Positions 1-38,062 of a stretch of 38,062 nucleotides of DNA are shown piece by piece. A program made the translations under genes and the position numbers. Source of the DNA: Ferrimicrobium acidiphilum DSM 19497. GTDB lineage: Bacteria; Actinomycetota; Acidimicrobiia; Acidimicrobiales; Acidimicrobiaceae. The DNA lies in contig NZ_JXUW01000027.1 in assembly GCF_000949255.1 (NCBI RefSeq), positions 1 to 38,062 on the forward strand, in the 5' to 3' direction. Within the stretch, counting starts at the first letter, position 1. Each line of letters begins with the position of its first letter. The notes under the pieces are model-generated. The model was not told the origin of the DNA. It worked only from the letters and a program-made list of their open reading frames with translations, and did no database searches.

Positions 1-189
1 CACTTTAGTCCTGATGAGCTAGCGCACACCACAGATGCATGTAATGCTTGTGCTATCCTTTGTACATCTGAAGAAACAGGTGCCAATTACTTCGAGAGCC
101 ACAACGATCCAACTGTTCAGGTAAAGCGACTGAGCAAGCGGATTGAAGCTCTCGGGTTTGAGGTCACCGTAACCGAGAGGGTTGCCTAG
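1..189 (+). pseudogene. C-terminal fragment of a possible transposase
   Basis: A frame open from the left edge of the window runs to TAG at 187-189 and encodes 62 residues. The last third (residues about 34-62: YFESHNDP, then KRLSKRIEALGFEV) resembles the basic tail seen at the C-terminus of several insertion-sequence transposases, where a (K/R)RL..RL.ALG(Y/F).V motif is common. The family cannot be named from this piece. No start is visible and the 5' part lies outside the window, so whether the gene is intact is unknown. A mobile-element origin fits the many other IS relics in the window but is inference. Confidence 0.35.
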
Positions 190-689
190 GCCAGAGCATC
201 TCACAACGCAAAGACCAGCTCGCATCGTCGGATGCTTAGGTTTTGTCGTCCTTATTTTTCCTGGTAGGGGGCATTACACTTTAGAAGCGGCCAGTTGTAT
301 TGGAAGCTAGACGTATGTCGGCCCACCGTACTACTGGAGACCAACAGGTGTTGTCCAGCCCGCATGGTTGAGAGTTTTGCTGCGATCGACGCGGCTGTCA
401 GTTCGTCTCGCAGAAAATGTTACCGAATCCTGAACAACTTTGAATGCTTTAGACAACTACTGGACACACCACCTATTCTGAAAAGCGCTGTTACGAACTC
501 ATTACCTCTATCTAAGAGTTCAACAATCAACAACTATTCAGTTGGAATAACCGGCATCTGGTTGTAAACAGACTCACCACCGATCTGACGAGCACTCAAA
601 TGTCACCGATACAGTCAGCAGGAACACCGAGAACGGACTGAGGAGACGACGAGCTGTGCCCCAACCCTAGCTTCTCAGTGGAGGCGAAG
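190..689. other. Intergenic, no gene recognised
   Basis: About 500 bases between the fragment at the left edge and the lipoprotein promoter. A 90-codon open frame at 295-567 (+) has no ribosome-binding site, no recognisable motif and unremarkable composition. I see no RNA gene or strong hairpin. Confidence 0.5.
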
Positions 690-702
690 TATACTGCGGA
701 TA
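690..702 (+). promoter_or_regulatory. -10 box of a leaderless promoter for the BNR lipoprotein
   Basis: TATACT at 690-695 is followed by exactly six bases and then ATG at 702. A TANNNT hexamer placed like this puts the transcription start on the A of the start codon, the actinobacterial leaderless arrangement. It selects ATG 702 over the upstream GTG at 678, which would lie inside the promoter. No clear -35 is visible. Confidence 0.6.
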
Positions 703-1922
703 TGCACGCACGGATAGGAGCGCCTCGAAGAGCCAAGGCTATTGGTGTCGTGCCGGTAGCGCTAGCGTTCCTCATCTCCGCCTGCTCCTCCCCGACATCC
801 TCCAGCGCGCACAAGGTCACACCTGGAATGCACCTAACGCCGGTAGTGATCCCCACTGGCGCTCCGGTGTTCCTGGGTGGTGCTTCTGAGAGCGATGGCA
901 GCGGCCTGTTGACCTTTAATCCGCAGGTCCCGAGTTCGAACACACCAAAGCATTTCATCCCACCGGACTCGGCCTTGTTGGCCGGTGTATCGAGCAGCGG
1001 CAAGCTCCGACCACTGTTGACAATCGCCCAAGGACGTGCGCTGATATCCCCCTTCAAGCGCTCGGGCGGGAGCTTCGTCATGTCAGCATCATTCGTAAAC
1101 TCCAAGATCGGATGGGCCACGCTCTGGAGTGCCGTATCCGCTACAGGAATCGTCGTCAGGACGACTAGCGGAGGGAGATCTTGGTCCCGGATTAGAGGCA
1201 CCTACAGCGCGGGCAATGGCTCGAGTCTGATCGTCACCGCGGTGAACGCAACAACCGCTTGGCTGGAGATCACACCAGCGGGAGCGAATGTTAGTGACTA
1301 TTTCTACCGCATCACTGCTGCGGGCCAACAAGTCCAACCGGTCTGCCTCTGTGACGGAGGGCCGACGTTGCTCGGGGTGCTGAGCCAAAGCGATGCGATT
1401 GGAGCGATATCGCCATTGGACAACCAGCCGCCAACGCCGGCAGGTGTCTCATTCTTTACATTCTCGGACACCAAGAGCACAATCTGGACTCCTGCAACTC
1501 CTCTTCACTATGCGCTCGCTACAGGAGGGTTGCGTGAGCAGCCAGAGGTCGTCGGGATCACAATGGGACCACACAAAGGGATCAGCAACGTAGTGGTAGA
1601 GACGAATCATACCGTGAAGGCGAGGATCAGGATCTCGGATATTCACGACTTGCCTTCTGCCACCTTTGGCCCACACGGCTCCTTGCTTCTTGGGTGGGTA
1701 ACCGAACAGGGTGACGCGAAACTGGCACTCTTTGCCCCAGGTCAAAGCAAGCCGTATAGAACCGCGGACCTAGGCAGTATTGTCCCGAAACACGGAGGAG
1801 CGGGACCGATCGGACCTCAACCAGTGACAGTTCAGAGGGCAGGATCATCGTTTCTGGTGTTGAGTGCGGAATCGCTTCATAACTTTGGCGTTCTCAGGCG
1901 TGCCTGGACCGTGTCCGGCTGA
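702..1922 (+). CDS. Lipoprotein with BNR-like repeat, unknown function
   Basis: 406 residues from ATG 702. The N-terminus is a lipoprotein signal: RRAK, a hydrophobic stretch, then the lipobox LISAC with Cys at about residue 28, followed by a Ser/Thr-rich linker. This predicts a protein anchored outside the cytoplasmic membrane. Around residues 125-165 there is a beta-rich segment with TTSGGRSWS, a BNR/Asp-box-like motif of the Ycf48/sialidase propeller type, preceded by a sequence ending IGWATLW. The second half is probably also beta-rich but shows no named domain. The larger lipoprotein at 15077-17056 has the same general plan, and a decayed copy of the region around the BNR motif lies at 13825-14055. 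Function unknown; surface binding or envelope-assembly roles are possible. The start is set by the leaderless -10 box. Confidence 0.75.
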   Translation: MHARIGAPRRAKAIGVVPVALAFLISACSSPTSSSAHKVTPGMHLTPVVIPTGAPVFLGGASESDGSGLLTFNPQVPSSNTPKHFIPPDSALLAGVSSSGKLRPLLTIAQGRALISPFKRSGGSFVMSASFVNSKIGWATLWSAVSATGIVVRTTSGGRSWSRIRGTYSAGNGSSLIVTAVNATTAWLEITPAGANVSDYFYRITAAGQQVQPVCLCDGGPTLLGVLSQSDAIGAISPLDNQPPTPAGVSFFTFSDTKSTIWTPATPLHYALATGGLREQPEVVGITMGPHKGISNVVVETNHTVKARIRISDIHDLPSATFGPHGSLLLGWVTEQGDAKLALFAPGQSKPYRTADLGSIVPKHGGAGPIGPQPVTVQRAGSSFLVLSAESLHNFGVLRRAWTVSG

Positions 1923-2252
1923 CAAGCAGGCTGGATTCGCTCACCGAAGGCGACACCGGTCCCCACGTACCTATGCGGCTTGGGTCGTCTAGACTTGTTC
2001 GAACGCCATTCAGCAACACATGGGGGGTCCTCGAATGTCGATGTCCCCTACGGGAGCTCCTGTCCACCGGCAAGGTGAACCAAACCTTTGGCTAGTTTGC
2101 CGAGACCAGATCTCCCCAGAGTTCTAAAAGGCCAATGGCCAAGCATTCCTTCCACCGAGCCAAAGGTGCAGGGAGCAATCGCTGACTCGAGATCGAGGGG
2201 CACCGCGACGGACTAGCTTTCAGCCACCCAAAGTCGTCTACTACCATCACGT
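1923..2252. other. Intergenic, no gene recognised
   Basis: About 330 bases between the lipoprotein and the toxin-antitoxin relics. GTTCGAAC near 1996-2003 is a perfect 8-base palindrome, but nothing shows what it does. No coding frame with family-like sequence was found on either strand. Confidence 0.45.
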
Positions 2253-2269
2253 AGTCAACTAGGTTGACT
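2253..2269. promoter_or_regulatory. Inverted repeat, candidate operator of the XRE-HipA module
   Basis: AGTCAAC, a TAG spacer, then GTTGACT form a perfect 7-base inverted repeat 25 bases before the ATG of the XRE antitoxin relic. Antitoxins with this helix-turn-helix usually repress their own promoter through such palindromes, so this is a plausible autoregulatory site. Assignment is by position only. Confidence 0.4.
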
Positions 2270-2293
2270 CCCATATCAGAGTAGGAGGTCAAC

Positions 2294-2533
2294 ATGGAGT
2301 ACCCGGGACGACACGAAGTCCCGAATCGCTCGGGCACATACTCCAACAGGCTCGCTTGCTCTCGAGGCTGACCCAACGCGAGTTCGCCAACCGCCTCGAC
2401 ACCACCCAGCGTCCCATCTGGGAGCTCGAGACGAACAAGTCGTCGATCGCCATGCTACGACTCCTCCCATACCTGGTCGATTGCGACATGACCCTGACCG
2501 CGACCATCGCAAGGATGGGCGACCGCAATGACT
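2294..2533 (+). pseudogene. XRE/HipB-type antitoxin, frameshifted near the start
   Basis: ATG 2294 has an excellent Shine-Dalgarno sequence (AGGAGG at 2282-2287). Its frame, however, ends after about 26 codons. The family-like sequence is in another frame from about 2308: SPESLGHILQQARLLSRLTQ, then REFANRL and a segment ending WELETNK. This is the XRE helix-turn-helix typical of HipB-like antitoxins. That frame has no ATG, GTG or TTG before the conserved part. A single indel around the CCCGGG at 2302-2307 would join the good start to the good frame, so I read this as a frameshifted gene (or a sequence error). Its TGA at 2531-2533 overlaps the ATG at 2528 of the HipA stub, the usual tight coupling of antitoxin and toxin. 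Confidence 0.6.
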
Positions 2534-2590
2534 GAACTCACCGTCGAGATCTATGGCACCTTGATCCGATTCGGAAGCAACTTCGACGTC
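2528..2590 (+). pseudogene. HipA kinase toxin, N-terminal stub
   Basis: ATG 2528 overlaps the end of the XRE antitoxin frame. The first residues, MTELTVEIYGTLI, match the conserved start of HipA-type serine/threonine kinase toxins. Homology fades after about 20 residues; the frame then continues as unrelated sequence to about 2818. HipA proteins are over 400 residues, so essentially all of the kinase is gone, and the stub runs directly into a YoeB-like relic in another frame. Identification rests on the short N-terminus plus its position behind an XRE antitoxin. Confidence 0.5.
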
Positions 2591-2853
2591 CAGGGCGGCG
2601 GCGCTGGCATGACGCCGGTTTTTATCACGCGTATTGGCCACAAATTGACGGCGCCATCCGCATGCGGATCAAACGTTTGCTCAACAACACCTCACGTGAC
2701 CGAACATGCGGGGTCGGCAAGCCTGTGCCACTCAAGTACGCGATGGGCGGCACCTGATTGCGATCGATCACCGAGGAGTACCGGCTCGATTCCGAAGTGC
2801 TCGAGGCGGACTTCGTGATCCTTTGGTCCTGCCGTTACTATGAGAAGTCATGA
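2590..2853 (+). pseudogene. YoeB/Txe-type endoribonuclease toxin with an internal stop
   Basis: In the frame ending TGA 2851-2853, the translation contains the YoeB landmarks in order: WHDAGFYHAYW (equivalent of the W.D...YW start), RIKRLLNNTSRD, then GVGKPVPLKY, a TGA at 2755-2757, RSITEEYRL, and ADFVILWSCRYYEK. The stop lies where relatives usually have W-S-R before the R.ITEEYRL block, so TGG to TGA is the simplest reading. The normal N-terminus is also not visible. YoeB toxins are about 85 residues and cleave mRNA at the ribosome, with the C-terminal H/Y pair catalytic; here the end reads RYYEK. Its last bases overlap ATG 2850 of the next gene. The partner YefM antitoxin is absent. Confidence 0.65.
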
Positions 2854-3272
2854 CTCAGGTGATCGTGCTGAATGGCGGCTCGAGCTCAGGGAAGTCCTCG
2901 ATCGCGCGAGCCCTCCAGGACATCTTGCCGAAAGTATGGCTGACCTTCGCAGTGGATGCCCTGATCGAGGCGCTCCCTGGTCGAGGCGACGATCCCCGCT
3001 CGGGACTGGTCTTCGAAGCGGACGGCACCGTCACCGTCAAGACCGAGTTCCGAGCCCTCGAGGACGTCTGGTACGCGGGCCTGGCGTTCATGGCTCACAA
3101 CGGCGTGTCGTTTATTCTCGACGAAGTCCTACTGACCGGAGGTGTCGGACAACGACGACTGCAAGCCGCATTAAACGGCATCAACTTGTTGTGGGTCGGC
3201 GGCCAGGCACTCACTTCGAGAGTCCATTGGCGGATGGCTAGATCGTCGGTACCACACCCCATCGCCTGTTGA
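2850..3272 (+). CDS. Chloramphenicol phosphotransferase-like P-loop protein, 3' end damaged
   Basis: 140 residues. Residues 4-17 form a hydrophobic strand and a Walker A loop (LNGGSSSGKSS, Lys15). Asp36 in FAVDALIEAL lies at the place of the catalytic Asp of chloramphenicol phosphotransferase. EDVWYAG, FILDEVLL and a segment ending RRLQAALNGI follow as in the family, which transfers a phosphate from ATP to small alcohols; many members are not resistance enzymes. Relatives are about 175-190 residues. Here the last 25 residues after LLWVG do not match, and the adjacent TIGR02391 sequence begins in another frame at that point, so the C-terminal third appears to have been lost by deletion. The product is probably inactive. 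The start overlaps the stop of the YoeB relic. Confidence 0.6.
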   Translation: MTQVIVLNGGSSSGKSSIARALQDILPKVWLTFAVDALIEALPGRGDDPRSGLVFEADGTVTVKTEFRALEDVWYAGLAFMAHNGVSFILDEVLLTGGVGQRRLQAALNGINLLWVGGQALTSRVHWRMARSSVPHPIAC

Positions 3273-3294
3273 AGTTAGAAGGCGTATCGTCGCT

Positions 3295-3807
3295 TTGCTT
3301 GGGCAGCAGGGTTGGCACGTTCGTGATGGCCGCCTCGTTATAGGACAGCGGCTGTACGTGGAACCCGGAACCGCTATGTCACTTGGGCGCGATGCACTGC
3401 TGGCAGGGCTTCATGCGAATATTCGGAAAGTCATCGAGAGGTTCGTCGAAGACCACCTTGACGTTGCCATTTTTGAGTCATTCAAGGCTATCAATTACCG
3501 AGTGAAGGAGATGAGCAGTCTCGATCTCGACGGTAGCAAGCTCATGGACGCAACATTAAACGTAACGAACCCGAAGATTCGCTTTGCGGACCTGTCCTCG
3601 CAAACTGGGAAGGATGTCCAGCAAGGTTTGCATTTCCTCTTCAAGGGAGCCGTACAGGCATTTCGAAACCCTGATGCTCATGAACAGTTCAGGCTGCTTG
3701 ACGAAGAGGAGGGGCTAGAGGTGCTGGCATTCGCTAGCATGCTGATGCGCAGACTGGTTCGGGCAGACACAGCTAGCCAAAACTCGTCCCAGGAGTCGGC
3801 GCAGTAG
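3295..3807 (+). CDS. TIGR02391 (Ymh) family protein, 5'-truncated
   Basis: 170 residues from TTG 3295, although the open frame begins at 3175 and already reads as protein from about 3222 (WLDRRYHTP, VEVRRRIVALLG), so the true start is missing. The C-terminal half carries the TIGR02391 signature: LMDATLNVTNPKIRFADLSS, a Q.G..FLF.GA block, then FRNPDAHE and LLDEEEGLEVLAFASML. Family members are about 250 residues and often lie in mobile or defence-associated loci; their biochemical role is not established. The last residues (from about 3765) run antisense through a zinc-ribbon-like frame, so the C-terminus may also be joined to foreign DNA. Probably a relic. Confidence 0.55.
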   Translation: MLGQQGWHVRDGRLVIGQRLYVEPGTAMSLGRDALLAGLHANIRKVIERFVEDHLDVAIFESFKAINYRVKEMSSLDLDGSKLMDATLNVTNPKIRFADLSSQTGKDVQQGLHFLFKGAVQAFRNPDAHEQFRLLDEEEGLEVLAFASMLMRRLVRADTASQNSSQESAQ

Positions 3808-3899
3808 AAGTCGTCACCGGCGGCGCAACGGTGGCCGTCAGGGTGGATGAGTTCGGTATCGACTGGGCACCCGCACCGAACACAGAAGACCCGCGACAC
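3775..3899 (-). pseudogene. Possible zinc-ribbon protein fragment
   Basis: From GTG 3899 the minus strand reads CVRCGCPVDTELI, then GHRCAAGDDFYCAD and WDEFW. The CxxC pair plus two further cysteines resembles small zinc-ribbon proteins. A TAA lies just upstream, and the downstream part enters the antisense of the TIGR02391 gene, so the piece looks truncated on at least one side. It may be a chance frame. Confidence 0.25.
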
Positions 3900-3950
3900 T
3901 TCCCTTTACAGCGGGAGGCTCGCCATTTGCTCGAGCTGTAGAGAACCCGT

Positions 3951-4945
3951 CTACCCTCGGACGGGCTCGCATAGTTGAGGGCCTTGGGCTTGTTGGCTAT
4001 CAGTTGGCATCTGAGAAGTGTAGGTATCTGTGCTAAGGCTAAAGTACAGCTTGGCGCCAGTCGTCGTCGAAACTACAACTCCGCCTGGAAGAACGTTGTC
4101 AATGGTAGTCAATTGAAGACCACTCGGAGCTGGGAACGTCTTTCGCTTCGCTGAGTCGTACCCAAAAAGAGATGTAGTCGCCGGAGTGATCGGGACTGCT
4201 GCGTCTGTCCATGGCTGGAGCGCGATCTGCGAATCGGTGATATGTCCAGATGGACTAGAGTTATCTTGGACCACACCACCTATGAGATGAACGCGTGTGG
4301 TGCTCGCACCTGGGGTTACACAGACGAAGGCGCCGACGGTGGATAATTGGATACCTGGAACCTCGAAGCCATTTACAACCGGCACTTTAGAGATAGGAGT
4401 AGAGGTAAATGTCCAGCCAGAGGCAGTCATATTGCCATAGCCGGATCCAGCCTCTGCCAACACGCCAATCTCGTGATTGTACTGCTGGGTCAAAGACTCC
4501 TGTCCGGCTTGAGCCTGTTGCTGGAGTTGCGAGACTTGCTTGGATGACCTATGGCCTGCATTGGGACTCTCTACGTCCTCTAGCGTTCTAAGAAAGATCG
4601 ACTGCAGGGTACTGGAGGAGGAGGGATTCGACGGCGTGGATGCTGGGTTCCATGCAAAACTTCTGGCTACCGCTAGGTAGTTATCCTGGAAATGTTGGGG
4701 CCAATGCTGAAATTCTTGAACTTCAGTGCTGGATAGATCCTGTAAGCTCCACTCAGCACGAGTGCTCCCGGAGAACCTTGGCGGAAGACTCACGCTATCA
4801 ACAACATGGGTGGATGGATCTCGCGCATGTGCGGTGCCAACAGTGATAACTACTGCACCAAGAACTAGAGCGCCAATGGAAACCAGGGAAACCGCCCGAT
4901 GATTTTTGATAAGCCGCCCGATGGATTCTACTTGCGTTTACTCAC
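3951..4945 (-). CDS. Exported protein of unknown function, apparent frameshift in the signal sequence
   Basis: The uninterrupted frame from GTG 4793 gives 280 residues but no signal. The same frame stays open upstream to about 4936 and encodes a textbook export segment: RLIKNHRAVSLVSIGALVLG, then AVVITVGTAHA. It has no start codon. The best start is GTG 4945, followed by S-K-R-K and then TAG in the other frame. A one-base indel near 4931 would join them. The mature protein has a Ser/Pro linker, a Gln-rich probable coiled coil (VSQLQQQAQAGQESLTQQ, about residues 85-105 from GTG 4793) and a beta-rich C-terminal half ending GAKLYFSLSTDTYTS. The neighbouring protein at 5203 has the same plan. Function unknown. 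Confidence 0.55.
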
Positions 4946-5202
4946 CTTTCTCGGATAGGTCCGGAGGGCACTGGACGGCCCTTTGCTGCCGACACAACAA
5001 TAATACATGTCAGTAACGCATTGGGCTAACGAACGGTATGCGATCCACCTGAAGCGCGAGTGGGTCGAGTGGAGTGGAGATGCGACAAACGCTCATAATC
5101 CAAAGGTCGCACGTGTGGAGAGCCACATCATTGCAAGAGTCGCAGGGCTGATCGATAGCGAGCACAAACGGAAAGTGATAGGATCACAGCACGAGAGCTC
5201 TA

Positions 5203-5844
5203 GTGAATGTGTTCCCTGAGATAACCAAGAATCGCAAGGTACTCTATATTGGAGGTGTAGCGGCAGCCGTGGTGGTTGCAGGCTCGCTTTCGCTAATGAT
5301 GCCAAAGAGTTCGGGCGCGTCAGAGTTGCCAGGGTTGTCCGGTCTGACGCCTGCGAAGGCCGCTCATCTGCAACAGCAGATCTTGGCTCAACAGCAGGAG
5401 AGCGCGTCGAACCATTCCACTCAAAGTTATGCTCAAGGACTTGCTCAGGTGCAAAAATCATCTGTTCCGGCGTCCAAGTTGCCTTTTCCCACTGGAATTC
5501 AGAACATCAAGCAGTCGGGCCTGGGTCCATCGTTCATCGTCTCGAATGAATGGGATACGGTCATGAACAGTACAGAATATGTTGTCTACTGCGGTGGTGT
5601 GGCGTCAGCTGCCGACTTAACGACAGGCGGCTCGGCTGTTACGACTGGCGCGGTTGAGGTCTGGAAGAATATCGACTCAGGAGCAACAGCTACCCCTCAA
5701 GAGGTCGGTCTCTACAAGTTTGCGGGATCAGCGTCATCAGCGCTTAAGGCCACCAGCGCATCTGAAAGCACTGTTACTTTGGCCTACAAGACCGGAACGG
5801 TCACGTTTGACCTTGCAAACGATTCCTTTTTGCCATCATCGTAA
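5203..5844 (+). CDS. Exported or anchored protein of unknown function
   Basis: 213 residues from GTG 5203 (an alternative GTG lies at 5209). Residues 10-30 (KVLYIGGVAAAVVVAGSLSL) are a signal sequence or membrane anchor. A Gln-rich helix follows (HLQQQILAQQQESASNH, about 48-65), then a beta-rich domain from about residue 105 to the end (EYVVYCGGVASA, TVTFDLAND). This signal, Gln-rich helix and beta-domain order matches the divergent neighbour at 3951-4945, and both end in a TGT/TGA-(V/K)..F.L..D element. They may be distant paralogues. Two exported proteins side by side suggest a surface role, but no known domain is recognised. Confidence 0.6.
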   Translation: MNVFPEITKNRKVLYIGGVAAAVVVAGSLSLMMPKSSGASELPGLSGLTPAKAAHLQQQILAQQQESASNHSTQSYAQGLAQVQKSSVPASKLPFPTGIQNIKQSGLGPSFIVSNEWDTVMNSTEYVVYCGGVASAADLTTGGSAVTTGAVEVWKNIDSGATATPQEVGLYKFAGSASSALKATSASESTVTLAYKTGTVTFDLANDSFLPSS

Positions 5845-5940
5845 GCGACTACTCCAACGAAGATCTGGGAGCTGGTATTGAGCGGGGGACAGTCCTGAGG
5901 CTCTCTTCTCCGCGTGGGGTCTGGAGTGGCGAATCCTATG

Positions 5941-5966
5941 TGATCCACCTCTCATGCGAGAGGATC
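5941..5966. terminator. Stem-loop between converging genes
   Basis: CCTCTC, loop ATGC, GAGAGG form a perfect 6-base stem, flanked by TGAT and ATCA that can extend it. It sits between the exported-protein gene (+) and the IS607 element (-). There is no T-run, so it may be a weak terminator or part of a mobile-element end. Confidence 0.3.
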
Positions 5967-5991
5967 AACCATAATAGATGCGGGTGGAAAC

Positions 5992-6039
5992 GCTTGACTA
6001 ATCTGGCCCCACCACGCTTGACCAATCTGGCCCCACCCT
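5992..6039. repeat. 24-base tandem repeat, probable terminal repeats of another insertion sequence
   Basis: Two adjoining 24-base units (about 5992-6015 and 6016-6039), each GCTTGACYAATCTGGCCCCA plus four bases, differ at one internal position and at the end. Repeated TGGGGCCA units spaced 20-odd bases apart are typical of IS21-like ends. The unit lies where the tnpB reading frame departs from its homologue. Related TGGGGCCA units occur near 23715 and 30830-30860. Confidence 0.5.
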
Positions 6040-7428
6040 CAACACCACGGTTCGTAGACTTGAAGCATTCTCATCGCGATCTACCTCAACGTGGCAGGTA
6101 TCACAGGTCAGCCTTTTAGCGAGCTTTGCACCCGTTAGTCTGCCTCCGCAGTTGTGGTGGATCTGTGATGACGGGAAGAAGCGATTTACAACGACTACCT
6201 TCACTCCCACACGTTCTGCCTTGTAGGTAAGCGTTGGTCGGAAGGCTCCGAGTCCGGCATCGGATACCGAACGGCGGAATGCCCGTCTTCCCATGCTCCG
6301 TTTCATGGCAGCGAGGTTAAGGTCTTCAATCTTAACTTCGCTGTAGTTATCCACCAGATAACGAGTCAACTGGTGGATGCTTTCACGACGGATGTATACG
6401 GCTTTACGGTCTAACTTGACAAGCTTGGCTTTCGCTCGCCTGTGACCGTGTGATCCAGGTATCCGTCGTGAAAGAGTGCGCCCAACCCTGCGGCGCTCTG
6501 TGAGTGTAGCACGTAGTGGTGCTGGGTTGGGGAAAATTGTTATGCTGCCGTTACTGTCAGCCACGGTAGCTAGTGACCGTAGTCCTAGATCGACGCCAGC
6601 CTTGCCGGCTTTGGGTGACTGTCCCGATGGAGACACGATCTGTGTTCTTACGGCCATTTGGCAAGAGACGAACAACCTCCCCCATCTCTCCGATAAAGTG
6701 CAGTTGAGTAGTCGAGCGTTGTTTTTGGCTAGGTGTCGCTGTATTCTGCGAGTGTTCTCTTTAGAGCGTAGACCCCCTATGGTCGGCAGCACAATCGTCC
6801 GGCGATCATCCTCAAAGCGCATAGCGCCAGTCGTAAAACGTACTCTGTTCTGGTCTTTTCTCTTGGACTTGAACTTCGGGAATCCGACCTTCCTGCCCTT
6901 GCGACTTCCGCGTTTTGAGCTTGACCAGTTAGATAGCGACTGCACTAGGTCGGCTATACCAGAGGCATACGCTTCTTTGGAGTTGTCTCCCCACCAAGGC
7001 GCGACCTCGTCCTTCTCTTGGTTCCACTGTTTACGAAGAGCCTCAAGAGTCCACGGCGTAGATGGGCAACTCGCGTCTTTCTTCTTAGCCTCCATGTCTG
7101 ACTTTACTTTGGCTAGCGCCCAGTTGTAGGCGACTCTTCTGGCTCCGAAGTGAGATCGAACAAGAGAAGCCGATTGTTGATCTTTTGGCCATTCTACTTC
7201 AAAAGAGGCACCTGCAACCGTCCATCCAGTCGGAACCTTTTCGCCGGTATCGTTGCATAACCCGAAGAGTACACTGACCGACTCTAGAGCATCTCGGTAT
7301 TGCTCAAAATCTCCAGCTAGCGCGACTTTCCTGGTCGGTTTACCGTCATCGAGAAGAACTTTGCCTCCGGTGAGATCGGATACTTTCTGAGCCTGTACTT
7401 TTGTGCGCATCACTGCAATCATGAGCAC
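5998..7428 (-). CDS. tnpB: TnpB RNA-guided nuclease of an IS607-type element, C-terminus replaced
   Basis: 476 residues from GTG 7428; internal starts ATG 7422 and ATG 7410 are possible, the last giving the usual MRTKVQAQ. The RuvC-like active site is complete: Asp280 in GVDLGLRSLATVA, Glu368 in IEDLNLAAM and Asp452 in VDRDENAS. The zinc-binding region reads IHHNCGG and LTCDTC, with one Cys instead of a pair in the first half. TnpB proteins cleave DNA guided by an RNA made from the element's 3' end. After DENAS the normal LNIRDW continuation, still present in the relic at 18967-19330, is replaced by residues read through a foreign tandem repeat. The nuclease core may therefore survive, but its guide-RNA region is gone. 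It overlaps tnpA by 10 bases. Confidence 0.85.
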   Translation of the reverse strand: MLMIAVMRTKVQAQKVSDLTGGKVLLDDGKPTRKVALAGDFEQYRDALESVSVLFGLCNDTGEKVPTGWTVAGASFEVEWPKDQQSASLVRSHFGARRVAYNWALAKVKSDMEAKKKDASCPSTPWTLEALRKQWNQEKDEVAPWWGDNSKEAYASGIADLVQSLSNWSSSKRGSRKGRKVGFPKFKSKRKDQNRVRFTTGAMRFEDDRRTIVLPTIGGLRSKENTRRIQRHLAKNNARLLNCTLSERWGRLFVSCQMAVRTQIVSPSGQSPKAGKAGVDLGLRSLATVADSNGSITIFPNPAPLRATLTERRRVGRTLSRRIPGSHGHRRAKAKLVKLDRKAVYIRRESIHQLTRYLVDNYSEVKIEDLNLAAMKRSMGRRAFRRSVSDAGLGAFRPTLTYKAERVGVKVVVVNRFFPSSQIHHNCGGRLTGAKLAKRLTCDTCHVEVDRDENASSLRTVVLRVGPDWSSVVGPD

Positions 7429-7990
7429 ACCGCACCAATAGCACGCTGAGCTTTGTTAACAGCTAAACGACGACCATAGAGACGAGCGCATAGTGACGTG
7501 AGCAGTTCTGTAACATCTCGTACTAAGTCGTCATCTACCTCAGCAGGGTCTACGACGACGAGTTTCCTTGATTGAGCCTCAAGTGCGGCTTCTATGTATT
7601 CAGCTCCAAACCGGCAGAAACGATCTCGATGCTCAACCAAAATTGTGCTTACTTTTGGATCTTTCAGTAGAGACAAGAACTTACGCCTATGCCCGCCAAA
7701 AGCTGAACCAACTTCTGTGACTACACGATCTATTGAGTACCCATGCTCTGTAGCCCAAGTAAGGACTCTGGCAACCTGACGATCTAGGTCTGGCTTTTGA
7801 TCTGCAGAAGACACTCGCGCATATATCACGGCAGACTTAGGCACGGACAGCTGTGACTCTAAGTCTCGAACCAATATGAGTTGGCCAACTTTGCGGGCAG
7901 GTACAGGCAAAGTACCGGCACGATACCACTTAAATGCCGTTTGAGGATGTATACCTTGGGAGAGTGCCCACTCACGCAGGTTCATTACAT
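6040..7990 (-). mobile_element. IS607-type insertion sequence, 3' end truncated
   Basis: A serine recombinase gene followed by tnpB in overlapping order is the defining IS607 layout. These elements lack terminal inverted repeats, so the left boundary is set only by the tnpA start near 7985. The right end beyond tnpB is missing and replaced at about 6063. A second, more decayed copy of the tnpB end lies at 18967-19330, so the element or a close relative was once present twice. Confidence 0.75.
7419..7985 (-). CDS. tnpA: IS607-type serine recombinase TnpA
   Basis: 188 residues. The N-terminus (residues 1-45) is the MerR-like DNA-binding domain of IS607 transposases (MNLREWALSQGIHPQTAFKW, then AGTLPVPA). 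The resolvase-type catalytic domain follows, with the nucleophile region YARVSSADQ (Ser59 or Ser60) and the arginine-bearing EHRDRFCRFG. The C-terminal helix is present (LLTSLCARLYGRRLA). Length fits the family. The enzyme cuts and rejoins DNA through a phosphoserine link and moves the element without target-site duplication. ATG 7985 has an AGGA just upstream and a TACAAT eight bases before it. All visible key residues are kept, so it could be active. Confidence 0.9.
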   Translation of the reverse strand: MNLREWALSQGIHPQTAFKWYRAGTLPVPARKVGQLILVRDLESQLSVPKSAVIYARVSSADQKPDLDRQVARVLTWATEHGYSIDRVVTEVGSAFGGHRRKFLSLLKDPKVSTILVEHRDRFCRFGAEYIEAALEAQSRKLVVVDPAEVDDDLVRDVTELLTSLCARLYGRRLAVNKAQRAIGAVCS

Positions 7991-8235
7991 CCTATTGTAG
8001 TACATCTGTACGTCAACTGTTGGAACCCCATCCGGAGCACCAAGAAGATTGACGTCACTGAGACCGAGCAAGATCTCGGCTATGCCGGTCGCATTTTGTT
8101 CCATAGGGGTCCTCCAGTGATGAGCTTTTCCCAATCCCATTCTGACAGTGCCCCTGTGACCCTCCCAAACTCACCCTGGTGCGTGGTTACAGCTGGCTAG
8201 ATGCCCCACTTAAATCCTAAGTATCCGCGAACCGT

Positions 8236-8247
8236 CTGTCATGACAG
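8236..8247. repeat. 12-base perfect palindrome at the dinB stop codon
   Basis: CTGTCATGACAG is a perfect palindrome and contains the dinB stop codon. No T-run follows. It could help end transcription or be chance. Confidence 0.25.
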
Positions 8248-9390
8248 TTGCGCCAGTTGATAATGCATGATCTCATCCAGCAAGCTCAGCTGCCCACTGT
8301 CTGAAGAGTTGACCTTTGCATCGGCACAGGAGCTAACCGTCACTCCCAGCAAGCGGACTGATGCGGGAACCGGCAATCCTGGTGGGACAGCCTTAGCAAA
8401 CAGCTCGGGCAGACAAGCAGAGATCTCCTCGGCCCGCCATATAGGCTGTGCGACAGTGTGCGCCCGTGTTACCGTTTGAAAGTCGCCGAAACGTGCTTTG
8501 ACGCTCACGGTTCGCCCTGTGAGCTCGAGTTCATGGAGACGGCGCGATACTTGTCCGGCCATCTCCTGCAGGGTGTTCAACATGACCGTCCGGTCGCTCA
8601 GATTCTCCTGGAAGGTACGCTCATAGCCCACGGATTTACGCTCGCGATGCGGCTGAACAGGACGCAAATCTATCCCTCGCGCCACTTCGTAGAACCAGAG
8701 GCCGGTCTTGCCAAACCGCCTAGTCAGGGTCTCCTGGGGTGTATTCCGGAGATCCAGAACCGTGTGAATCCCCATTTTGGACAGCCTTTCCACCGTGGCA
8801 GGACCAACACCGTGTAGCTTGCTAACGTGAAGCGGTGCCAAGAACGTCAACCCGCGATCAGGTGGAATCACCAAAAGACCGTTCGGTTTACGCCAATCGG
8901 ATGCCAGCTTTGCTAGTGCTTTGTTATAGGACACTCCCGCCGAAGCAGTTAATCCTGTCTCCCGCTCGATACGTGCTCGGATCTCCTTGGCGATCTGGAC
9001 TGCCAGTGTCCCATCTGTGGTGGCAGCTGTTACGTCAAGAAATGCCTCGTCCAACGAAAGCGGCTCGACCAGGTGTGTGTAGCTGCGCAGGATCCTCATG
9101 ACTTGTTGTGAAGCCGCACGGTAGGCGTCCATTTTTGGGCGAACAAAAACCGCCTGTGGGCAGAGCACTCTGGCGCGTGATGCTGTCATCGCGGAGTGAA
9201 TGCCGAAACTTCTGGCCTCATAGCTGCACGTCGCCACCACCCCGCGACTTGCAGGGTCTCCACCGACGACAACCGGCTGTCCCATGAGTTCAGGGTGGTC
9301 CCTTTGCTCTACGGCAGCAAAAAAGGCGTCCATATCCACGTGAATGATCTTGCGAATATGGGAGGGCTTCTCAGTGCGTTCGTCCAGCAA
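8239..9390 (-). CDS. dinB: DNA polymerase IV (Y-family translesion polymerase)
   Basis: 383 residues, the usual length. It copies damaged templates with low fidelity and can bypass alkylated bases. Visible landmarks: HVDMDAFFAAVEQ at 17-29 (metal ligands Asp19 and the catalytic block), CSYEAR (nucleotide binding), SLDEAFLD with Asp114 and Glu115, SAGVSYNKALAKLAS, the helix-hairpin-helix LHGVGPATVERL, then GRTVSVKARFGDF of the little-finger domain. The C-terminus has GQLSLLDE, a beta-clamp-binding motif. The start is TTG 9390 with GAGGAG about eight bases upstream. I see no clear LexA box before it. The alkylation-repair operon lies on the same strand about 1 kb upstream. Confidence 0.93.
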   Translation of the reverse strand: MLDERTEKPSHIRKIIHVDMDAFFAAVEQRDHPELMGQPVVVGGDPASRGVVATCSYEARSFGIHSAMTASRARVLCPQAVFVRPKMDAYRAASQQVMRILRSYTHLVEPLSLDEAFLDVTAATTDGTLAVQIAKEIRARIERETGLTASAGVSYNKALAKLASDWRKPNGLLVIPPDRGLTFLAPLHVSKLHGVGPATVERLSKMGIHTVLDLRNTPQETLTRRFGKTGLWFYEVARGIDLRPVQPHRERKSVGYERTFQENLSDRTVMLNTLQEMAGQVSRRLHELELTGRTVSVKARFGDFQTVTRAHTVAQPIWRAEEISACLPELFAKAVPPGLPVPASVRLLGVTVSSCADAKVNSSDSGQLSLLDEIMHYQLAQLS

Positions 9391-10315
9391 TCGTGAACTC
9401 CTCGACTGCCCAGATCCTATCGACGCGCCCCTTCCTTGGATCAGACACTTCGACAGAACTAGCAGCTAGACAATACTATGCAAGTACAGAGTACCACTGT
9501 CTTTACACGCCTATTTCCCTCTATACGGCGGTCCCCTTGATACTTCCCACGGTTCGCGAACGCGCTCCGAGAATCCAACACGCACCTAGACCACACCAAC
9601 CCTGTGAACTCGACTGTACTCGAAGCGGAGGATCTGCAGGAACTGGACAGACAGGGCGTGGAGGGCAAACCGCGGAAGTCGTAGTGGGAACTGTGCAAAT
9701 GAGGAAGGCATATGACAACACTGACCTGGGATTTAGCGGAAACAGCGGAAGTTTCATAATTGGCGGTATCCACTTGCTCAGGACTACCTGTAGGAAACGT
9801 TACGGATGAGCGGAAGTGACAGCGACACTTCCTCACCTGCGCAGCGCCTTCCGCTCTTGCAGGTCGGAGCTGATGCACGATCGCGAGTGTTCGAGATTGC
9901 GAACTTGTTGGCCGTCAGAGTTCAGGGACCAAAACAACGAAATCACTGATCCCTAGCCCAGTACTCTAGCATCGCACGGCAGCTCCAAATCAGAAGAGTC
10001 CCAAGCGATGCCCCTACTCGACCACATGGTTGTCACAATGTCAAGTGAATACGGTGCCAGTTGGGCACGGTGCCGAGTGGCCACGGTGTCTGCTGATCCG
10101 GAACTCGGAGGAATCAGGGTCCACACCTGACCGCAGCTGTTCGGTAGGTAGGTGTCCAAACGAGAGCACCTATCTGCAATCTCGAGGGCTCGTTTAGATC
10201 TCTTTGTGCGAGCAGAAAGAACCTTCGCGGTTTGCCGTGCGCACCGGTGACGGTGGGCAAACTCGCCGTTGCGGTCGAGGAGGTCCAGCTAGCGAACGGC
10301 AGCACCACTAAGTGC
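9391..10315. other. 925-base gap between dinB and ogt, no gene recognised
   Basis: Both neighbours are on the minus strand. Open frames here (for example 9459-9878 minus, and a 47-codon frame from ATG 9806 plus) show no family motif. I see no tRNA-like element, long repeat or convincing terminator. The size suggests a lost gene or a decayed insertion. Confidence 0.4.
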
Positions 10316-10792
10316 CTAACGCGCCTCCAGCTGGAGCAGGGCACGTTTCGCACTCAATCCTCCAGCGTACCCGGTTAGGTCGCCGTTGGCCCCGATCACC
10401 CGATGACAGGGAACGATAATAGCGATCGGGTTACGACCGTTAGCCATCCCTACAGCTCGCGCAGCGGTTGGTTGGCCGATACGCTGAGCGATCTCGCCGT
10501 ATGAGCGGGTCTCGCCGTAGGGGATCTCGCGCAGAGCATCCCATACCCGACACTGGAAGCTGGTGCCAGTGGGCCTCAGAGCAACATCAAAGTCAGTTAG
10601 CTCGCCGGAGAAGTACGCCTCGAGTTGGGCGACCACGCGAGGAAAGCCCTCGGTATCCCTTACCCACTCGTTCTGAGAAGCGGGTGGATGGGCCGCATTC
10701 TCCATCACCAGATTGGTAATGCACTCTCCAAACCCGGCTAGCGTGATGAGACCGATCGGACTATCAATCGTTCGATAGCGGGTCAGTTGCAT
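10316..10792 (-). CDS. ogt: Methylated-DNA--protein-cysteine methyltransferase
   Basis: 158 residues from ATG 10792. The suicide enzyme removes O6-methyl (and O4-methylthymine) groups by moving them onto its own cysteine. The active site is IIVPCHRVIGANG with Cys129; the helix-turn-helix and Arg finger region reads FQCRVWDALREIPYGETRSY then ARAVGMANGRNP, all typical. The start is fixed by GGAGGAGG a few bases upstream. A longer frame to 10870 is open but lies inside alkA. The gene overlaps the end of the AdaA-AlkA gene by 10 bases, so the two are translationally coupled and form an alkylation-repair operon. Confidence 0.93.
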   Translation of the reverse strand: MQLTRYRTIDSPIGLITLAGFGECITNLVMENAAHPPASQNEWVRDTEGFPRVVAQLEAYFSGELTDFDVALRPTGTSFQCRVWDALREIPYGETRSYGEIAQRIGQPTAARAVGMANGRNPIAIIVPCHRVIGANGDLTGYAGGLSAKRALLQLEAR

Positions 10793-12288
10793 GCTACCTC
10801 CTCCTGTGGCCAACGGTTGATCGGATGATCCTGGGTGGCCCACAAATATTGCACAGCATAAGACCGCCATGGCTGCCAGCGTCGACTATGCGCCACCAGT
10901 GCCGCCGGACTCACAGGCAGGCCAAGCGCCGCTGCACCCTTCACTACACCCATATCGGTCGCCGGGAACGCATCTGGATCACCGAGTGCCCGCATGGCAA
11001 TCAGCTCGACCGACCATGGGCCGATACCAGACAGCTCGGCTAGATGATGACGGGCACGCCTACAGTCTGCGCCGACGTCAAGCTCGACGGTGCCATCGGC
11101 CAGCGCACCAACGAGAGCCACAAGTGCTGCCCGTCGTGCCCTCGGCATCGCGAGTACTTCTGGATCAAGACTCTGTAATTCCTGAGGCGAAGGGAACACT
11201 CGACTCAGCCCACCGTCCGGGTCATCGATCGGGGTGCCGTGTTGCGCTACCAAGCGGGAAGCATGGGTGCGTGCTGCCTTGGTTGATACCTGTTGACCAA
11301 GCACAACCCGCACCGCCATCTCCGCCCCGTCCACGGTGCGCGGAATACGACGACCGGGTGAATTAGCAACCACACCGGAAAGTGCAGGATCATTGGACAG
11401 GCCAGCGGTAAACGCCTCGGGATCGGCGTCTAAATCGAGGAGTCGGCGACACCTTGCGATCGCAGTAGGAAGATCACGCAGGTCCTGAAGGACCAGTCGG
11501 CATGACACATGGTCACCGAGTGGCCTAAGCGAGACGATCCCGTTGGCGTTGGGTAGCCGGAGTGTGCGTCGATAGGCGCCGGCACGGACCTCCTCACATC
11601 CAGGTACACCTGTAGCTGCTAAGTGACCGAAAAGGCTCTCAGGCGCGAACGGCGAACGGAACGAAAGACGGAAGGTCAAACTGCCTGGAGTCCCGGAATC
11701 AAACGCCGATAGTTGTGTGCCACGACCGGTGGCTCGTACACGCAATTCGGTTGGCGTGCAGGCGAATACCGACCGCACGGTGTCGTTGAATTGGCGGATG
11801 CTCGAGAATCCAGCCGCGAAAGCGACATCGCTATAGGTCATGGCGGTCGTCTCGATGAGAAGCCGCGCCGTCTGAGCTCTGCTGGCTCGGGCAAGGGCAA
11901 GCGGACCGGCACCAACCTCAGCCACGAGGTGCCGCTCCAGCTGGCGGGCGCTGTAGTTGAGACGGGAAGCTAGTCCGGCTACGCCCTCACGATCGACGAC
12001 ACCATCTGCGATCAACCGCATTGCCCTAGCGACCAGATCCTGACGAGAATCCCATTCCGGTGAACCAGGCGATGCATCGGGGCGACAGCGCTTGCAGGCC
12101 CGGAACCCGGCCTGTTGTGCGGCTGCGGCAGTCGGGTAAAACGCCACATTCCGAGCCAAGGGCGATCGAGCTGGACAGCTCGGCCGACAGTAGATCCCAG
12201 TGGTGATTACGGCAGTCACAAACCAGCCGTCAAAGCGTGCATCCTTTGACTGCATAGCCCTAAAGCAGCTATCGAAGTCCTCATGCAT
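10783..12288 (-). CDS. alkA: AdaA-AlkA fusion: alkylation sensor with 3-methyladenine DNA glycosylase
   Basis: 501 residues with three parts. Residues 1-75 are the Ada zinc domain with Cys34, Cys38, Cys65 and Cys68 (YCRPSCPAR, ACKRCRPD); in Ada the first of these takes a methyl group from a phosphotriester and switches on DNA binding. Residues about 85-185 are an AraC-type helix-turn-helix (VAFAAGFSSIRQFNDTVR). Residues about 195-495 are the AlkA glycosylase, with the helix-hairpin-helix LAELSGIGPWSVELIAMRAL and the catalytic Asp445 in FPATDMGVVKG. All key residues are present. The protein is likely both regulator and repair enzyme, removing N3-alkylpurines. Ogt overlaps its end. The start at ATG 12288 is supported by a TATGGT six bases upstream. 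Confidence 0.93.
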   Translation of the reverse strand: MHEDFDSCFRAMQSKDARFDGWFVTAVITTGIYCRPSCPARSPLARNVAFYPTAAAAQQAGFRACKRCRPDASPGSPEWDSRQDLVARAMRLIADGVVDREGVAGLASRLNYSARQLERHLVAEVGAGPLALARASRAQTARLLIETTAMTYSDVAFAAGFSSIRQFNDTVRSVFACTPTELRVRATGRGTQLSAFDSGTPGSLTFRLSFRSPFAPESLFGHLAATGVPGCEEVRAGAYRRTLRLPNANGIVSLRPLGDHVSCRLVLQDLRDLPTAIARCRRLLDLDADPEAFTAGLSNDPALSGVVANSPGRRIPRTVDGAEMAVRVVLGQQVSTKAARTHASRLVAQHGTPIDDPDGGLSRVFPSPQELQSLDPEVLAMPRARRAALVALVGALADGTVELDVGADCRRARHHLAELSGIGPWSVELIAMRALGDPDAFPATDMGVVKGAAALGLPVSPAALVAHSRRWQPWRSYAVQYLWATQDHPINRWPQEEVACN

Positions 12289-12300
12289 ATCTCAACCATA
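12289..12300 (-). promoter_or_regulatory. -10 box of a leaderless promoter for alkA
   Basis: On the minus strand TATGGT (12300-12295) is followed by six bases and ATG 12288, with no Shine-Dalgarno sequence. This matches the leaderless geometry seen for other genes in the window. An Ada box was not recognised. Confidence 0.5.
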
Positions 12301-12672
12301 ACAGCCCCAACATCCCTTAGCTAGCGGGATTCCGACATTGCAGTTAGTAGCTCATCGCTCCTACTCTATGCCGACGCATCGACTCTTATGATCTCGGAGT
12401 GGACGGGTACACAGTCCCCTACTCCCTCGCCTACCCTCTTGGGTTAAGGTTTCGGCCTGAGTGCAGCTCCGATGTTGTACGCACCAAACTGTCGGGCAAC
12501 CCGATCGGGCTTGGCATAAACTAGTCCATCGCTATAGTCAGCTCCGTGCACGATAACCGCGACGAAGATGGCTGAGAACAAGTGGCAGCCAACTCTAGGG
12601 CAAATCTTCTTCGGCATCGAGCGCTGGCAAACCCTGCAAGATGGTCGAGTGTTCGATCAAGGCTTGCCTAGC
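12301..12672. other. Intergenic, no gene recognised
   Basis: About 370 bases between alkA and the aldo/keto reductase gene. An 84-codon plus-strand frame from 12568 overlaps the reductase end and shows no motif. I see no RNA gene or clear hairpin. Confidence 0.4.
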
Positions 12673-13710
12673 TCAACGGTGACCCTCGATTTTCCGACTG
12701 CGTTGCTCTTGACCAGGTTCGCCGTAAGGATAATCGGCTGGATCAGGATCGCTAGCGATATCGAGACGAATCGTCTCATCTTTGCTCAGGTGCAACCCGC
12801 CGGCACCGAGATTATCCTCTAGTTGCTCGACAGTGCGTGCCCCGAGAATGACAGAACTAACCGCCGGACGGTCTGCCAACCAAGACAGTGCGACTTGAGC
12901 CATGGATACTCCCCGGCCGTCCGCGACTGAACGCACGGCATCAATAACCGCCCAAGTACGTTCTCGACCACGTCGACGCTGATATGCCTCGACTCCACGC
13001 TCAGGATCCTCGCCAAGGCGAGTGGCGCCCGTGGGTGCCTCATCGCGGCGGTACTTACCGGTTAACCACCCTCCGCCCAATGGAGACCAGGGCAAAAGAC
13101 CTAATCCCTCAGATAGACATGCTGGCACGATCTCCCACTCGATCTCCCGCACCAGCAGGTTGTACTGCGGCTGCAAGGTTACCGGCCGAACATAGTTGCG
13201 GGCGTCGGCTACGTCCACGGTCTTCTGTAGTTGCCAGCCGGTGAAGTTGGACAGGCCGACATAGCGCACCTTGCCAGCTCTCACGGCGTCGTCTAGGCAT
13301 GCGAGCGTCTCTTCAATAGGAGTGTGTGGGTCGTAGGCATGCACCTGGTACAAATCAACCGCCTCAACGCCCAGGCGATGGAGGCTGGCATCGAGTGCCC
13401 GGGTGAGATGTCGACGTGACAGTCCGGCGTCGTTTGGTCCGCCACCGGTCGGAAAACGCCCTTTAGTAGCTATCACCACCTGGTCGCGAATGTCCGTTGG
13501 CCTGGCCGCTAACCAGCGCCCGATAATCTGCTCAGACACCCCAGCACTATAGACATCAGCGGTATCTATGAGCGTTCCACCAGACTCGACGAAACGGTCA
13601 AGTTGCGCGTGCGAGCCCGCTTCATCGGTCTCCGATCCAAAGGTCATGGTTCCAAGTGCCAGAGTGGATACAGCGCAACCGCTGTTGCCCAGCTTGCGGT
13701 ACTCCATCAT
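12673..13710 (-). CDS. Aldo/keto reductase
   Basis: 345 residues from ATG 13710, chosen because AGGAGGG lies six bases upstream. It is a (beta/alpha)8 NADPH-dependent carbonyl reductase of the YajO/Tas type. Visible landmarks: LGNSGCAVSTLALGTMTFG at the N-terminus, the catalytic DTADVYSAGVSE (Asp and Tyr), the Lys in VVIATKGRF, the His in LYQVHAYD, VGLSNFTGWQ, then YNLLVREIE and the cofactor end SSVILGARTVEQLEDNL. All catalytic residues are kept and length is normal. The substrate cannot be told from sequence. It stands alone on the minus strand, about 380 bases before alkA. Confidence 0.92.
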   Translation of the reverse strand: MMEYRKLGNSGCAVSTLALGTMTFGSETDEAGSHAQLDRFVESGGTLIDTADVYSAGVSEQIIGRWLAARPTDIRDQVVIATKGRFPTGGGPNDAGLSRRHLTRALDASLHRLGVEAVDLYQVHAYDPHTPIEETLACLDDAVRAGKVRYVGLSNFTGWQLQKTVDVADARNYVRPVTLQPQYNLLVREIEWEIVPACLSEGLGLLPWSPLGGGWLTGKYRRDEAPTGATRLGEDPERGVEAYQRRRGRERTWAVIDAVRSVADGRGVSMAQVALSWLADRPAVSSVILGARTVEQLEDNLGAGGLHLSKDETIRLDIASDPDPADYPYGEPGQEQRSRKIEGHR

Positions 13711-13824
13711 CAGGTCCCTCCTAATCTCAGTGGCCCAAACCCACCGCATCAGTCTCGCGGATGGCCATCCGGGCTACCAACTCCTCATCCTAGACGACGC
13801 CTGGTGGCGGCGCATGCGAGCATG

Positions 13825-14055
13825 TCAGGTGGGGTTTTCGTTACCTCGGCATCATCTCTAAACGCCGAGACGGAATGGCCTACACTCCGGTACTGCGCAA
13901 ACGCCAAAGAAATTGTCATCAATACAGCCAATAGTGGCTGCTCATGGGTAAGAATCAAGGGTAACTTCAATGCTCGAAATGGCGCAAACCACAGTAACCG
14001 CTGTCACCGCTTAGATGGAGTTAACACCCGCGGGAGCAAACATAAGCTTGCCTCC
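13825..14055 (+). pseudogene. Relic of the BNR lipoprotein gene at 702-1922
   Basis: The plus strand encodes a mutated copy of residues about 124-200 of the lipoprotein at 702. GGVFVTSASSLN matches GGSFVMSASFVN; SGCSWVRIKGNFNARNG matches GRSWSRIRGTYSAGNG; after a frame change and a stop, MELTPAGANIS matches LEITPAGANVS. Flanking parts of the gene are not found. It records a past duplication or transfer of this gene family next to an integrase relic. Confidence 0.75.
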
Positions 14056-14398
14056 ACCTCTCGATGACTTGCCCGGTAAGCCATCGTCACACAAACCAGT
14101 CCGACGATGGCTTCGCGTCTGGGATAGCCGATGCGTCCAGCTTCGCCTCCAGGAGAAACGCCACGCGCTCTCGTTTGGTTGTGTTCTCTGGGATTCTCCC
14201 ACTCACCCACACGTAATAGTGTCGTACTGTTGATCTCATAACTGGGCATTACAACAAATCGACATAACAAAAAGACCATCTTCTGTTGAACATGATCGAT
14301 CATCCGCCAACAGAATACGAAACTTCAGAATCTATTGAATCCTATTGATCGGCAGCTATTGACTAAGATGAGTAGCGCAAAGGCACCTAGCCTCCACG

Positions 14399-14690
14399 TT
14401 ACCGATACTGGTCTGGGCCGAGACTCGGATCCGGCACGCCAGCCAGTCGATCGACTGCACCCCGGAGAGCATCGTGTCCGAGATCGGCGTAGACCTGATC
14501 GGTGATCCCGGTCGAGCTATGACCATGTGCTCCGGAAATCTCAGGTAGTGCGCATGCAGTCACGAGCATCCCGCAACAGTCTGACGGTATTCATAGACAT
14601 GGCGACCGCCAAGATCTGCTCGTGCTGCGAATGCTTGGAACGCATGCGAGGTATTGTCCGGGTCGAAGCGAGTGGCGGAGGAGGCTTATG
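14399..14690 (-). pseudogene. Tyrosine recombinase (integrase) C-terminal relic
   Basis: Reading on the minus strand from about 14690 gives RFDPDNTSHAFQAFAARADL, then GGRHVYEYRQTVA (equivalent of the H.LRHT box), a one-base frame change near 14580, MLVTACALPEISGAHGHSST (equivalent of the LGHSS box), GITDQVYADLG with the candidate nucleophile Tyr, and a tail to TAA 14399-14401. Order and spacing fit the catalytic domain of phage-type integrases. The Arg of the H..R box is kept. The N-terminal half is absent and a frameshift is present, so it is dead. No attachment site was found. Confidence 0.65.
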
Positions 14691-15076
14691 ATATTTTCGT
14701 AGTTCTGGATCGTGTAGACTCAGACATGATGTCGTTGATCTTCAACGAACACTTCGACTACGGCTTCGATAGTGGAACCTTGACCCGTGCACGAATCCTA
14801 TCGGTTAGACGGCGCGATAATCCGCAGGAACTCCAAAAACACCGGGTCCGAATGGTGATAGCGGCCACCTCCCTACTCGGCTGGTTGCGCGGTAAATGGT
14901 GTGAGCAAGGGTTGGCCAGACTTCTCAGCAAACGAAGCAGCATCGCTTCCTGCCATAACGCGTGCCACTCGTTCGGGAACGTGCCGTTCTCGATTCGACA
15001 CACCTAGGCTTGGCCTTGGCAGACACTCTGAAACCTACCGATACGTAGACAAAGATGTGAGGAGATGTAACGAAAA
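14691..15076. other. Intergenic with one uncertain open frame
   Basis: A 117-codon plus-strand frame (14654-15007, TTG start) runs through here, but it has no Shine-Dalgarno sequence, begins inside the integrase relic and shows no family motif. I do not call it. AGGAG at about 15060 precedes the next gene. Confidence 0.35.
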
Positions 15077-17056
15077 GTGACCAAGTCAAGACCATTAGTC
15101 TCAGGTTTGATAGTGGCAGCCATCATCCTTTCGGGATGTAACCAATCAACGAAGACTCAGACAAGCCATTCAACGAAGACTCAGACAAAGAGCAACCAGC
15201 CTGCGGCTGTGGCGCCAAAGAGTTCATCGACCCCGTCGCAACCGATCATCCAGTCCGTAGTCGCGAGCATTCACGGACAGCCATATGGTAAGGGGCTTCA
15301 GGCTGTTCGTTTTGTCTCATCCACCACCGGATATATGGCCGGCAACGGCATCATCTTAAAGACAGCTGACGGCGGACAGATCTTCACTACAGCGGCGCAT
15401 GCGAGCGTGAACCTTACGGGGCTGTCAGTTGCAAGGACCACGACGGCAACCGTAGCTGCCTGGGGTAACCACAGCATCCTGGTTAGTCACAACAGTGGAT
15501 CGAACTGGTCAGCCTCGACACTTCCACACACTGTTCAACAGGTCGACTTTGCTACCTCTTCGATAGGATTTGCCATAACCGGTCATCAAGGGAGCCCAGC
15601 TGGATACGCAGCATTCCCAGCCTGGGTACTGTGGCGCACAATAGATGGAGGCGCCCACTGGATCCAAGTTCCAACATCAAGTCCACCGGCATCAATCTCC
15701 TTTGGTGCTGCGAGTGTAGGTTGGATGAGCACTGCCAACGGTGACATCTTTCGGACAGTGAATTCAGGCCAGACTTGGAGCCTCGTGACGCAGATTCCAA
15801 CAACTAATGCCGAATCAACATCACTAAAGCCGTTCGTCTCTCTTCATGCGGCCTCAGCACAGATATGCTGGGCACTGGTAGTCGGCGGTAGTGGGATGAA
15901 CCAAGCGTCTTACTCGGTGTTCCGAACAACCAATGGAACGAACTGGAGTCCAGTACTTGCAACTAGCACCGCTGGTGCGGGCCCCGCCCCTGGCAATCCG
16001 GGAAAGGTGCCTCCGGGACCAGGTTCCTCACCTGGTCCTATGGCCGTCGTGGGAGGATCGAGTAGTGCCGTGCTAGCGGGTGAGTGCAGGGCATGTGGTT
16101 TCGGAACGACATCAGTTAGTTCGACTCAAAACGCCGGGGCCAGTTGGAATAACTTCCCCACCATTCAAAATGGGGGCGCATCTATCAGCATGTCCTTTGT
16201 CTCTCCGAGCGAAGGGTGGCTGCTCGATAGCTCCGGGGCGGACATTTTCACTCTTCTTCAGACCCTCGACGGAGGGAGTACCTGGAAGGAGGTCTACCCA
16301 ATGGCGCATCCTCATCCAGTCAATAGCGTGTCATTCGTCAATGCCCAAGTGGGCTACGGAGTCGGTGTACCTGGCGATGCTGGTGCCCTCCTAAAATCCG
16401 ACAATGGTGGCCATACCTGGAGCGAGATTGGTCACGTGCCTACTGCTGCCAACGGCTTCGTTACCGCGCAATTAGTTTTTCTCACCGAACAGCACGGATT
16501 TTTAGTGTACAACAGTCCTTCCCCCAATAAAAGCTGGATCTACGAAACCAATGACGGGGGCGCGTCTTGGACATTGTTAAAGAATCCGAATGGGTATGGG
16601 GTTTCCCTCACGTTTACAGGCACTCAGGATGGTGTAGCTTTCAACCAGACACAGCACTGGGCCACCACCAACGGCGGCAAAACCTGGTTCCAAGTGCACC
16701 TCAAGTCACCGTGGCTACCGTGGCTCCCTGCCTCGGACCCTGCAGTGGCTGGGCTGTATCTCGCCGGACTAGCTCATCTGACTATGGCCAAAACCCTAAC
16801 CGACATCGTTCACTCTCAAAACAGTGGACAATATGATCAGATAGGCTTCGCAGGCTCCCAAGTGGCTTGGACTCCGGACCAAAGCCAGACTGGCTTTCTC
16901 CTCACTACAGATGGGGGTGCTAAATGGAGCAACATACACGGTGTCAGCAACGTTGACTTTGTCAACGGAGAGGATGGATGGGCGTTGTCGGGGGGTTTGC
17001 TGCGGACCACCAACGGAGGCAAAACCTGGACGTACGCCTCGCATCCGACTCCTTGA
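15077..17056 (+). CDS. Large lipoprotein with about twelve BNR/Asp-box repeats (Ycf48-like propellers)
   Basis: 659 residues from GTG 15077. The signal ends in the lipobox IILSGC (Cys at about residue 21), followed by a low-complexity linker with an exact repeat of STKTQT. From residue about 65 on, the [T/S]x[D/N]GGxxW motif recurs: TADGGQIF, SHNSGSNW, TIDGGAHW, TVNSGQTW, TTNGTNW, TLDGGSTW, KSDNGGHTW, TNDGGASW, TTNGGKTW, TTDGGAKW and TTNGGKTW. Each is preceded by a V.F.(S/T)...G(W/Y) strand. This is the Ycf48/BNR beta-propeller pattern; two propellers would fit the length. A Pro/Gly-rich spacer (about 295-320) may separate them. The protein should sit on the outer face of the membrane. Relatives act in assembly or binding; the partner here is unknown. 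Confidence 0.85.
   Translation: MTKSRPLVSGLIVAAIILSGCNQSTKTQTSHSTKTQTKSNQPAAVAPKSSSTPSQPIIQSVVASIHGQPYGKGLQAVRFVSSTTGYMAGNGIILKTADGGQIFTTAAHASVNLTGLSVARTTTATVAAWGNHSILVSHNSGSNWSASTLPHTVQQVDFATSSIGFAITGHQGSPAGYAAFPAWVLWRTIDGGAHWIQVPTSSPPASISFGAASVGWMSTANGDIFRTVNSGQTWSLVTQIPTTNAESTSLKPFVSLHAASAQICWALVVGGSGMNQASYSVFRTTNGTNWSPVLATSTAGAGPAPGNPGKVPPGPGSSPGPMAVVGGSSSAVLAGECRACGFGTTSVSSTQNAGASWNNFPTIQNGGASISMSFVSPSEGWLLDSSGADIFTLLQTLDGGSTWKEVYPMAHPHPVNSVSFVNAQVGYGVGVPGDAGALLKSDNGGHTWSEIGHVPTAANGFVTAQLVFLTEQHGFLVYNSPSPNKSWIYETNDGGASWTLLKNPNGYGVSLTFTGTQDGVAFNQTQHWATTNGGKTWFQVHLKSPWLPWLPASDPAVAGLYLAGLAHLTMAKTLTDIVHSQNSGQYDQIGFAGSQVAWTPDQSQTGFLLTTDGGAKWSNIHGVSNVDFVNGEDGWALSGGLLRTTNGGKTWTYASHPTP
15146..15188 (+). 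repeat. Tandem 24-base repeat in the lipoprotein linker
   Basis: The 19-base core TCAACGAAGACTCAGACAA occurs twice with a 24-base period (15146 and 15170), encoding two STKTQT units just after the lipobox. Copy number in such linkers can vary by slippage without changing the frame. Confidence 0.7.
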
Positions 17057-17441
17057 GACCTGTGATCGCAGGGGCTTGCTGGCGCAGGAGTGCCGACATG
17101 AATCGCCTACACGAGCATGCGTGAAGGTATGCACTGTTGTACTCCATCTATTCCGATCAGTATCGAGTCGATGAGATCCCTGCCAAAGGTGCAGGTGAGA
17201 ATCCCCCACAGAGAGGTGACCGGTCAGTCGATACCCTTCTGACTACCTTCTCCACCCTGGTCTTGGCACCCGCGGTTCCCGAGGCGCAGTAGGTTAACGG
17301 GAATAGGCTTGCACCGAGTCGCCCGAGCTCTTCATCGCCACTGTGGAAGGGCTTCGCGTTCGGCGCTTTTGAAGTTCATCGAATAACCAAAGCATACTTT
17401 TGACAAGGAAAGTGTCGCCGGGATGATCTACACCGCTCTCC
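17057..17441. other. Intergenic, one hairpin
   Basis: 385 bases between convergent genes. CCTGC, a seven-base loop and GCAGG near 17178-17194 form a short stem, without a T-run. No gene recognised. Confidence 0.4.
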
Positions 17442-18713
17442 TTAAACCACCGTCGGTGGGTCTGTCGGAACATCGACGGAGTGGCTAGTCGTCTCGTGGT
17501 GGCGCTGGGTAAGGGCGACCACTGCACCTGCGCCGAGCACAACCACCGACAGGGAAAGCCCGACGCTCAAGCCGGAGGGCCCGTCGGAGAGCACACCGGC
17601 GAGCACGGGGCCAAGGCACTGACCAACAGCAAAGGCCACCGTCAGTCCGGCGATCGCCGGGGTCCAGTAGTGCGGTTGAAGTGATCGCCGGGCGACTGCT
17701 GTGAATGCGGTGACCACCGACAGGAACGACCCTCCGAACAGCAGCGCCGATCCCATGACGGCCTCGGGTGACCGAGACAAGAGCGGCAGCAATGCTCCGG
17801 CGCCAAGCACCACCAGTACCGTGGCGGGTCCACGCCCCCCATGCAGCCTGGCGATCGGTCGCGCCCAGAGAAAGGCACCGGCGATCGAGGCCGCGCCGAG
17901 CACAACCCAAAAGACGGTGATCCCCCCGGGGCCCGTTCCGTGAGCCTTCAAGAAGGCTACGATAAAGGTCATATAGGCTATGTAGCCTGCCCCGAACAGC
18001 CCGTAGGAGAGGAGAGCTGGCCCGAGTCGCCGAGCTGGCCAGCGTCTATCAGCTACAGGTGGCGTCGGTGGCTCAGTACTAGCCAGAGCTACAGGGGTCG
18101 CGACAGCGAAGGCCACAGCCCCGAGACCCGCAAGTAGGACCCAACCCCATCGCCAGCCGTCAGCAACGCTCGTGGCGGCGAGAAGGTACGGGATCCCAAG
18201 TCCAGACGCGATGATCGCTGCCCCGCCCCCAGCAAAGTAGATGCCGAGCAGCCTGGCTGCCCGATGGGGAGAGATCGTCGAGGCGGACGCTGCGACGAGT
18301 CCGGCACCAGCGATGAAGGTGACTGCGCCCGATGCCCCGGCGATAGCGCGCAAAGCAACCAGCATCACAGTGCTGCCCGTGCTGCCCGTGGCGAAAAGTG
18401 CCAGCACTGTGACCCCGAGACCGATCACGAAGACCCGACGCGTCCCATAACGGCGCGCAGCTAGCGCCGTGAGGAGTGCCCCGAAAAGGTAGCCAAGGGC
18501 GTTTGCGGTGTTCATCGCACCCGCAGTAGCGAAGGACCAGTGCAGATCAGCACGCATCGAGGGTAGCAACAAAGCATAGGCGAACCGAGCCAGACCAATC
18601 GCAACTGCGGACCCCAGCGCCAACCGCAAGGCAACCGCGAGTCCACTCGGAGTACCGGAGTTCCCAACTGGCAAGAGTTGCCTCCAACGTCGGCGGGCGG
18701 AGTCAGTCGGCAT
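17442..18713 (-). CDS. MFS transporter, YbfB/YjiJ type
   Basis: 423 residues with about twelve hydrophobic segments. The N-terminal segment reads LGSAVAIGLARFAYALLLPS then MRADLHWSF, the typical opening of YbfB/YjiJ-family transporters. The MFS loop motif between helices 2 and 3 is present as ARRYGTRRVFVIG. A cytoplasmic loop follows helix 6 (STEPPTPPVADRRWPARR). The substrate is unknown; family members are predicted exporters or sugar/drug carriers. The region is more GC-rich than its surroundings, which may mean it was acquired separately. ATG 18713 is supported by a TACGAT six bases upstream. It stands alone. Confidence 0.85.
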   Translation of the reverse strand: MPTDSARRRWRQLLPVGNSGTPSGLAVALRLALGSAVAIGLARFAYALLLPSMRADLHWSFATAGAMNTANALGYLFGALLTALAARRYGTRRVFVIGLGVTVLALFATGSTGSTVMLVALRAIAGASGAVTFIAGAGLVAASASTISPHRAARLLGIYFAGGGAAIIASGLGIPYLLAATSVADGWRWGWVLLAGLGAVAFAVATPVALASTEPPTPPVADRRWPARRLGPALLSYGLFGAGYIAYMTFIVAFLKAHGTGPGGITVFWVVLGAASIAGAFLWARPIARLHGGRGPATVLVVLGAGALLPLLSRSPEAVMGSALLFGGSFLSVVTAFTAVARRSLQPHYWTPAIAGLTVAFAVGQCLGPVLAGVLSDGPSGLSVGLSLSVVVLGAGAVVALTQRHHETTSHSVDVPTDPPTVV

Positions 18714-18725
18714 GATTTCATCGTA
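18714..18725 (-). promoter_or_regulatory. -10 box of a leaderless promoter for the MFS gene
   Basis: On the minus strand TACGAT (18725-18720) is followed by six bases and ATG 18713. No Shine-Dalgarno sequence lies at a useful distance, although a GAGGGG is further upstream. Confidence 0.5.
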
Positions 18726-18966
18726 GCCCCTCGTTACCAGCTCAACCAGACGGAATAGGCGAATGACCTTGGGATTCTACGAATATCGGCATGGATCAGC
18801 CTACGGCTCGAAGTATCGCCACTGGAGGTTGGCGCGGTGCCCGGTCCGCACCTTGGTCCGACACCCGACCTCTTTCTTGGATTCTGAGTGAATTGGAATT
18901 GCGTTCACCAGAGACGGTTGCATCCGAGTGATCAATAGTGAGCCCACTCATCATGATGCACCTTTT

Positions 18967-19330
18967 AAAAAGTTCTCGTCTCGGACTTCATGCTCACTCG
19001 CCCGAGAGTCGTTCTTGCCTCGCCAAGCACGGCCAGTATTGCTACCGGTCTTACATGCTCTATCTCCAGGTGATGAGTCATCCCATCATCTGAACTGCCG
19101 CCTGTACCAAATGGCCCGAGAACGAACAGGGCAGTGGACTCAACTAGCCCAGGACTGATAACCGACCAGTCACGGATATTTAGCGAAGCATTCTCATCGC
19201 GATCTACCTCAACGTGGCAGGTATCACAGGTAAGCCTTTTAGCGAGCTTGGCTCCGGCCAACCTGGTGGTGCAGCCGTGATGTAGTTGAGATGAGGGGAG
19301 GTAACGATCAACTACTACTAAACCCAGTAC
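18967..19330 (-). pseudogene. TnpB C-terminal relic (IS607-type)
   Basis: The minus strand reads VVVDRYLPSSQLHHGC, then LAGAKLAKRLTCDTC, HVEVDRDENASLNIRDWSV and ISPGLVES, continuing open to about 18967. Over the zinc-finger and third catalytic Asp region it is nearly identical to the TnpB at 5998, including long runs at the DNA level (near 19184-19250 compared with 6066-6130). Everything before the zinc region is missing. Unlike the other copy it keeps the LNIRDW end, and so the 3' region that should encode the guide RNA of such elements. Confidence 0.8.
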
Positions 19331-19842
19331 GCTTCTCGACCCCATGTGCCTTCGCCCCCTGAGTTCCATCTGCTAACCGCAGGCCCATTGTTATTCCCTC
19401 TTCCTCCAAGAGTGCGGATGAACAACGGGGGAACATTGGCAAACATTGCGAACTCCCATATCACAGCGAAACTCCAACTAGGGACGGTGGGAGGCTTGAA
19501 CCAATAGGCTAGTAACAGCTCGGGCCTATCAGCAACTGCGGCCGGCGATTGGCATGCCACGGCGTATATTCCAGCTCGCAAAACAGTGGATTCGGACGAT
19601 TGACCTCGCCCGAAGTTTTGTTTGATTCTCAGAGTGGCGCGAGGCAGTGCCAGCTCCCCCGAGTCAAAACTGTAGTCGATGTGATCTCGTTCTTTATCCT
19701 GCGTAACCGAGATCTGGTCAGAGTATGTCCTATCCTTGCAGGAGGCCGACCTCCGCCACGTGAGATAGTTGTTGTTACACCGCTAAACATCTAGGGCATC
19801 GCAATAAAGAGGTCCTCACAAAAGATAACCATCTTCGTGGAT
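19331..19842. other. Intergenic, no gene recognised
   Basis: About 510 bases between the TnpB relic and the MerR-type operon. Open frames on both strands (for example 19318-19581 minus and 19549-19794 plus) lack motifs and ribosome-binding sites. The right end of the IS607 relic could extend here. Confidence 0.35.
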
Positions 19843-19862
19843 TTCCGTTTACGTCAACGGAA
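19843..19862. promoter_or_regulatory. Palindromic operator of the MerR-type regulator
   Basis: TTCCGTTTACGTCAACGGAA is a 20-base palindrome with a single mismatched pair around a central ACGT. It covers the -35 region of the promoter below. Its T(T/G)ACGT(C/A)AA core resembles operators of LiuR-type MerR repressors, which control acyl-CoA catabolism, and it lies immediately before such a regulator and an acyl-CoA dehydrogenase gene. Confidence 0.65.
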
Positions 19863-19876
19863 GTCATGGCTATAGT
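19848..19876 (+). promoter_or_regulatory. Promoter of the MerR-acyl-CoA dehydrogenase operon
   Basis: TTTACG (19848-19853), a 17-base spacer and TATAGT (19871-19876) form a good vegetative promoter. A second small palindrome, GTTAC-TT-GTAAC, spans 19875-19886 at the expected start site. The spacer is normal rather than the 19-20 bases used by MerR activators, which suggests repression by the bound operator. Confidence 0.6.
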
Positions 19877-19911
19877 TACTTGTAACGTGTTCTATGCAAG
19901 GAGACAAGGCA

Positions 19912-20319
19912 GTGGAGGAAGAGGCTTCTGCAAATGAGTCCTGGGAGATCACTGAGTTAACCTCTGAGTTCGATATTACCGCACGAACCTTGCGCCACTA
20001 CGAAGAGGTAGGTCTCTTGACGCCTCGGCGCGTAGGCAATCAGCGTCTGTACTCTGCGCGCGACCGCGTGCGCATACGGCTCATCCTTCGCGGTCGACGC
20101 TTGGGGTTTAGTCTCCCCGAGATTCAAGAGATGCTGGATCTCTATGACGCCGACCCCACCGAGGCAACTCAACTGCATGAGGTGATCGAGCGCGGTGAGG
20201 CAAAGTCTCAGCAAATTGAAGCCCAGATTGAGGAGCTACAGGAGATTCTTGCTGAACTTCAAGAACTGAGTACGCGGATGAAGCACCGATTGGCGATGAT
20301 CACTTCAAGAGAGGAGTAA
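19912..20319 (+). CDS. MerR-family transcriptional regulator
   Basis: 135 residues from GTG 19912, preferred over ATG 19894 because the Shine-Dalgarno AAGGAGA (19897-19903) lies eight bases before it. The N-terminal winged helix-turn-helix reads WEITELTSEFDITARTLRHY, then EEVGLLTPRR and RLYSARDRVRIRLILRGRRL, then GFSLPEIQEMLDLYD, a close fit to LiuR-like MerR proteins. The C-terminal half is a long dimerisation helix (QQIEAQIEELQEILAELQEL). It has no Cys metal site, so it is not a metal sensor. The start of the next gene is two bases after its stop. It probably represses its own operon through the palindrome at 19843 and responds to a CoA ester. Confidence 0.88.
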   Translation: MEEEASANESWEITELTSEFDITARTLRHYEEVGLLTPRRVGNQRLYSARDRVRIRLILRGRRLGFSLPEIQEMLDLYDADPTEATQLHEVIERGEAKSQQIEAQIEELQEILAELQELSTRMKHRLAMITSREE

Positions 20320-20321
20320 CG

Positions 20322-21926
20322 ATGAGAAACATCTCGTATGCCTATGGACATAACCATTTTGATGAAGATGCCGAGCTCTTAGCGGTTCTAAGACATTTTT
20401 GGCCGGAGCACAAGCCCAAACAGTGGAGTCAGCTCCAGGAGTTCGGCGCGTTTGCGGGAGGTGAGGTCTACGAAGCCGTCTACCACATCGACCATGATGC
20501 GCGTCCAGTGTTGGTTGCCCATGATATTGACGGTAACCGCGTAGACCGCGTCCGATTAAGTCCAACTGAGCTTCGAATACTCAAAGAGACTGCGTGGATC
20601 AACAGGGCTCCCTACGAAGGCCAAGGTTGGCCGTATCATTATGCTTTGCTCTACCTGTTGGGAGATCCGGGGCTCGGGTGCGTTTTGACCATCACCGGGC
20701 AGACGGTATATGCACTGCACAAGTATGCCAAACGAGGCGTCGAGGGCGTCGACGCTATCAAGGAAGACCTTTTGAGTGGTGAGGCCTTTGGCGCCACCTG
20801 GATGACGGAGTCACAGGGCGGTAGCGATCTTGGCGCCAACGAGACCACTGCTGATCGCGATGGCGAGATCTGGCGTCTGACCGGCGATAAGTACTTCGCT
20901 AGCGGGGCAGGTCTGGCTGACTTTGCCATCACCACTGCGCGGCCAGCCGGAAAGCCAGCGGGTCCGAAGGGTCTAGCTCTATTTCTGTTGCCCCGACTCA
21001 ACCGCGAAGGCAACCTCAACTTTCATGTTCGCCGACTTAAGGATAAGAGTGCAACTCGTGCAGTTCCCTCTGGTGAGGTTGAACTCAACCATAGCGAGGC
21101 GTATCTCCTCGGCGATGCCGAGGAAGGCATCTATTACACCCTGGAGAATCTCACCGTCTCGCGGCTCGCCAATGCGGTGGTGGCCATGGCGACCGGCAAG
21201 AAGGTACATTTAGAGGTATTGGAGCGGGTAGTGCGTCGCCACAGTTTTGGACAGATACTACAAGATCACCCGCTCATTCGACGCGACCTGACAGACATGG
21301 CAGTGCGTTCTGCAGCCGGGTTGGCGCTGGCATTCTATGGCGTCAAAAAGTTTGACGAGGCGTGGCTGGATCGACCGCCTTATAGCGCCCGGTATCATCT
21401 GGCGCGTCTTATTACTCACCTCGCCAAGAATCGGACGGCGGAACATGCTGCTGCGATGACTGCGATGGGGATGGAGCTATTCGGCGGTTTGGGCTTCTTG
21501 GAGGAGTACGGGATTGCGCGCTGGCACCGTGAAGCCTTGATCACTCCCATCTGGGAGGGTCCTAGCAACATTCAGGCGTTGGACTTCTTGGAGACCATTA
21601 CAAAACAGCGAGCTCACCACGACTTTCTCGCAGAGATGGTGCCTCTGCTGGAGGGTGTCGACACCCCTGCTGCTCGTCGAGCCCAGCATGTGATGGAGCA
21701 CTCATTCGACGAGCTCGAACACCTAGCTTCTCGCGAAGCTCAGTGGTACTCCAAACACCATCTACGACAGATCGCAGACTCCGCCCAGGTCGCCCTCTTG
21801 TACCAGATGGCCCAAGACCAGGGTGGTCTCTACGAGAGACTAGCGGAGCTCTACGCTGTTCGTTTTCTTGACCATGAGGAGTATCCCAGCTGGGTCGATG
21901 AAGACACCTGTGTGTGGGGTGGTTGA
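20322..21926 (+). CDS. Acyl-CoA dehydrogenase family flavoprotein (AidB-like)
   Basis: 534 residues, longer than the usual 380-residue enzymes. The N-terminal extension and the order of blocks match the AidB-like branch: TWMTESQGGSDLGANET (FAD/substrate loop), RLTGDKYFAS, LFLLPRLNREGNLNFHVRRL, KDKSATRAVPSGEVEL, then the helical domain with VSRLANAVVAMATGKKVHLE and RHSFGQ, and RWHREALITPIWEGPSNIQ. The Glu in IWEGPSNI is at the catalytic-base position of acyl-CoA dehydrogenases. A C-terminal helical tail of about 110 residues follows. AidB itself is induced by alkylation in E. coli, but the LiuR-like regulator in front points to acyl-CoA or branched-chain catabolism. GAGGAG in the end of the preceding gene serves as ribosome-binding site. 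Confidence 0.88.
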   Translation: MRNISYAYGHNHFDEDAELLAVLRHFWPEHKPKQWSQLQEFGAFAGGEVYEAVYHIDHDARPVLVAHDIDGNRVDRVRLSPTELRILKETAWINRAPYEGQGWPYHYALLYLLGDPGLGCVLTITGQTVYALHKYAKRGVEGVDAIKEDLLSGEAFGATWMTESQGGSDLGANETTADRDGEIWRLTGDKYFASGAGLADFAITTARPAGKPAGPKGLALFLLPRLNREGNLNFHVRRLKDKSATRAVPSGEVELNHSEAYLLGDAEEGIYYTLENLTVSRLANAVVAMATGKKVHLEVLERVVRRHSFGQILQDHPLIRRDLTDMAVRSAAGLALAFYGVKKFDEAWLDRPPYSARYHLARLITHLAKNRTAEHAAAMTAMGMELFGGLGFLEEYGIARWHREALITPIWEGPSNIQALDFLETITKQRAHHDFLAEMVPLLEGVDTPAARRAQHVMEHSFDELEHLASREAQWYSKHHLRQIADSAQVALLYQMAQDQGGLYERLAELYAVRFLDHEEYPSWVDEDTCVWGG

Positions 21927-22325
21927 TCGCATACGTCAATCGATCGCACTCGACGTGCTCGCTGATGCGGCTTACCAAGACACCGCAGCCACTAGGTCAT
22001 CATCAGCTTCAATCGCGTCCAACACGCCTAAAGCAATCAATGAGAGCGTCGATCAACATCTGTACGGCATCAATATTTTCAACGACCGAAGCCACGGGCC
22101 CAATCAGACTCGCTCGTCGTACAGGCAACAAACCGAATGGACCGATGGGAATAATGTTCCACTTGAGGCTGTCTAAGGAATCCGACAGCGTCTGGTAAAT
22201 CACCCGTGGGTTCTTGCGCATCCAGGGACTCTCAATCAGGAGACGACAAGTCGTAAGCGGCTGAGCCTTAAATGACGAACTCTGTCTGGGATGTTTTTGT
22301 ACGCCAATCCGTGTGCAACTGGCGC
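21927..22325. other. Intergenic, possible unrecognised relic on the minus strand
   Basis: About 400 bases. A minus-strand frame (22240 to 22009) reads like protein (ESPWMRKNPRVIYQTLSDSL, GPVASVVENIDAVQMLIDAL) but begins inside the antitoxin region and matches no family I recognise. Confidence 0.3.
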
Positions 22326-22595
22326 ATGGCAACAAAAACTGAGCCATTGAGTATACGGCTAACCCCCGAGCAGGACACCGTTTTGCGCCGCGCTGCTGAG
22401 CTTCGCGGCGAGTCGACCAACGAGTCTGTCCTTGGTAATGCAGCTGGTGGAGCCCAATCTGATCTAACGAATCTCCGATCATTCATCGCAGCTGACAATG
22501 AATGGCAGTACGTTGAAACCGCGCTCTCTGAACCAGTGACGTCTAATGCCGCGATGGTGAAGTTGCTCATATCTTCGTCAGTGCTTGAGCGGTAG
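22326..22595 (+). CDS. DUF1778 (TacA-type) antitoxin
   Basis: 89 residues from ATG 22326; an upstream ATG at 22272 would add 18 unmatched residues. The sequence follows the family: MATKTEPLSIRLTPEQDTVL (ribbon-helix-helix strand), RRAAELRGES, then a toxin-binding tail containing W (NEWQYVETALSEPV) and ending KLLISSSVLER. Such antitoxins bind DNA as dimers and neutralise a GNAT acetyltransferase that blocks aminoacyl-tRNAs. The partner toxin starts six bases downstream but is broken. Several conserved positions look altered (SVLGNAAGG where relatives have F-V-L..A..GA), so the antitoxin may also be drifting. Confidence 0.75.
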   Translation: MATKTEPLSIRLTPEQDTVLRRAAELRGESTNESVLGNAAGGAQSDLTNLRSFIAADNEWQYVETALSEPVTSNAAMVKLLISSSVLER

Positions 22596-22601
22596 TTACA
22601 C

Positions 22602-22812
22602 TTGGAACTGTTGAGCCCCATACTCCTAGTGGGGGCGCATAAGGTCGACCACTTCCGGTATGGATCTGAGCCGCTCGATGACTGGATCAAGACTCGCGCT
22701 CGAGCGAATCAAGCATCAGGTGCATCACGAACATGGGCCGTTCTAGACGGTCAAGTATTAGCTGCCTATGAGGTCACAGCCTGTGCGGCCATAATCCGTG
22801 AAGCCGCACCAA
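22602..22812 (+). pseudogene. GNAT toxin (TacT-type), N-terminal fragment
   Basis: TTG 22602 opens ELLSPILLVGAHKVDHFRYG, then SEPLDDWIKTRARANQASGA and SRTWAVLDGQVLAAYEVTAC, the conserved first third of the TacT-type acetyltransferase toxins. Homology ends after REAAPKG (about 22812), before the acetyl-CoA-binding RxxGxG loop and catalytic Tyr. An IS3-type transposase fragment follows. The toxin cannot work, leaving an orphan antitoxin. Confidence 0.7.
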
Positions 22813-22845
22813 AGGGGTCGTCCAACCCAGATCCAGGTATCAAAA

Positions 22846-23020
22846 CCCCGCTTAAATGTCGATGCCGAGATCATCGAGATCTTGCGCGGGTTCGCCCTCG
22901 CCAATCCTCGCCAAGGCGACAGAAAGGCCTACCTGGCTGCCCAGACTTCGAGGTCTAACAATTCCCATGCAGTTTTGGTGTCCGCCACCGTGCAGTTATT
23001 TGGCCGCGTCTATGCAATAT
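22846..23020 (+). pseudogene. IS3-family transposase fragment (OrfB N-terminal HTH_21 region)
   Basis: The frame reads RLNVDAEIIEILRGFALANP, then RQGDRKAYLAAQTSRSNNSH and VLVSATVQLFGR. This resembles the helix-turn-helix block ahead of the DDE domain in IS3 OrfB proteins (D.E....LR..A...PR.GYR.....L....N...V.RL). No DDE motif follows. It abuts the broken toxin gene, so insertion and decay of this element probably destroyed the toxin. Confidence 0.5.
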
Positions 23021-23786
23021 TGCATGGCCGCTAACATCGCCTGCCTTCTACGCTACCTACATTACTAAATCTATCGGTAAAGCGCCGTTGTCAGTTCCAG
23101 GCCACCGCATTGACCAATTAATTCGATCAAGGCCGCAGAGAGCGACCCACTGTAGCTCACATGCGACAGCGTCCTTTCGCCGAGAATCCGGATAGTACTT
23201 TCAACGGCGACTATGCATTAGAATGAACCAGGTATAGTCGCGCTCGGCTAGGACGGAGATGGGGCGTTGTCCACTATTGATGACCTAGCGATTTGCTACT
23301 GGTACTTTTGCCCGGGTTCACCAACCCAGACGATCGGGATATGGACCTCGACAGAGGAGGTCGAAGACGTGGTGGCTATACACGAGGCGAGCTGTCGATA
23401 TGGCCACGTAATACTATCTGGTCCGCGCTTCGGTCCATCCCGGCGATCAAGGTCTGTGGTCCGCATTCGTCCTTCTTCCCCCAAACCGATGGGGCAACGG
23501 CGCGTGTCATGACGATCGGATGTTGGCACACCCCAACTCCTTAGCTTCACACATGCGAGTCGGTTGGTCAACTCACACGTCCATCTGGAGGGGTGACCCC
23601 ACCAAGATGCGAGATCTGCGATACCTCGCGACGTACTCCCCTCTCATGCCCATCAAAGCTGGTATGTGAAAATTAAGAGGTCAGCCAGCCAAGGTAATCC
23701 TTGAAGGCAATCGACCTAATTGGCCCCACAACACCACCCTATGACCCGGCACCGACCTCATAATCTCCTCGCGTCCAGCGAACCAC
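23021..23786. other. Long gap with no gene; insertion-sequence-like end near 23715
   Basis: About 770 bases. Overlapping frames at 23267-23571 have no motif. Around 23705-23740 the minus strand reads GGTGTTG then TGGGGCCA, ATT and GGTC, sharing this order with the repeat next to tnpB at 6015-6055, so part of the same type of IS end may be here. Confidence 0.4.
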
Positions 23787-23792
23787 TATGAT
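23787..23792 (+). promoter_or_regulatory. -10 box close to the TRIC-family start codon
   Basis: TATGAT lies eight bases before GTG 23801 and no Shine-Dalgarno sequence is present. The spacing gives a leader of about one or two bases, close to leaderless. Confidence 0.45.
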
Positions 23793-23800
23793 CTGTTGCC

Positions 23801-24436
23801 GTGTTAGACACCGACAGAACCTTGCAGATCGTCCTCGAACTCTCTGGAACGTTCGTTTTCGGGCTCAACGGAGCCCTGACAGCCATGGAGGCCGAAAACC
23901 TGGATCTAGTGGGTGTTGTCGTACTCGCAGTTCTTACCGCGTTAGGCGGTGGGATAGTCCGCGACGTGCTCATTGGATTTTTACCCCCATCAGCACTGCG
24001 AGACTGGCGCTACTTGACGGTTGCAGGAGGGGCAGGCGTAATCGCGTTTGTTGCCCGTAGGCTGTGGGTCCGGGTTCGTGTCCGGCGCTTAATGACCGTA
24101 TTCGACGCTGCGGGCCTTGCCTTGTTTTGTGTCACCGGCACCACTGTTGCCTTCGTCGCGCATCTGGGTCCCTTCCAATCCGCGGTGCTTGGCACGATCA
24201 CCGCAGTCGGAGGTGGCACTATCCGTGACGTGGTCATCAGGAGAGTGCCAACCGTACTCTCTAGCGGACTCTACGCAGTGCCAGCCGCTTGTGGCGCAGC
24301 CCTGACAGCACTGGCCCTCGATTTTCATTTCTATGACGGATATCTCGCAGTTACAGCGGCGTTGCTGTGCTTCGCCATTCGAATGATTGGAGTTACGTTC
24401 AACCTCAATCTTCCTACCTCGCATCCGCACTCTTGA
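23801..24436 (+). CDS. TRIC / UPF0126 family membrane protein
   Basis: 211 residues with about seven hydrophobic segments. The two-fold repeat of the family is plain: VVVLAVLTALGGGIVRDVLI in the first half and AVLGTITAVGGGTIRDVVIR in the second, each with the GGG.(I/T)RD signature. Bacterial members of this fold (YicG/YadS-like) form trimeric channels; proposed cargo includes potassium or glycine, so the substrate here is open. The cytoplasmic loop between halves is rich in Arg (WVRVRVRRL). It stands alone. GTG 23801 is the only plausible start, supported by the -10 box just upstream. Confidence 0.88.
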   Translation: MLDTDRTLQIVLELSGTFVFGLNGALTAMEAENLDLVGVVVLAVLTALGGGIVRDVLIGFLPPSALRDWRYLTVAGGAGVIAFVARRLWVRVRVRRLMTVFDAAGLALFCVTGTTVAFVAHLGPFQSAVLGTITAVGGGTIRDVVIRRVPTVLSSGLYAVPAACGAALTALALDFHFYDGYLAVTAALLCFAIRMIGVTFNLNLPTSHPHS

Positions 24437-24726
24437 AACTCAACCAATCCATCCCATGCATGACAATAGGGTGGGTATTGAATATAGAAATTCGACCAGC
24501 AACATATGAATTGGCGGAATCTACGACAGGAGATCTAACAATTCGACATTAATTCCTTACCTAGACGGTGACCGCGACATCTACGCACGCAGATCCCTGC
24601 AGGGAAAGTGCCTTGATTCATAACCCACCGCCCTCGCCCGTTGTTAGCGATAGCAAAGCTGGCTGCGTCTACATATCAATGTATTGCATGCACATGTTAT
24701 GACGGTTTTGTTTGTTGTTCCTTGAT
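24437..24726. other. Intergenic, no gene recognised
   Basis: About 290 bases after the TRIC gene, relatively AT-rich. No motif-bearing frame or terminator seen. Confidence 0.4.
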
Positions 24727-24835
24727 GTACCGTTATGAGGTTAACTGCGGAGCAAGTCCCCGGTACTTATATGACAGTCCGGACTGTTGGTCAAGGCGCT
24801 GTAGGTGCCAGGCGGAATTGCTGCCAGCGAGAGAA
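24727..24835 (+). ncRNA. Candidate structured RNA upstream of the CoA-disulfide reductase gene
   Basis: Several stems follow one another: GTACCG (24727-24732) with CGGTAC (24761-24766); the perfect palindrome ACAGTCCGGACTGT (24774-24787); a short GGCG/TGCC hairpin; and GGCGG with CTGCC around the AATTG loop. Such density in a non-coding stretch suggests a structured RNA or attenuator. No known riboswitch consensus was recognised, and the likely promoter of the downstream gene lies after it, so a link to that gene is not shown. Confidence 0.3.
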
Positions 24836-24979
24836 CAGCGTCAGAAAGCGGGTGATGCGCGGGATGCACCGACAATACCCGGCACAAACAGTCAGGAACA
24901 ATCCCAATCCCCTACTCTCTCCTGCGGCCATCCCAGTGCTGGATCGATGGGTCTTACGGGATAACTGCCCCTTACCCGA

Positions 24980-24995
24980 TACACTGGGGGGTATG
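24980..24995 (+). promoter_or_regulatory. -10 box and possible sulfur-sensor operator at the CoA-disulfide reductase start
   Basis: TACACT (24980-24985), seven bases, then ATG 24993 gives a near-leaderless start. The same stretch contains ATAC, eight bases (five of them a G-run at the right) and GTAT, one good half of the ATACCCC/GGGGTAT palindrome bound by CsoR/CstR repressors, which in other bacteria control persulfide-handling genes. The left half is poor, so this is tentative. Confidence 0.35.
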
Positions 24996-26675
24996 CATGA
25001 ATCAGACCACGCGGCTTCGTCTCTTGTTGAAACACGTCGACATATCATCGTGATAGGTGGTGTAGCTGGTGGAATGTCGGCAGCCACGAGGTTGAGGCGC
25101 CTTGACGCACGGGCCATAATAACCGTAATAGAACGCTCTGGGCACGTATCGTATGCAAACTGTGGACTCCCCTACTTCGTAGGTTCGATCATCAAGGACG
25201 AAGAGGATCTGCTTCTACAGACGCCAGAACGCCTTCATGCGCGCTTTCGCTTAGACGTACGCGTCAATACGGAGGTCACTGAGATCGACCGCGAGCGCCA
25301 CCAGGTACACATACGTCCGACTACCGGCGGTACAGTTGAAGTTCTCGAGTATGACAAACTCGTACTCAGCCCAGGCGCAATGCCACTTCGTCCCGATATT
25401 CCTGGGTCTGAGCGCATGAGAGTACTGCGTTCGGTCGAGGACGCGGCACTTATCGTCAACGATATCGCTCGAATACCACGTACAGCTGTCGTTGTGGGTG
25501 CCGGTTTTGTCGGTTTGGAGGCCGCCGAGAACTTGGCTCGTCGTCAGATGGTGGTCACGGTGGTTGAGGCCGGGGTCCAGGTACTCCCTGCACTCGATCC
25601 AGAGCTTGCGATTCTGGTCGAAGAGGAGCTCGTTCGGAATGGCATATCCGTAGTCACAGGAGCTTCGGTGACAGAAGTGCACGAATGGGGTGTCATCCTG
25701 ACTGACGGTCGCATGATAGAAGGCGAGCTCGTCGTAGCTTCCGTTGGAGTCAGGCCCGACACCACGCTTGCACGTTCTGCCAATCTCGCACTCGGCCCCC
25801 ACGGAGGCATAGCGGTCGATGAGGCGAATAAAACAAGCGATCCTGACATCTATGCCGTTGGGGATGTGGTCGAGAAGCCCGATTTCATCGGAGACACAAC
25901 CTCTCTGGTCCCACTCGCGAACGTCGCCAATCGTCAGGGGCGTCGAGTAGCAGACCACATCTGTGGCTTGCCTTCTCGAACCTCCCCATCAATCGGCACC
26001 GCCATCGTACGGGTTTTCAACTGTGTCGCTGCCACAACGGGTTGGAATGAACGCCGATTACGCGCCATTGGGCGACCCTATCGGGTTGTTCGTGCGCACC
26101 CAATGAATCACGCAGGCTATTATCCGGGGGCAGAATCGATGTCTCTCAAGCTTCTCTTCGACCCAAATGATGGCCTGATTCTGGGTGCACAAGTAGTTGG
26201 GGGTGCGGGCGTCGATAAACGCATCGATATCCTGGCAACGGCGATGTCAGCAGGTATTCCAGTTGAGGCGCTGGCCGATCTCGAACTTGCCTATGCACCT
26301 CCGTTCTCCTCGGCTAAAGATCCCATTAACATGCTTGGGTATATGGCTGAGAACATTCGCTTCGGCGAATGCGAGGTCGTCGAACCTGGTGAGTTACCGG
26401 AATTGCTGGAGGACGGATGGACTCTCCTAGATGTAAGAACTCCCGAAGAACACCGATTGGGATCTATTCCTGGCAGTGTTCTGGCTCCCGTCGACGGACT
26501 ACGTGAGGCGCTCAACACTCTAAATGATGGTCCCTTCGTCGTTTACTGCGCGGTAGGTCAGCGCGGACACGTAGCTACAACATTACTTCATGGACTCGGT
26601 TACAAGGCACGCAATCTGAACGGGGGTTATCGCACGTACATGGCACATACGACCGCCGAACGATCGCCAGCCTAA
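24993..26675 (+). CDS. cdr: CoA-disulfide reductase with C-terminal rhodanese domain
   Basis: 560 residues from ATG 24993; the frame is open further upstream to 24735 but that part is not homologous. An FAD-binding GGVAGGMSAATRLRRLD opens the protein. Cys57 in SYANCGLPYFVG is the single redox cysteine of the CoA-disulfide/persulfide reductase branch. NAD(P)H binding is at VVVGAGFVGLEAAENL, then IYAVGDVVE and the dimerisation domain with NHAGYYPGAESMSLKLLFD. A rhodanese domain follows (WTLLDVRTPEEHRLGSIPGS) with its catalytic Cys519 in VVYCAVGQRGH. Length matches known CoADR-rhodanese fusions, which reduce CoA-disulfides or CoA-persulfides and polysulfide. It probably supports sulfur or thiol redox balance. 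Confidence 0.93.
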   Translation: MHESDHAASSLVETRRHIIVIGGVAGGMSAATRLRRLDARAIITVIERSGHVSYANCGLPYFVGSIIKDEEDLLLQTPERLHARFRLDVRVNTEVTEIDRERHQVHIRPTTGGTVEVLEYDKLVLSPGAMPLRPDIPGSERMRVLRSVEDAALIVNDIARIPRTAVVVGAGFVGLEAAENLARRQMVVTVVEAGVQVLPALDPELAILVEEELVRNGISVVTGASVTEVHEWGVILTDGRMIEGELVVASVGVRPDTTLARSANLALGPHGGIAVDEANKTSDPDIYAVGDVVEKPDFIGDTTSLVPLANVANRQGRRVADHICGLPSRTSPSIGTAIVRVFNCVAATTGWNERRLRAIGRPYRVVRAHPMNHAGYYPGAESMSLKLLFDPNDGLILGAQVVGGAGVDKRIDILATAMSAGIPVEALADLELAYAPPFSSAKDPINMLGYMAENIRFGECEVVEPGELPELLEDGWTLLDVRTPEEHRLGSIPGSVLAPVDGLREALNTLNDGPFVVYCAVGQRGHVATTLLHGLGYKARNLNGGYRTYMAHTTAERSPA

Positions 26676-27085
26676 CTCGATTAACGAGCACACAGTATAG
26701 GGATCTAACAATAGTCATGCGGTGAGGCTCAACTTCGAAGCTCTCTGCAAAGCATGTACCAGGTGCTCATCGGTTTAATATCCAAAACGTTAACCTCCGG
26801 CCAGCTAAGGACTCTCTCACATCTCCTCCTCGCTCAGTCGGTCGATCCAGACCTCGGTGTTGAGCGTGGGTGGAACTGTCCGACCTTGTTCACAACGCGT
26901 TCTCCGGTGTTGGTCGTGGGCACCTTTGAGAACCTCAGCTCGTTTTTCGGTAATCAACTCCGCGTATCCCTCGTGAACATCAGCTGGGGCCATGAGCGCA
27001 GTACCTGAATGGTGCTCGTACTGGTACCAGGTGAGGACCTTTGTAAAAAAGGTCCTCGCCTCTTCTATGGATTCAAAACATTCAA
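26676..27085. other. Intergenic, no gene recognised
   Basis: About 410 bases between the reductase gene and the group II intron relic. CTCG-ATTAA-CGAG just after the stop is a weak hairpin. An 84-codon plus frame at 26754-27008 shows no motif. Confidence 0.4.
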
Positions 27086-27420
27086 GAAGTAGGGGCGGGA
27101 GGGGAGCTCGCCTCTCTCATCAAACCGGACGTGAACCTCTCGAATCATCCGGATCCGGACTCGCAGCTGCGATGTGTTGGCTTATCTTCGTTGCTGAATT
27201 GGCTAGTCCATATAACTGCCCATTCGCCCACGGCCTTTGCTCTGGGGCCATTACGGCTGGACGGCCCCTTCATCACTACCAAGCCACAGTTCGCCTCAGT
27301 GCATCGCATCCGGTACTCTCGCCTTCGGCTTTTAGCCTGAACTTACCCCACTACCCCAACACATCCCTACTCCTACCTGGGGTTTTGGTTCATCGAAGGG
27401 GTAATATTACTGTCACACGG
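27086..27420 (-). ncRNA. ORF-less group II intron relic (domains V and VI recognisable)
   Basis: On the minus strand 27155-27121 aligns base for base with group II domain V: GATCCGGAT, GATTC, GAGA tetraloop, GGTTC, ACGTCCGGTT. The pattern is GA.CCG.AU, five-base stem, GNRA loop, five-base stem, ACGU.CGGUU. The catalytic AGC triad position reads A-T-C. A domain VI-like hairpin follows (GAGGCGAGCTCC, then CCTCCC) and ends about 27086 in CCCTACTTC. Upstream, structured sequence extends to GTGTGAC at about 27418, a group II-like 5' end (GUGYG) lying exactly at the stop of the transposase relic. There is no reverse transcriptase. At about 335 bases it is short even for an ORF-less intron, so it is probably a decayed one. 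Confidence 0.55.
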
Positions 27421-27799
27421 GTATTTTGGCTCCAATCAGTTCAAAGGCTCGTCGTTGGGTTGGGGTTGGAGTAGAGGTCTTTTGGAAGGTCGCCTCGGCT
27501 CCAGTTACCCGACAGGTACTGCGAGTAAGGGTGTCGAGTTCTATCAACAGCGAGCGAAAGCTCATGACCGCATCACCATTGGTGTTTACTTTCTCGGCGG
27601 CCTTAGCCTTGGCTGAGGCTGAGACGACCTTCTTGGCGACCGGGGAGACCGGTAGCGGAGGGTCCTCATCTTTAAACGTCAACTCGGCTAGCCTTTCCTT
27701 GGCCAGATGCAGCAGGTGAGCTGCCAAGACACAGAGAAAAACGTGGGCTCGTACTCGGCTCCCAAGATAGAGCCTCGCAACTTCCGGACCGTTGGCTAT
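27413..27799 (-). pseudogene. IS1634/IS4-type transposase C-terminal relic
   Basis: The minus-strand frame reads VARLYLGSRVRAHVFLCVLA, then AHLLHLAKERLAELTFKDED, a low-complexity Ala/Lys linker, SFRSLLIELDTLTRSTCRV and TPTPTQRRAFELIGAKIPV before TGA. The R.R.H.F......L block and the final LA.LTR....., TPLQ..A.ELL.. tail are typical of IS1634-family DDE transposases. The catalytic DD part and N-terminus are absent; a stop lies just upstream at 27800-27802. Confidence 0.65.
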
Positions 27800-27867
27800 T
27801 CACGCTCAAAACCCCGTGTCTCGGCATCACCCAATCTCCAAAGGTTGATCATCAAGCCACGCTACAG

Positions 27868-27987
27868 TCACCACCGGTGGGGGGCTTCGATCCCAATTCT
27901 CACCGAACCGCGCTTCCACTCCACAACGGTTATCACGACATCGTCGTCAATGACGATCCGCACCCCCGCTTTTGCAACCACAGGCAT
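27868..27987 (-). pseudogene. CsrA-like micro-ORF
   Basis: 39 residues from ATG 27987, with GAGAGG five bases upstream. The body, RIVIDDDVVITVVEWKRGSV then RIGIEAPHR, follows CsrA, the small RNA-binding translational regulator, closely (G..I.I.DD.V.TV.....VR.GI.AP). The first strand, however, reads MPVVAKAG where CsrA has M-L-V-L-T-R, removing the RNA-contacting Arg4 region. The end stops right after APH, before the second RNA-binding strand and the C-terminal helix. It is therefore a shortened and mutated relic, or a highly divergent mini-CsrA. No flagellar or fliW gene lies nearby. Confidence 0.5.
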
Positions 27988-28693
27988 CTCTGCCTCTCTT
28001 TGATGACCAAAAGTACCAGAGAAGACCAGTGGGAATAACCCAGGGCGCCAACGGAGCCAGCGACAGAATTCAGTCAGCTAACTCACCTGGGTTAACGTTG
28101 GGTTCAAAGGGACTCCAAACCCGTTTGTTGTTCATCGTTGGACATGATGAGCGCTCTGGTGCCTTCTTGAGTCCCCGTTGGCGAACCCGATGCCCTCGCC
28201 AACGCGTCTCAACGATATGCACGTACCTCACTTTGAACCGGTCGCCTTTCGAGGCATCTCTGTGTGCTCAATTCTGGTGTCCGTTTTCACGCAATCAATT
28301 ATCCGTTTACATTTCGCATGACCGCCAACATGTACCCTAATTGGTAACCAATACCACCGTTCTTCGATCGCGTCGATTCATGGAGAGGTCGGCCCTGAAC
28401 AGCGGCGTTGCAAAGACTAGGTTGAAGATATCAACGATCCGCATGAACTGGCTCTGCAGTGTAGACGGGCTCCGTGAGATCGCCGGTTGCACGACTTGAC
28501 CACCATGGTATCAAGAATCACCATGAACTAGTAAGTACGGATGACCAGGGCTGGCATTGCGAATCCCGCCGCGTTAAGCCATGGCCCACATCGACAAACT
28601 CATCATCTCCCTCATTAGCGCTTGCATGTGCGGCCATCTCAACAGTCTTATGGCGATACCCCTCATCTAATCCCGAACAATATTGGAGCTAAC
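27988..28693. other. Long gap without a recognised gene
   Basis: About 700 bases. A minus-strand stretch near 28230-28130 (YVHIVETRWRGHRVRQRGLK) faintly resembles the start of IS1634-type transposases (Y..LVE..R..GRVRQR) and could belong to the relic at 27413. Otherwise nothing is seen. Confidence 0.3.
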
Positions 28694-29455
28694 ATGGTGG
28701 AAATGGAGAACGATAGGGTACGCATCGGGGACGCCAACATCGCAACGATTGGAGCACTGATGGGCGAACCTGCGAGAGCCAAAGTACTGATGGCCCTCCT
28801 TGACGGTAGAGCGCTAGCGGCCAGTACTCTCGCGGCTGAAGCCGGCGTAGCGGCCTCCACGCTATCGACACACCTCTCGCGTCTCGTCGACGGCGATCTA
28901 GTAAGCGTGGAGACCTCGGGGCGCAACCGGTACTTTCGCATTACCCGTCCCGAGGTTGCAGATGCGCTTGAGGCGCTCGCCCGGCTGGCACCCGCACAGC
29001 CGATCCGTTCCCTGCGTCAAGGGACCCATGCTGAGGCGATCCGACGAGCGCGTACCTGTTACGATCACCTAGCTGGTCGTCTTGGTGTCGCTCTCCTGGA
29101 TGCGCTCGTGGACTCCGAACTACTTTTGGTTGATTCCACCCCAGACGCCAAATCGGATCCGATCCTTGGGCTTGGGCGCGCAAAAAGCTACGTCCTGACC
29201 CCCGTCGGTAAAGCTCGCCTTGAAACATTGGGCGTGGCGCTTGATCGAACTAGCCGTCGGGCACTCACTCGCTACTGTTTGGACTGGAGCGAACAACGAG
29301 CGCACCTCGCCGGTGCGCTCGGAGCAAACATCCTCACCCGCCTTCTCGAGCTTGGTTGGCTGGTGCGAGGTGACCGCAGGATCGTGAAGGTAACGGCTAC
29401 TGGTCGCGATGGCCTCGAAGCCGAGTTCGGGATTACCCCAGACACCTGGCACTAA
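28694..29455 (+). CDS. ArsR-like winged-helix transcriptional regulator
   Basis: 253 residues from ATG 28694, with GGAG just upstream (a second ATG at 28703 is possible). The first 95 residues form an ArsR-type winged helix: IATIGALMGEPARAKVLMAL, LDGRALAASTLAAEAGVAAS then TLSTHLSRLVDGDLVSVE and the wing RNRYFRI. The remaining 150 residues include Y.L...G and RYCLDWSEQRAHLAGALGAN, seen in long ArsR-like regulators of actinobacteria and proteobacteria. There is no Cys metal site in the recognition helix. The neighbouring mycothiol enzyme gene converges on it from the other strand, 44 bases away, and may be functionally linked. Confidence 0.8.
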   Translation: MVEMENDRVRIGDANIATIGALMGEPARAKVLMALLDGRALAASTLAAEAGVAASTLSTHLSRLVDGDLVSVETSGRNRYFRITRPEVADALEALARLAPAQPIRSLRQGTHAEAIRRARTCYDHLAGRLGVALLDALVDSELLLVDSTPDAKSDPILGLGRAKSYVLTPVGKARLETLGVALDRTSRRALTRYCLDWSEQRAHLAGALGANILTRLLELGWLVRGDRRIVKVTATGRDGLEAEFGITPDTWH

Positions 29456-29499
29456 GCTTACTTCTCGAAGCTGACCCGTGTTCATTTGAGTAGACGACG

Positions 29500-30273
29500 T
29501 CAGTATCCAGCAAGGAGTGATCGCAAGACACCCAGCGTGTCGGCACCACCAGGAGCTTCAAGACGCCGAGGATCAGCAGGGTGGCGGCCCCAGAGCAGTA
29601 GCAGGCGAGCCGCTGGATCCCCAGTGACCTCCGGCTCCAAGGGAGTATCGTTTCGTTCGAGGCGCGGCCCTCCCTCATCGACAACTATGGTGACCTGACT
29701 CGCTCCCGGTGCCGCCAGTACGGCGCGGAAGTCCGCGGGCGCGGAACCGGCACCCCGGGCGAGTAGTGCACGTCCGAGTACATCGACAGCATGGTCAGTG
29801 AGTTCCGGCTGGCAGAGGAGTGATGTACTCGTCGAGTCCTCACCCACCAGGTCGAAACGATGAAGCGCAAATTCGCTACGCAAATGGGTGACAAAGGTCG
29901 CGACTACCATCTGGCGTCCGGTCCATGGGACCACCGCGTTTGGATCCAGGCTCAACACAGCATCAAGAGCCTTCCCTACTCGCCCGATGTTACTTTGAAG
30001 TTCAACACGCAGTCTCGGATCATCCATTGCACGAAAGGGCATCTCTCGCTCGTCGAAGCCCGTCGTCACCGGGATGGGTCGACCCTCGCCGTAGGCCTCG
30101 AGATTGAGCGCGATCTCCAGCGCTCCGGCTGCGAGATGGGCCGCAACCTCGTGGGCCCGCCACAGCGAACACATGGTTAAGGCGTCAGGTGCCGTGTCCC
30201 CCAAAGCTTCGAGAAAGGCGGTGGCCTCATACGCTAAGTTGTTTGAAGGGCTTGGATTACGTTCTGTTCTCAT
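29500..30273 (-). CDS. Mycothiol-dependent maleylpyruvate isomerase family protein
   Basis: 257 residues. The N-terminal DinB-like four-helix domain (residues about 10-150) shows MCSLWRAHEVAAHLAAGALE, the usual W...(E/D)...H.. metal-binding region, and MVVATFVTHLRSEFALHRFD with its second His pair. The C-terminal half (about 165-257) matches the MDMPI C-terminal domain (VTGDPAARLLLLWGRHPADP). Members use mycothiol, the actinobacterial thiol, for isomerisation or thiol transfer; the substrate is unknown and not necessarily maleylpyruvate. ATG 30273 has no Shine-Dalgarno sequence but a TACCAT six bases upstream. Confidence 0.85.
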   Translation of the reverse strand: MRTERNPSPSNNLAYEATAFLEALGDTAPDALTMCSLWRAHEVAAHLAAGALEIALNLEAYGEGRPIPVTTGFDEREMPFRAMDDPRLRVELQSNIGRVGKALDAVLSLDPNAVVPWTGRQMVVATFVTHLRSEFALHRFDLVGEDSTSTSLLCQPELTDHAVDVLGRALLARGAGSAPADFRAVLAAPGASQVTIVVDEGGPRLERNDTPLEPEVTGDPAARLLLLWGRHPADPRRLEAPGGADTLGVLRSLLAGY

Positions 30274-30285
30274 CGACCCATGGTA
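30274..30285 (-). promoter_or_regulatory. -10 box of a leaderless promoter for the mycothiol enzyme gene
   Basis: On the minus strand TACCAT (30285-30280) is followed by six bases and ATG 30273. It is one of the cleanest leaderless arrangements in the window. Confidence 0.55.
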
Positions 30286-31258
30286 CCGACCAAATACTTC
30301 GGCCTACCCCGAACCGTCGCAGCCACCTGCTCTCCAATGCCCAAGCACTGGAAGAATCGCAAAGAAAGCGGTCGACATGCGCGTCGCATGGGAAGCGCAA
30401 TTGTCCCACCTTTGACAACTGTGGAGTCGTGAACTGTATCGTATTCACCTGAAATGCGAGATCAACGTCCAGAATGGATATCGAAGGACCGGGAAACGCG
30501 CCCTTCAAGCTGGTACCAGCTACTCAGAAATCCAGAGGGTGGGCCGCTTCGCGCCCCGGATAAAGCCGTCTCACCAATTCCCCACTCATGGCTGTCCATA
30601 GCTCTAAAATCCTCTCCCCTTGCGTCTCCTTCCCATCAGCGACAAGCAAGAGTGGCCGCAGCGGCTCCAGCAGATATCGATAGGTCCGATGCGGACTGCA
30701 ACCAGGCTCTCCAAACGTGACCCCACCAGAGATCTCGCTTTTGGTAAGCCAGCCAGGGTCTGGCTCCCATAGCCATGGGAGTCTGTCGCTACCCTCATTG
30801 CCAAGGTATGAAGCTATCCCGCCTATTTGGCCCCAGTATTCTTGAGTTTCTTGGCCCCACTTTCACTCAAATCGAACCCTGGGTGTCGCTTGCTGATCTC
30901 GATCGCGGCCGCCACCTTGCGACCCAAGATGGACTGAACACCAAGTTCCGTTCCATCACAACACATTCCTGCGGGCCCACTTGTTCGACATTGGTCTTGC
31001 TCTGGTAACCCTAAGTTGTCGACCACTTCGCTCGAAGTTACCTTTCTCATATGAAAGGGCAAGTTGATCCGCATGAATGTCAAATGGGCATGCATCTTCT
31101 TCCAAGATGCCCCTCTGGGCCAGGTGTCACTATTTCCACTCCAGCGGAGCACTCCGGGCCATCCCAAACTCATCCTGATCACGGCCAAAGACTGACTACA
31201 CTCCCCACGAAAATCCAAGGAGTCAAGTACACTAACCAGCAGTAGCTCAAGGGGGTGT
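30286..31258. other. Long gap with hairpins and insertion-sequence-like repeats
   Basis: About 970 bases with no recognised gene; a minus-strand frame at 30823-31272 has no family motif. CTCCCAT-agcc-ATGGGAG (30764-30781) and GCATCTT-cttcc-AAGATGC (31092-31110) are perfect 7-base hairpins. Two TGGGGCCAA units occur about 22 bases apart on the minus strand between 30826 and 30857, resembling the tandem IS-end repeat at 5992-6039. AAGGGGG precedes the next start. Confidence 0.5.
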
Positions 31259-32851
31259 GTGACCCAACTCACCGATGGTACGGTGGTTAGGCTTCTCCAT
31301 GCAGCGCCGATTGCGATGATCGTAATTGATAACGCTGGCCTAATCGTACTCGTGAACGCTGAGGCCGAACGACTATTCGGCTATCGCAGTGAGGAACTCA
31401 TTGGAACGCCCGTCCAGCCGCTCATTTGCATTGGGGATACGCGTTTTCTGTCTTCAGCGGCCGGTTTAGAGATGGTAGGTCGACGACAAGATGGCAGCGA
31501 GTTCTCGGTGGCAGTCTCGGTATCGACATTATCAACCGAGACTGGACTTCTGATCTCAGCGACGATTCTCGACATCAGCCAGCGCATCGAAGTAGAGGCC
31601 GAATCTGAACGCGAAAAGAGGGAATCTGAACGAGTACGACTCGAAGCTGAAACCGACCGGGAGCGATTGGAGGTGCAGCTTCACCAATCTCAACGAATGG
31701 AGAGCTTGGGTCAACTCGCCGGAGGCGTCGCTCACGACTTCAACAATCTGTTAGCTGTAATTATGAACTACACATCGTTCGTTGCCGATGAGTTGTCTGC
31801 CGTTGCTATGACATCGACTGACTCGAAGTGGGATGAACCTCTCAAAGACGTTAGGCAGATCCAATTGGCTGCAGAGCGTGCCAGTCTCCTGACACATCAA
31901 CTGCTATCGTTCGCTCGTCGGGAGGTGGTCCAGCCTCGCGCATTGAGCCTCAACAGTGCAATCGTCCGCATGGAGCAGATTCTGCGTCGGACAATCGGTG
32001 AGCTGGTAAAACTGGTCACCACCCTCACAGACAACTTACCGATGATAATGGCCGATCCCGGTCAAATTGAACAGATTATTCTCAATCTCGCCATCAATGC
32101 TCGCGACGCAATGCCGAATGGTGGCAAGCTGTCGATCGATACATCGATGAGGGAGGTCACGCTCGAAGAGAGTTCGGAATCAGGCATCTCAATGGGGTCT
32201 TTTGTGTGTTGTCGTGTTAACGACATTCGTGTAGGCATGTCGGCAGAGGTCCGCGATCGTGCTTGCGAGCCCTTCTTTACCACCAAGCCGAGAGGTGAGG
32301 GCTCGGGACTTGGTCTTGCGACCGTCTATGGAATCGTTTTCCAGTCCGGTGGACATACGAGGATAGATTCCGACGAGGGAATCGGGACGACAATAACCGT
32401 CTTTCTACCTGCTGCCGAACAAAATGTTGCAGTTGAAAATCTCGGCGAGATCATAGATGGCCTCAATCCACGAATCGGAACAGAGACAGTCCTTGTGGTC
32501 GATGACGAAGATGCGCTGCGCGAAGTGACCCGGCGAATACTGACACGCAATGGCTACACCGTCATAACCGCATCCAGTAGCGCCGAGGCGATTGAAATCG
32601 CCGCCTCATACCCAAGAGACATCGATCTCCTCCTCACCGACGTGATCATGCCGATTATGCAAGGTCCAACCGTCGCCAACAAAGTGAGACAGCTCCGACC
32701 GGATATCAAAGTACTCTTTATTTCTGGCTACGCCCAACCCGTTCTTGAAGCAGGAGCTGTTCTTGAAACGGAGTTCGAATTGGTGGAAAAGCCGTTTAAT
32801 CAGGTGACACTGCTAGAACACGTGCGCAAGGTGCTCGATCATGCCGAGTGA
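31259..32851 (+). CDS. Cytoplasmic PAS sensor histidine kinase with C-terminal receiver
   Basis: 530 residues from GTG 31259. A PAS domain (about 8-118) reads PIAMIVIDNAGLIVLVNAEA and LFGYRSEELIG. A charged coiled coil (EVEAESEREKRESERVRLEA) leads to the phospho-acceptor His159 in GGVAHDFNNLLA. The ATPase domain has the N box (IILNLAINARDAMPNGG), the F box (CEPFFTTKPRGEG) and the G2 box (GSGLGLATVYG). The G1 box reads N-D-I-R-V-G-M instead of D-T-G-V-G-M, so its first Gly is Arg324. The receiver (about 413-530) has VVDDEDA, Asp461 in LLTDVIMP and Lys in VEKPFN. No membrane segment is present. The next gene overlaps the end by 11 bases and is its likely partner. Kinase activity may be reduced. 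Confidence 0.9.
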   Translation: MTQLTDGTVVRLLHAAPIAMIVIDNAGLIVLVNAEAERLFGYRSEELIGTPVQPLICIGDTRFLSSAAGLEMVGRRQDGSEFSVAVSVSTLSTETGLLISATILDISQRIEVEAESEREKRESERVRLEAETDRERLEVQLHQSQRMESLGQLAGGVAHDFNNLLAVIMNYTSFVADELSAVAMTSTDSKWDEPLKDVRQIQLAAERASLLTHQLLSFARREVVQPRALSLNSAIVRMEQILRRTIGELVKLVTTLTDNLPMIMADPGQIEQIILNLAINARDAMPNGGKLSIDTSMREVTLEESSESGISMGSFVCCRVNDIRVGMSAEVRDRACEPFFTTKPRGEGSGLGLATVYGIVFQSGGHTRIDSDEGIGTTITVFLPAAEQNVAVENLGEIIDGLNPRIGTETVLVVDDEDALREVTRRILTRNGYTVITASSSAEAIEIAASYPRDIDLLLTDVIMPIMQGPTVANKVRQLRPDIKVLFISGYAQPVLEAGAVLETEFELVEKPFNQVTLLEHVRKVLDHAE

Positions 32852-33992
32852 AGTGCCGGTGATCAGGGTAGTCGTTATAGACGACCACGAAATGATTCTC
32901 CAAAGTGTGGTTCGCTTGCTCCGCGACGATCCCCAGATTGTAGTCGTCGGCACAGCGCTGAACGCTTTGCAGGGAATTGAACTCACTCGGCACGAGTTCC
33001 CAGACGTCGTAATAATTGATTACAGTCTGCCGGACATGGACGCCCCCGATGCGATCAAGATACTGCATGAGGTCTGTCCTGAGGTCAAGATCGTCACTCT
33101 CTGCGGCTCGGAGCGCCCTGGTGCACTTCTTGCGTCGATGAGGGCGGGCAGTTCTGCATGGGTTACGAAAACCCGAGCTATCCAGGAATTGCGCGACGCA
33201 GTGTTGCGCGTAGCTGCAGGTCTACCAGTCACCATCCACGAGTTGGAGTTACTTCCGACCTTTGATCAGCTAGTGCCGTATTATCAGCCCATTGTAGCGC
33301 TCGAGAGTGGCCGAATCACCGGATTCGAAGCGCTGATTCGCTGGCGACACCCCGAACGGGGGCTGCTCGGCCCCGAGGCGTTCCTACCATTCATGGAGGA
33401 GATCGGTTTCATCGTGGAGATCGATAGATGGGTCCGGGAACAAGCGATACCCCAACTTGGGGATTGGCAGCAACACTTCCCGCGAACTCCCAACATTTCG
33501 ATGCACGTCAACCTATCGGCGAGTGACTTTTTGGATCCGGCTATTGTCCATTCAATCTCCGAGATTGTTAAAGACTCCAACATTGATCCCGCCGATCTTG
33601 TCTTGGAAGTAACTGAATTGATACTGCTTGGAGACAACGCGCACACGTTGGACTTATTCACCCAATTTAAGAGTCTCGGGGTGACGCTGGCACTCGACGA
33701 TTTCGGTACCGCCTTCTCGTCACTTTCTTACGTCCGTCGATTTCCCTTCGACCATTTGAAACTCGATATCTCGTTCACCTCAGAATTGCCCCACTCGACA
33801 CGCTCGATGCTGCTTGTCGAGGAGATCTGCCATTTGGCGACATCGATGAAGATGGGGGTGATTGCGGAAGGCATCGAGCGCCAAGAGCAGGCCGATGCGC
33901 TGCGTGGAATTGGCTGCCGCTACGGGCAAGGATACCTATTCGCGCGGCCACTCCCTGCCAAAGATTGCGAGCGACTCCTCGCTGCCGAGTAG
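32841..33992 (+). CDS. Response regulator with EAL cyclic-di-GMP phosphodiesterase domain
   Basis: 383 residues. The receiver (1-125) has VVIDDHEM, phospho-acceptor Asp60 in VVIIDYSLPDMD and the conserved Lys in AWVTKTRA. The EAL domain (about 138-383) keeps every catalytic block: E163 in GFEALIRWRHP, Asn in HVNLSASDF, Glu in LVLEVTELI, D286-D287 in LALDDFGTAFSSLSY, Lys in HLKLDISF, Glu in VIAEGIERQEQ and QGYLFARPLP. It should hydrolyse cyclic di-GMP when switched by phosphorylation. ATG 32841 lies inside the end of the kinase gene, so the pair is translationally coupled. Confidence 0.93.
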   Translation: MPSEVPVIRVVVIDDHEMILQSVVRLLRDDPQIVVVGTALNALQGIELTRHEFPDVVIIDYSLPDMDAPDAIKILHEVCPEVKIVTLCGSERPGALLASMRAGSSAWVTKTRAIQELRDAVLRVAAGLPVTIHELELLPTFDQLVPYYQPIVALESGRITGFEALIRWRHPERGLLGPEAFLPFMEEIGFIVEIDRWVREQAIPQLGDWQQHFPRTPNISMHVNLSASDFLDPAIVHSISEIVKDSNIDPADLVLEVTELILLGDNAHTLDLFTQFKSLGVTLALDDFGTAFSSLSYVRRFPFDHLKLDISFTSELPHSTRSMLLVEEICHLATSMKMGVIAEGIERQEQADALRGIGCRYGQGYLFARPLPAKDCERLLAAE

Positions 33993-34421
33993 CATTTCCT
34001 TCTTCACTCCAGTTGTTGTGACGGCAAAACAAAATGATTTTCTAAATCTCCTTGTCAGATGCTACGAACTCCGTAATGATAACGACGGATAAGGACGCCC
34101 GAAGTTGCTCCGGGAAGTCACGCTCCAGCACCAACGATCGCGGTCCCCCTGTTCTTGCCAGATCCTCTATCATGACAGGTCTAACTTGTGGGCGTCCAAG
34201 TGAGCTCACCGGCACATCCTGCCACAGCGCAATGCCACTCACATGAAGGTCAATGGAACCAACGGCAGAGCGCCTTCAAGAAGTTGCCCAATTCCGCCGA
34301 CAACACTAGATAGAAGATGAACCATGCAACTCAGTGTCGATACTCCGAAGAGAGGGTCGATGGATCAAGACGAAGTCGCTAGTGGGATCCCGTACACCTA
34401 CAGCAGATCAGGAGTGAATAG
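33993..34421. other. Gap before the GGDEF-EAL gene
   Basis: About 430 bases. A 66-codon minus-strand frame at 34042-34242 (GTG start) has protein-like composition but no ribosome-binding site or motif. AGGAG at 34410-34414 serves the next gene. No cyclic-di-GMP riboswitch consensus was recognised. Confidence 0.4.
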
Positions 34422-36902
34422 GTGGGTTATCCCAGAGGGTCGCTAACTCGCGTGCCTGTCGTCGACGACGTAGATTCCCAACAAGCGACGCGTCTATCCC
34501 TGCGGGAGATCTGGGCGGGCTTGGTGCGCCCTGCATTTTCGGACTCCCATTTCTGGATTATTCAAGCCATGGTTGTGACGACCTTCTTCATCGACCTCGG
34601 TGGAGACCTCGCGCAGAATGCCCATTTAACTCCCTTACCCGGTTTCGTGTGGATAGTGCTCCTATTCGTTCCCGTTGCCTACGGAGGTAGATATTTCGGC
34701 ATTATTGGATCTCTAGGTGCAGCGCTGAGCGGGATGATCCTCGTTATCCCGGAGATGCTGCTATTTCAACACAGTGTCGAACAACAATTGGGAACATACA
34801 GCATCACCGCCATCATGATCATCGTTGCCTTTGTGACTGGTGAGCGTCTTGAGGAGATACAGGCGATCAAACGTGCCTTGGCCGCCACCGATGAACTCTT
34901 TAGGAGTCAACAGCGTTCGAGCATTGTCTTTGAGAACAGCGTTGCCGCCATATGTATAACCGATACCGAAGGTAACATTCTCGAGGTTAATCGCTCATAC
35001 TGTGAGCTGGTAGGACTGACAAAGGAAACGATAACTGGCCAAAACATCACGGACCTTGCCGATCCAGAACATCGTGTCAGCGACGCACAGACAATTCATC
35101 GTCTTATAGCTGGTGAGGTTCAGAGTGTCAACTTCACCACACGCTGCCTACACAAGGATGGCCACTCAATTTGGGTAGACGCATTCTACTCGCTGGTTCG
35201 CGACAGAGGCGGGGTTCCGGTCTATATCATCGCTTCATTTTACGACATTACAGCCAGACGAGCTAGTTTAGAGGCACTCGACAATTCAGAGAGGCGATTC
35301 CGATCCGCGTTCGACGCATCGCCGATAGGCGTAGCACTCATCAGCATCGATGGGAGGTTCCTTCAAGTCAACTCGGCGTTGTGCCAAATGGTAGGACGAA
35401 ACGCATCCGAGGTGATCGAACTGGGCGTCTTGGGTTTGACGCATCCATCGGATCGCGACTTGACAAACCAGCTACTAAAAGCTCAAGATGATGTGATTCA
35501 GGTCACAAAACGCTATATGCATGCGGATGGACACATATTGTACGTACAGGTGACCCGCAGTCTGATCATTGGCTCCGACATCGATGAACGATACTTCATC
35601 TCACAGTTTCGGGATATCACTGATGAGCGCGCCCGCTCCGCGCAGCTCACCCACCAAGCGCTCCACGACCCACTTACAGGGCTTGCCAACAGAGCCCTCT
35701 TCGAGGATCGCCTACCCCAGGTTAACGCGAGGTCGGAGCGTCTAGGTGGTAGCCAGAGCGCAGTGTTGTTGCTGGACCTCGATGACTTCAAGGTGGTGAA
35801 CGACACCGCTGGCCACCACATCGGCGACCAGATGCTTGTGGAACTCTCGCGTCGGCTTGAGAGCGTTACACGCTCCTCAGACACCCTATGCCGTTACGCT
35901 GGTGATGAGTTCATCTACCTCGCAGAGGGACTCAAGTCTCCCATGGAGGCAGAACAAGTTGCAGATCGTCTTCTCAGTGTAATCGACGAGCCGTTTCACA
36001 TAGATGGAAGAGACTTCGCTCAACACGCAAGCATCGGGGTGGCAGTCTACGGTGCAAATGGGGTGGAAGACGCCAAGATCATCGAATGCGCCGACATCGC
36101 TCTATACGAGGCTAAACGTCTTGGGAAAGGCACCTATGTAGTATTCACGCCTGAAATGAATGAGAAAACATCCACCCGATTCCAGCTTATCCAGGAGTTG
36201 AAACACGCGTCTCTCTCGAATGAATTTTCCATGTCCTACCAAGCAATTCTCGATCTCGATACAGAGAGCATCGCCGGTTTTGAGGCATCGCTGCGCTGGG
36301 TACATCCACAACGTGGGCTAATGTTACCTGATGCATTCATTCCTCTTGCTGAACAAAGCGACCTCGTTCTAGAACTCGGTGCCTTTGCGCTCCACGAGGC
36401 CATCAGCAAAGCGCTATCATGGGAGATCAAGGGGGCACAGTCGCAGGCACCCTATGTCATGATCAACTTGACAACCCGCCAGTTCCATGACCCAAACCTG
36501 GTGACGATGGTTGATAAAGCGCTTGCTGCAAGTGGAATTGCACCAACCCGCCTCATCCTCGAATTCACCGAAGAGACTGCCCTTGATGACATCAGCACCA
36601 CTGTTGAAGTATTGGAGAATCTGAAGCGCCTCGATGTGAGGACTGCCCTGCGGGACTTCGGAGCCGGATACTCCTCTCTCTCGTATCTCGCATTTCTGCA
36701 ACCGAGCATCGTCAAAGTCGATCAATCCATCACACAATCGATACATGACACCGCGGTGTTAGAGACGATCGTCTTCCTTAGCCACAGACTAAACCTGTCA
36801 GTTCTCGCACAGGGAATCGAAACCATCGATCAGCTAGCATCCCTTAGGCAACTTGGTTGTGACCTTGGCCAAGGGAGTCTCATCGCCCACGTCCTGCCAT
36901 GA
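34422..36902 (+). CDS. Membrane PAS-PAS-GGDEF-EAL protein; cyclase likely active, EAL degenerate
   Basis: 826 residues from GTG 34422. About four membrane segments fall at 44-62, 73-90, 93-112 and 126-142. PAS domains follow at about 165-285 (VAAICITDTEGNILEVNRSY) and 290-410 (GVALISIDGRFLQVNSALC). The GGDEF domain (about 415-580) reads ALHDPLTGLANRALFEDRL, LLLDLDDFKVVNDTAGHHIG and the active loop A-G-D-E-F at 493-497. The inhibitory I-site R-S-S-D is at 484-487, the correct five residues before it. In the EAL domain (about 590-826) the signature is E621-A-S, D-D-F-G has become Arg744-D-F-G, and A-E-G-I-E has become A-Gln797-G-I-E; these losses remove metal ligands. It probably makes cyclic di-GMP and uses the EAL half for binding or control. 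Confidence 0.9.
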   Translation: MGYPRGSLTRVPVVDDVDSQQATRLSLREIWAGLVRPAFSDSHFWIIQAMVVTTFFIDLGGDLAQNAHLTPLPGFVWIVLLFVPVAYGGRYFGIIGSLGAALSGMILVIPEMLLFQHSVEQQLGTYSITAIMIIVAFVTGERLEEIQAIKRALAATDELFRSQQRSSIVFENSVAAICITDTEGNILEVNRSYCELVGLTKETITGQNITDLADPEHRVSDAQTIHRLIAGEVQSVNFTTRCLHKDGHSIWVDAFYSLVRDRGGVPVYIIASFYDITARRASLEALDNSERRFRSAFDASPIGVALISIDGRFLQVNSALCQMVGRNASEVIELGVLGLTHPSDRDLTNQLLKAQDDVIQVTKRYMHADGHILYVQVTRSLIIGSDIDERYFISQFRDITDERARSAQLTHQALHDPLTGLANRALFEDRLPQVNARSERLGGSQSAVLLLDLDDFKVVNDTAGHHIGDQMLVELSRRLESVTRSSDTLCRYAGDEFIYLAEGLKSPMEAEQVADRLLSVIDEPFHIDGRDFAQHASIGVAVYGANGVEDAKIIECADIALYEAKRLGKGTYVVFTPEMNEKTSTRFQLIQELKHASLSNEFSMSYQAILDLDTESIAGFEASLRWVHPQRGLMLPDAFIPLAEQSDLVLELGAFALHEAISKALSWEIKGAQSQAPYVMINLTTRQFHDPNLVTMVDKALAASGIAPTRLILEFTEETALDDISTTVEVLENLKRLDVRTALRDFGAGYSSLSYLAFLQPSIVKVDQSITQSIHDTAVLETIVFLSHRLNLSVLAQGIETIDQLASLRQLGCDLGQGSLIAHVLP

Positions 36903-36904
36903 CC

Positions 36905-36934
36905 GATGGTCTGTGATGGTCTGTGATGGTCTGT
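36905..36934 (+). repeat. Three tandem 10-base repeats after the GGDEF-EAL gene
   Basis: GATGGTCTGT occurs three times in exact tandem, starting two bases after the stop codon of the GGDEF-EAL gene (TGA 36900-36902). Period ten is not a codon multiple. Purpose unknown; slippage or a protein-binding array are possible. Confidence 0.7.
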
Positions 36935-37517
36935 ACAACGAAACAAGATGATTTAAGAAATTAAGCGTCCGTCCAGGGCGGAAAGTAGCACTCGAATCGG
37001 TCTGTCAGGGGACTAACCGACCAAAATCAGGTACCGGAGTCTGACCGATGATAGACACAGGGAGTTCGCAGCTGTTCAAGCTGGACAAACTAGCACACGC
37101 TGCGGTCGTTCACAATCCTGAGAGCGAGAGCATTATCTTCCATGGAGCGCAACCAGCTTGATGGAGACTCCATGGGAGCTGAACCAGTAAGCTCCCGAGC
37201 AAAGTAGAGCGTCTCATGCTCCGTGAGCCACATCGGACAGTCGGGCTGTCCACCGTTGAATCTCCCGATCCATTTGCGCAGGAATAGCGTTCTGGTTCTG
37301 GCTCGTCATGGAGGACACCGAACCCTATATTTGTTGGCCATCCATAACCTCGCTGCTGGTCGCGTCACACCTGTGATGTGTCTTTAGGCACACGTTGATC
37401 CACGTTTGACTTTGGGCCAACCGCTGCATCGCCAAGTTAAACTCTGAGTCCAATTCATGTAGCTATTGTGTACTAGGGCTCCTCTGGTATCCCAGTCTTT
37501 AATTTTGAGCCAAGTTT
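36935..37517. other. Gap without a recognised gene
   Basis: About 580 bases between convergent genes. A 37-codon plus frame (ATG 37048 to TGA 37161) has no ribosome-binding site. CCATGGAG and CTCCATGG (about 37140-37177) form an 8-base inverted repeat with a 20-odd-base loop, overlapping an imperfect direct repeat of CCATGG..GC.(N)AACCAG. Confidence 0.4.
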
Positions 37518-38062
37518 TCAAGCAGCGGCTTTGAGTTTTGCATGTTCGAGATAGTTGCCGACATAGTTCTCTATCGTGTTGAGTGCGCGCTGTAACCCGA
37601 TAGGAGCAGGTTGCTGGTTGGCTGCGAGAAGGGGTGGCAGAACGCGGTGGCCTAGCTTGGTATAGGTGATGGCAAAGCGGATTCCCTCTGGCGTAAGCGT
37701 ATAGCTGTTGGTATGGGGAATCCTTGTAATGAGACCTTTGAGGCGCAGCTTACGCAGGTCATAGGTCATCTGCGCGGCGCTATAGGGACCACCAAGCAGC
37801 TGGGACACCGAGGCACGAAGGCTCTTGTTGGTGAAGCCGATGACGGTATTTAGCGCCACGCAGAGCGCACCGGCCAGGGCCATGACGCGTTTATCCCCGA
37901 AGCGTATCGCTCCGGTTCGTCTGCCCTCCTCTAGCGAGGGCTGTGAGATCCGCTCCCATAGAGCAGTCTCGATGGCACAGCCCTGACCGGCACGTTGGAT
38001 GTCAAGTAGTCGACGATTGGCGGCTCGAGCCTTGTCGATCAACTCGGCGAGGTTGCGGAGGC
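37518..38062 (-). CDS. C-terminal part of a winged-helix-like protein of unknown function, 5' end outside the window
   Basis: The minus frame is open from the right edge to TGA 37518-37520 (181 residues visible); an internal TTG at 38042 is not needed as a start. The visible part begins LRNLAELIDKARAANRRLLD, then MALAGALCVALNTVIGFTNK, SLRASVSQLLGGPYSAAQMT and YDLRKLRLKGLITRIPHTNS with YTLTPEGIRFAITYTKLGHR. The YDLRKLRLKGLI...P....Y.LT..G block is a winged helix-turn-helix. Proteins with this ending are common in actinobacteria as long uncharacterised proteins; I do not know their function. Its family and completeness depend on sequence beyond 38062. Confidence 0.65.
   Translation of the reverse strand, partial: LRNLAELIDKARAANRRLLDIQRAGQGCAIETALWERISQPSLEEGRRTGAIRFGDKRVMALAGALCVALNTVIGFTNKSLRASVSQLLGGPYSAAQMTYDLRKLRLKGLITRIPHTNSYTLTPEGIRFAITYTKLGHRVLPPLLAANQQPAPIGLQRALNTIENYVGNYLEHAKLKAAA

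Follow-up and report, generated by a model that had tools for sequence, protein, structure and literature searches.

A 3' fragment of an ORF-less group II intron, very probably inactive, between remnants of two insertion sequences in Ferrimicrobium acidiphilum

On the minus strand of contig NZ_JXUW01000027.1 of Ferrimicrobium acidiphilum DSM 19497, a stretch of about 335 bases (27420-27086) ends in a sequence resembling domain V (DV) of group II introns, and we were interested whether the whole of this stretch is an intron. All positions refer to the analysed window, i.e. the 38,062 nucleotides at positions 1 to 38,062 of the contig. The original prediction had been an intron relic of about 335 bases that begins with GTGTGAC at the stop codon of a transposase relic. 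Comparison with related loci showed that the stretch is a chimera, in which the group II intron part is 27336-27089 (-) only, approximately 248 nt long and missing its 5' end, and is enclosed by the remains of two insertion sequences (IS) of different families (Table 1). We consider it very probable that this part is an inactive 3' fragment of an ORF-less intron which had entered an IS3-family transposase gene and was itself entered by an IS1634-family element before the 5' parts were lost.

Table 1. Features of the chimeric stretch and its surroundings in the window.
Feature	Position	Strand	Basis or remark
3' part of degraded IS1634-family IS	27337..27775	-	transposase residues ~458-575 of 577 and right terminal repeat
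3' third of ORF-less group II intron	27089..27336	-	nhmmer E 1.1e-51, model positions 430-684; BLAST matches in 14/60 genomes, own included
Domain V with two T-T mismatches	27122..27155	-	RF00029 alignment, position, pair counts
Catalytic triad position, ATC in place of AGC	27152..27154	-	alignment A1
Domain VI remnant, ends CTAC	27089..27121	-	alignments with relatives
3' exon, 3' part of IS3-family transposase gene	26808..27088	-	has indels vs intact copies

The intron fragment corresponds to about nt 451-684 of a 684-nt copy from a relative, and it was recognised by a family profile made from seven full-length relatives (L004, L075, L076, L077, L079, L081 and L082), the window being excluded. 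As this match (Table 1) stands against no match at E 10 in 20 block-shuffled windows, chance is excluded and the DV is real. Of the intron domains, the fragment retains DV, domain VI (DVI) and the last part of the D1-D4 core, and its homology to the lineage of ORF-less introns in the bacterial family of the window includes a short linker in place of the ORF (ACTAGCCAA...AGCCAACAC...CAGCTGCGAG), which could be aligned between the window copy and this lineage. At 676-733 nt the seven full-length relatives, in which no stop-to-stop frame exceeds 163 codons, are too short for a reverse transcriptase (RT) and thus form an ORF-less lineage, which bears out the predicted relic of an intron of this kind. 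The absence of an RT had been noted correctly as well, since none was seen by eye among the ORFs around the fragment and the RT matches of the genome sit on other contigs. At its 3' end the window intron reads ...CCCGCCCCTAC at 27089, and the relatives end in ...CCCGCCACCCTAC (L081 CACTCTAC, L004 CACCCTGC) and then diverge, with L080 differing there. At E up to 10, the matches listed for 26700-27800 do not include the D1-D4 family, because intron nt ~69-203, a part carried by the relatives, are absent from the fragment; when intron nt 1-448 were searched across the window, only chance-level matches were obtained. A circularly permuted intron was considered and rejected, there being no D1-D4 match among those listed within 26700-27800. 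Matches to the stretch elsewhere in its own genome split in two, with query positions 10-124 leading to contig C6 and 128-367 to contig C8.

Contig C6 holds an IS (L005) that encodes, in an open frame, a 577-aa IS1634-family transposase (NF033559, E 3.9e-86). The terminal repeats of this IS begin CTGAACTTACCCCAGCCA, and at 27337 the window relic ends with the same repeat, whose last bases are GGGGTAAGTTCAG. The relic matches this transposase at 74.6% on the amino acid level, and at the DNA level 27451-27337 and the end of the L005 IS share 80% identity (72% over 27770-27337). Membership of 27775-27337 in the IS1634 family follows from the terminal repeat and the transposase family of the L005 copy; taken by itself, the window reading 27727-27413 matches no NCBIfam or Pfam family. 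For transposase residues 1-457 and the left terminal repeat, nothing above chance level was found in the window. In the L005 locus, a 27-bp direct repeat (96%; 6964-6938 and 4976-4950) flanks the IS copy. Upstream in the window, 27987-27868 (-) is a short reading that is CsrA-like by eye, and further pieces of 28282-27812 match other genomes of the family (e.g. G006:C3 and G009:C123), the mosaic continuing in this direction.

The group II intron 5' end consensus is GUGYG, and the GTGTG at 27418 resembles it; together with a real DV/DVI at the opposite end of the stretch, this would suit a complete, unusually short ORF-less intron of about 335 nt that has the stop codon of the upstream transposase gene as its insertion site. 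Such an intron is scarcely credible, as GTGTGAC (27418-27412) lies within the IS1634-family end and holds the stop codon of its transposase, and the L005 copy has the same stop codon and the same end without any intron. Moreover, the 5' end of the relatives reads GTGTGCTGTGAATGC or similar and lies 676-733 nt from their 3' end, and D1-D4 is lacking among the matches listed. The junction between IS and intron was also seen in a family-wide search, where IS matches reaching the end stop at query 2164-2171 (27337-27330), with one exception at 2184 (G013:C64) running 20 bases beyond the IS end, and intron matches beginning at the junction start at query 2163-2170, with one exception at 2152 (G019:C73), 11 bases earlier. 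Given these two exceptions and an intron profile alignment that extends to 27349, past the IS end, the junction is exact from the L005 repeat only.

The gene that received the intron is not the upstream transposase gene, as had been proposed, but the IS3-family transposase gene on the 3' side. This 3' exon matches residues 269-360 of the L186 reading at 70% on the amino acid level (tblastn E 1.7e-30), and as L186 belongs to the IS3 family (NF033516, E 2.4e-58), 27088-26808 is assigned to this family by way of L186. From 27084 to 26737 the DNA is 80-82% identical to three copies in the same genome, L186, L187 and L188, and a fourth copy, L189 (79%), matches from 27033 on only. L186, L187 and L188 read through the 3' junction of the intron uninterrupted (...YRGD|FPERFETIEEAR...), the site being GGGGAC|TTC in L186 and L188 and GGAGAC|TTC in L187. 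The search for empty sites suggested with the prediction was thereby answered in part, by uninterrupted copies of the gene in the same genome but not at the same locus. Since AC is common to both sides, the 3' junction is uncertain by about 3 bases. Immediately past the junction, the IS3 copy of the window is one base short, and it carries additional indels; its 5' exon could not be located within the window.

From this arrangement we infer the following order of events. An intron of the ORF-less lineage would have entered the IS3-family transposase gene in sense direction at ...GRGGAC/GGAGAC|TTC..., the intron would later have received an IS1634-family element, and a subsequent loss of the 5' portions of all three (IS, intron and host gene) would have left three remnants end to end. 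Alternatively, the intron may have been truncated at its 5' end during insertion by incomplete reverse transcription, with the IS1634-family element brought beside it by a later rearrangement. We regard this as very unlikely: it would agree with an intron 3' end and 3' exon that are in order and with a 5' exon not found in the window, but the intron homology begins, to within about a base, where the IS terminal repeat stops, as is expected when an IS inserts into an intron. As the window yielded neither the left end of the IS nor a target duplication, the 5' intron or the 5' exon, recombination of separate pieces could give the same order.

Several lesions in DV and DVI of the window copy speak for an inactive fragment. 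RF00029 aligns to 27157-27084 (-) with 28.9 bits (E 0.002 for 1.1 kb), below its gathering score of 40, and no match in the Rfam search of the window reaches the gathering score. Of the proposed covariance-model check, the DV part was thus obtained, albeit below gathering, and the D1-D4 part was not among the matches listed. Together with the family profile, this alignment places DV at 27155-27122 (-), on the minus strand as predicted. For comparison we used an alignment of 13 rows (A1), which leaves out L080 (3' end differs), the partial copies L083, L086, L087, L131 and L134-L137, and the matches with domain V only or with an RT (L124-L130, L138-L140 and L181-L185). The catalytic triad is AGC in 10 of its 13 rows, compared to AGG in L133, GGC in L084 and ATC in the window (27154-27152), where the altered triad had been pointed out before. 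All 13 DV pairs are formed in the same 10 rows that carry AGC; mismatches occur at two pairs in the window, both T-T, at two in L084 and at one in L133. In DVI the window copy lacks part of the 5' strand of the stem and the A seven bases from the intron end (-7) that the relatives have, the probable branch point. Folding, the remaining proposed check, gave no support, as the 337-nt stretch has a z-score of 0.88 and 80 of 100 shuffles were as good. The window copy therefore does not show what characterises a functional group II intron, namely an AGC triad with a paired DV stem, domains I-IV, a bulged branch A in DVI and a GUGYG 5' end. Judged from these alignments, the window DV belongs to group II introns by descent and not as an active member. 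With D1-D4 missing, the triad changed from AGC to ATC, a second T-T mismatch in DV, the probable branch A missing and a fold no better than shuffles, the copy looks like a dead remnant left by ordinary intron decay, and all splicing activity would have been lost.

Related introns, which had been suggested as a check of the prediction, do exist in related genomes and include near-complete ORF-less copies. For the window's own genome, the best named relatives of a neighbouring protein (67-73% identity) point to a probable Acidimicrobiaceae-like actinobacterium. When the 253-nt fragment was used as query, matches were found as given in Table 1, and a 684-nt relative as query gave matches in 20 of 42 genomes of the window's family, own included. 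Ten copies among 31 loci scanned span the profile from position 1 to 663 or beyond; in eight of these (L004, L075, L076, L077, L079, L080, L081 and L132) both RF01999 (D1-D4-2) and RF00029 exceed the gathering score, which no Rfam match in L082 or L084 does. For full-length copies, L075 and L077 among them, the splice junction would be GTGTGCTG...CACCCTAC. In the ten copies, the last six bases of the 5' exon pair with one intron column with a score of 95, compared to a maximum of 67 in 300 permutations, the pairing at this best EBS1 column being poor in three copies (L075, 1; L076, -2; L082, 4). This result fits an EBS1-IBS1 interaction and supports insertion by retrohoming for the ORF-less family, though it is not tied to the window copy. 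Intact members would be expected to splice, and to insert through pairing of EBS1 with IBS1, while an RmInt1-type reverse transcriptase/maturase would presumably provide the protein in trans. When the exons of relatives were joined and searched for open frames as a sign of gene interruption, seven of nine loci gave a joint and no convincing frame was found; frames of at least 120 codons cross the joint in three of the seven (L075, L076 and L079; two on the minus strand, one on the plus strand). Among 72,556 plasmid records, 345 match a 684-nt relative, none with a place covering 80% or more, and among the papers listed in the literature searches we recognised none on group II introns of Acidimicrobia. 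Three further loci deserve mention. In L004 (G000:C8) a 5' fragment (4438-4612, profile 2-165) directly abuts a full-length ORF-less copy (4614-5288), as if one intron had entered another, with no match to the remainder of the outer copy at E 1e-3. L131 (G019:C138, 2149-1805 (-)) is a strongly shortened copy of about 345 nt without matches to profile positions 83-291 and 543-610. In L136 (G001:C116), the c-di-GMP-II-GAG riboswitch model matches 1015-1099 (-), near the intron copy, with 54 bits and thus over gathering.

RT-bearing relatives point to the origin of this family. L140, L181 and L183 match the family profile up to position 537, approximately the start of the RT frame, and in L140, from the same order, domain V follows the RT. 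The L140 protein (P0001) is a group II RT/maturase (TIGR04416, E 1.3e-119; RVT_1 and GIIM). The ltrA intron of Sinorhizobium meliloti pSymA (CP140947), which we take to be RmInt1-type, matches the profile on both sides of ltrA (51-537, E 4.1e-47; 610-680, E 1.5e-6), and P0001 is 51% identical to its ltrA over 404 residues. Of the matching RT class, the window's genome shows only a 158-residue piece with one TAG (C20:35931-36404), and the loci of the other RTs and domain V copies of this genome (L023-L031) gave no family-profile match at E 1. In one tblastn search the query was the C54 RT alone. At E 1e-20, P0001 gave no RT match in G006 and G020 and matches of only 32-34% in G003 and G062. These four genomes, three of which are only 73-83% complete (G003, 97%), each hold a full-length ORF-less copy (L075, L077, L079 and L132). 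That the ORF-less lineage might spread, or persist splicing-competent, in genomes where its own RT class is not present in intact form, relying on host factors or on RTs from other intron classes, appears rather unlikely to us. Other intron copies were seen alongside. In L138 (G001:C69, 2482-2217 (-)), domain V-VI follows what looks by eye like the C-terminus of an RT and lies just upstream of a D1 segment, an order that is either tandem or circularly permuted. Contigs C21, C54, C18, C29 and C48 of G000 carry five domain V copies (58.1-59.5 bits), which belong to an intron class not matched by the family profile; the RT matches near domain V contain a stop on C18 and C48 and none on C54. A weak domain V (G000:C23:39036-39102, 32.9 bits) lies in surroundings without a family-profile match at E 1.

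The window feature itself is a case of ordinary decay, and through it we came upon a spread-out family of ORF-less introns in the bacterial family of the window. As ORF-less introns are described in a review as rare in bacteria and nearly always found in genomes with related IEP-bearing introns (PMC4424553), this family could serve to test how such introns move without a protein of their own. Through the CP140947 ltrA intron, probably of RmInt1 type, the family would share RNA with the RmInt1-type introns of Sinorhizobium, RmInt1 being described as IIB3/class D (PMC5894124), and the natural target of RmInt1 is likewise reported to lie in an insertion sequence (PMC4496777). Unlike these introns, the family has no RT, and the window copy moreover lacks the 5' two thirds. 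The simplest reading by analogy would be loss of the ORF from DIV followed by spread, as reported for the ORF-less TeI3 introns of Thermosynechococcus elongatus, whose mobilisation relies on IEPs that related introns supply in trans (PMC2882425); according to the same source T. elongatus has these driver IEPs, whereas the genome of the window has only a broken piece of the matching RT class. As a fragment, the window copy resembles the long-lived RmInt1-like fragment FRE652, for which 3'-end loss is given as the general course of intron decay; FRE652 is described as retaining DI-DIII and part of DIV with its 3' end lost (PMC5894124), whereas the window copy has retained the 3' end and lost the 5' part.
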